In this document: positions 1 to 36,783 of the stretch, in pieces
Layout of the letters: each line of letters starts with the position of its first letter
Numbering within the stretch: the first letter of the stretch is position 1
Source of the DNA: a virus
Strand: one strand, 5' to 3'
DNA: 36,783 bases
IMG/VR virus record: IMGVR_UViG_3300032296_002238
Span: 1 to 36,783 of that record
The notes under the pieces: model-generated
What the model was told of the DNA's origin: nothing
The model's input: only the letters and a program-made list of their open reading frames with translations
Database searches by the model: none
Program-made: the position numbers and the translations under genes

Positions 1-56
1 CTTTTATTCTCATAATATCTTTTTACAAATATAAATTATTTTACTTGATAAAACCA

Positions 57-95
57 AAAAAAGAGGGAGATTTTTATTTCCCCCTCTCTTTTTTT
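57..95 (-). terminator. Rho-independent terminator of the head-gene operon
   Basis: AGAGGG at 62-67 pairs with CCCTCT at 82-87 across a 14-nt loop. The stem is flanked by A-run and T-run on both sides, so it could stop transcription in either direction. It lies just past the end of the minus-strand gene at 109-870 and closes the portal-to-capsid block. Confidence 0.8.
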
Positions 96-108
96 AAGAA
101 ATGATTAA

Positions 109-870
109 TTACTTAACTACCAAACTAGTTAAAGCAGTAATCAGAGCAGCGTTGTTGCCACCATCTATCAGATAGATGATGCTCTTCTCAGTATCTCCAA
201 CTCCGCTTCCTACAGCTTCAGTTCCGCTGTAAGATTCGAAAATGAAAGAACCGTAGTTAGTACCGGCAACAGGCAGACCAACGGTAGCGTTGAAGTTACC
301 GCTAGCAAGCAGCTGAGCACCAGTAGCACCAATCTGGGGTGAACCAGCGGTAGTTACAGAAGCACTCAGGTTAGCACCCACACCCAAAGCGAAGATAGGG
401 AATCCAGCTTTAGCAGTAACGGTCAGGGTCTCAGTACCAGCACCACCAGTCTGGGTAGCAACTACACGAGTTGTCCAGTAAGGATGAGCATTAATAGCAG
501 CTACGAAAGCGTTAACAATTTTCAAACGACTAGCAGTAGCATCAGAGGTGTATTGGAACACAGCCTGAATTTCCTGAGGCAAATTGTTGTCAAAAGCCTG
601 TCCTTTTTCTGCACTCAGAACAACACGATAATCGGTGTTATTAGCAGCAGTAGGAGTAACAACAACAACACGCAGAACTTCAGCAGCATATGCTTTGTAA
701 GTTCCGTTTTTAACACCCAACAGGTAGATAGGGAAGTTTCTCAGAGCAGCAGGAAGAACTGCTAAAGTAGTAGCTCCACCAAGTGACAAATAACCACCTT
801 TGTTTACAGCTGTGCCATCATTAGCAGCAGGAGCTGTAGGAATGCAATAATATTCAAAAGTTTGTGACAT
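109..870 (-). CDS. Putative virion structural protein (253 aa)
   Basis: I do not recognise the family. The protein is rich in Ala, Thr, Val and Gly with few charged residues, and is predicted by eye to be mostly beta strand with no signal peptide or membrane segment. It is the last gene of the block portal, scaffold-like, capsid-like, and sits 21 nt after the capsid gene. A capsid decoration, head-closure or tail-associated protein is plausible by position, but this is inference. The start is supported by AAGGAG at 880-885 on the minus strand, nine bases before the ATG, one of the few clear Shine-Dalgarno sites in the window. The gene carries one copy of the CTGAGNCCC word (426-434). Confidence 0.75.
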   Translation of the reverse strand: MSQTFEYYCIPTAPAANDGTAVNKGGYLSLGGATTLAVLPAALRNFPIYLLGVKNGTYKAYAAEVLRVVVVTPTAANNTDYRVVLSAEKGQAFDNNLPQEIQAVFQYTSDATASRLKIVNAFVAAINAHPYWTTRVVATQTGGAGTETLTVTAKAGFPIFALGVGANLSASVTTAGSPQIGATGAQLLASGNFNATVGLPVAGTNYGSFIFESYSGTEAVGSGVGDTEKSIIYLIDGGNNAALITALTSLVVK

Positions 871-879
871 GATTTATTT

Positions 880-885
880 CTCCTT
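880..885 (-). promoter_or_regulatory. Shine-Dalgarno site AAGGAG
   Basis: On the minus strand AAGGAG lies nine bases before the ATG at 870. Most other genes here have only A-rich leaders, so this suggests strong independent translation of an abundant virion protein. Confidence 0.7.
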
Positions 886-891
886 AATTAA

Positions 892-2238
892 TTAGATAGC
901 GAATTCGATCAGACCCATTTTGTCTGCAACACAGTACAAACCACAGTCAGAAAGAATGTGGAAGTCAACACCGTCAACATCGCTAGTACCCAGAGAAGCC
1001 ATGGTTCCACCAGAGATAGCAGCCTTAATGGTGCTAGGATCACTGCTGTCCAGACCGATCATACCGGGAACGTAGTTAGCGATAAGTTCATCGTTGTTGA
1101 AGTGGTACTTCTGGAGGGCAGCGATAGTTCCGCTTCCGTCAGCAGCAGGGATAGGAGTCATGTCGATGAAGTAGATAGAGTTGCTCATCTTAGGTTTTCC
1201 GTTGATAGCAGAAAGTTCACCACGGAACATTTCGTCATCAAGCAGAGCCCAACGAACAAATTCAATCTCGATACCAGCATAGGCATACTTCATTACGTTC
1301 AGACCGGTAACTGAAGTTCCACCGAAAGTGTTGGCATTACCAGCATATTTGATGTAGTCACCGAGGATGGTCTGAAGACGAGCCAAAGCAGCAGAACCCA
1401 TAAGAGCTACGAGTTTACGTCCACCTTCAGCAGATACACGAACCATTTGCTCCAAGAAATCGTTAAATACGTTCTGAGTCAATTCAGCAGTCAGAGACAG
1501 GTAAGAACCACCATTGTTGATGATAGACCAACGAAGACCACCAGTAGTGTAGTATTCGCCCTGAGGACCGATCTTGATAGCACGCTCAGAGAAGGCATAT
1601 TTGTATTCCAACTGCTTAGCAAATGCTTTCAAGGTCAAATCGTCATAGCTCCTCCACCAGAAATCGCCATTCCACTTCACGAAAGAAGCGATACGATCTC
1701 TACGGCTTTGGTGGCTGCTCTCACGAGTAACAGCAGTCAAAGCGAAGTCGGTGTCGGGAGTGTAGTTCAGAGTGCTCTTACCTACGCTAGAACGGTTAGC
1801 AGAAGCGTCAAAGAAACGCTTAGCATTCTGACCAGCAAGGAAGTGAGTACCAGCTACGAAAGAAGATACGCTGTGAGGAGCAACTACGATAGCGTTACCA
1901 GACAGATCTACGTTGGTTACGATACCCTGTACCATGTTACCATCAGCAACGATGTCACCGATACGGAATTTGGTAGCATCTACAACAGCTACGTTCAAAG
2001 CACCGCTACCTACAGCAGTACCGTTAGCTACGATTTTAGAATAAACACCCAAGTTACCAAGCGAGCTGATTTCTACTTTAGCTTGAGGAGTAGAAATAGA
2101 AGACGCAAGTTTAGAGGTAAGCTGAGTCAATACGTTATACCCGTAGTCTTGGGCATAAACCATCGCCATCTTGTTAGGCAATGACAGGCCTTTGAGCAGA
2201 AGTGACTGACTCAATGGCAGGTTAGTGATAGTTGACAT
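892..2238 (-). CDS. Probable major capsid protein (448 aa)
   Basis: The call is by position and composition, not by a motif. The gene directly follows an acidic scaffold-like protein and the portal, the usual order portal, scaffold, capsid in tailed phages. The protein is 448 aa, a normal size for an HK97-fold capsid protein. It has an Ala/Ser/Gly-rich N-terminal region, a central part rich in Trp and charged residues (around 190-225), and no signal peptide. The leader is A/T-rich with no clear Shine-Dalgarno site. Other virion roles are possible; a structure prediction showing the HK97 fold would settle it. Confidence 0.7.
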   Translation of the reverse strand: MSTITNLPLSQSLLLKGLSLPNKMAMVYAQDYGYNVLTQLTSKLASSISTPQAKVEISSLGNLGVYSKIVANGTAVGSGALNVAVVDATKFRIGDIVADGNMVQGIVTNVDLSGNAIVVAPHSVSSFVAGTHFLAGQNAKRFFDASANRSSVGKSTLNYTPDTDFALTAVTRESSHQSRRDRIASFVKWNGDFWWRSYDDLTLKAFAKQLEYKYAFSERAIKIGPQGEYYTTGGLRWSIINNGGSYLSLTAELTQNVFNDFLEQMVRVSAEGGRKLVALMGSAALARLQTILGDYIKYAGNANTFGGTSVTGLNVMKYAYAGIEIEFVRWALLDDEMFRGELSAINGKPKMSNSIYFIDMTPIPAADGSGTIAALQKYHFNNDELIANYVPGMIGLDSSDPSTIKAAISGGTMASLGTSDVDGVDFHILSDCGLYCVADKMGLIEFAI

Positions 2239-2272
2239 TTTACTTTAAATTGTTTTTTTTGTTTTTATCCAA

Positions 2273-3238
2273 TTAAGCCTGGAACAAGCTGTTAAAGGCA
2301 TCTTGTGCTGCCTCAAGTCCCGAACCAACAACTGAACTTCCACCAGTCATGTTTTTGCTAGGATTGGTAACTTCTTTAATTACCTGCTCCCGGCCTTCAT
2401 TCTTGGCTTTAGTTATGTTGGCTTTTACCAAATCTTTTCCATATTTGAGCCAAAGCCCGATGGAATACATTTTGGCGATGTCGAATGAACCGTCCTCATT
2501 TTGGAGAGTAAACTCTTTGTCGATAAAGTTTTTTAAATCCTTGGACATTTCGTCTGTAATTTTCAAACCGTACAACTCTTTGCCTACAACTTCCTGAGAG
2601 AATGAATCCAACTCGGCATTGTATTTAGCAGAAACGGCCTTCTGATATTCTTCGGCTTGAGAATTAGATTGTGTCAACTCTTTCAGTTTACTGTTATTCT
2701 TCTCCTCAAACTTCTGTTTAAAAGATTCGGCCCACTGTTTCTTTTGGAAAATTGATGCTGAGTCCCATTCCATTTTGGCTTGTTCCATTTCATCTTCTGA
2801 AAGATTCATAAATTCTTTCAGTCCCTCTTCAACCAATTTATCTTCTGACCAGGTAGAGTAATCTTCAACTTTATATTCTTTTACAAAATCAGCAAGGGTC
2901 TTTCCACTTTTTTTGTATTCTAGAACAAGTTTTAAATCATCATCCAATTCGAACTGAGGTTTTTCTTCAGTCTTAGTTTCGGCAACAGGAGCATTGGTGG
3001 TAGTAGAAGTAACAGAAGTTGTATCTTCTTCCCACCATTGTTTTTCTGCTGTTGGTGTTTCAGGAGCTTCTGCTTTAGGGGCTTCTGCAACTGGTGCTTC
3101 GGGTTGAACCGGTTGGGGCTCAGCGGTTTCGGCAACCGGAGTTTCAACCTTTTCGGGTTGAGGAGCTTCAGATGCCGCAGGTGTAGTCTGAGCACTTCTC
3201 AGTTGCTCAGCAAGATCGTTCATAAATGATTCTGACAT
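2273..3238 (-). CDS. Acidic scaffold-like protein (321 aa)
   Basis: The N-terminal third (about 15-100) is a low-complexity segment of Pro, Glu, Ala and Val repeats. The rest is highly charged, Lys/Glu-rich and predicted helical, with coiled-coil-like stretches around 120-230. The C-terminus is Gly/Ser-rich then helical. This composition and the position between portal and capsid are typical of phage scaffolding proteins, which fill the procapsid and leave before DNA packaging. No protease motif is visible. The gene starts 43 nt after the portal gene. TATATTTG and TAAATTTG boxes lie in the leader, so a weak internal promoter is possible. Confidence 0.65.
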   Translation of the reverse strand: MSESFMNDLAEQLRSAQTTPAASEAPQPEKVETPVAETAEPQPVQPEAPVAEAPKAEAPETPTAEKQWWEEDTTSVTSTTTNAPVAETKTEEKPQFELDDDLKLVLEYKKSGKTLADFVKEYKVEDYSTWSEDKLVEEGLKEFMNLSEDEMEQAKMEWDSASIFQKKQWAESFKQKFEEKNNSKLKELTQSNSQAEEYQKAVSAKYNAELDSFSQEVVGKELYGLKITDEMSKDLKNFIDKEFTLQNEDGSFDIAKMYSIGLWLKYGKDLVKANITKAKNEGREQVIKEVTNPSKNMTGGSSVVGSGLEAAQDAFNSLFQA

Positions 3239-3281
3239 ATTTATACAAATTTATTGTTTTTTCGACAAATATACAACTTTA

Positions 3282-5528
3282 TTATTGTGGAGGCATCATT
3301 TGACCACCCATCTCAGCACCACCCATTTCTCCGCCACCCATCATTGCTTCTTCAGCAAGTGCGTCTTCGGGAGAGGCCTCTTCACTAGTAGCTTTGTCAA
3401 ATGCTTTTTCTGCCATCTTACCTTGAATACCAAGTTCAGCACGATAATTAGCACCTTCTTCTTTCATTCCGGCAAGAGCTTCCTGTTGTGCCATTTGCTG
3501 TTGCTGTTGCATTTGTTGCATCATCATCATCATTTGCTGTTGTTTTTCGGCATCACGCTTTTTCTTATTCATGGTATACTCAAGCTGATTTTCAAGTTCA
3601 GTGTAAGTCTTGCATTTTTCAACTTGCAGATATTCCATGAAGTCGATAACACCGTTCTGCATTGCAGCTTGTGCAATAGCAAGCAATCTTTCTCTAGCTT
3701 GTTCATCAATAAAGTCTTTAACCTTGATGTATACACCTAGTTCTTCAAATTGAAAATCTTTAGTTACTTTCAACCATTCTTTTCCTTTTGTACCTACAAC
3801 TGGAATAGTTGTTTCAGGTTCGTCAATTAGAGTTAGTTTAAACTGATTCAGAGCATAAGCTAACTGTTTTTCGATAAACTGAATATAACCTTGGTATAAA
3901 TAAGAAGTTCCAAGATTTGACTGAGCAATAGTTCCTGCCTGGGTTTTGGCACCAACATATCCCTGCTGCTGTCCGAGAGCAACTTTAGGAATGTTAACAA
4001 TCTCTTCCATCAGTCTTTCTTCTTCCCTACGCAGTGAAATTAACTGCTGAACATTTGGATCTAGAGTCATATCTACTACTTCTACCAAACGAGCATCCTG
4101 ACCGGCAACAAAGTCTTCTCCGGTTGCACTACCATCGGTGATATGAATACCCATACGCTCGAAATCACTAATTACATCACGAGCTGTTGAAGTGCCTAAT
4201 TTCTGACGATTAATTAGATAAACTTTACCTTTGGCCCTATTGAGCATTTTGGTAATTTCGTTGGTAATGTAATCGATTCTATCTTGATGCTGGTGCAGAC
4301 GCATAACTACAGACCTGTTCTCGCCCATCACCATATTAGGAATAAATACTTGCAGAGGTAGAAGAACATCGCCAGGATTATCGGTTTTGCGAACTATATT
4401 TGTAGTTTCTCCCCAATCAACGATATACTTATTACCAATCAGAGTTGCTTTATAAACTGTCTTAGTCCAGTACTGACCATTTCTTCCATTTCTGATTTTC
4501 TGATAGTGAGTATTACCAAATTTATCTTTGCTCTTCTCGTAACCCAAATCTTTCATACCAACCCAATATCCGGTAACGGCTGCCAGGGTGGGAAGATTAT
4601 TTACGTTGAATGCCCAGTTGGTAGCGTAAGGATGGGTAGTAAGATCAAGCAGCTGATACAAATTGTTTGAGTTAATCTCTTTTAATTCTTTCAGTTCTTC
4701 TGCACTCAGCGAGTCCTGATATCTTTCGATAATATCGGTAATGTTCAACCAGTCTACCTTACCAACAAAACGAGCGTCCTGATTGAAATCATCATCTTTT
4801 GCCCGGTCTATAATAAGGTTGTGCGGAAGCACCATATCAAAATACTGTTTGCCGTTCTCAATTCTATTCTCAATTCCTACAAAACCACCTAACAAAGTAT
4901 AAAGGAAACCTTGCTTGTATTTCTCCATGTAGGAGTTGCGATTTAAAATATCTTCGCACATACGCAGAGCGAGTATTTCACTACGCTCTTTGTAGTTGTA
5001 TTCCATATAACGATATACGTCTTCCGGAGTTTCGAACTTTTGGGTCTCAGGGCCCAAAGGCTGAAAATTGATTCCAAACTGATTCATTGCCTCAAAAAGC
5101 TGAGGTGCCTCAATCTTCAATAGTGCTTCTTCTAAAAGTTCAGTTTTTCTATTTACCGCATCTTTAGATTCTGCCTTAACACTAGGTTCAATATTCTGAA
5201 CCATATTGATAGCATTACCAACCATAAAGTCAACAAGACTAGTAACTTTCTGACCGTTAATCCAAACAGTTGGCAGATCACAGTTGTTCTGATCCTGAGT
5301 GGTGTAGTAGTAATCTTTGTTGTACTGTCTGCCAAGATAGTAAGTATACATCCTTACAATCTCATCCACCGGATTCATTAAGTCACTACTCTTTCTTACT
5401 CTAGAAATACGATCATGCCTCTTGTTAAAATGAGACATGATAAACTTGATATTCTCCTTATACCAGTCTTTTGTTTTTTTGCTTTCGCTGATAAACTGGT
5501 TAGGTTGATTCGTAATAGTATACGGCAT
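3282..5528 (-). CDS. Portal protein (748 aa)
   Basis: The portal is the dodecameric ring through which DNA enters and leaves the head. At 748 aa it matches the large podovirus-type portals. Visible features include an N-terminal helical region, a central part with several Trp/Tyr-rich beta segments (about 280-370), a helix-rich stem-like part (about 490-560), and a C-terminal low-complexity tail that is first Gln/Met-rich (about 655-685) and then Glu/Gly/Met-rich. The gene heads the minus-strand head block. A -7-type box, TAATTTTG, ends six bases before the ATG. Assignment rests on size, tail composition and gene order. Confidence 0.75.
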   Translation of the reverse strand: MPYTITNQPNQFISESKKTKDWYKENIKFIMSHFNKRHDRISRVRKSSDLMNPVDEIVRMYTYYLGRQYNKDYYYTTQDQNNCDLPTVWINGQKVTSLVDFMVGNAINMVQNIEPSVKAESKDAVNRKTELLEEALLKIEAPQLFEAMNQFGINFQPLGPETQKFETPEDVYRYMEYNYKERSEILALRMCEDILNRNSYMEKYKQGFLYTLLGGFVGIENRIENGKQYFDMVLPHNLIIDRAKDDDFNQDARFVGKVDWLNITDIIERYQDSLSAEELKELKEINSNNLYQLLDLTTHPYATNWAFNVNNLPTLAAVTGYWVGMKDLGYEKSKDKFGNTHYQKIRNGRNGQYWTKTVYKATLIGNKYIVDWGETTNIVRKTDNPGDVLLPLQVFIPNMVMGENRSVVMRLHQHQDRIDYITNEITKMLNRAKGKVYLINRQKLGTSTARDVISDFERMGIHITDGSATGEDFVAGQDARLVEVVDMTLDPNVQQLISLRREEERLMEEIVNIPKVALGQQQGYVGAKTQAGTIAQSNLGTSYLYQGYIQFIEKQLAYALNQFKLTLIDEPETTIPVVGTKGKEWLKVTKDFQFEELGVYIKVKDFIDEQARERLLAIAQAAMQNGVIDFMEYLQVEKCKTYTELENQLEYTMNKKKRDAEKQQQMMMMMQQMQQQQQMAQQEALAGMKEEGANYRAELGIQGKMAEKAFDKATSEEASPEDALAEEAMMGGGEMGGAEMGGQMMPPQ

Positions 5529-5534
5529 TAGTTA

Positions 5535-5542
5535 CAAAATTA
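5535..5542 (-). promoter_or_regulatory. Bacteroides-type -7 box for the portal operon
   Basis: The minus strand reads TAATTTTG, matching TAnnTTTG, six bases before the portal ATG. The expected -33 element is degenerate (ATTG about 21 nt upstream). The box is embedded in a 14-bp sequence neighbourhood shared with the promoter at 7338-7385. Confidence 0.55.
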
Positions 5543-5579
5543 TGGAAAAAAATTTGGATTTTACAATTTTTTTGTCTTA

Positions 5580-5966
5580 ATGAGTGATATTTGCATAATG
5601 ATTTCAAAAAAGTATGCCCAATATTTAAAATCAAAGGAATGGGTTGATCTCAAAATTGATTTGATTTCAACAAGAGGACAGAAGTGTGAAAAGTGTGGCA
5701 AGCACAAAAAGTCTCCAACACTTCTTCAAATACATCACATCACTTACAAAAATATTTTTAATGAGTCTCCAGAAGACTTGATGATTTTGTGTTCTAGGTG
5801 CCACAGGATTGAACATGGTTTGATTAAGGTTAAATCTAAAAAAACTACTAAAACCAAAGCAACAAAGAAAAAAAAGAGTTCCAAAAGTGTCTTTAAGAAA
5901 ATCGATAGAAAAGAAAACAAATGGGTTAAATCTCAAAATTGGGCAAAATTTAATGCTTTCAAATGA
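5580..5966 (+). CDS. HNH endonuclease family protein (128 aa)
   Basis: The protein has a zinc-binding CxxC pair (CEKC, residues about 39-42), a core HH-x-N-type region (IHHITY then a conserved Asn), and a second CxxC (CSRC) followed by His. This is the standard HNH nuclease arrangement. The C-terminal third (about 85-125) is strongly Lys-rich and probably contacts DNA. The gene is isolated, divergent from the portal gene, and followed by a 370-nt structured non-coding segment. It may be a free-standing homing endonuclease or serve DNA packaging or recombination. A second in-frame ATG at codon 7 (5598) is an alternative start. Confidence 0.85.
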   Translation: MSDICIMISKKYAQYLKSKEWVDLKIDLISTRGQKCEKCGKHKKSPTLLQIHHITYKNIFNESPEDLMILCSRCHRIEHGLIKVKSKKTTKTKATKKKKSSKSVFKKIDRKENKWVKSQNWAKFNAFK

Positions 5967-6333
5967 ATTAAACAGAATTTACCCTAATTTAATATCATTG
6001 CTTATGTTGACTGTCTATGAATACACACTTGTTTAGCAGGAGGAGATAGTGAGTGAATTCCTGAGATTATCAGGTTATCACCATCTCCCAAAATACACTC
6101 TTGTTTGAGCTCTCCGGAGAACCGCAGTCAACATATAGGTGCTACGATATGGACTCAACTTTCAAAGGCTATACCCTCCGCCTATTATACACCTCAGTCC
6201 TTAGTGCCGGTGTTGCTTCTTGAATAGGTTCCCACAGTAGAAGCGTACTTTAAATGCGCTGCCGTCACGTACATCTGTACCTCCGAACCACATCTAAAGG
6301 ATGAGAGATTAACTCATCGGTGCAAACTTAATA
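5967..6333. other. Gene-free segment with nested inverted repeats (structured RNA candidate)
   Basis: No open frame is supported. An 11-bp inverted repeat, TATGTTGACTG (6003-6013) and CAGTCAACATA (6125-6135), encloses GGAGAT-A-GTGA (6042-6052) paired with TCAC-C-ATCTCC (6078-6088), which encloses the hairpin CCTGA-GATTA-TCAGG (6060-6074). A direct repeat close to ATACACWCTTGTTT flanks the inner stem (6021-6034, 6093-6106). Further hairpins follow, including GTACA-TC-TGTAC near 6270 and GATGAG/CTCATC near 6300-6319. The layout fits a folded RNA on either strand. No match to a family I know. Confidence 0.55.
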
Positions 6334-6735
6334 TCACGATTCTTCTTTGTCAACTATATAATGTCTTGGAACGCACTTTTTGATGTAGAACTCAATAAAT
6401 TCGGCACCTTTGGTTACCAACAATTTCTCAACAATAAGTCTAAAAACGTATTTATCGTTAAAACCATACTTCTTTTGCAAGATGTCCAGGAATGGTTTTA
6501 CTACGTTATCTACGTCAGATGCCATATTGCTGAGACCCACAATAATGGATAGCTCAATAGGCAACTTGGTTTGACTCATATCTACATAATCCAATTTCTC
6601 CATGACTTCTTTTTCGTAAGCCACATAGTCCTTAGTTTTAAATCTTTTACCCTGCCAGCACTTATTGACTGATAGGGGTTTAATTTCTACTCTGTTTGAT
6701 AAGAGCAGGATATTCTCGTTTGATGATGTCCTCAT
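6334..6735 (-). CDS. rusA: RusA-type Holliday junction resolvase (133 aa)
   Basis: RusA-family enzymes are small dimeric nucleases that cut four-way junctions formed in phage replication and recombination. The protein has the N-terminal PLSVNKCWQGK signature near residue 21, the metal-binding SDVDNVVKPFLDIL core (about 73-86) with the expected Asp residues, and a downstream DKYV region leading into a final beta strand. Length is normal for the family. It overlaps the upstream regulator-like gene by 56 nt and is the last gene of that minus-strand operon. One CTGAGNCCC word lies inside it. Confidence 0.85.
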   Translation of the reverse strand: MRTSSNENILLLSNRVEIKPLSVNKCWQGKRFKTKDYVAYEKEVMEKLDYVDMSQTKLPIELSIIVGLSNMASDVDNVVKPFLDILQKKYGFNDKYVFRLIVEKLLVTKGAEFIEFYIKKCVPRHYIVDKEES

Positions 6736-7093
6736 TTGCTTCTAAATCTGTGAATAATAAAAGTTCCATTGGTATACCGTAGAACTCGGCAATACCATAT
6801 GCCATCCGGAGTGAGTAGAGATTATGATCCTCATAGAGTATTCTGTTCAAATCCGGATCGTATTCGATGCCCATAAAGCTTTTAATCTTCTGCCACGAGC
6901 AGTACTCTCCATGCAGTCTGCCCAGGAACTTATTATTTCTTCGTACCCGTTCAGTCATGGCAGTAATGGCCTCATTTAACTTTTCGTTATGGTATCTTTT
7001 ACGAACATCAGTAATCAGTTCGTTTTCTACCATGATATTCAATCCTCTTTTTTTAATGGATTGAATCTTCTTCTCAAACTCGTCAAATGTCAT
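6680..7093 (-). CDS. Putative regulatory protein, helix-turn-helix-like (137 aa)
   Basis: I do not recognise a named family. The protein is helical and basic in its first half (about 25-60) and carries a segment LYSLRMAYGIAEFYGI (about 92-107) that looks like a helix-turn-helix or a repressor-type module, followed by an acidic tail. It overlaps the upstream small HTH gene by 11 nt and the downstream RusA gene by 56 nt, so the three are translated as one operon from the divergent promoter. A role in controlling the early operon is inferred from position. Confidence 0.65.
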   Translation of the reverse strand: MTFDEFEKKIQSIKKRGLNIMVENELITDVRKRYHNEKLNEAITAMTERVRRNNKFLGRLHGEYCSWQKIKSFMGIEYDPDLNRILYEDHNLYSLRMAYGIAEFYGIPMELLLFTDLEANEDIIKREYPALIKQSRN

Positions 7094-7328
7094 TTATCTG
7101 AGCTTCAAATTCTTTCAGGTATCTTTCGTTTTCTTCGATGCACTTCATAACTTCTTTCATGACAATGATTAATTTCTGCTGATCTACCAGAGATTTGCCA
7201 TTGAGAATATTATAGACATCGTACTTTTTGATTCCGAACTTAGAGGTGCGGTCCACAATACGGGCCATGTCGCCTCGCTTCAGCTTTTCTTTGAGGCCCA
7301 AAACTTTATTTTTTAATTCGTTATTCAT
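7083..7328 (-). CDS. Small HTH-type DNA-binding protein, Cro/CI-like candidate (81 aa)
   Basis: The protein is short and basic. It contains a RGDMARIVDRTSKFGIKKYDV stretch (split here only for description) followed by VYNILNGKS, the pattern of a helix-turn-helix with a recognition helix and the conserved NG turn. The C-terminus is a charged helix that could dimerise. It is the first minus-strand gene of a divergent promoter pair whose other arm drives the SSB operon, the classic place for a phage early switch. Whether it represses itself, the rightward operon or both cannot be read from the sequence. Confidence 0.7.
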   Translation of the reverse strand: MNNELKNKVLGLKEKLKRGDMARIVDRTSKFGIKKYDVYNILNGKSLVDQQKLIIVMKEVMKCIEENERYLKEFEAQINDI

Positions 7329-7337
7329 ATTCTTTTA

Positions 7338-7369
7338 CAATTTTACGAAAAAAATTTGGAATTACCAAA
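7338..7369 (-). promoter_or_regulatory. Minus-strand promoter of the regulator operon
   Basis: Read on the minus strand, TTTG (7366-7369), exactly 20 nt, then TAAAATTG (7338-7345), one mismatch from the Bacteroides TAnnTTTG box, nine bases before the ATG at 7328. It overlaps the oppositely oriented promoter at 7355-7385. Confidence 0.7.
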
Positions 7370-7385
7370 ACTTATATTATCTTCG
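7355..7385 (+). promoter_or_regulatory. Plus-strand promoter of the early recombination operon
   Basis: TTTG (7355-7358), 19 nt, TATCTTCG (7378-7385), one mismatch from TAnnTTTG, 26 nt before the SSB start. The two divergent promoters overlap, so RNA polymerase or a repressor at one should affect the other. Confidence 0.7.
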
Positions 7386-7411
7386 CATTACATTTTTAAA
7401 CATAAATAGAC

Positions 7412-8008
7412 ATGGGATTAAAAGCAAACACAGGTAAAAAGACTTACCTGTCAATTAGAGAAGGCAAAATTGCCAAAAAAGAAGGTGATCAGTATGTAAT
7501 GTTCGATTCAGTTGAAGGCTACCTGATTGGTCTCAGCACCAGGGAAGGTAAGTACGGCACAGAGCTGTGTATTGACCTAAAGGATGATGAGGTGTATCAA
7601 CTGCAACTACGTATTAAAGGAGAAGATGCCGGTAAACAAACTGTGCACTTTATCTCTTTTGCACACTGTGCTCCTAACATCGATGTAACTAAGAAAGTAG
7701 AATTTATTCCTTCACTCAAGATTGTAGACGATAAAAAGAGGTCTGCACTATTTTTGAAGCAAGGCGGTGAAATTCTCAAATGGGCTTACAAGCGTGGTGA
7801 AGGAATGCCTGATCCGGAAGAAGTGTTCAATAAAAAAGGAGATCTTGTCTCTACCGACTGGTCAGAGGTTGAAACATTTCGTATGGATAAAGTAAATGAG
7901 TTGAATGCTCGTTTGTCTGAGACCAAAGAGTTTAATACTATGATTGCCGGTCCTTCAGTAATTGAAGAAGAACCTGTAGCTGATCCTAACTCAGATCTTC
8001 CATTTTAA
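7412..8008 (+). CDS. Single-stranded DNA-binding protein-like (198 aa)
   Basis: The N-terminal two thirds alternate beta strands, with YLSIREGKIAKK near the start and YQLQLRIKG and VHFISFAHCAPN strands in the middle, as expected for an OB-fold. The end is an acidic tail terminating in DLPF, the kind of tip SSB proteins use to dock replication partners. It heads the operon with a YqaJ/lambda-type exonuclease four genes downstream, a common phage recombination pairing. An annealing protein is a second possibility. Its stop codon overlaps no gene but abuts the next ATG. Confidence 0.75.
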   Translation: MGLKANTGKKTYLSIREGKIAKKEGDQYVMFDSVEGYLIGLSTREGKYGTELCIDLKDDEVYQLQLRIKGEDAGKQTVHFISFAHCAPNIDVTKKVEFIPSLKIVDDKKRSALFLKQGGEILKWAYKRGEGMPDPEEVFNKKGDLVSTDWSEVETFRMDKVNELNARLSETKEFNTMIAGPSVIEEEPVADPNSDLPF

Positions 8009-8262
8009 TGTCACGAGGCGTAGCTAATCCTACTCTTGCCGATAAGATTGGTAAAAAGGTGGAGCCTGTTCACATGAAGCATTATGCTAGTGAACAGGTT
8101 TCCATCATACGCCAGTCTTCTATCAAGAGCGCAGTTGAGCTGATGAGTAGCTGGACTGCAAAGGAAGAAAAGAAGTATAACCCTCAGCAATTGGTAGAGT
8201 TAACCTTACTCGCTGCTGCTGAATTTGAAAAATGGGTATTGAGAGATGAATCCCAGGGATGA
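8008..8262 (+). CDS. Small helical protein of the recombination operon (84 aa)
   Basis: Not recognised. The ATG shares its first base with the SSB stop codon (TAATG), showing coupled translation. The protein is soluble and predicted mostly helical, with a polar N-terminus and an Ala/Leu-rich amphipathic helix (LVELTLLAAAEFEKWV, about 60-76). It overlaps the next gene by 17 nt. Position between SSB and the exonuclease suggests an accessory DNA-metabolism role. Confidence 0.75.
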   Translation: MSRGVANPTLADKIGKKVEPVHMKHYASEQVSIIRQSSIKSAVELMSSWTAKEEKKYNPQQLVELTLLAAAEFEKWVLRDESQG

Positions 8263-8470
8263 GGCAATTGAATTGATAAAGTGGTTTGTTGAATACGAGC
8301 CTACTAAGATGTCCGATTACAGTTGGGTAGAATGGCCTACAGCAAAAGCATTTGCTAACAGATTGGTAGAGGAGAGGATAAACTTGATTCTGCTCACTAA
8401 AGACAAGGACTTTATCATGCAAAATTTACCGCATCAACAACAAATAAAAGAAGAATTAGAAAACTTATGA
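8246..8470 (+). CDS. Small helical phage protein (74 aa)
   Basis: Not recognised by function. It begins with a DEAIELIKWF helix, has an aromatic middle (YSWVEW) and ends in a charged helix. It resembles the next protein in layout (AIE-helix, then a gap, an A-rich helix and a Lys/Glu-rich C-terminus), so the two may be distant duplicates. It overlaps both neighbours (17 nt and ATGA). Confidence 0.7.
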   Translation: MNPRDEAIELIKWFVEYEPTKMSDYSWVEWPTAKAFANRLVEERINLILLTKDKDFIMQNLPHQQQIKEELENL

Positions 8471-8724
8471 GCCCCAAACATAAAGCGATTGAAATTTATG
8501 AGATGATGTACGAAACTACTCCGGATATATTAACCTGGGGTAGTCGGCATCTAGCTGCACTTGCAGCAGCAAAAAAGTGTGTGCATGAAATTTGCCAAAG
8601 TATGCCTACCTATCCTTGTGATAGTCATGAAGTTGGGTCTCAGAGAGATGTAATCGACTGTGCCTTAATATTCTGGAAACAAGTAAAAAAAGAACTAGAT
8701 GAATCTACAATTAGTACAAATTAA
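8467..8724 (+). CDS. Small helical phage protein (85 aa)
   Basis: It follows a pattern common in Bacteroidales phages: KHKAIEIYEMM, then an Ala/Cys helix (AALAAAKKCVHEIC, about 34-47), and a C-terminal FWKQVKKELDE helix. Function unknown. The start overlaps the previous stop as ATGA, and the end overlaps the exonuclease start by 26 nt. It contains CTGAGNCCC copy 8635-8643. Confidence 0.75.
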   Translation: MSPKHKAIEIYEMMYETTPDILTWGSRHLAALAAAKKCVHEICQSMPTYPCDSHEVGSQRDVIDCALIFWKQVKKELDESTISTN

Positions 8725-9682
8725 CAAAGACAAAGCCTACGATGAATGGCTTAACTTCCGATCACGAGGTTTAGGTGCCTCTGAGGTCGGAACATTGATG
8801 GGAGTAAATAGCTGGAAGAGTCCGGCTGAGTTATATTACCAAAAGATTGGTCTCATCCCCCAAAAGGTTCAGCAGAATATTCCAATGTTCATGGGGACTA
8901 TTATGGAGAAGACAGTTGCAGAGATTTTCTCGTATTGGGATGGTAGTGATGAGTCAATGCTTAAAAACCACGAAGAGGGTAATAAGGTCCGTAATTTATA
9001 CGAGCCGGTGGGTTATATTGTCAATCCGGAATATCCTCATCTATTCTTCTCGCCTGACCGGTTGCAGATTTCTAGTAGCGGTATTCGGGTACGCAATGGA
9101 CATATTAACCTGAGCAATGTAGAAGCCATTATTGAAATCAAGACAATCAGTGGTTGGAGTAGTAAGCAGTGGGAAGGTGGAGTTCCTCCATCTTATTATT
9201 TGCAGCTGCAAACCTACATGATGGGGCTCAACGTGGATAAGGGTTACTTGGTTGCTCTAGAGGACGGCAGAAATTTAAAGGTCCACTATTTTGAAAAGGA
9301 CCAGGAGATTATGGATGCCATTGCCAGTGTAACAAAGGATTTCTGGGAGAGAGTAGAAGCAGGTCGTTTAGCCCTGGAGACTGATGAGGATTACGATCAG
9401 TTTGCCCCACCACCGGATGGAACAGAGGCATATGCAGAATATTTGAATACACGTTTTGCCAACCCGGAAGAGAATAGTATAGTAAGCACTCCGGAGATTG
9501 ACGAGCATATCGAGGAGTACTTAGCTATTGGGCCTCAGATCATGGATTTAGAAGAGAAGAAGAGATTACACTCCAATTACATAAAGGATTACATGGGTAA
9601 CAATATGATTATTGACAGTGAGATAGCAAGAGTAACTTGGAGACCCAATAAGAACGGTACTAGAGTATTCAGGATAAATTAA
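8699..9682 (+). CDS. YqaJ/lambda-type viral exonuclease (327 aa)
   Basis: This PD-(D/E)XK exonuclease degrades one strand of duplex ends to give 3' overhangs for annealing-based recombination. Visible landmarks are the N-terminal SRGLGASEVGTLMG (about 21-34), a conserved Glu in FMGTIMEKTVAE (about 64-75), HLFFSPDRL with the metal-binding Asp (near 118), and IIEIKT with the catalytic Glu and Lys (about 145-149), then YYLQLQTYM with the family Gln. Length fits. With the SSB-like gene it forms a two-part recombination module. Confidence 0.88.
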   Translation: MNLQLVQINKDKAYDEWLNFRSRGLGASEVGTLMGVNSWKSPAELYYQKIGLIPQKVQQNIPMFMGTIMEKTVAEIFSYWDGSDESMLKNHEEGNKVRNLYEPVGYIVNPEYPHLFFSPDRLQISSSGIRVRNGHINLSNVEAIIEIKTISGWSSKQWEGGVPPSYYLQLQTYMMGLNVDKGYLVALEDGRNLKVHYFEKDQEIMDAIASVTKDFWERVEAGRLALETDEDYDQFAPPPDGTEAYAEYLNTRFANPEENSIVSTPEIDEHIEEYLAIGPQIMDLEEKKRLHSNYIKDYMGNNMIIDSEIARVTWRPNKNGTRVFRIN

Positions 9683-9972
9683 TGAAAGGGGATAAAGAAT
9701 GGTACCAAAATATGTGGTTGACACGACAGAATCATCAATGCGAAGAATGTGGCATACGTCTTCCACACTTTCATCCGATGTTCATATCGCATATCATTAC
9801 AAAGGGGAGCTATCCGACTTTGAGGCAACATCCCGAAAATTGGATGCTCTATTGTATGGATTGTCATCAGCGTTGGGAGTTCTCCGGGAAGAGGGAGACG
9901 ATGAAGACATATGCCAGGGCAATGGAGATAGCTGATCGATTGAAGCGAGAGTACCACGAAAGCAAAAAATAA
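9682..9972 (+). CDS. HNH endonuclease family protein (96 aa)
   Basis: CEEC (residues about 20-23), SHIITKGSYPTLRQHPENWMLYC with the central His and Asn, and CMDCHQ form the zinc-supported HNH core. The protein ends in a Lys/Arg/Glu helix. Its ATG overlaps the exonuclease stop (TAATG), so the two are co-translated. Small HNH proteins next to exonucleases are common in phages; it may nick DNA during recombination or packaging. Confidence 0.85.
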   Translation: MKGDKEWYQNMWLTRQNHQCEECGIRLPHFHPMFISHIITKGSYPTLRQHPENWMLYCMDCHQRWEFSGKRETMKTYARAMEIADRLKREYHESKK

Positions 9973-9973
9973 C

Positions 9974-10267
9974 ATGAAACAAGACTGGATTAAATTAGTA
10001 GATAAGTACTGGCACGCTATGAGCGAGGAGACTAGAAAAGATACTTTTGAGGCTTTGGTTTCTCACTCTGATTTTCTTGATATGATAAAGCATGAGGAAG
10101 TTAAATTATTCCATGCCAGATTTAATCCGGATAATCAGTTTACAGTAAACACAAATTATAAGGGTACTGTAAACAAGATGCGAGCTTTTAAGTGGAAAGA
10201 TAGGTATTACGTTGGGTCTCGGGCCTCAGTTAACGATGAGTACATTACATCAGTAGAAAAGATATGA
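9974..10267 (+). CDS. Hypothetical protein (97 aa)
   Basis: Not recognised. A helical, acidic N-terminal half (to about 50) is followed by a basic, beta-like half (YKGTVNKMRAFKWKDRYYVGS). The start is one base after the HNH stop and the end overlaps the next ATG. It contains CTGAGNCCC copy 10221-10229. Confidence 0.72.
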   Translation: MKQDWIKLVDKYWHAMSEETRKDTFEALVSHSDFLDMIKHEEVKLFHARFNPDNQFTVNTNYKGTVNKMRAFKWKDRYYVGSRASVNDEYITSVEKI

Positions 10268-10491
10268 AGAATACACCAATAGAAGATATAATCGAGAAGA
10301 TAAAAGGGGACGCAGCAATTACTCCTGAGACCCGAAGTTATATAATCGCTACTTACTTGCGTCCGGGGCTCAGAATAGAAAAGGAAGAGATTATAAATGC
10401 CTGGGTATACGGTACACTAGAAATCATGCACCCATTCAAAACGGCAGAGGAATATTTCAATCATACCTTCTTCAAAGATCGTTTACTATAA
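10264..10491 (+). CDS. Hypothetical protein (75 aa)
   Basis: Not recognised. A small soluble protein, helical at the N-terminus (IEDIIEKIKGD) with an aromatic C-terminal part (EEYFNHTFFKDRLL). The ATGA overlap with the upstream gene supports expression. Two CTGAGNCCC words lie within 50 nt of each other inside it (10325-10333 and 10365-10373, opposite orientations), the densest pair in the window. Confidence 0.72.
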   Translation: MKNTPIEDIIEKIKGDAAITPETRSYIIATYLRPGLRIEKEEIINAWVYGTLEIMHPFKTAEEYFNHTFFKDRLL

Positions 10492-10511
10492 ATTAGTATT
10501 ATATTTGTTCC

Positions 10512-10700
10512 ATGAGCGATATAACCAAATGCAAAGGCGATGGCTGTAAGAAGAAGAGGAGCTGCTATCGATTTTTGGCTCCGGCCTCAGATTACCAATC
10601 GTACTTCATGGAATCCCCTGTAAAGGAGGACGGTACTTGTAGTCAGTACTGGGAAGTAAAAGGAGAACATAAAAAAGATGAAGAACAAAATAAACGCTAA
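10512..10700 (+). CDS. Small Cys-rich protein (62 aa)
   Basis: The N-terminal half has C-x4-C-x4-C-Y-R-F (CKGDGCKKKRSCYRF, about 7-21) and a later Cys (CSQYW), a short putative metal-binding site. This type, with CYRF and a downstream C-x-Y-W, recurs in Bacteroidales phages with unknown function. A TATATTTG box ends four bases before the ATG (10500-10507), so it may also have its own start site, though no -33 element is seen. Confidence 0.78.
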   Translation: MSDITKCKGDGCKKKRSCYRFLAPASDYQSYFMESPVKEDGTCSQYWEVKGEHKKDEEQNKR

Positions 10701-11070
10701 GCAGTACTTGCGTTATGTCAAGACATTTGCCTGGGCTATTAAAAAGAGCCAGACAGAAATCTCTGAGGCCGTACTTAAAAAGAGGATAGACGATTATCCG
10801 GTAGACGCTAGAGATCTAAGAGATGCCATTACCTGTATAGAGACAGGAGAGGGACTGCGCCCTACCGGTACGAGCATAACCGATTTATACGCAATCAAAG
10901 AAGCATTAAAGCATATACAAAATGAAAGCACAGCAGATGTATCAGGAGATACAGAGTCTCAAGATGAACATGGATCCGGTACTAGTGAAGCGGATAGCCC
11001 GGTACTCGATAAGCCTAGTAAAAAAAGAGCTACAAGAAGTAGAAAAAGCAGCAAGGATAAACCTGAGTGA
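10678..11070 (+). CDS. Hypothetical protein with disordered tail (130 aa)
   Basis: Residues 1-85 are helical and globular (KQYLRYVKTFAWAIKKS; LRDAITCIETGEGL). From about residue 86 the chain becomes a low-complexity Ser/Asp/Glu then Lys/Arg tail. That tail lies exactly where another frame (10922-11119) is also open, which suggests overprinting. It overlaps the preceding gene by 23 nt. Function unknown. Confidence 0.7.
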   Translation: MKNKINAKQYLRYVKTFAWAIKKSQTEISEAVLKKRIDDYPVDARDLRDAITCIETGEGLRPTGTSITDLYAIKEALKHIQNESTADVSGDTESQDEHGSGTSEADSPVLDKPSKKRATRSRKSSKDKPE

Positions 11071-11119
11071 TCCGATTAGATTTTGGGATGAATTAGGTAA
11101 AGAAGTAGAAAAACTATGA
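10922..11119 (+). CDS. Hypothetical protein overlapping the previous gene (65 aa)
   Basis: This +1-frame ORF overlaps the tail of the 130-aa gene by 149 nt and ends in an ATGA overlap with the PP-loop gene at 11116, the same coupling used by most genes here. It encodes a helical, moderately basic protein ending in FWDELGKEVEKL. The clean coupling and normal composition favour a real gene. The alternative is that only the longer frame is used. Confidence 0.5.
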   Translation: MKAQQMYQEIQSLKMNMDPVLVKRIARYSISLVKKELQEVEKAARINLSDPIRFWDELGKEVEKL

Positions 11120-11856
11120 ATGTAATAAACTTTTCGGGCGGAAGAACATCTGCCTATATGGCAAAGCGATTAATAGACGAAGGACTAGAGGACTATATAG
11201 TAACCTTTCAAAACACCGGTAAAGAAATGCCTCAGACCTTAGAATTTGTAAACGAATGCGATAAGAGATGGGGCTTGAATATATTGTGGTTAGAATATCG
11301 CAAACCTGCTTCTTTTGCGGTTGTTGATTATGAAACAGCAAGTCGCAATGGAGAACCATACACACAGTTACTTGAGCAGAGACCGGCTAGTATTCCGAAT
11401 CAGCAATTCAGATTCTGTACTTTGGAATTAAAAATCAATACACTCAAGCGTTATTTGAAGAGCATTGGTATAAAGGATTATACTTCATTTAACGGAATCA
11501 GATACGATGAGCCTAGAAGGTGGAGTAAAGCACAAGAAGATACAGAACTACCACTGGTGAAATGGAAGATAACAAAGCAAGATGTATTGGACTTCTGGAG
11601 TAAACAAGACTTTGATCTGAAAGTAAATGAGCCATATGGTAATTGTGATTGCTGTTTTCTAAAAGGTAAGGGCAAATTAGCTGCCATTGCAAAAGAGAAA
11701 CCGGAGTTATTTGGTTGGTGGATTGATGTAGAGAAACAAAGCGGTCACCAGTGGAAAAAGGAAATCAGTTATCAGCAGCTCAAAGATAAAAGCACAGCAC
11801 AGCTTGGTATATTTGATGGTGATCCATCTTTTGAGTGTTTTTGTAATATTGACTAA
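11116..11856 (+). CDS. PP-loop ATPase, PAPS-reductase/DndC-like family (246 aa)
   Basis: The N-terminal INFSGGRTSAYMA carries the SGGxTS pyrophosphate-binding PP-loop of adenine nucleotide alpha hydrolases. Further family marks are VTFQNTGKE (about 33-41), a Cys in FRFCTLELK (about 99-107), FNGIRYDEPRR (about 127-137), and a C-terminal Cys cluster (NCDCCFLKGK). Such phage proteins are annotated as phosphoadenosine phosphosulfate reductase-like; the real substrate is unknown. Roles in sulfur transfer or nucleic-acid modification are possible. It is the last gene before a new promoter. Confidence 0.82.
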   Translation: MNVINFSGGRTSAYMAKRLIDEGLEDYIVTFQNTGKEMPQTLEFVNECDKRWGLNILWLEYRKPASFAVVDYETASRNGEPYTQLLEQRPASIPNQQFRFCTLELKINTLKRYLKSIGIKDYTSFNGIRYDEPRRWSKAQEDTELPLVKWKITKQDVLDFWSKQDFDLKVNEPYGNCDCCFLKGKGKLAAIAKEKPELFGWWIDVEKQSGHQWKKEISYQQLKDKSTAQLGIFDGDPSFECFCNID

Positions 11857-11871
11857 TAAATTGTAAATTTG
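11840..11871 (+). promoter_or_regulatory. Perfect Bacteroides-type promoter
   Basis: TTTG (11840-11843), exactly 20 nt, TAAATTTG (11864-11871). It straddles the end of the PP-loop gene. The -7 box ends five bases before the next ATG (11877), so the transcript should start at or near the start codon. Confidence 0.8.
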
Positions 11872-11876
11872 TACGT

Positions 11877-12218
11877 ATGACACCAGCACAGTTTATCGGA
11901 ACCCTACTTGCTAGTCGTGATGCTATGCACCTGGCACACTGGAACAGCAGAATATACTCAGAGCACAAAACTCTTGGAGAATACTACGAAGGCATACTTG
12001 AGCTTACTGATAAGTTCGCAGAAGCGTATATGGGTGCCAACGATAGGGTAAGAATTGTAATCCCGGAGACCAAGGCAGAGAATGCTAGAGCACACCTAAT
12101 GGGTCTCAGAAAGATACTCATTGCCGAATCAGAGAATTACGATAGCGAATTAGAAAATATAATAGATGAAATGTTGGCTCTTGTAGATAAGACATTATAT
12201 CTGCTGACATTAACATAA
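11877..12218 (+). CDS. Dps/ferritin-like DUF5856-type protein (113 aa)
   Basis: The segment FIGTLLASRDAMHLAHWNSRIYSEHKTLGEYYEGILELTDKFAEAYMG (residues about 6-53) has the His/Glu spacing of small four-helix Dps-like proteins: HxxHW, a later EH, and EYYEGILELTD. The rest is two helices. Phage members are known by domain number rather than function. It has its own strong promoter and terminator, making a single-gene transcription unit between two operons. Near-leaderless translation is likely because the promoter ends five bases before the ATG; Met17 is a possible later start. Confidence 0.75.
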   Translation: MTPAQFIGTLLASRDAMHLAHWNSRIYSEHKTLGEYYEGILELTDKFAEAYMGANDRVRIVIPETKAENARAHLMGLRKILIAESENYDSELENIIDEMLALVDKTLYLLTLT

Positions 12219-12241
12219 GGGAAAAACCGCCAAGTTAAGAT

Positions 12242-12266
12242 AGCCGGGTAACTCCGGCTTTTTTTT
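12242..12266 (+). terminator. Rho-independent terminator
   Basis: AGCCGG (12242-12247), loop GTAACT, CCGGCT (12254-12259), then a run of eight T. It ends the transcript of the DUF5856-type gene. Confidence 0.92.
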
Positions 12267-12519
12267 ATTGGCTATTTGATTTGTATATCTTGTATCCTGC
12301 CTGATTAACAAAATCATCTTTTACTTCTATCCAGTTAAACTCCATATCGTACTTGTGTTTTGCAGGAGCTCCTTTGCTAATACAATAATAAGTATCATCA
12401 ATAGCATAGACAGGCTGAGTGGTGTGTCCGTAGTGATACCGATAATCTTCTACTTCTGAATAATCTAACATGAGGTGTTGTGCGATTGCTTCTCTTTTGT
12501 TTCTAATTGTTTTGTCCAT
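12265..12519 (-). CDS. Hypothetical protein (84 aa)
   Basis: Not recognised. A small soluble protein rich in Tyr and Asp, with alternating beta-like segments (VEDYRYHYGHTTQPVYAIDDTYYCISKG split at about residues 22-49). It is a lone minus-strand gene facing the terminator of the previous unit. A TATATTTG box (12524-12531, minus strand) ends four bases before its ATG, which supports this start. Confidence 0.72.
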   Translation of the reverse strand: MDKTIRNKREAIAQHLMLDYSEVEDYRYHYGHTTQPVYAIDDTYYCISKGAPAKHKYDMEFNWIEVKDDFVNQAGYKIYKSNSQ

Positions 12520-12523
12520 TCGG

Positions 12524-12531
12524 CAAATATA
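12524..12531 (-). promoter_or_regulatory. -7 box TATATTTG before the 84-aa gene
   Basis: A perfect TAnnTTTG box on the minus strand, four bases before the ATG at 12519. No TTTG is seen at the -33 position. Confidence 0.5.
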
Positions 12532-12543
12532 AGAATTTTAAAG

Positions 12544-12738
12544 AGAAACCTGCTGCTTCTATTCTTTTTATTATCTTATATGTATATAAATATATAAAAA
12601 AAACATATATACATATATCATGCGATATAAGAATACCAATAGTTTATTGCTACTGACATTTAGCCCTCTAGGGGCCACTAGCCGATTTGAACTCTAAGGT
12701 TCCAGCTAGCACGATTCAATATCTCGCAGCAGGTTTCT
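12544..12738. other. Nested inverted-repeat segment (structured RNA or DNA candidate)
   Basis: An outer 13-bp perfect inverted repeat, AGAAACCTGCTGC (12544-12556) and GCAGCAGGTTTCT (12726-12738), encloses TATTCTT (12560-12566)/AAGAATA (12629-12635), which encloses a 12-bp pair TATATGTATATA (12577-12588)/TATATACATATA (12606-12617). The remaining interior holds GCCC-TCTAG-GGGC (12663-12675) and CTAGC...GCTAG (12678-12709) around GAAC-TCTAAG-GTTC (12689-12702). Together these make a multi-arm fold of about 195 nt. No ORF is present. A GTTCAAATC string on the minus strand resembles a tRNA T-loop but lacks a supporting stem. Confidence 0.6.
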
Positions 12739-12780
12739 ATGATACAAAGTAACAGAGATACTGTGCGGTTTTGGTGCATA

Positions 12781-12900
12781 GTTGTCACGTTTTTTCAAAT
12801 ATTTGTGACATATCTTTTTGACGCAGTCATACCTTTTTGTCACAAAAGTGGGGTAAATTTGTGACAGATTTGTAACAGAGTTAGGGATGTCGTATCTTTG
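12781..12900 (+). promoter_or_regulatory. Promoter with clustered TTTGTGACA operator-like boxes
   Basis: A perfect Bacteroides-type promoter, TTTG (12869-12872), 20 nt, TATCTTTG (12893-12900), lies downstream of repeated related boxes: GTTGTCACG (12781), ATTTGTGACA (12801-12810), the palindrome TTTTGT-C-ACAAAA (12835-12847), ATTTGTGACAG (12857-12867) and ATTTGTAACAG (12868-12878). The last two are tandem at 11-bp spacing, and the second covers the -33 element. This looks like a regulated promoter. Confidence 0.75.
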
Positions 12901-12905
12901 TATAT

Positions 12906-12998
12906 ATGGACGAATTCAAAATCGTGATGGATTGGCTTGCTGTTTTTGCAGCTGCCCTTGCTTTGTTTGTGCTTTGGTTGAGAGGAATAGATAAATGA
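12906..12998 (+). CDS. Tiny membrane protein (30 aa)
   Basis: The ATG lies five bases after the -7 box. The protein has a polar start (MDEFKIVMD), one hydrophobic segment (WLAVFAAALALFVLWL, about 10-25) and a charged end (RGIDK), a single-pass membrane peptide. It is below usual gene-calling limits but has a perfect promoter, and its stop overlaps the next ATG (ATGA). Function unknown. A holin-like or membrane-regulatory role is possible, though lysis genes are not in this transcript direction. Confidence 0.65.
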   Translation: MDEFKIVMDWLAVFAAALALFVLWLRGIDK

Positions 12999-13159
12999 AG
13001 ATAGCTAGATTACGTACAAAGAGGAAGAGGAAGTTAAATTCGCCTTTGAATAATAAGGAGCTTCGCCTCACCCTGCTGTGCATCCGTTATGCCAAGGTTA
13101 ATAATATGGTCAAAGAGATAAAAAGATTATGTTTAGACTACCGCTCATACTCGAAGTAA
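12995..13159 (+). CDS. Small very basic protein (54 aa)
   Basis: Starts in an ATGA overlap with the tiny membrane gene. The N-terminus is an Arg/Lys cluster (RLRTKRKRKLN, about 5-15) followed by two short helices. A nucleic-acid-binding role is likely from charge alone. It overlaps the next gene by 31 nt in another frame. Confidence 0.6.
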   Translation: MKIARLRTKRKRKLNSPLNNKELRLTLLCIRYAKVNNMVKEIKRLCLDYRSYSK

Positions 13160-13389
13160 TTGCCAATAACGGCAATGAGGAAGACCAGGAATATCTGGAG
13201 GATTTGGGTCTCAGTTCAATTTATGAAGAACCCACCTTCCCTGTCTTATTCTACCACATAGACCATATACACGAAGACGAAAGAAATACAGAAAAGGAGC
13301 CCCTATCTGTAATATTCAGCGGAGGAGAACAATACATCGTCAAGCACAGTCTAGTAGACCTAGCCCAAAGGATCGCTAAACTTCTATAA
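13129..13389 (+). CDS. Hypothetical acidic protein (86 aa)
   Basis: Not recognised. Soluble, acidic protein with many Glu/Asp (NGNEEDQEYLEDLG, about 14-27) and a C-terminal helix (HSLVDLAQRIAKLL). It is the last gene of this short transcript and overlaps the convergent YkuD gene by 14 nt at the 3' end. It contains CTGAGNCCC copy 13206-13214. Confidence 0.7.
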   Translation: MFRLPLILEVIANNGNEEDQEYLEDLGLSSIYEEPTFPVLFYHIDHIHEDERNTEKEPLSVIFSGGEQYIVKHSLVDLAQRIAKLL

Positions 13390-14002
13390 GAGTATAATCA
13401 ATCACCTGCCCATTGACAAAGTTGTTCACTACTTGAAACCAATGGGTATCAGGTATCACTTGACAACCGGCAGACCAGTTAGCAATCGCCCAACCCTGTC
13501 CACCACGATGGAAGTTAATTCCAAAAAGGCCTACTTGTTTATTTACTCTATCCAAAGAACGATCCCGGCTGCCATCTCTCCAAATAGTAATAGGCAATAC
13601 CTGCATAAAGTATGGGGCTCCGAGCCACAGCGTTTTCCAATTCTTATTAGTAACAAACCGGTGACTACCGATCACCTGCTGTTCAGCAGTAATAGCAGTA
13701 CCAGTTACTCCTTGATAAGAAAAAGTAGGATTAAAGATATACTTATCCCCGGCAGTAGTAGAACATGGTACTATAGATACACATACTCCCCCTTTGTACA
13801 CAATAGCAAAATCGTCAAAGGTATTGCTCAACACTTGATCTGTTCTGAGGAATACAATCCCATCTTTAGGCTTAATCCATTTTCTGCTCTTAATAGTATT
13901 GGTAATAAACCAATCTGCTGCGGTTAACGTCTGAGCCCCAATGATTCCGTCAACGGTTAGCTGAGCACCCTTCTCATTTAATATCTGTTGTAATCTTTTC
14001 AT
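13376..14002 (-). CDS. Peptidoglycan-active protein with YkuD-type catalytic motif (208 aa), endolysin candidate
   Basis: The N-terminus (KRLQQILNEKGAQLTVDGI...GAQT, about 2-26) looks like a short peptidoglycan-binding repeat. The C-terminal half has INFHRGG ... WSAGCQVIP, the His ... Ser-x-Gly-Cys signature of L,D-transpeptidase/YkuD folds, with Cys as nucleophile. In phages such proteins are candidate cell-wall enzymes for lysis or entry. I chose ATG 14002 because the longer frame to 14050 overlaps the upstream gene further and adds a segment unlike the domain. There is no signal peptide, so export would need another factor. Confidence 0.78.
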   Translation of the reverse strand: MKRLQQILNEKGAQLTVDGIIGAQTLTAADWFITNTIKSRKWIKPKDGIVFLRTDQVLSNTFDDFAIVYKGGVCVSIVPCSTTAGDKYIFNPTFSYQGVTGTAITAEQQVIGSHRFVTNKNWKTLWLGAPYFMQVLPITIWRDGSRDRSLDRVNKQVGLFGINFHRGGQGWAIANWSAGCQVIPDTHWFQVVNNFVNGQVIDYTLIEV

Positions 14003-14450
14003 AATCTTTTTGCCAGTAGAAAATAGGTTCCTTATCCACGTACTCCCCAACTACATCAGATCGGAAATCCGAATCCCAATGCTCTGCCAAAGACATGAAT
14101 AAAAGATCCTCGTGCTCATACCCAATATCATACAAACGATCCCTAATAGCTTTCATAAACGCACAGGTATAGGTAGAACATATAATAACCTTGTGATAAC
14201 GAACCTGGAATGTCTTTGCAGAAACACCGAAATAAGTCAGATATTCCTCTTCCTTCTTCTCCTCCGGCACATCTATGCCAATGATGATTGGTACGAAGTT
14301 GGGCTTAGACACCGCATGAGCCACTCGCTGAGACAGAATAGAACTGTACTCAGGATTAATAGATAAAATAACCGTGTCATAGGCATCAACAGATGGCATC
14401 CTATCTATCATGCCCTTAATTAAACGATCCTCTTTGGCGATGTCTATCAT
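13974..14450 (-). CDS. Hypothetical protein, possible phosphoribosyltransferase-like fold (158 aa)
   Basis: I do not recognise it firmly. It alternates helices and beta strands (DTVILSINPEYSSIL; FVPIIIGIDVPEEKKEEE; HKVIICSTYTCAFMKAI), the layout of a Rossmann or PRTase-like fold in which DTVILSINP would sit at a strand end. The frame is open to a TTG at 14459, but that codon lies inside the promoter -7 box, so ATG 14450 is the better start, six bases after the box. It is followed by the YkuD gene with 29 nt of overlap. Confidence 0.7.
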   Translation of the reverse strand: MIDIAKEDRLIKGMIDRMPSVDAYDTVILSINPEYSSILSQRVAHAVSKPNFVPIIIGIDVPEEKKEEEYLTYFGVSAKTFQVRYHKVIICSTYTCAFMKAIRDRLYDIGYEHEDLLFMSLAEHWDSDFRSDVVGEYVDKEPIFYWQKDYEKITTDIK

Positions 14451-14456
14451 ACAGTA

Positions 14457-14488
14457 CAAATATAATATAAATATGTATACCCGGCAAA
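14457..14488 (-). promoter_or_regulatory. Perfect Bacteroides-type promoter (minus strand)
   Basis: TTTG (14485-14488), exactly 20 nt, TATATTTG (14457-14464), all on the minus strand, with the ATG six bases on. The spacer contains the first of three TATACCCGG repeats (14476-14484, 14508-14516, 14523-14531), candidates for a regulator site. Confidence 0.8.
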
Positions 14489-14627
14489 AATAAATCCCCC
14501 CCCCTATTATACCCGGTAGTACTATACCCGGGGGTAAAATTAGACCCCCCCCTGGTGCATGAATTTTTCCAGATTTTGCAGGCAGGGTAAAAATATGCGG
14601 AAAGTAGTGGAAAGCGATACTTTGTGC

Positions 14628-14691
14628 ATAGAAAAACTTTGTGTGGGGGGTGGGGGTAATAATACGTTACACAAAGTAGACATTTTTCTAT
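14628..14691. repeat. Long interrupted hairpin with G-run loop
   Basis: ATAGAAAAACTTTGTGT (14628-14644) pairs with ACACAAAG (14669-14676) and, after a six-base bulge, with TTTTTCTAT (14683-14691). The loop contains six G, T, five G. Seen directly; function unknown. Confidence 0.75.
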
Positions 14692-14840
14692 AAAATATCC
14701 CCCCCTATGCTTAGCCAAATATCTACAAAACGAATCTACAAAAGCCTGATTACAACCCTTTCGAACTTATTCGATAAAATAAATCGAAAATGAATTTGCA
14801 CCCTTACACGTTCGAACGAATGGACAACATATGCACCCGG

Positions 14841-14962
14841 ACGCACACACGCACACCCACACGCATACAGGCACGCACACCCACACACGGGCACACAAGC
14901 GCACATACGCACACGCATACATACGCATGGGCGCACATACACGCACGCATACGCACGCACGC
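14841..14962. repeat. Alternating CA/CG simple-sequence tract
   Basis: About 120 bp made almost entirely of ACGCAC, CACACG and CATACG units, an alternating purine-pyrimidine stretch able in principle to adopt Z-DNA. Every frame through it is open and gives His/Thr/Arg or Cys/Val/Arg repeats, so the ORFs there are artefacts of the repeat. Confidence 0.85.
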
Positions 14963-15136
14963 AAGCTCCTGGACTTCATATTTCCGATAAAGGTATATTT
15001 CAACCCTTTTTTTCAGCTCAATTTTTGCCCATCTAATAGGGCTATATTTCGGGGACTGATTAAAACTTAAAAATTTTTTTCAATTTATTTTTGCTTGCTA
15101 ACTTATTCATTTTCAATCACTTAACTACCAATTTTT

Positions 15137-15155
15137 ATTTAGAACCGTTCTAAAT
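15137..15155. repeat. 19-bp perfect palindrome
   Basis: ATTTAGAAC-C-GTTCTAAAT is fully symmetric about C15146. This size and symmetry are typical of a dimeric repressor or initiator site. It lies 50 bp before the DnaA box. Confidence 0.8.
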
Positions 15156-15204
15156 AGCGAAAAACACTTGACTTTTTTTTCGAATTGTTTTTAGTTTGCA
15201 TTCG

Positions 15205-15213
15205 TTATCCACA
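15205..15213 (+). promoter_or_regulatory. DnaA box
   Basis: TTATCCACA, the classic highest-affinity bacterial DnaA box, downstream of an A/T-rich segment. The window also encodes a DnaA domain IV-like protein (25142-25525), making functional binding plausible. A 9-mer can occur by chance, so the context matters. Confidence 0.6.
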
Positions 15214-15278
15214 AGCAAATGACAAACAATGCACACGGGTAACAAAGTTCTTTAATATACTACAGAGATTCACACGTG

Positions 15279-15345
15279 CGGTTTAACTACGGTTTAACCC
15301 ATGACAAGCGGAGACGCTAAGCACGTGCAATGTAGCGTTATTTGA
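15279..15345 (+). ncRNA. Structured leader element, copy 1
   Basis: Made of a 22-nt stem-loop (15279-15300), a 7-nt spacer, the conserved GCGGAGACGCTAAG (15308-15321), 13 nt, and GCGTTATTTGA (15335-15345). GACGCTA pairs with TAGCGTT to form a second stem. It lies about 220 nt before the ATG at 15568. Compared with copy 2, bases at stem positions 7/16 and 8/15 change in a pairing-preserving way (A-U to C-G, A-U to G-U), so the conserved object is probably RNA. Confidence 0.65.
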
Positions 15346-15567
15346 CATAGCAATTAGGTAATATAAAGTGAATTTATTACCGCCATTGCCACATTACCAC
15401 TTGTATACGTGACGAGTCGGCTGACACCGTAGGGCACGTATAAATGTAATGTTTATATACCACGTAACGGGTGCAAACGTAAAAGCGTGACAAACAATTT
15501 TGACCTTGTTTGTTGGGGCGCAATCCCCCCCCCGTTGCCCAAACTAAATTAAACAAAATAAAACACC

Positions 15568-16038
15568 ATGAAAACTACATTTGAAATTTCGCAAGGCACT
15601 TATGTGCACACCATCAACGTAACTGTTAACAGTAACGTACACCACACTACGGGCGCAATTGTCGGCAAGTTAGCGCACCGTTTTTACACCGTACTTGCTA
15701 CCATGCGCCTTGTCGGTAACGGTGCGGGCATTGACCTACGCAAGCCGTTTGAAATTGTCATAAAAACTGAAGGTGTGACTTTGCTCAACACCTTTGAAAT
15801 TGACGAGCAAATTAAAGGGCGAATTACGTGCGGACTAACTAAACGAGGGCAGAACCGTTTTGCACGTTTGTTAGCTATCGCTTTTTGGGACGGTAAACAC
15901 GAACTTACTGATGAGGTGTTTTGTGACCTATTAGATGAAAATAACACGTGCGAAACTGAACAAGTTATGGCGCAAGTTCGTGCGCTGTTAGATACACCTT
16001 ATAATGAGGTTCTAACCTTTGTAGCTGAGAACGAGTAA
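15568..16038 (+). CDS. Hypothetical protein, first gene of the long early operon (156 aa)
   Basis: Not recognised. The N-terminus alternates beta strands with many Thr/Val/His, then helices dominate; there is a FARLLAIAFWDGKHELTDEVF segment (described only; about 98-118). No signal peptide or membrane span. The gene body uses ACGTGC/CGTGCG words more often than its neighbours. It lies behind a 220-nt leader with structured element copy 1 and a hairpin with a nine-C loop (15513-15542) just before the start. Being first after the origin suggests an early regulatory or host-takeover role. Confidence 0.78.
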   Translation: MKTTFEISQGTYVHTINVTVNSNVHHTTGAIVGKLAHRFYTVLATMRLVGNGAGIDLRKPFEIVIKTEGVTLLNTFEIDEQIKGRITCGLTKRGQNRFARLLAIAFWDGKHELTDEVFCDLLDENNTCETEQVMAQVRALLDTPYNEVLTFVAENE

Positions 16039-16070
16039 ATCTGAGCCCCAACCCCTGCAAAGTTGCCATG

Positions 16071-16089
16071 TTGCGGAGCGTTACCGCAA
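16071..16089 (+). other. Hairpin after the first early gene
   Basis: TTGCGG-AGCGTTA-CCGCAA, enclosed by CCCCT/AGGGG about 20 nt outside. It has no T-run, so it may be an RNA-stability or attenuation element instead of a terminator. It precedes leader element copy 2. Confidence 0.55.
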
Positions 16090-16122
16090 AGGGGTGCAAA
16101 TTACCCAAACGACAAATATAAA

Positions 16123-16188
16123 CGGTTGCGCTACGGTGCAACCCTCGAGGGCGGAGACGCTAAGTTTATACGGGCGGGCGTTATTTGA
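16123..16188 (+). ncRNA. Structured leader element, copy 2
   Basis: Same order and spacing as copy 1: a 22-nt stem-loop (16123-16144, stem GGTTGC/GCAACC), a 6-nt spacer, GCGGAGACGCTAAG (16151-16164) identical in all 14 bases, 13 nt, GCGTTATTTGA (16178-16188) identical in all 11 bases. It ends 45 nt before the ATG at 16234. The loop and conserved strings are unchanged, while the stem differs with pairing kept. Confidence 0.65.
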
Positions 16189-16233
16189 AATTGTGCACCA
16201 AAAAGTAAAAAACAACCTAAATTTCAATATATT

Positions 16234-16530
16234 ATGAAAAAAGTAACTCAACAAGCCATCCGCAAATTTCTGGATGCACAGCCGTTCAAAAGTGGCAACA
16301 CACAGGTACACGTATTGCCCAATGTAACTGTTTTATCTTTGCATGGCAACGAAATTGCCTACAAGTATAACAACCCCGAAAATACCGTGTCAATCTGTGC
16401 CTGTGGGTGGCTAAGTAATACCACAAAAGAAAGATTAAACGGCATACCTGGAGTAAGTATACACCAAAAGAATTACCAATGGTATTTGAACGGGCAAAAG
16501 TGGGACGGTCAATTGATAGACGTAAAATAA
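16234..16530 (+). CDS. Conserved phage protein of unknown function (98 aa)
   Basis: This type recurs in phages and mobile elements: a helical start (QAIRKFLDA), a beta core (LSLHGNEIAYKY), then TVSICACGWLSNTTKERLNGIPGV (split at about 50-73) and a closing strand ending WYLNGQKWDG. The conserved GW...T..TK.RLN pattern is clear; function is not known to me. Its leader carries structured element copy 2, so it may share a control with the gene before it. Confidence 0.8.
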   Translation: MKKVTQQAIRKFLDAQPFKSGNTQVHVLPNVTVLSLHGNEIAYKYNNPENTVSICACGWLSNTTKERLNGIPGVSIHQKNYQWYLNGQKWDGQLIDVK

Positions 16531-16543
16531 AAATAATAAAAAC

Positions 16544-16684
16544 ATGAAAACACTTGCCTTAATTTGTGCCGTTGGTAGCTTCATTGTTGCTGCCCTATCT
16601 TTGTCCATTACTCAGTATTTCCTGAGCTTTATTTGTATTATCTTAGGCTGTATCTATTTAGCTACCGTAGTAAATAATAAATAA
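16544..16684 (+). CDS. Small two-span membrane protein (46 aa)
   Basis: Two hydrophobic segments (LALICAVGSFIVAALSL, about 4-20, and FLSFICIILGCIYLATVV, about 26-43) separated by a short polar turn. It starts 13 nt after the previous stop with an A-rich leader. Function unknown. Small tandem membrane genes of this kind are typical of the early region. Confidence 0.65.
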   Translation: MKTLALICAVGSFIVAALSLSITQYFLSFICIILGCIYLATVVNNK

Positions 16685-16688
16685 AAGT

Positions 16689-16775
16689 ATGGAATTCTGT
16701 ATCGTGTTTGGGTTTGCCTCAATGGTAACCCTGGTAATTCTTTGTATTATCGTATACCTAATTGAAAAGTTATGA
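16689..16775 (+). CDS. Tiny membrane protein (28 aa)
   Basis: A single hydrophobic span (FCIVFGFASMVTLVILCIIVYL, described only; about 3-24) followed by IEKL. It begins four bases after the two-span membrane gene and ends in an ATGA overlap with the next gene, which supports its reality. Confidence 0.6.
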   Translation: MEFCIVFGFASMVTLVILCIIVYLIEKL

Positions 16776-16957
16776 AATATACCATCATGTTAGACGGCAG
16801 TGTGTCGCACCGTAATTTGTCGGCAGCCGAAGCCCTGGCTACGTACTATGATTTATGTATGTATCATCCATCCCTTACTTTCTATATAGTAGATAGTAAT
16901 GGGGTGCAAAAGTCCTTAATTGAATTAGAATCTGAGTCCCAAAATAAAACCATATGA
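16772..16957 (+). CDS. Hypothetical protein (61 aa)
   Basis: Not recognised. A short alpha/beta protein with SHRNLSAAEALATYYDLCM (about 12-30). Coupled to both neighbours by ATGA-type overlaps. It contains CTGAGNCCC copy 16932-16940. Confidence 0.7.
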   Translation: MKYTIMLDGSVSHRNLSAAEALATYYDLCMYHPSLTFYIVDSNGVQKSLIELESESQNKTI

Positions 16958-17670
16958 AAAAAGCAGTATTCCGTGTGGGTGACACGATAGTGTTATTCAC
17001 CTTTAGCAAAACAAGTAACAAGAAAATTGCCACAGCCACTGAAAAGATTGTGCAAACTTTCCATTTCAGCCGTGAGCAGTTCGAAGTCGCACAGCGTAAG
17101 ACTACCATGCAAGAATTCTTTGGGCATGATGGCAAAGTTTGTTTCGACTGCCCATTCAGTGTAAGTAATGGTGCAAAGTTATCAGCGTGCTATACTCACA
17201 AGATGATGCAGTACACGGGCTTCTTATCTTCCCTACGTTCTATAGGTAAGGAGTACGGTACGTTCGATGCAATACCTTATCTGAGTCCCAAACTATTGGA
17301 TGATATCGTCCAGGCTTGCACGGGTAAGTATGTCCGCTTCGGATCTTATGGCGAACCTATCCTTGTGCCTTTCGATATGGTGCAAAAGATATGTGCAGTG
17401 GCAAAATCCTGGACAGGCTACACTCATCAATGGCTTTCTTATCCCGAATACTCAGCGTACTTTATGGCATCAACCCACGCACCATGTGGCGAAGCTATGG
17501 CACGTGCCCTTGGTTGGAAGTCCTTTGTAGCTTCACCCGAACTGCTTAGCGGTATGGTTAACTGCCCTGCATCCGAAGAACAGAACTTCCGTAGTAATTG
17601 TGCTAAATGTGGCTTGTGCTCAGGCACAATGGGCAAGGGCAATAAATCAGTTGTAATACTTGAACACTAA
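16954..17670 (+). CDS. Conserved Cys-rich phage protein (238 aa)
   Basis: A mid-size soluble protein with a first Cys pair near 73-76 (CFDC) and a C-terminal cluster CPASEE...CAKCGLCSG (about 209-230). Central sequence includes TGKYVRFGSYGEPILVP and YSAYFMASTH. The Cys cluster suggests a zinc ribbon or an iron-sulfur site, and the layout loosely recalls radical-SAM-like phage proteins but without the usual N-terminal CxxxCxxC. Function unknown. It carries CTGAGNCCC copy 17281-17289. Confidence 0.75.
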   Translation: MKKAVFRVGDTIVLFTFSKTSNKKIATATEKIVQTFHFSREQFEVAQRKTTMQEFFGHDGKVCFDCPFSVSNGAKLSACYTHKMMQYTGFLSSLRSIGKEYGTFDAIPYLSPKLLDDIVQACTGKYVRFGSYGEPILVPFDMVQKICAVAKSWTGYTHQWLSYPEYSAYFMASTHAPCGEAMARALGWKSFVASPELLSGMVNCPASEEQNFRSNCAKCGLCSGTMGKGNKSVVILEH

Positions 17671-17675
17671 AAATT

Positions 17676-17864
17676 ATGTACCTAATAAAAGATAAAACCG
17701 GGCGAGGTTACACAGTAACCCTTGAGACTGGCACCGAAGTAATGGATAGCTTCATGGATGATTTGCTACACGAATATGAAGCCGAAGATATCGAGTCCTT
17801 TCTCGAGTCAGCCTATACCGGTGACGAACTGAACACAACTACAATTAAAGTAATAAAACTATGA
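17676..17864 (+). CDS. Small acidic protein (62 aa)
   Basis: Not recognised. Asp/Glu-rich middle (MDSFMDDLLHEYEAEDIESF, about 24-43). First of a run of small accessory genes; overlaps the next start as ATGA. Confidence 0.7.
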   Translation: MYLIKDKTGRGYTVTLETGTEVMDSFMDDLLHEYEAEDIESFLESAYTGDELNTTTIKVIKL

Positions 17865-18091
17865 AAGAAATAGAAAAGAAAGTCGCAAGCCTTACCGAAT
17901 TGCAAGCTAAGAAAATTCTAATTAGCTTGTTGGAAGAAAGATATGAGCAACTGCATCAGTTAGCAAGAGAGCTAATGGAAGAAATTAATCCTGATGTTAT
18001 GTTGTCATTAGATGAATTCATGCATGAGGTAGCAATGACCAAACGACAAAAGAAACAATGTGATAACCTATTAAAACAATTTATAAAATGA
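17861..18091 (+). CDS. Small helical protein (76 aa)
   Basis: Not recognised. Almost entirely helical with coiled-coil-like heptads (ERYEQLHQLARELMEEI, about 27-43) and a basic C-terminus (KRQKKQC). Overlaps both neighbours. Confidence 0.7.
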   Translation: MKEIEKKVASLTELQAKKILISLLEERYEQLHQLARELMEEINPDVMLSLDEFMHEVAMTKRQKKQCDNLLKQFIK

Positions 18092-18342
18092 ACAAGAAAC
18101 AAGCAATCGAAATCATTAAGTCGGGACTCTTCTTCTCGGCTGAGTTTATCAAGAAAGATGGTAGTGTACGTACCATCAATGCAAGGTCTGGCGTAAAAAA
18201 ACATCTGAAGCCCAATGCAAAGGAACCATCATATGATCCAAATGAATTGGGTTATAAAAAAGTATGGGACAGACAGATAAAAGACTATCGCCTTATTAAC
18301 CTACAAACATTAATTAAAGTAAACAACAAAACAATTAAATAA
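18088..18342 (+). CDS. SH3 beta-barrel-type phage protein (84 aa)
   Basis: FIKKDGSVRTINARSGVKKHLK ... KVWDRQIKDYRLINLQTL matches a small protein type that recurs in Bacteroidales phages and is usually described as an SH3 beta-barrel fold. The KDGSxRTINARxGVKK signature and the closing YRLINLxTL strand are clear. Function unknown; nucleic-acid binding is plausible. Confidence 0.8.
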   Translation: MNKKQAIEIIKSGLFFSAEFIKKDGSVRTINARSGVKKHLKPNAKEPSYDPNELGYKKVWDRQIKDYRLINLQTLIKVNNKTIK

Positions 18343-18344
18343 TC

Positions 18345-18704
18345 ATGGGACGCTATTATTCTGGAGACATCGAAGGCAAATTTTGGTTTGCCCTACAATC
18401 AAGTGACGCTGCATCACGCTTTGGTGGTATTGAATCTGAACCTCAGTACATTCAGTACTACTTTGACGAAGACCATTTGGAAGATGTACAAGAAGAACTC
18501 AAAAGTATCGAGGATAGACTCGGTGACAAGATGGCTATCATTGACAAGTTCTTTGAAGATAACATGAGCTACAACGATGAAAAGTTGGAAGCTGCTGGTA
18601 TCAGCAGAGCTGAACTCAGTGACTATGCTGACTATGGCTTAGGTAAACAAATCGAACAATGTATCATTGACAACGGCAGTTGCTCATTCGATGCGGAACT
18701 TTAA
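18345..18704 (+). CDS. Conserved acidic phage protein (119 aa)
   Basis: Begins MGRYYSGDIEGKFWFALQSSDAA, a start I associate with a recurrent Bacteroidales phage protein of unknown function. Strongly acidic (EDHLEDVQEELKSIEDRL, about 44-61). Acidity would fit a DNA mimic or an inhibitor, but this is inference. Confidence 0.75.
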   Translation: MGRYYSGDIEGKFWFALQSSDAASRFGGIESEPQYIQYYFDEDHLEDVQEELKSIEDRLGDKMAIIDKFFEDNMSYNDEKLEAAGISRAELSDYADYGLGKQIEQCIIDNGSCSFDAEL

Positions 18705-18717
18705 TTAACAAATAGAA

Positions 18718-18930
18718 ATGAAAACATTATTAAACTTTATCAAAAACGGTTTCAAAGATTTAGGTTATGCTTATTACGAGCATATATATTTTCACGAAGG
18801 AAGTTATTTCGCAGGTTACGTAGTGGTATATGAGTATAAATTCTTTTGGATAACCTCTCAAAAGCGAGTCGCAATATGCCTTGACAAGGAGGAGTTGAAT
18901 TCAGTTTTAAACCTTTTAAAAAATAAATAA
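18718..18930 (+). CDS. Hypothetical protein (70 aa)
   Basis: Not recognised. A beta-like small protein rich in Tyr/Phe (YYEHIYFHEGSYFAGYV, about 19-35), ending in a helix. No membrane span. Two bases separate it from the next gene. Confidence 0.7.
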   Translation: MKTLLNFIKNGFKDLGYAYYEHIYFHEGSYFAGYVVVYEYKFFWITSQKRVAICLDKEELNSVLNLLKNK

Positions 18931-18932
18931 TC

Positions 18933-19199
18933 ATGCCAAAATTCAAACCACAGGTATCTTATACCACACAGCAAAGTATCATGGAGTATAGAAACTCCAT
19001 GCGTAAACATTCAGTAATCGTAAGGGTGTACCCTACATACCGTCAGCTTGTCGCAGACATGGACTCCATCATAGAAGAAAGTATAGATGGCGTGGCTCGT
19101 GTATCACGTAGCAGACGTGGAGAATGGGGCGAATGGTTTGAGGTGTGGGAAGAAGATAGTTTTGGCAAACCTGCCATTGTTAAACAAGGATGGATGTAA
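18933..19199 (+). CDS. Hypothetical protein (88 aa)
   Basis: Not recognised. Basic N-terminal half (YTTQQSIMEYRNSMRKH) and a Trp-rich C-terminal half (GEWGEWFEVWEED). Standard A-rich leader. Confidence 0.7.
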   Translation: MPKFKPQVSYTTQQSIMEYRNSMRKHSVIVRVYPTYRQLVADMDSIIEESIDGVARVSRSRRGEWGEWFEVWEEDSFGKPAIVKQGWM

Positions 19200-19212
19200 T
19201 AAAATAAAAACT

Positions 19213-19482
19213 ATGAAAAACATTATTGATGAAAAGTTACAGAGCATCTATGAAAAGGGGCTCAGAAACATGATTGAATCAGCCTTTGCCTATGGTGGTT
19301 TTGAGAAAGGCTCGTTTACCTATAATAGGTATATCCTGCCATACAAAGAAAAGCTAGGCGAGGAAACATTTGAACGTATCTATGACGAGCATATAAAGTA
19401 TCTGACTGAGAACTTTGAGGTAGAACAAAATGTTTACACTGACAGCGAAGGCGTTACATACAATTCACTTAAACAAAAATAA
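19213..19482 (+). CDS. Hypothetical protein (89 aa)
   Basis: Not recognised. Helical N-terminus (KLQSIYEKGLRNMIESAFAYGG) then acidic. The frame is open from 19087, but a start at 19213 follows the previous stop by 13 nt with an A-rich leader and avoids a long overlap. It carries CTGAGNCCC copy 19257-19265. Confidence 0.72.
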   Translation: MKNIIDEKLQSIYEKGLRNMIESAFAYGGFEKGSFTYNRYILPYKEKLGEETFERIYDEHIKYLTENFEVEQNVYTDSEGVTYNSLKQK

Positions 19483-19496
19483 AAAAAACACACACC

Positions 19497-20069
19497 ATGA
19501 AAATCGAAACATTTTGCCCACTATTTCCAGGGTTCTACAACACTATGTTTGAACCTTGTGAAGAGAATGAAATTTACTCACACAATCAGGAGAACAGCAC
19601 TGATTTGTCCTATGATGATTTTGAATGGGACTATAGTGATTATCAGGATAGAGTAGCATCTGCCTTTGTTGAATCGTTTGAACGTGAATTCAAAGATATC
19701 ATGCCCGGTATTGATATTAAATTCCAAAAAGTTGTGAGCCCCAGAGAGTACAACTTCCGTAACGATAGTATCAACATCGAGGTCAACATGAACTTCAATA
19801 ACTTCATGGTAATTGTCAACGAGAACAAAGAAAATATCCGTGAGTACATTCGCCAAAACTACACCTCTCGTGATGGTTTTATATCCTGGCACAGCAATGA
19901 TGTGGAAGATTGGTGCAACCCGGAGTACATCATGGAGAACCTTGAGCATAGGGTTGGGGCTCTGATGGAAGCACTTGCCCATGTCCACCTCGATACTGAT
20001 GATATCATCTATTGGGCAGACAGCGAAATGTGGATTAACTATACAGTAAAGGAGACAGAAAATAACTAA
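19497..20069 (+). CDS. Acidic hypothetical protein (190 aa)
   Basis: Not recognised by function. Strongly acidic and aromatic (DLSYDDFEWDYSDYQDRV, about 36-53), with beta-like SINIEVNMNFNNFMVIVN in the middle. The second half is helix-rich and acidic. The start has the leader AAACACACACCATGAAAA, shared with the methyltransferase-like gene at 22877. The largest of the small accessory genes; an anti-defence role is possible but unproven. Confidence 0.75.
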   Translation: MKIETFCPLFPGFYNTMFEPCEENEIYSHNQENSTDLSYDDFEWDYSDYQDRVASAFVESFEREFKDIMPGIDIKFQKVVSPREYNFRNDSINIEVNMNFNNFMVIVNENKENIREYIRQNYTSRDGFISWHSNDVEDWCNPEYIMENLEHRVGALMEALAHVHLDTDDIIYWADSEMWINYTVKETENN

Positions 20070-20081
20070 TAATTAAATCGT

Positions 20082-20381
20082 ATGTACAAAGCAACATTAG
20101 ACTATTGGAATCCCAAAAACGAAACGGTTGTAACCGAAACAGGTTTTCGTTACCTTGATAGGACATCGGTTATCACCAGTACAAAGGACATTGCGGACAT
20201 AACCGAGATAGGTTTGTTTGAGCAATTCTATAAACTGAATAATAGATTAAGATATTGCAATGGTAGTTATTACAAGTTTCAAGATAAAGAATGGGAACAA
20301 AAGTATCAAGCGTGGTTGAAGTCAGATGATTACAAAAAGAAATCTTTTGATCTTTACTATGGCAATGGAATAGTAGATTAA
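20082..20381 (+). CDS. Hypothetical protein (99 aa)
   Basis: Not recognised. Beta-like start (ATLDYWNPKNETVVTETGF), then a helical, Lys/Tyr-rich end. Soluble. Confidence 0.7.
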   Translation: MYKATLDYWNPKNETVVTETGFRYLDRTSVITSTKDIADITEIGLFEQFYKLNNRLRYCNGSYYKFQDKEWEQKYQAWLKSDDYKKKSFDLYYGNGIVD

Positions 20382-20393
20382 TTCAAATTAAAA

Positions 20394-20594
20394 ATGAACA
20401 AAGAAGAAATCAAACAAGCCATTGCATGGTATCGCAGTCGTGGTATCGAAGCAAGAGAAGTTAACGATGCTGTATACATTTATGTAAAAAGTACGGAGGG
20501 GTATTTTATATACAATGAACATGAAATAGAAATCAGCACAGGAGAAGTGCTGTATCGTAGCGAATTATTTAAAGAAGAAAACAATGAGCAATAA
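20394..20594 (+). CDS. Hypothetical protein (66 aa)
   Basis: Not recognised. Helix (KEEIKQAIAWYRSRGIE, about 3-19) followed by beta strands. Overlaps the next gene by 11 nt. Confidence 0.7.
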   Translation: MNKEEIKQAIAWYRSRGIEAREVNDAVYIYVKSTEGYFIYNEHEIEISTGEVLYRSELFKEENNEQ

Positions 20595-20817
20595 AATAAA
20601 AGAAGCAAAGCAAGTTCTGAAGGAAGCCGGTTATTTTACCGACAACCTATGGCACATAGATGATGTATTGATGAACTTTAATGTAGACGAAGATACAGCA
20701 CAGCAGATTCTATCTCGTGCACTACAGAATAGTCACATTACAGAACAAGTTTTTTATACCATTAACTACATAGCACAAGACGAATTTAATTTAACAAAAA
20801 CAGAAGATGAGCAATAA
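20584..20817 (+). CDS. Recurrent small phage protein (77 aa)
   Basis: The pattern AKQVLKEAGYFTDNLWHIDDV ... EDTAQQILSRAL recurs in Bacteroidales phages and plasmids, with unknown function. Helical and acidic. Overlaps neighbours by 11 nt on each side. Confidence 0.78.
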   Translation: MSNKIKEAKQVLKEAGYFTDNLWHIDDVLMNFNVDEDTAQQILSRALQNSHITEQVFYTINYIAQDEFNLTKTEDEQ

Positions 20818-21025
20818 ACAATATGATGTTCTGAGTCCCGATGGATTCAGCATCCACTTCAGCGACACCTATGCTACTATCGAGGAAGCACACGAAGCCT
20901 TACAACAATGGGCTAAGCAGTATGAATTCCAAGGCTACTATAGTAGTATGAACTACGGCAGGATTCATATCATGGACTTGCCGGATTACTGTAACATAAT
21001 AGAAGTAGAAACAATTAACGAATAA
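20807..21025 (+). CDS. Recurrent small phage protein (72 aa)
   Basis: YDVLSPDGFSI, EEAHEAL, QGYYSSMNYGRI and CNIIEVE mark a small protein type often found beside the previous one. Function unknown. LSP here is encoded by a CTGAGTCCC word (20831-20839). Confidence 0.78.
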   Translation: MSNKQYDVLSPDGFSIHFSDTYATIEEAHEALQQWAKQYEFQGYYSSMNYGRIHIMDLPDYCNIIEVETINE

Positions 21026-21029
21026 CAAA

Positions 21030-21326
21030 ATGAAAAAGTATGCAAGAAAATGTGATGTCACTGGATGTGGCATGAACTCCGGATGGGTTTGGGGTGACGG
21101 TGCATTTTACACATCAACAAAAGAAGTAACCATTAAAGAATTGAGAAACGATATCAGCAGCGGTGGTTATGACTTTGATGAAGTTGGTGCGATAGAATTG
21201 CTGAAGAAAACCGATGATGAACTGATGGACTATGCATGGGAAAATGATATCTTCTATTGGACCGAATGGCAAGAGGTAGATGAGGATTCATGGTTCGATG
21301 CTGATGGTAATGAATATCAAAACTAA
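21030..21326 (+). CDS. Small Cys-containing protein, tandem paralogue 1 (98 aa)
   Basis: ARKCDVTGCGMNSGWVWGDG at the start and TEWQEVDEDSWFDADGNEY at the end frame an acidic middle. C..TG.GMN is a short putative metal or turn motif common in Bacteroidales phage proteins. The end is nearly identical, in DNA as well as protein, to the matching part of the next gene, so the pair is a recent duplication. Confidence 0.8.
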   Translation: MKKYARKCDVTGCGMNSGWVWGDGAFYTSTKEVTIKELRNDISSGGYDFDEVGAIELLKKTDDELMDYAWENDIFYWTEWQEVDEDSWFDADGNEYQN

Positions 21327-21601
21327 AAAACACTTAACAAAACAAAACATGGAAAAATTTGCAAGAAAATGTAGTGCTACAGGACGTGGCATGAATCATG
21401 GCTACGTAGTTTTAGATGGCGAGCATTACTTCTCAGAAGACAAGTATCTTATCGAGTGGCTTCGAAGCCGAGATAATACTGAGGGACTAAGTGATGATTA
21501 TCTATTTACTGAATCATTCCAATTGGATGAATGGTACTACACGGAGTGGCAAGAGGTCGATGATGATTCATGGTTCGATGCTGATGGTAATCAATACCAT
21601 A
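21265..21601 (+). repeat. Direct repeat within the tandem paralogues
   Basis: About 57 bp near 21265-21321 recur near 21545-21601, 280 bp apart, with only a few differences; they encode the TEWQEVDxDSWFDADGN segment of both genes. Homologous recombination between them would delete or fuse the pair. Confidence 0.75.
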
Positions 21602-21894
21602 TGTTCGATGGCAAGGAACACCAAATTAAGAATAGTGTTAGTGCATCTGCTTTCCTTGAATGGTATATCGGTGACCAAGATGGACATGACGCAATTATTG
21701 AGAACGCAATAAAAAATCTTCAGAACACAGGTAACTATAGTGTTAGCGTCCACGATCTATTCAGAAACTGCTATTACATACCTCAGTATATCTGTAACGA
21801 TTGTCCACCGCCCGACCAGGTTAACTACACATACGAAGAATACCAACCCGGTGAAGTAGATTTTCTTAACGACATAATCACAAAAAATAAATAA
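21349..21894 (+). CDS. Small Cys-containing protein, tandem paralogue 2 with extension (181 aa)
   Basis: ARKCSATGRGMNHGYVVLDG and TEWQEVDDDSWFDADGNQY repeat the layout of the previous gene. A C-terminal extension (about 90-181) follows with QIKNSVSASAFLEWYIGDQDGHDAII and an acidic end. The frame is open from 21280, but ATG 21349 follows a normal leader and matches the paralogue start. Function unknown. Confidence 0.8.
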   Translation: MEKFARKCSATGRGMNHGYVVLDGEHYFSEDKYLIEWLRSRDNTEGLSDDYLFTESFQLDEWYYTEWQEVDDDSWFDADGNQYHMFDGKEHQIKNSVSASAFLEWYIGDQDGHDAIIENAIKNLQNTGNYSVSVHDLFRNCYYIPQYICNDCPPPDQVNYTYEEYQPGEVDFLNDIITKNK

Positions 21895-21906
21895 CTTTGA
21901 ACAACT

Positions 21907-22152
21907 ATGAGCAACCTAATCACAACTTACTTTTTGTTCGGCCAAGAAGCTGCGGACATTTATCTCAACAACGAATTCGATGAACTACTCGAAGACATTG
22001 ATGATATTCAATGTGCGATTTGCAAACACGGACCAGGCGATAGCGCAATTGATCTCATCGCAGCATACGATGGATGGGGTGGCTATGCCATTATCAATCA
22101 GGATGAGTACGAAAAGCTAAAAGAAAAAATAAATTTGCACAATTTGAAATAA
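21907..22152 (+). CDS. Acidic hypothetical protein (81 aa)
   Basis: FGQEAADIYLNNEFDELLEDIDDIQ, a strongly acidic stretch, is followed by DGWGGYAIINQDEYEKL. Function unknown; recurrent type in related phages by appearance. Confidence 0.73.
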   Translation: MSNLITTYFLFGQEAADIYLNNEFDELLEDIDDIQCAICKHGPGDSAIDLIAAYDGWGGYAIINQDEYEKLKEKINLHNLK

Positions 22153-22190
22153 GATAGTAATATTGCACAACCTAATAACAAAACAGCAAC

Positions 22191-22457
22191 ATGATTAAGA
22201 CATTTAAAATCGGTGAGTACGCCATTGGCGGTATCATCCGGGTAGAAATACCTAAGGCAAAAAAGAAAGTTTGGAAAGTATCGGCTTTAGATTGGGACTC
22301 AGGTAATACGGTTACCTGGGCATACTGCTACAGCCAAGAAGAGCTTACATCTTATCTCGAAGGATTAACCACTTCATACTACGCAGACTTTATTACAACC
22401 AAACTCCGCAAAATTGAGGAGAAGAAAAACCACACTCATCATTCTTTTACCGCATGA
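22191..22457 (+). CDS. Recurrent small phage protein (88 aa)
   Basis: Starts FKIGEYAIGGIIRVEI, then WKVSALDWDSGNTV: a small beta-rich domain with a helical tail (YLEGLTTSYYADFI). The GEYAxGG and ALDWD patterns recur in Bacteroidales phages. It carries CTGAGNCCC copy 22294-22302. Overlaps the next start. Confidence 0.75.
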   Translation: MIKTFKIGEYAIGGIIRVEIPKAKKKVWKVSALDWDSGNTVTWAYCYSQEELTSYLEGLTTSYYADFITTKLRKIEEKKNHTHHSFTA

Positions 22458-22864
22458 AAAACACAATTATTATTGAAAAAATTCAAGACTCCGACAGAGT
22501 CATTATTCTGCACCTTACTGATGGCGCAGTCAAAGGTATCAATTATTTTCAAGGCATCGATGCGGCAAATCAATTAATCCCACATCAACTTACTGCCGAT
22601 GAAGAGCTGACAAACTATGTAAAAAACTGTTGGTTCGATACGAATTTTGCTGACCATCACGAGGAAATGCAATGGATTCTGCCGTCCCCGGACTATGAAG
22701 AAATCATCGAATGCATAGATGAAATGATATGGGACTATGTTCATTTGCATCAAGAAATCGAGGATATGAAACAAAATTTATTATCGCTACAGAATAATGT
22801 AAAAATGCTCAAAAGCAAAATAGATATAGCAGAAAAAAGAATATCTATGTATAAATCTAAATAA
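22454..22864 (+). CDS. Hypothetical protein with C-terminal coiled coil (136 aa)
   Basis: Not recognised. A beta-like N-terminus, an acidic middle, then a long helix (LHQEIEDMKQNLLSLQNNVK and on, about 97-133) with heptad spacing, likely to oligomerise. Confidence 0.72.
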   Translation: MKNTIIIEKIQDSDRVIILHLTDGAVKGINYFQGIDAANQLIPHQLTADEELTNYVKNCWFDTNFADHHEEMQWILPSPDYEEIIECIDEMIWDYVHLHQEIEDMKQNLLSLQNNVKMLKSKIDIAEKRISMYKSK

Positions 22865-22876
22865 AAAACACACACC

Positions 22877-23548
22877 ATGAAAAAACTTAAAGTATTAGTA
22901 GCTTGCGAAGAAAGCCAGGCGATAACAAAAGAGTTTCGCAAACTCGGACACGAAGCATTCTCATGCGATTTACTTCCTTGCTCAGGTGGACATCCTGAAT
23001 GGCACATACAAGGCGATGTATTTAATATCATTGACCAGGGTTGGGATTTAATGATAGCTCATCCACCCTGCACATATCTTACCGGTAGTGCTGTTCAATG
23101 GTTATCGCATCCGGAAGATAAACATCTTCCCTTTGAGGATCGGAGGCCCAATCCTAAATATCCTAACCGCAGACAAGATATGCTCGACAGCGTTGAATTT
23201 GTCAAAGCATTGTACAACTGCAACATACCCAAGGTTGCTATAGAAAACCCGGTTGGCTTATTGTCCTCACGTTGGAGAAAGCCAGACCAGATTATTCAAC
23301 CCTATCACTTTGGAGATGAGGCAACTAAGACAACCTGCCTATGGTTGAAAGGATTACCACAATTAGAACATACTGATGTTGTAGGCAAGGGAGAGCGAAC
23401 TGTTTTTGGCTCAGGCAAAAGCCATCCCAAATGGTATGCTGATGCTCTAGCACAAGCTAAAACAAAAGCAGAAAGACAAACACTAAGAAGCAAAACCTTT
23501 CCCGGTATGGCTCGTGCTATTGCCGAACAATGGAGTAAAGAAATATGA
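22877..23548 (+). CDS. DNA cytosine methyltransferase-like protein (223 aa)
   Basis: A short Rossmann-fold start (VLVACEESQAITKEFRKLGH, SAM-binding region) and DLMIAHPPCTYLTGSA with the Pro-Cys catalytic motif (about 58-70) point to the C5-cytosine methyltransferase superfamily; AIENPVGLL (about 119-127) matches the ENV-type motif. At 223 aa it lacks a clear target-recognition domain, so specificity or activity cannot be assumed. It is a solitary gene, and no restriction enzyme is adjacent. Protection of phage DNA from host restriction is the usual suggestion. Confidence 0.8.
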   Translation: MKKLKVLVACEESQAITKEFRKLGHEAFSCDLLPCSGGHPEWHIQGDVFNIIDQGWDLMIAHPPCTYLTGSAVQWLSHPEDKHLPFEDRRPNPKYPNRRQDMLDSVEFVKALYNCNIPKVAIENPVGLLSSRWRKPDQIIQPYHFGDEATKTTCLWLKGLPQLEHTDVVGKGERTVFGSGKSHPKWYADALAQAKTKAERQTLRSKTFPGMARAIAEQWSKEI

Positions 23549-23706
23549 CACATCAAGATATATCCGTAAAAGAAATGCTAGACTCGTTTGATGGCAAGAT
23601 AATGCTCGTGCCTCAAGAAATGGAGGTAGTAAGAGAAGCATTGTACCAAATGTACGAGATTGGTTATCAAAAAGCTAAAACAGAAGAAAATGAAACAGAT
23701 AGTTGA
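23545..23706 (+). CDS. Small acidic protein (53 aa)
   Basis: ATGA overlap with the methyltransferase-like gene upstream and 17-nt overlap with the next gene support a real ORF. Helical, acidic, with MEVVREALYQMYEIGYQKAK near residues 26-45. Function unknown. Confidence 0.65.
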   Translation: MTHQDISVKEMLDSFDGKIMLVPQEMEVVREALYQMYEIGYQKAKTEENETDS

Positions 23707-24091
23707 CAAATTAACTAATACCGGTTCGGTATGTTTTAATCCATTCGACCCATCACTCAAACGTGGTCGCTACATATTTACTGTTGCCGGGTGGACAGAA
23801 GAGTATATCTCAGACTATACCCCGGAGGAATACATTAAGTTCCTACAGGAAGAAGCAAGTGATTATGTAGAAGTATTTGCTGAGGCCGAACCCAAAGAAA
23901 ATATGTTCATAGATGTTGGCACTACTGATTCTATGTACTGTGTCACTTGTGATTGGGCCTCAGATGATTTGGAAGAGACCATTGCTACTGCTCTCAAAAA
24001 CGAAGTGTACGAGATATTCGACAGCGAGTACAGCGATTACATTTATATAGATGAAGATGGAAACATAGTAGAAATAGAAGATGAGGAATAA
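23690..24091 (+). CDS. Acidic hypothetical protein (133 aa)
   Basis: Starts at MKQIVDKL (the frame is open from 23660). Very acidic in the second half (ASDDLEETIATAL; EDGNIVEIEDEE). Beta-like middle with FTVAGWTEEY. Not recognised; a candidate DNA-mimic or inhibitor on charge alone. It contains CTGAGNCCC copy 23955-23963. Confidence 0.72.
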   Translation: MKQIVDKLTNTGSVCFNPFDPSLKRGRYIFTVAGWTEEYISDYTPEEYIKFLQEEASDYVEVFAEAEPKENMFIDVGTTDSMYCVTCDWASDDLEETIATALKNEVYEIFDSEYSDYIYIDEDGNIVEIEDEE

Positions 24092-24197
24092 TATAGGTGA
24101 TATATTGGAGGCGTTATACATACTGCTTCTTTTTATAGGTGGTCTTATACTCCAGTATAAGTTATGGGAGTTTGGCATATCTACGTGGGAAAAATGA
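24081..24197 (+). CDS. Tiny membrane protein (38 aa)
   Basis: One hydrophobic span (ALYILLLFIGGLILQY, about 11-26) with a polar N-terminus and WEFGISTWEK at the end. Overlaps the upstream gene by 11 nt and the downstream ATG as ATGA, consistent with coupled translation. Confidence 0.6.
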   Translation: MRNNIGDILEALYILLLFIGGLILQYKLWEFGISTWEK

Positions 24198-24478
24198 AAC
24201 AGATAGATATTGAAATACCAACCAAGCTATACGAAAAGTTCGTTGAGAAGTACGGTGGAGATAAACCGGCAACAGATCTTTTGTCCCTTAAGATTGAGCA
24301 GACAATCAAAATGGAGCGATGGCTAATAAGAAAAAGAAAGCCGGATCTCGAAGATAAGACAGTTGTCAGCGTTCACATCAAGGAATATCTGTTCCCGTAT
24401 CTCAACGAGTATTGTATACATCGCAAAATGTCAAAAAAAGAAATGGTCGCTAAACTAATTAAAAAATTAAGCAAATGA
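24194..24478 (+). CDS. Small basic protein beside the recombinase (94 aa)
   Basis: Not recognised. Helical and basic (MERWLIRKRKPDLEDK, about 43-58; MSKKEMVAKLIKKLSK at the end), with a possible ribbon-helix-helix-like pattern (IDIEIPTKLYEKFVEKYG at the start). It overlaps the recombinase by ATGA and could be its partner or regulator. Start at 24194 is preferred over the longer frame at 24164. Confidence 0.7.
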   Translation: MKQIDIEIPTKLYEKFVEKYGGDKPATDLLSLKIEQTIKMERWLIRKRKPDLEDKTVVSVHIKEYLFPYLNEYCIHRKMSKKEMVAKLIKKLSK

Positions 24479-25161
24479 AAGCAGTAGGCTACATTCGTGT
24501 ATCGACAGATATGCAAGCAGACAAGGGCACATCTTTAGATAACCAGATTGCTCGTATCAAAGAGTACGCCCGGGACAAAGGTTATGAGCTCGAGCACATC
24601 TACGAGGATGCCGGCTATTCAGGTCGCAATACCAAACGACCAGGCTTCCAAAGTATGTTTACCCGGCTGAGGCAGGGTGGCATCAATGCTGTAATCGTAT
24701 GGCACAGCACACGCTTTGCTCGTAACTTGAAGGATAATATAATCCACATGGCTGAGCTTGAGCATCGTAAGATTAAGTTCTATTCCATTGAGGAACCTAT
24801 GTTATCCGGATCATCAGGAAAAGCTATGCGTAATCTTATGGCTGTGTTTGCCGAATATCAATCTGATGTTACCGGTGAGCATACCCGGAGCGTAAAAGCT
24901 AATCTCAAAAAGAATTATAAAGTCTATTGTCCTTATCCCCCTATTGGATATAAGAATCAAGATGGTGTTCTGAGCCCCGACCCGGAGGGTATGGCTGTGG
25001 TAGATAATGTGCTACAGATGCATCGCCAGGGCGTACCGCTGTATCGCATTGCCAAAACACTGAACGATAAGGGAATCAAAGGAAGTAAGGGGGGTGTGTT
25101 CTATGCCTCTACAGTTAAAAAAATAATCAACAACAAAATTTATGCTACAGATAGAAACTAA
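24475..25161 (+). CDS. Serine recombinase (resolvase/integrase family, 228 aa)
   Basis: Residues 1-140 are the resolvase catalytic domain: YIRVST with nucleophile Ser10, the Arg in VWHSTRFARN (about 76-85), and the dimer helix near SSGKAMRNLMAVFAEYQSD. A 'recombinase' domain follows (PPIGYKNQDG..., about 155-220). It lacks the zinc ribbon and coiled coil of full-length large serine integrases, so it may be a short resolvase/invertase or need a partner. If it integrates the genome, this phage is temperate; no attachment site was found here. Confidence 0.85.
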   Translation: MKAVGYIRVSTDMQADKGTSLDNQIARIKEYARDKGYELEHIYEDAGYSGRNTKRPGFQSMFTRLRQGGINAVIVWHSTRFARNLKDNIIHMAELEHRKIKFYSIEEPMLSGSSGKAMRNLMAVFAEYQSDVTGEHTRSVKANLKKNYKVYCPYPPIGYKNQDGVLSPDPEGMAVVDNVLQMHRQGVPLYRIAKTLNDKGIKGSKGGVFYASTVKKIINNKIYATDRN

Positions 25162-25525
25162 ACAACAGAGAAAGATTAAAGAGCAAATCCTCGAATGTAT
25201 GGAGGAAGTATTGGGTGTGCCTCGTGAATTGTGGGAATACAGAAGAACTAGAAAGAATGATGAGGTCACTATCCGGCACATCTACGGTTATTTCCTGCGG
25301 ATCAAAGCTGATATGACACTGCAAAGCATTGCAAATCAGATGGGCCACCGCAATCACACAACCATTATTAACTCCCTAAAGCTCGTGGAGAATTGGTTAA
25401 GTATGCCAACAATGTACAGAAGAGAATGTCAGATAATTAAAGCAATCGAAAAAGAATATGGAGAAAAATATCCGGACTGTATTAGTTCACTTGTTGAACA
25501 AGGTGGATCCGCATTGGAGGTCTAA
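25142..25525 (+). CDS. DnaA domain IV-like DNA-binding protein (127 aa)
   Basis: The segment MTLQSIANQMGHRNHTTIINSLKLVENWL (about 60-88, shown in parts) is the signature of the DnaA C-terminal domain: an HTH with the GHRNHTT loop that reads the DnaA box. No AAA+ ATPase part is present. Known solitary domain IV proteins in phages and plasmids bind DnaA boxes. With the box at 15205 this suggests a phage-coded origin binder or a competitor for host DnaA. It overlaps the recombinase and the next gene. Confidence 0.85.
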   Translation: MLQIETKQQRKIKEQILECMEEVLGVPRELWEYRRTRKNDEVTIRHIYGYFLRIKADMTLQSIANQMGHRNHTTIINSLKLVENWLSMPTMYRRECQIIKAIEKEYGEKYPDCISSLVEQGGSALEV

Positions 25526-25757
25526 CGAAGATCTAGTCAAGGCATTGACTAACAAATCTTTTGATCTGCCCACCCTCCAGGAGGTCGAGGATTATCTTCG
25601 GTCTCAGAAGGTGCGTGACCCTAAAGAAAATGCTGAACGATTCTTTAATTTTTATGAGTCCAAAGGTTGGATGATTGGTAAGAATAAGATGAAGAATTGG
25701 AAGGCAGCAATTAAAACGTGGAAGTTTGAAAAAGAAAATCAAGGTTTAATAGTATGA
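25458..25757 (+). CDS. DnaD-tail-like replication protein (99 aa)
   Basis: The C-terminal part (FFNFYESKGWMIGKNKMKNWKAAIKTW, about 60-89) matches the YYxxKGWMxGKxxMxxWKAAxRxW tail seen in phage replisome organisers and DnaD-like proteins. The N-terminal part is short. It overlaps the DnaA domain IV gene by 68 nt; an internal start (GTG/TTG) is possible. The two together look like the DNA-binding and organising halves of an initiator split over two genes. Confidence 0.7.
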   Translation: MEKNIRTVLVHLLNKVDPHWRSNEDLVKALTNKSFDLPTLQEVEDYLRSQKVRDPKENAERFFNFYESKGWMIGKNKMKNWKAAIKTWKFEKENQGLIV

Positions 25758-26248
25758 AAATCCAAATAGATTCCGAGCTCAACTACAAAGTTGTAAAAAA
25801 GAATTGGCCTAAAACCATTGCAGTTATCTTCATTGTTTTAGGTCTCATAGCAATCAATCTGCACCTGCTGTTCGACAATCCCCAGGCGCAAGTTATCTAT
25901 CGTTACATTCACCCCACACGTACCGGTGATGTGCCGTTAACCCGGGACAGCGTAACCAAATGTTTGGTAGAGAACGGATGTGTGTTAGCAAACGTAGCTG
26001 TCGCCCAGGCACAAATAGAATCCGGCTTAGGTAAAAGCAATGTAGGTAGAAGAGCTAAGAATCTATTTGGTATTACATACCACAACTGCAAATATGTGAC
26101 AGGCAAGTATGGTCCCTACGCTACCTACAATACGTACCGGGATAATATAAAATGCTATATTCACATACAAGATCACTACCTCCGGGCAATCAATGGCAGA
26201 TATGCTGAAGCTCCGGACTATGTCGAAACAATAAAGAAAATGAAATGA
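25754..26248 (+). CDS. Membrane-anchored glucosaminidase-like peptidoglycan hydrolase (164 aa)
   Basis: A basic N-terminus and one hydrophobic segment (TIAVIFIVLGLIAINLHLL, about 21-39) act as signal anchor. The catalytic domain follows: VAVAQAQIESGLGKSNVG (about 81-98) with Glu89 in the FlgJ/glucosaminidase position, NLFGITYH, and YATYNTYRDNI. The anchor would hold it in the inner membrane facing the periplasm, as in signal-anchor-release endolysins. It is unusual that it sits between replication genes in the early operon. Confidence 0.82.
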   Translation: MKIQIDSELNYKVVKKNWPKTIAVIFIVLGLIAINLHLLFDNPQAQVIYRYIHPTRTGDVPLTRDSVTKCLVENGCVLANVAVAQAQIESGLGKSNVGRRAKNLFGITYHNCKYVTGKYGPYATYNTYRDNIKCYIHIQDHYLRAINGRYAEAPDYVETIKKMK

Positions 26249-26451
26249 TACAAGTATTAGACAGACTGACAGAAAGCATTCAAGAGCACAACCCAAAGGC
26301 TATGCAGATTGCAGAGCCTGAAAGCAGGATTGATTACAATGAGTTCAACGCAAATATCAGACACCAATTAAAACAAATATATGACATTACGAGAAGTATT
26401 GAGGCTCAAGTTGCGGAAAGTAACCGTGCCCACACAGCAAACCGGAGATGA
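26245..26451 (+). CDS. Hypothetical protein (68 aa)
   Basis: Not recognised. Helical, with IRHQLKQIYDITRSIEAQVAES (about 40-61) as a coiled coil. ATGA overlap with the hydrolase. The end overlaps the next gene by 71 nt in another frame. Confidence 0.65.
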   Translation: MIQVLDRLTESIQEHNPKAMQIAEPESRIDYNEFNANIRHQLKQIYDITRSIEAQVAESNRAHTANRR

Positions 26452-26632
26452 AAAGTTGTATCATTTCTTTGAAGATGAGTTCAATGGCATTCCGGTGCTA
26501 GCCCAGGAAGATGAGTACAAAGAATGGTATCTATCAGTATTTGACTACAATTGTAGGTTCTATACCTATCGTTCTGCTAAACAATTGATAGATTTAATTT
26601 CCTGTAAAGGCGTAAACTTTGACCAAAATTAA
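26381..26632 (+). CDS. Hypothetical protein (83 aa)
   Basis: Not recognised. Basic start (LREVLRLKLRKVTV), then YHFFEDEFNGIPVLAQEDEYKEWYL, a beta-rich acidic region. A GTG at codon 14 would reduce the overlap with the previous gene and may be the real start. Confidence 0.65.
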   Translation: MTLREVLRLKLRKVTVPTQQTGDEKLYHFFEDEFNGIPVLAQEDEYKEWYLSVFDYNCRFYTYRSAKQLIDLISCKGVNFDQN

Positions 26633-26661
26633 TTACATTTGTACCCCTTAATCCAAATTAT

Positions 26662-26868
26662 ATGACAGAGAAAGAAAAAGTCGGAGCTATGATGAGCGCA
26701 CTCGCTCTTCAGCAAATCAATGTTAATGAGATTGTTGCGGAAGTCATTATCCTAACCTATGAGAAGATCAATGAGATTGGTGGAGAATTCTCTCTCAACC
26801 ATATCAAAGAGATTCAAACAGCTGTAATGGAGAAGTACAATGCCAACCTACAACAACCGGAACAATGA
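26662..26868 (+). CDS. Hypothetical protein (68 aa)
   Basis: Not recognised. Mostly helical, Glu/Ala-rich. Preceded by TACATTTG (26634-26641), a -7-type box 20 bases before the ATG without a clear -33 element. Confidence 0.68.
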   Translation: MTEKEKVGAMMSALALQQINVNEIVAEVIILTYEKINEIGGEFSLNHIKEIQTAVMEKYNANLQQPEQ

Positions 26869-26872
26869 GACA

Positions 26873-27226
26873 ATGAGCTTTGATGAGCTGAGTCCCAACC
26901 TAATCAAATTGGTTGGGACTTGGTCTCATTATCGTTCTGAATCACAGTTCGGGTGGCCTAGCAATCAGTATGTAATGATTGACTTTCCCGGAGGGCCTCA
27001 GATAATGAAGGGAATGGACTTAGGTACATTAGTACCAGAGCTAAAAGGACGGATAGTTAAATACATCACAGTAGAGAGAGAAGTTCTCATTCATCTATTT
27101 AAAACCAGAATGTACCCGGAGTGGATAGAAGACCAGGAAATATGGTATGTAGATGGAAAAGAGTTTCTCTCTAAAAGAGATGCAGTAGAAGAATTTTATA
27201 AACAATTGAAATATGAGCAAAGCTAA
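26873..27226 (+). CDS. Hypothetical protein (117 aa)
   Basis: Not recognised. MSFDELSPNLI... with many Trp/Tyr/Pro and beta-like segments (YVMIDFPGGPQIMKG), then an acidic helix. The frame is open from 26840; ATG 26873, four bases after the previous stop, is preferred. Two CTGAGNCCC words occur here in opposite orientation (26888-26896 and 26993-27001). Confidence 0.7.
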   Translation: MSFDELSPNLIKLVGTWSHYRSESQFGWPSNQYVMIDFPGGPQIMKGMDLGTLVPELKGRIVKYITVEREVLIHLFKTRMYPEWIEDQEIWYVDGKEFLSKRDAVEEFYKQLKYEQS

Positions 27227-27431
27227 ATTAACATTTACCCTGCCGGAAGAGCAGGAAGAATTTGAAACCGCAGCCAATGGGTGGAAGTACAAAATACTAG
27301 TGGGAGAAATTAAGGAAAAGATTAGAAGAAAGATTAAGCATGAAGAATATAGCGAGGAAGTATTTCTTGTGTTGCACGATTTACAAGAGTTTATAGTAAC
27401 CACTTGTATTGATGAAGGATTAGAACCGTGA
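27213..27431 (+). CDS. Hypothetical protein beside the primase-helicase (72 aa)
   Basis: Not recognised. A charged, helical protein (EIKEKIRRKIKHEEYSEEVF) that ends by overlapping the primase-helicase start by four bases. Position suggests a replisome accessory. Confidence 0.7.
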   Translation: MSKAKLTFTLPEEQEEFETAANGWKYKILVGEIKEKIRRKIKHEEYSEEVFLVLHDLQEFIVTTCIDEGLEP

Positions 27432-29188
27432 ACGCTGATAGACTAATAAAATTAGGAATCGATTTACGCAACCGGTGGTCCGGCAGTGTTAAGACAACCT
27501 GCCCCAAATGTGCTAATTCCAGGAAGAAAAGTAAAGATCCTTCCTTATCTGTGAATATAGATGAAGGGGTTTGGAACTGTCACCACTGCCAATGGTCCGG
27601 TTCTGTTAATCAGTATGTGAGGCCCGAGCCCAAGCCTGTGGTCAGCTCACAGAATATATTCGATTGGTTCTCGTTACGTGGTATAAAGAAAGAAACAGTT
27701 GAGCATTTCGGTGTTTCTCAGGCTGTGGAGTGGATGCCTCAGACTCAGAAAGAACACCCGGTGATTTGCTTCAATTACTTTATGGATGGCGAACTGATAA
27801 ACATCAAGTTCAAAACCAGAGAGAAGCATTTCAAGATGGTCAAGGATGCTCGCAAGATACCTTACAATATCGATTCTGTTAAGGATAAAGATTATGTAAT
27901 TATCTGTGAGGGTGAGGAAGAAACCATGGTGTGGCATCAGTCCGGATTCGCTGCTATCTCTGTTCCCAATGGAGCTAGCAAGAACAATAATAATTTGGAT
28001 TGGTTGGACTCAGTGTACGAGCTGTTAGAAAATAAAACAATCTATCTAGCCACCGACAACGATGAGCCTGGCAGAAAGTTGAGCGAAGACATAGCACGTA
28101 GATTTTCGGCCTCAGATGTACGGATAGTTGAATTCCCGGTATCTCAAAAGGATGCCAACGATTGCCTCAAAGCATATGGTCAGGACTTCGTTACCCGTTT
28201 ATTTGATGATGCCAAGCCACTGCCGGTATCAGAGATTTCTAATGCCATGGACTATCTCTCTACCATTCAGTCCTACCACAAAGATGGTTATCCAATTGGT
28301 AGTCACGTTGATATGGCTGAGACCGATGCCCACATCTCATGGAATCGTGGCGAATTAGTTGTAGTTACGGGCATCCCCGGATCTGGAAAGTCGACATGGC
28401 TCGACTATATGTTCATCCGGTTGGCCCATCTCAAGGGTTGGAAGTTTGGAGTATTCAGTCCGGAGAACGTAGCACCACTGAAAATCACTCGCATGACTGA
28501 GCAGCTGTTGGGTAAAGAACTGAAGCTAATGAATGACAGGGAGATTGAGGTTGGTACTAAAGTTATCTCAAACTCATTTTGGTTTTACAATGTAGAAACC
28601 CTTGAGGACTACTCCATAAATAATCTACTGAGAATTGCAGAAACATTGATTAAACGCAATGGAATTGATTGTCTGTGCCTGGATCCTTTCAACTATATCG
28701 AACAGGAAGCCGGAGAAGAAAGCAGCAACGAGAAGATTGGCAATTTGCTACGCAAGTTAAAACAATTCGCAGTTAAAAATAATGTGAATGTCACTCTGGT
28801 AGCACACCCCCGGAAGATGGATAAGAGCAACGGTCAGTACAATGTACCTCGCCTTTACGATATATCCGGTTCTCACCACTTCTTCAATGTACCGGATGTA
28901 GGCATTGCTGTACACCGTACATTTGACAATGGAGTTAAAGATCCGGTAGAGGTCCACATTCAAAAAATCAAGTGGCACTTCCGGGGCAAATTAGGTAAGG
29001 TTGAATACGATTTCAATCGTGCCACAGGACAATACAGTGAAGATGGTAAATTTTATAATCTATTAAACAATGCTAATATCACACATTCTGAGATCGATAT
29101 GTTCGCAGATGAGCAAGCGTGGTCTCGAGGTCAAGGAATTCAACCTCCCTCCACCTTTGAAGGAGAAATACAAACCGGAATATTTTAG
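27428..29188 (+). CDS. Bifunctional primase-helicase, T7 gp4-type (586 aa)
   Basis: Synthesises primers and unwinds DNA at the fork. Residues 25-54 hold the zinc finger (CPKC...CHHC). The TOPRIM region begins near 160 (ICEGEEE) and continues to TDNDEPG (about 209-215). After a linker, the RecA-like helicase begins with Walker A GIPGSGKST (about 315-323), Walker B-type LCLDPFN (about 417-423), and VAHPRKM (about 457-463) with the sensor His. Length is near the family norm. It precedes the DNA polymerase, forming the replication core. Confidence 0.92.
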   Translation: MNADRLIKLGIDLRNRWSGSVKTTCPKCANSRKKSKDPSLSVNIDEGVWNCHHCQWSGSVNQYVRPEPKPVVSSQNIFDWFSLRGIKKETVEHFGVSQAVEWMPQTQKEHPVICFNYFMDGELINIKFKTREKHFKMVKDARKIPYNIDSVKDKDYVIICEGEEETMVWHQSGFAAISVPNGASKNNNNLDWLDSVYELLENKTIYLATDNDEPGRKLSEDIARRFSASDVRIVEFPVSQKDANDCLKAYGQDFVTRLFDDAKPLPVSEISNAMDYLSTIQSYHKDGYPIGSHVDMAETDAHISWNRGELVVVTGIPGSGKSTWLDYMFIRLAHLKGWKFGVFSPENVAPLKITRMTEQLLGKELKLMNDREIEVGTKVISNSFWFYNVETLEDYSINNLLRIAETLIKRNGIDCLCLDPFNYIEQEAGEESSNEKIGNLLRKLKQFAVKNNVNVTLVAHPRKMDKSNGQYNVPRLYDISGSHHFFNVPDVGIAVHRTFDNGVKDPVEVHIQKIKWHFRGKLGKVEYDFNRATGQYSEDGKFYNLLNNANITHSEIDMFADEQAWSRGQGIQPPSTFEGEIQTGIF

Positions 29189-29312
29189 ATACAACGATAA
29201 GCCCATACCGGTTACATCGCATGGTTGGGTATTTGAAGGAAAAAGATGGTACAGGGAGTTCTATACTTCCGAAGGAATAATAAGAGTACAAGACATAGTT
29301 TATACATTATGA
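29109..29312 (+). CDS. Small protein between primase-helicase and polymerase (67 aa)
   Basis: Starts inside the end of the primase-helicase gene (80-nt overlap) at MSKRGLEVKEF and ends in an ATGA overlap with the polymerase. Basic and aromatic with GWVFEGKRWYREFY. Not recognised; likely replisome accessory by position. Confidence 0.7.
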   Translation: MSKRGLEVKEFNLPPPLKEKYKPEYFRYNDKPIPVTSHGWVFEGKRWYREFYTSEGIIRVQDIVYTL

Positions 29313-31237
29313 TAGTAATATACGATATAGAAACATTCTCGAACTGCTTTACCTACATGGATTATAATCCTGAGACCCAAGAGGAAAATCTGTTTGTAAT
29401 TTGGGATAAGCAGAACGATACCGATAAATTGGTAGCGTATTTAGAAAAACTAAGAAAAGATAAGTACGGCATGGTAGGCTTTAACAATATTCATTTTGAC
29501 TGGCCTGTGCTGCATTACATATGGAATAGTGATAGGATAACTGCTGAGAAGATTTATAATCGGGCTCAGAGCATAATCAGTGAGGAGAAAAAACAATACG
29601 TAGAAGAATTGATTCCTCAACTCGACTTATTTCTACTCAACCATTATGACAACAAAGCTAGGCGTACTTCACTCAAAGCATTAGAAGTTTCCTGTGGTTG
29701 GGATAATGTAATGGATATGCCCATGCACCATACCGAAACAATCGATGAGCATAAACTGAGCAGACTGATTGAGTATAACCGGAACGATGTCCGCTTCACA
29801 GCACAGTTCTATGCTATGTGCAAGGAGAAGATAGATCTCCGCAAACAGATTGGTAAGAAGTACAAACTCAAGGTCATAAATAAGAGTGATGTAGTTATTG
29901 GAGAGAACATATTTTTGAAGTATCTATCTGAGGCCATGGGTACTAGTATCCGGGAGCTATCTCAGATCAGAGGTAAAAGAGCTGATGTGCCACTGAAAGA
30001 TATCATCTTTCCGTATGTCAAGTTCCGAGACCCAAAGCTAAAGTATCTATTGGGCCTGATGAGACAGACCACAAGTTCGAGCAATTACCTACAGAATTTT
30101 GTAGAAGGTATTGTAACTTCTATGTCCACTAATGAGCTGGCAGAAAAATTCGAGGCCAACAATATCGCTGTTCGCAAGTTAGCTCAGGTTAAGAAAAGTT
30201 TCTCGTTCTCCATCAACTATGCCGGACTCCATTTGGATTATGGAGTAGGCGGTATACACGGCTGCGTTACTCCTGGGGTGTACGAGTCAACCAAAACTCA
30301 TAAGATTCTTGACATCGATGTTAAATCTTATTATCCAAACCTTTTTATTCAGAACAGACTGCATCCCAGGCAGATGGACCAAGATGTTTTCGTCAACGTA
30401 TACAATGACATTTTCAACGAAAGAGTCAAGGCACAGGTTGACGGAGACAAGTTAACTTCCGATGCGTTAAAACTTGCGCTGAACGGAGTATTTGGTAAGA
30501 CAGGATCGGATGTGTCGTGTTTCTATGATCCATTTGTTTTCTTCGCTGTAACGGTTAATGGGCAACTCCTTATTACTATGTTGGTCGAAGCCCTTGTGGA
30601 AGCCGGAGCATCTTTATTACAAGTTAATACCGATGGTGTGACTATCAGTATGCCATACAATTCAGAAGGTCACATACTTGCTGTATGCAAAAAGTGGGAG
30701 CAGGAAACCAAGCTCACGCTTGAATACGCTGAGTATAGCAAAATGATTATTCGTGATGTAAATAATTACATTGCTGTATCGACAAGCGGAAAGATAAAAG
30801 AAAAAGGGGCCTTTGAAACCAAAAAGGATTGGCATAAGGATAATACATTCATGATTATACCCAAGGCTGTGAGAGAATACTTTGTCAATGGAACTCCGGT
30901 CGAAAAAACAATCCGTGAGCACAAAGATATATTGGACTTTTGTGGAAGATACAAGGCCACACCCGGATGGACTGTAGACTTTGTGTATTTGGATGGGACT
31001 CAGGAAAAGAGAGTTAACTTTGGCAAGATATATCGCTATCTTCCTGTTAAATCCGGAGGCACCTCGCTAAAGGTTAATAAGGATGGTAGAGAACATCATC
31101 TTTGCGAAGGATTTCAGACCGTGCCATTTAATCAGATAACTGATTTTGATTGGAATAATTTAAACTTTGCATTTTTTGAATTAGAATGTCAGAAATTGAT
31201 CCAGACTATACAACCGACCCAGCTTTCTCTACTGTAA
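29309..31237 (+). CDS. Family B DNA polymerase (642 aa)
   Basis: Exonuclease motifs are DIETFSN (Asp6, Glu8), FNNIHFD (about 71-77) and YNRNDV (about 153-158). Polymerase motif A is DIDVKSYYPNLF (about 335-346), motif B KLALNGVFGKTGS (about 387-399), motif C NTDGVTI (about 440-446). Size is small for family B, closer to the phi29-type or compact phage enzymes; I see no TPR1/TPR2 insertion that would prove protein priming, and the primase next door argues for RNA priming. ATG 29309 (ATGA overlap) is better than the longer frame from 29246. Confidence 0.93.
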   Translation: MIVIYDIETFSNCFTYMDYNPETQEENLFVIWDKQNDTDKLVAYLEKLRKDKYGMVGFNNIHFDWPVLHYIWNSDRITAEKIYNRAQSIISEEKKQYVEELIPQLDLFLLNHYDNKARRTSLKALEVSCGWDNVMDMPMHHTETIDEHKLSRLIEYNRNDVRFTAQFYAMCKEKIDLRKQIGKKYKLKVINKSDVVIGENIFLKYLSEAMGTSIRELSQIRGKRADVPLKDIIFPYVKFRDPKLKYLLGLMRQTTSSSNYLQNFVEGIVTSMSTNELAEKFEANNIAVRKLAQVKKSFSFSINYAGLHLDYGVGGIHGCVTPGVYESTKTHKILDIDVKSYYPNLFIQNRLHPRQMDQDVFVNVYNDIFNERVKAQVDGDKLTSDALKLALNGVFGKTGSDVSCFYDPFVFFAVTVNGQLLITMLVEALVEAGASLLQVNTDGVTISMPYNSEGHILAVCKKWEQETKLTLEYAEYSKMIIRDVNNYIAVSTSGKIKEKGAFETKKDWHKDNTFMIIPKAVREYFVNGTPVEKTIREHKDILDFCGRYKATPGWTVDFVYLDGTQEKRVNFGKIYRYLPVKSGGTSLKVNKDGREHHLCEGFQTVPFNQITDFDWNNLNFAFFELECQKLIQTIQPTQLSLL

Positions 31238-31533
31238 TATTAAACATTCCACCCCATGGAATTGATTTAAGGGTTATCCTCCGGGCTCTCCGGTATGAAT
31301 TGCTGCATTCTAGATTAGCTTTTAGCTACGATGTAAAGCATCGTTATCAGATTGTCATACCCACACTAAAGAAAAGGTTTAGAACAAAGTATAAAGATGG
31401 TTATATTGAAATGAGAACAGCTTCTCGAATGGTACGCATACCAGCACATATTGAGAACAACGAAATCTCCGATAGAACTATCGATATAATGTGTGCCTAT
31501 TTAGAGTTGTGGCAGATAAATTATCGTTTATGA
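31186..31533 (+). CDS. Hypothetical protein at the end of the early operon (115 aa)
   Basis: Not recognised. Begins inside the end of the polymerase (52-nt overlap). Basic middle (RYQIVIPTLKKRFRTKYKDGY) and a helical end. Its stop overlaps the convergent terminase stop by six bases, so the two transcripts run into each other with no terminator. Confidence 0.68.
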   Translation: MSEIDPDYTTDPAFSTVILNIPPHGIDLRVILRALRYELLHSRLAFSYDVKHRYQIVIPTLKKRFRTKYKDGYIEMRTASRMVRIPAHIENNEISDRTIDIMCAYLELWQINYRL

Positions 31534-33348
31534 TTTTTCTATACGTACTTTTTTCCAAACTCGTACGTACCGACCACCTTGAAATTCGAGAACAGGAATC
31601 TCCTTAGATTCCTGAACTTGAGGTGCTTTCTTTTGGAACTTCTTTACAATATTCTTGTGCATAATCTCACAAGCTACCATAGCATCAGCAATATCCGTAT
31701 TATCTACGAGGTAATTTTTTAAATCTAAAACCATCTCCAAAAACCATATATCTTCGGTATATACTTTTAGGTAATCTATCAGATAAGAATTACCTCTCTC
31801 AGCCGTAATATCGTTTTTATAATAGCCAACAGAATCATCGTCCTTCCAGAATCCTTTGCCCAGGAAGATAGGTTTCTTTGCCAACAAATGTATCTTACCG
31901 GCATCCTTGTATTTCTGTTTAACTACACCACCCCGGTTAATTTCTATCATGGCTACTGCGTTATTGTAGTACTCCTGCATGAGAATCATATTGTTGACAA
32001 TCTGATCCGGATCTGAGTCCCTTTCGGTATAGTATGCCACATACCTATTGGTATCAATATCTTTAATTACTATACATTGTTTAGAACCATCTCCCATATT
32101 TTTTGAGTTAAACGGAATAGGGTCAATCCCTGCAATGTAGGTGTGGTCCGGATGAGGATTTTCTAAAAAATGCATTGCACTAGATGCGTCAGCCTTTTTA
32201 ATTATCTCCCCGGAGTAATCTCTCAGCAGATAGGATCTATCGATCGGAGGCCGGGATGATAAAATAATTCTCTCCTGAGTGTCCAATTTATCCATGATAA
32301 CCTTAGGGAAAGCACCATGCCCACTAACCGAGAAAACTTCTTGAATCTCGAGGGGGTACTGTTTGATAAATGAGTTCAGATAACTTTTATCCTCTAATTT
32401 ATCTAGCGTGTCCCGGGTCTTCAATATCCATTCGGTTGCAGCTTTCTCATCGCTATACCCATTGGGACAGAAGTTTAGAATGCGCCCTGTCTCCTTGCCA
32501 TTCGCATCGAGCTCCGGGGCTTCCATGATTCCTTGGTTACCAGGAAGAAAGATAGTAAGAATCTTTAGAGCATCAGCATTATCCCACAACGTCTTAGCTA
32601 ACTTCTGTCCGATAGATGTAGCTTCACCGGCACTACCACCGATTACAATCGGGGCTACCTTGATAAAGCCAGATTTCGTACTAGCTTGAGCTGATTTGTA
32701 AACCTGGTCAGCCTTAGGATGCAGCATACACTCGTCAATGAAAATGTGCATGGCACGATATGCCTCAAACGCTGTAGGAGTATCGACAGTTTCTTTTGTA
32801 ATAATCTGGGAGTCCAAGCCGGTAACAGAACCTGTCTTAGTATCTCTTCTGCCGAGGTGCAGATAACCTTCCTGTCGAGTCGATACGATACCGGGCTTGG
32901 CATACTCATCGAACTCGTCATATACTACACGAGTCTTATCTTTAAATAAAGCTGTCAGACGCTGTTTATCGGCAGAAGTAATTAGAGATGTTGAACCCGG
33001 ATTGGTCATTGCAATCCATAGTGGTATAATGCCACCAAACACAAACGAGAGACCAACTTCTCGCCTTTTAGTTACAAACAAATCATGGTTGGTTCTACGG
33101 GCTTCCATATAACCCTCGTAGATCAGCTCATCTATATCTCGCCAGACCGGTCTCTTTTTGAAACCCCTGGCATCTTTTACAAAGCCTTGAGTCAGAGCAA
33201 AGTAATGAGGTCCGGTTAGCCCGAAGCGACCATTGATCCAATACTCACGTTCTTGTGCCCACCATTTATCCTTCTCAGATTTGGTTGCGTTGGGGCTCAG
33301 ACCATACTTGGCAAACCATTCATCATATACAAATTTACTCTTCTTCAT
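31528..33348 (-). CDS. terL: Terminase large subunit (606 aa)
   Basis: The packaging motor that translocates DNA into the head and cuts concatemers. The ATPase part has a Walker A-like TKRREVGLS (about 91-99), and Walker B MHIFIDE (about 208-214). The nuclease part begins at AGIDPIPF (about 391-398, first catalytic Asp), then AMIEINRGG (second acidic), and ends with DNTDIADAMVAC carrying the final Asp. Size and order fit. The start overlaps the upstream gene by four bases. It contains CTGAGNCCC copies 32013 and 33292. Confidence 0.92.
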   Translation of the reverse strand: MKKSKFVYDEWFAKYGLSPNATKSEKDKWWAQEREYWINGRFGLTGPHYFALTQGFVKDARGFKKRPVWRDIDELIYEGYMEARRTNHDLFVTKRREVGLSFVFGGIIPLWIAMTNPGSTSLITSADKQRLTALFKDKTRVVYDEFDEYAKPGIVSTRQEGYLHLGRRDTKTGSVTGLDSQIITKETVDTPTAFEAYRAMHIFIDECMLHPKADQVYKSAQASTKSGFIKVAPIVIGGSAGEATSIGQKLAKTLWDNADALKILTIFLPGNQGIMEAPELDANGKETGRILNFCPNGYSDEKAATEWILKTRDTLDKLEDKSYLNSFIKQYPLEIQEVFSVSGHGAFPKVIMDKLDTQERIILSSRPPIDRSYLLRDYSGEIIKKADASSAMHFLENPHPDHTYIAGIDPIPFNSKNMGDGSKQCIVIKDIDTNRYVAYYTERDSDPDQIVNNMILMQEYYNNAVAMIEINRGGVVKQKYKDAGKIHLLAKKPIFLGKGFWKDDDSVGYYKNDITAERGNSYLIDYLKVYTEDIWFLEMVLDLKNYLVDNTDIADAMVACEIMHKNIVKKFQKKAPQVQESKEIPVLEFQGGRYVRVWKKVRIEKS

Positions 33349-33668
33349 TTGCGGCTTTTAACCCTGTCCAGGAATGAAGCATCATCATCTTCTTTCTGTT
33401 CCTCAGGGTATGCTTCTAGCTTTGCAAGTTTTAAACTTTTATTAATTTTATCTCCTGCCTGGAGCAGTTGAAACAGACCTTTCTGATAAGCATCATCTAG
33501 ATCCAAACTCTTATCCTTAACGGAGTCCATTAATTGTTTCGAGGCCGACACAAGAGTCGCATAGAAATCCTTAGCAGGATCAAAATCTTGCAGTTTAAGT
33601 CTTTCAATCGCATCGTCTTCACTCAGCTTATTTACTCTTAGGAACTCCGAGAGTTTTTCTAAGTTCAC
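33345..33668 (-). CDS. Probable terminase small subunit-like protein (107 aa)
   Basis: Directly upstream of the large terminase with ATGA overlap, the usual place for TerS. It is helical and charged (LSEDDAIERLKLQDFDPAKDFYA; then YQKGLFQLLQAGDKINK) with no clear HTH. The frame opens to a TTG at 33731, which would give over 100 nt of overlap with the next gene; GTG 33668, preceded by AAGAAG, is more likely. Call by position only. Confidence 0.6.
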   Translation of the reverse strand: MNLEKLSEFLRVNKLSEDDAIERLKLQDFDPAKDFYATLVSASKQLMDSVKDKSLDLDDAYQKGLFQLLQAGDKINKSLKLAKLEAYPEEQKEDDDASFLDRVKSRK

Positions 33669-33816
33669 TGATTCTTCTTTTTTGTTCTTCAATTTCTTTC
33701 TGAGCTTTGTTTGCCTCGATAGGATTATCAATGGCGGTGTAATACTCCCACCATGACATTAACTTCTGAAGTTTGATAACTTCTTCTTCGATTACTTGTT
33801 TATTGCTTTTAGCCAT
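33628..33816 (-). CDS. Small coiled-coil protein (62 aa)
   Basis: Helical throughout with Lys/Glu heptads (EVIKLQKLMSWWEYY; KAQKEIEEQKRRISELRK). Overlaps the TerS-like gene and, by 25 nt, the upstream gene. Could be a packaging accessory. Confidence 0.65.
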   Translation of the reverse strand: MAKSNKQVIEEEVIKLQKLMSWWEYYTAIDNPIEANKAQKEIEEQKRRISELRKTLGVPKSK

Positions 33817-34160
33817 TGTTGTAAGTCAAAATTAATTAAGTCTCCTTCTTCTACATTATATCCAAGGGACTGATAAAATCGTACCAAATTTGATAATGTC
33901 AGCAGCTGATCTACTGTTGCTGTATTGCATATCCGGTATTCCTCGTCCACACCACCAATCAAGGCGATGTGTATATCTGAGGCCGAAGGAATAAGAACGT
34001 GCATATAGCCTTGTTCAGTAATACAATGCGTAAAGAAGGGTGTTCTTCCCAGACCTCCGATATGGAATGTCTCAGTAGATAACCTTGTTCTTGCCTTTTC
34101 ATGGGCATGGACCTCGCTGGGTCTCAGTGTAGGTTTTGAATATGTCCAATAGATTTTCAC
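33792..34160 (-). CDS. Hypothetical protein (122 aa)
   Basis: Not recognised. Mixed alpha/beta: KIYWTYSKPTLRP at the start, YMHVLIPSASDIHIALIGGV in the middle, LSNLVRFYQSLGYNVEEGDL near the end. No signal peptide. It overlaps its neighbours by four and 25 nt. CTGAGNCCC copy 34119-34127. Confidence 0.68.
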   Translation of the reverse strand: MKIYWTYSKPTLRPSEVHAHEKARTRLSTETFHIGGLGRTPFFTHCITEQGYMHVLIPSASDIHIALIGGVDEEYRICNTATVDQLLTLSNLVRFYQSLGYNVEEGDLINFDLQQWLKAINK

Positions 34161-34411
34161 CTTTTATATTTAATTTTCAGTAGTATCAGATAACCGATTA
34201 AATCGGTAATTGTATCTTCTGTTTCATCTTCCTGTAGGTTTTTTAATCTATTCAGTTTATCATCTATTCTTACTTTCAATTGTTCTGTGGCATCGCTCTT
34301 AGCAAAAATACGCACAGGATTCAATGCTGAATCTCCATACTTACGGTTCTTCTCTAGCAGCAACTGCTTAATTTCATTACAAGTGTTTTCGATTTCTATT
34401 TGAGTATTCAT
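34157..34411 (-). CDS. DUF1599/nucleotide-modification-type small protein (84 aa)
   Basis: LLLEKNRKYGDSALNPVRIF (about 18-37) and EDTITDLIGYLILLK (about 65-79) match the all-alpha MazG/DUF1599-like type, known in phages next to nucleotide-metabolism or base-modification genes. A second reading as a plain hypothetical helical protein is possible. ATG 34411 is chosen because it overlaps the upstream stop as ATGA; the frame stays open to 34438. Confidence 0.7.
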   Translation of the reverse strand: MNTQIEIENTCNEIKQLLLEKNRKYGDSALNPVRIFAKSDATEQLKVRIDDKLNRLKNLQEDETEDTITDLIGYLILLKIKYKR

Positions 34412-34845
34412 AATTCTTCTGGTGGCACAAATATACATAATTCTTTTGGAACACGATAAAAAACATCTGTACGTTTTCTGTATTGTGTATTTATCCTTAG
34501 AATTTGTTTATACTTTTCTTGAAATATAATATTGCTATCGCACATTAGTATAGCTTTGGTCTCAGTACATATAATTACATACCAGAACTGCTCATCTTTC
34601 CATTTCTCTTTTCGCTGCAAAAAGGAAACAGTATCAAAGTTGAAGTCTTCCATATTGGTCCACGGTCTGAGAGATTTCATCTCCACTTCCCACCGGTACA
34701 CTTTGCCGTCTTTCTCAGAGAATAGATCAATACCATACTTATCCTCATTCTCTTGAATGTGATGGCCTTTTTTGACTAGGAATGCTTTTAATAATTCCTT
34801 GCCTTGGTTGTCGCTTTTATCGAAAAGCGTTTGAACAAAATTCAT
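34408..34845 (-). CDS. PD-(D/E)XK-like protein, putative nuclease (145 aa)
   Basis: GIDLFSEKDGKVYRWEVEMKS (Asp near 40, Glu-x-Glu-Met-Lys near 54-58) matches the D...(E)xK core of restriction-endonuclease-like folds. The rest has strands and Trp/Lys-rich helices. Only the core pattern is visible, so activity is uncertain. Roles in recombination, packaging or anti-defence are possible. Confidence 0.65.
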   Translation of the reverse strand: MNFVQTLFDKSDNQGKELLKAFLVKKGHHIQENEDKYGIDLFSEKDGKVYRWEVEMKSLRPWTNMEDFNFDTVSFLQRKEKWKDEQFWYVIICTETKAILMCDSNIIFQEKYKQILRINTQYRKRTDVFYRVPKELCIFVPPEEL

Positions 34846-35279
34846 CTACGAGATATAAATACGGTTGTAATTACGCCTGTAGTAAAGGCGATTAATATGA
34901 CAATCCAATTCCACTTCTTTGTCTCTACCACACGCCCGGCAGTTTTAACTTCTATCCGGGTTGTATCACGATAGATAAAGGTGTCAGGTTTGATTCTTAC
35001 TGTGAACTTATCTTTGAACTTTACGATTACAATCTTTTTGGTCTCAATCATTGTATCGTTCTTGATTATAAATGAGTCCCTATACTCAGGCACAGGGATT
35101 CTCAATTCCTTGACGAATGTATCACGATATACAATGGTATCTAAGGTAACACACTTAGGGTGATTTCTTAAAAAACGATTACATCTTTTCTGCGAGTCAC
35201 AGGACGAGATTGCCAGGGCTATCAGAATACCAATTCCGATGAGGATAATTCTGGCTAGCTTCACGCTTATCTTTTTCAT
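34842..35279 (-). CDS. Probable unimolecular spanin (145 aa)
   Basis: The N-terminus is a lipoprotein signal (basic MKKISVKLAR, hydrophobic run, lipobox AISSC, Cys about 27). The centre is beta-rich with repeated YRDTFxxE/YRDSFxx/YRDTTRxE elements (from about 50). The C-terminus has one membrane span (WIVILIAFTTGVITTVFI, about 124-141) and SRR. Lipoprotein at one end and transmembrane helix at the other is the hallmark of u-spanins, which fuse inner and outer membranes at lysis. A TATATTTG box ends five bases before the ATG. Confidence 0.72.
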   Translation of the reverse strand: MKKISVKLARIILIGIGILIALAISSCDSQKRCNRFLRNHPKCVTLDTIVYRDTFVKELRIPVPEYRDSFIIKNDTMIETKKIVIVKFKDKFTVRIKPDTFIYRDTTRIEVKTAGRVVETKKWNWIVILIAFTTGVITTVFISRR

Positions 35280-35284
35280 GAGCG

Positions 35285-35292
35285 CAAATATA
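35285..35292 (-). promoter_or_regulatory. -7 box TATATTTG before the spanin gene
   Basis: A perfect TAnnTTTG box on the minus strand, five bases before the ATG at 35279. The -33 position carries no TTTG, so strength is uncertain. It lies just beyond the terminator of the reductase gene, as expected for a new transcript. Confidence 0.55.
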
Positions 35293-35295
35293 TAT

Positions 35296-35328
35296 AAAAA
35301 ACAAGGGATCGCATAATGCGACCCCTTG
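35296..35328 (-). terminator. Terminator of the ribonucleotide reductase gene
   Basis: CAAGGGATCGCA (35302-35313) pairs with TGCGACCCCTTG (35317-35328), 11 of 12 pairs, loop TAA; on the minus strand it is followed by six T (35296-35301). It lies 61 nt past the stop at 35389. Confidence 0.88.
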
Positions 35329-35388
35329 CAAACCTAATAACAAAACTATGAAAACACATAGGGGCACAAAACAAACCCCGGTACAAAT

Positions 35389-36783
35389 TTATATAATTTC
35401 ACACGCTCCACCAGCACAGGCAGCCTGATCCGACAAATTTGTATTGTCCGAAACCTCTACAATCTTAGTCACATCAAGGCCTTGTAAGTTTTCCACAAGT
35501 TTTACATACTGCTCTTTTGTGATGGTTTCAAACGGTGTTTGTTGATATGAACCCAAATCTTCTGGAAGGAAAGAGAGACCATTATAATGATCTTGATTTT
35601 CCCACAGCCATTCTCCTACCTCTTTCCACTCATCATTTTTGATTGTAACAGTAGCAGATACGTTATGCGTATTGTTTCCGCTAACATGACCAGGCTTAAT
35701 CCACTTGTTATGCAAATTTTTAACACGCTCAAGGAATTGAATAGCGGTCTCATCGCTGCGAGTTATAGCACCTTCGGGAGCAGCTACAGGAATAGATACT
35801 ACCGCCTGGCTCTGTGGCTTCATTACATCGTCCTCAATGAGCTCAGGATGATAAATGGATAGGTAGGTATAGATAGCTTCATTTTTGCCCACACGCATTC
35901 TGCGGATATAATATTTGTCATGCCATGCGTGAACCCCGGAAGAAGTTCCCAATACCAAAGAAGAGGTTCCTGATGGTTTAACACACGTTACCCGGGCAGC
36001 AGGATTGATACCGATCCTCTTAGCCATGATTATATTGGTAGCTACAGCGTACTGTGCTGCCTCTTCAAGATTCAACTTATCAATAGCACCACTTGCAATA
36101 CCGGTCATACCAATGCCGAGCAATGCTTCTTTCTCTGTTGTCTTCTTCCATATGCTTCTAAGGTAATGGAAGTCTGTGTAGCTAGCCTGTAATGTACCGA
36201 TAACTGAGGCCCAATGCACACGATTATTCAAGTCTGCCTGGTCTGCAATATCACTAGCATTTACCTCTACCAAATTACAGAACTGAAAAGGTTGCAGAGC
36301 AATCTCACAGCAAGGGTTGGTGCCCATATTCTCATCGTTAGAGAAATAGAAACCAGGCTCACCGCTATTACTGAGTTCAACCTTCTTCCACAGATCTAGG
36401 AACATTTCTTTAGTCACCGGACCATTACGCAGAATCACTGCACTATTATTAGCCCTGCCACGCTGAGGATTTACTTCCCACCAATTGCCAAACTTACAGG
36501 TCAGCATATCTTCATCATCATGATCAAACAGGGCAATCATAGCTGACCTACGAATACCGCCACTCAGAACAGCATCAGCAATGTGACACAGAATATCATG
36601 GCAGTCAATAGACGTTAACTTATCTCCATCCTGTTTGCGGTCAAGGATTGCCTCAATGTGCGTTAAGCAAATCTTTAGGGGCTCAGGACCGGGTGCAACA
36701 CCACCAGAAGTGATCAATCTCTCTCCCTTAGCACGTATAGCACGGTAATCAAAAGAGGGCTTCCATGAACTGAGACCAAAATA
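35389..36783 (-). CDS. nrdJ: Class II (adenosylcobalamin-dependent) ribonucleotide reductase, N-terminally truncated by the window edge
   Basis: Converts ribonucleoside triphosphates or diphosphates to deoxy forms. The frame is open to the window end (PSFDYRAIRAKGERLITSGG), so the true start lies beyond. Visible signatures: GGVAPGPEPL (substrate site), NPCCEIALQPF with the thiyl-radical Cys and Glu, CVKPSGTSSLVLGTSSGVH, and a C-terminal CAGGAC pair for re-reduction. PSFDYxAIRxKG and the tail match the monomeric B12-dependent type. Only about 464 residues are here. The enzyme raises dNTP supply for replication. Confidence 0.9.
   Translation of the reverse strand, partial: YFGLSSWKPSFDYRAIRAKGERLITSGGVAPGPEPLKICLTHIEAILDRKQDGDKLTSIDCHDILCHIADAVLSGGIRRSAMIALFDHDDEDMLTCKFGNWWEVNPQRGRANNSAVILRNGPVTKEMFLDLWKKVELSNSGEPGFYFSNDENMGTNPCCEIALQPFQFCNLVEVNASDIADQADLNNRVHWASVIGTLQASYTDFHYLRSIWKKTTEKEALLGIGMTGIASGAIDKLNLEEAAQYAVATNIIMAKRIGINPAARVTCVKPSGTSSLVLGTSSGVHAWHDKYYIRRMRVGKNEAIYTYLSIYHPELIEDDVMKPQSQAVVSIPVAAPEGAITRSDETAIQFLERVKNLHNKWIKPGHVSGNNTHNVSATVTIKNDEWKEVGEWLWENQDHYNGLSFLPEDLGSYQQTPFETITKEQYVKLVENLQGLDVTKIVEVSDNTNLSDQAACAGGACEII

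Follow-up and report, generated by a model that had tools for sequence, protein, structure and literature searches.

The mRNAs of type I toxins of the hok kind have paired ends and are subject to fold-back inhibition. To our knowledge, few structured RNAs have been catalogued for the phages of Bacteroidota. The non-coding RNA of a retron has the layout a1-msr-msd-a2, with a conserved guanosine by the a1/a2 repeats for 2'-5' priming, as described in the accessible sections of PMC8989520.

Here we describe a 195-nt segment at positions 12544-12738 of a 36,783-base IMG/VR virus record, the whole of which we refer to as the window. As judged from sequence comparison, this segment is a conserved structured RNA gene and not a chance repeat. 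The record carries genes for a portal protein, a primase-helicase, a DNA polymerase, a terminase and a capsid protein, the last of which has SU10/crAss-like matches below the cut-off. The window contains 69 TAnnTTTG boxes against 38 expected; TAnnTTTG is the consensus of the Bacteroidota promoter box in the accessible parts of PMC7366714 and PMC8748976, and the promoter-like boxes of the window are of this Bacteroidota type. The named phages nearest by protein are distant and the DNA is present in none of them, nor was it found in plasmids.

Two other features of the record may be mentioned. A PAPS-reductase family protein encoded at 11116-11856 (PADLOC SspD match, 1.5e-19; also phrog_424) points to possible DNA-sulfur chemistry in the phage, and positions 14490-14960 contain C-runs together with a long alternating CACACGCACAC-type stretch.

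Closing repeat and fold of the segment

A first-pass annotation of the DNA had described a 13-bp closing repeat, and the arms at 12544-12556 and 12726-12738 are indeed complementary at 13 of 13 positions, forming a perfect inverted repeat with a spacer of 169 nt. However, of 200 dinucleotide shuffles made from the whole stretch, 37 held a perfect inverted repeat of at least 13 bp with a spacer of 60-300 nt (mean 0.21). Because shuffled sequences so often hold such a repeat, the closing repeat taken alone is weak evidence and is not significant. Inverted repeats of at least 12 bp were also inspected at ten places in other loci and were all taken as chance: eight sit entirely, or very nearly so, inside a frame free of stops, and the two in L075 and L068 are unlike the element.

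The segment 12544-12738 folds with a z-score of -5.43 when read on the minus strand and of -6.26 when read on the plus strand, and none of 200 shuffles folded as well on either. The two strands of the segment rank first and second among 370 segment-strands by MFE minus the shuffle mean, in a comparison that covered a 200-nt grid plus two chosen starts (the element and 6001) with 12 shuffles each. A close copy of the element on another contig, L025, folds with z-scores of -6.69 and -6.96 on its two strands.

Read on the minus strand, with its 5' end at 12738, the predicted 195-nt RNA is closed by a helix, P1, whose 5' strand is 12726-12738 and whose 3' strand is 12544-12556. Within P1 the folds place four further helices. 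P2 (12677-12710) is a hairpin of 8 bp and 5 bp with a 4-nt bulge, AAAU (AGAU in L173). P3 (12662-12676), directly beside P2, is a 5-bp hairpin with AGAGGG in its loop and 3' strand. P4 (12636-12656) is a 7-bp hairpin in which one C-G/U-A exchange is seen among the close copies, and P5 (12560-12635), delineated by the fold and by comparison with a divergent copy, is a 7-bp stem bearing a 12-bp AU hairpin of variable length. The inner helices of what had been described as three nested inverted repeats plus a compound hairpin are therefore present, but they are not nested, forming instead a multibranched fold within one closing stem. The first-pass annotation saw no ORF in the 195 nt; the segment contains none of at least 50 aa, although shorter frames do exist.

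The first-pass annotation placed the segment between two transcription units, which agrees with the signals on its two sides. To the left is the intrinsic terminator of the left-hand gene (12242-12259, plus strand), at which plus-strand transcription is predicted to stop before the RNA, and to the right is a plus-strand promoter-like box, TATCTTTG, at 12893-12900, preceded by TTTGTGACA repeats (12802-12866). In the region 12782-12890, ahead of the next gene's promoter, TTTGTGACA-type sites recur, three of them exact and within a span of 65 bp; they look like operators and are partly missing from L024 and L025.

Another non-coding stretch in the window, 5967-6345, is possibly what the earlier description counted as its first folded segment. 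It has an 11-bp closing repeat (6003-6013/6125-6135), is 87-90% identical in L114, L127 and L131, and folds with z-scores of -1.3 and -1.8.

Copies in related records and covariation

Close copies were identified on two further contigs, L002/L024 (88% identical) and L025/L031/L034/L149 (94% identical), by scanning for the element itself and for the proteins encoded beside it. An IR-spacer pattern scan returned only the two contigs already known in viral_contigs and none in genome_contigs, and a core-pattern scan of viral_contigs and genome_contigs had the same outcome. Three genes compared around the element are 71-87% identical between the close-copy contigs and the window, with 97% identity for the 84-aa ORF of L024. 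Set against these genes, the sequence conservation of the element is not unusual between L024 and the window and is higher than that of the genes between L025 and the window.

The window and L025 differ in the element by ten substitutions, which break no pair of the minus-strand fold derived from the window only (null mean 4.3, P = 0.0008) and one pair of the plus-strand fold (P = 0.03). Comparison of L024 with the window on the minus-strand fold gave the same picture (P = 0.001), most of the changes being shared with L025, and L024 and L025 are to be read as non-independent sequences.

The first-pass annotation had suggested a covariance search, which brought to light a fourth copy that is divergent. 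Built from the three close copies, a first model (R1) gave nothing further over 161 sources, the weak matches at E values of 0.005-2 being overlapping palindromic places or chance. Over 41 whole records (L164-L168 and L171 were covered as loci only) R1 matched four, one of which, G005, was new. The G005 copy lies at 23507-23695 on the minus strand and is full length, scoring 59.7 bits with an E value of 1e-14. A second model (R2), applied to 150 records that left out G000-G002, whose copies are part of the model, found only G005 convincing, with two others at E values of 0.74 and 0.93. The element is thus carried by 4 of 153 records.

The closing stem of the G005 copy consists of very different letters and still pairs, over a greater length of 16 pairs interrupted by a bulge. 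The single-sequence fold of this copy has the same layout (z -6.2). In a model-fitted alignment (A9) of the four copies, three of which are alike such that the covariation rests mostly on the one divergent sequence, 14 of 62 pairs are changed on both sides: 5 of the 13 in P1, 4 in P2, 1 in P4 and 4 in P5. Of 233 cells in A9, 99.1% pair; sliding one strand by 1-3 columns leaves 0-1 double changes, and none of 500 shuffles reached as high a count. A9 is fitted to the structure, and the higher count is the one that it gives; the count was repeated on a sequence-only alignment (A10), in which 7 of 62 pairs are double-changed, three of them in P2, and 90.0% of cells pair. Slid versions of A10 show 1-4 double changes and one of 500 shuffles was as high. 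The P1 count in A10 is poor because P1 of L173 is displaced by one base in this alignment.

Comparison of the copies shows that the predicted structure persists although its letters differ. Rapid sequence divergence had been put forward as a finding that would speak against an RNA here; the sequence does diverge, yet the pairs are kept, and divergence is therefore not the right test. The proposal that a non-coding RNA with complementary ends lies here gains support from the covariation in the divergent relative, as a prediction that leaves room for a short translated frame. The most constant letters in the four copies are CUGC, AAGAUAUUGA (in which the window has G instead of the first A), the P2 bulge region and AAUGUCA.

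Strand and coding capacity

Sequence comparison favours a minus-strand location for the RNA gene. Three G-U pairs that are identical in all four sequences would become A-C if the RNA were read from the plus strand, as would 19 G-U cells in A9 by our own count. The L173 copy folds to -61.3 on the minus strand versus -51.2 on the plus strand, and the substitutions in L024 and L025 keep the minus-strand pairs. The z-scores for the window and L025 are, by contrast, slightly better for the plus strand, because shuffles of the plus strand give poorer folds. Plus-strand transcription arriving from the left in the window is predicted to meet the terminator at 12242-12259. A terminator-like hairpin and T run recognized by eye on the plus strand of L025 end about 3 nt from the left end of the RNA, so there is no room at that position for a plus-strand promoter.

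Upstream of the minus-strand RNA, a region of 43 nt (12739-12781) co-occurs with it, being conserved in L024 and L025 and absent from the relatives without the RNA (L007/L008/L023), which lose 12270-12781. This region contains a -7-like box, TTACTTTG (12745-12752), one base off TAnnTTTG and 6 nt before the RNA's first base; as a putative promoter it would start the RNA at about 12738. No -33 box was seen upstream of the RNA, and there is no clear terminator after P1 in the window or L025.

The strongest rival explanation is translation: the RNA would be a folded message for a tiny hydrophobic peptide, with its ends paired and a Shine-Dalgarno-like AGAGGG hidden in P3. In all four copies AGAGGG is followed by ATG-TCA, and the frame specifies peptides rich in I, F and Y of 31 aa in L024, 75 aa in L025 and 28 aa in L173; the proportions of shuffles with a frame open as long are 3.5%, 1.2% and 7.6%, respectively. 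However, the frames of L024 and L025 are not independent, and that of the window stops after 13 aa, a length that 22.7% of shuffles also reach. The early stop results from the loss of 2 nt from the loop of P4, whose pairs are kept. Neither the C-terminal part of the frame nor its stop is conserved, the I/F/Y content is explained by the AU-rich P5, and no convincing family match was found for the peptide. We regard a peptide product as unlikely overall; for the window copy the RNA reading is better than the peptide reading, whereas the other three copies may encode a peptide. A 36-codon GTG frame that crosses the 5' end of the RNA and is intact in three copies was set aside, as it lies in a stretch without indels in any frame and no codon pattern was seen.

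Genomic placement and comparison with known systems

Comparison of the records shows the predicted RNA to be an accessory unit that occurs sporadically and at two genomic places with different neighbour genes. L024 and L025 are collinear at 94% up to L024 position 4159, and collinearity resumes at the element's first base. What lies in between differs: an 84-aa ORF in L024, and another gene plus tRNA-like RNAs in L025. These inserts end exactly at the base matching 12544. In G005, whose contig ends 3 bases past the 5' end of the RNA, the neighbour genes match window positions 32366-35153 and not the 12.5-kb slot. The RNA there lies upstream of a homologue of the protein encoded at 34842-35279 of the window, which we label as membrane-anchored and spanin-like without a database match. 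At both genomic places, what comes after the RNA on its own strand is a TATATTTG box together with a minus-strand gene.

The slot occupied by the RNA in the window holds tRNA-like genes in relatives. L027 4249-4349 matches RF00005 at 33.5 bits, and L025 4165-4549 shows by eye GUCAGG...CCUGAC acceptor-like ends and T-arms, these RNAs being unusually long and giving no tool hit. For the element itself, identity as a tRNA or tmRNA was rejected (ARAGORN found 0 genes in the window, and RF00005 gave no match in G000). A tRNA origin was likewise rejected; the minus-strand GUUCAAAUC is T-loop-like, but its stem lacks T-arm pairing and the motif is not kept in L173.

The exchange of neighbours bears on whether the RNA could be a cis-acting leader, a riboswitch or attenuator, of the gene downstream. 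In the window and L024, and only there, the RNA is followed on the same strand by the 84-aa ORF (12265-12519, minus strand), which is of unknown family. This gene is absent beside the RNA in L025 and an unrelated gene follows in G005, which argues that the RNA is not its leader; the gene also has its own TATATTTG box (12524-12531) between the RNA and the ATG. We consider a leader function unlikely. The 84-aa protein itself recurs with 75-76% identity in four loci of other surroundings, its middle part being strongly conserved.

It is very improbable that the segment acts as a DNA-level element, whether one that inverts or a small one bounded by terminal inverted repeats. Such an element would fit the 13-bp inverted repeat at 169 nt, the junction between L024 and L025 exactly at the base matching 12544, and the presence in the record of a serine recombinase gene (24475-25161), which encodes a resolvase domain and about half of a Recombinase domain (54 of 102 positions). 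Nevertheless, the arms in G005 have changed with compensation, unlike a recombinase recognition site, and the substitutions respect the pairs of one strand better than those of the other. The three close copies have the same orientation relative to the conserved right flank, no invertase was found adjoining the element, and there is no exact TAnnTTTG between 12531 and 12854, so no promoter box lies inside the repeats. An invertible promoter was rejected on these last three observations.

The best explanation overall, and one that we consider reasonably probable, is a compact structured accessory RNA of about 195 nt, encoded on the minus strand and binding a partner in trans. P1 would pair both ends, over 13 bp in the window and over a bulged 16 bp in the divergent relative, and may protect them. 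It would close a multibranched core made up of the bulged P2, P3 stacked beside P2, P4 and the AU-rich P5. Paired ends, together with a core that is small and conserved and an AU hairpin that varies, suggest a stable RNA that binds something via its core, for which CUGC, AAGAUAUUGA, P2 with its bulge, P3 and AAUGUCA are the candidate determinants. Its sporadic, accessory presence argues against a core phage function, and we would favour a role in interaction with the host or rival elements rather than in phage assembly or replication. A more specific possibility, which we advance tentatively, is that promoter and RNA form a self-contained unit, travelling from one intergenic slot to another among related Bacteroidota-type phages. 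It would be an RNA-only accessory gene that has no protein partner of its own and whose RNA is directed, as an effector or as a decoy, at the host or at rival elements. The RNA appears to behave like an accessory 'moron' gene with an RNA product, one that is supported by covariation and absent from Rfam 15. As a sporadic, relocating gene, it would allow phages with and without the unit to be compared on the same host, with or without defence systems.

The element resembles a retron msr-msd in being a folded RNA closed by inverted repeats, with short hairpins followed by a long one. Its minus-strand layout is similar to the a1-msr-msd-a2 order given in the accessible sections of PMC8989520, with a1/a2-like ends, short msr-like hairpins and a long msd-like hairpin. 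It differs in lacking a reverse transcriptase, PF00078 being found in 0 of 25 records (incomplete records that may be fragments) with positive controls, and in having no partner gene common to the copies. A retron that carries its own enzyme is rejected on these 25 records, and the first-pass annotation had likewise held a retron to be unsupported. That the element is a retron-like template RNA for a reverse transcriptase provided in trans is extremely unlikely. By eye there was no clear candidate for the guanosine expected beside the repeats.

With the mRNAs of type I toxins the element shares paired ends, a hidden AGAGGG and, in three of the four copies, a small hydrophobic frame; it differs in that the frame is broken in the window and has no family match here. 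Bacterial Y RNA (YrlA) similarly has its ends paired in a stem, and the GUUCAAAUC letters of the element resemble a tRNA T-loop. A Y RNA with its partner was, however, rejected, as the TROVE gene (Ro60/Rsr) was found in 0 of 5 records, and the T-loop-like letters are lost in L173 and form part of P2.

A literature search restricted to open-access papers found no published description of this RNA, and Rfam 15 gave 0 matches at the gathering score, with sub-threshold matches at chance level. Candidate structured ncRNA motifs from comparative genomics, such as skipping-rope RNA (RF02924), are, like the element, stand-alone, intergenic and recognized by covariation, and the element may resemble RF02924 in shape. 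The element differs from these motifs in matching no Rfam 15 family. Compared with known motifs through Rfam 15, it forms a new family within a kind already known, that of structured phage RNAs.
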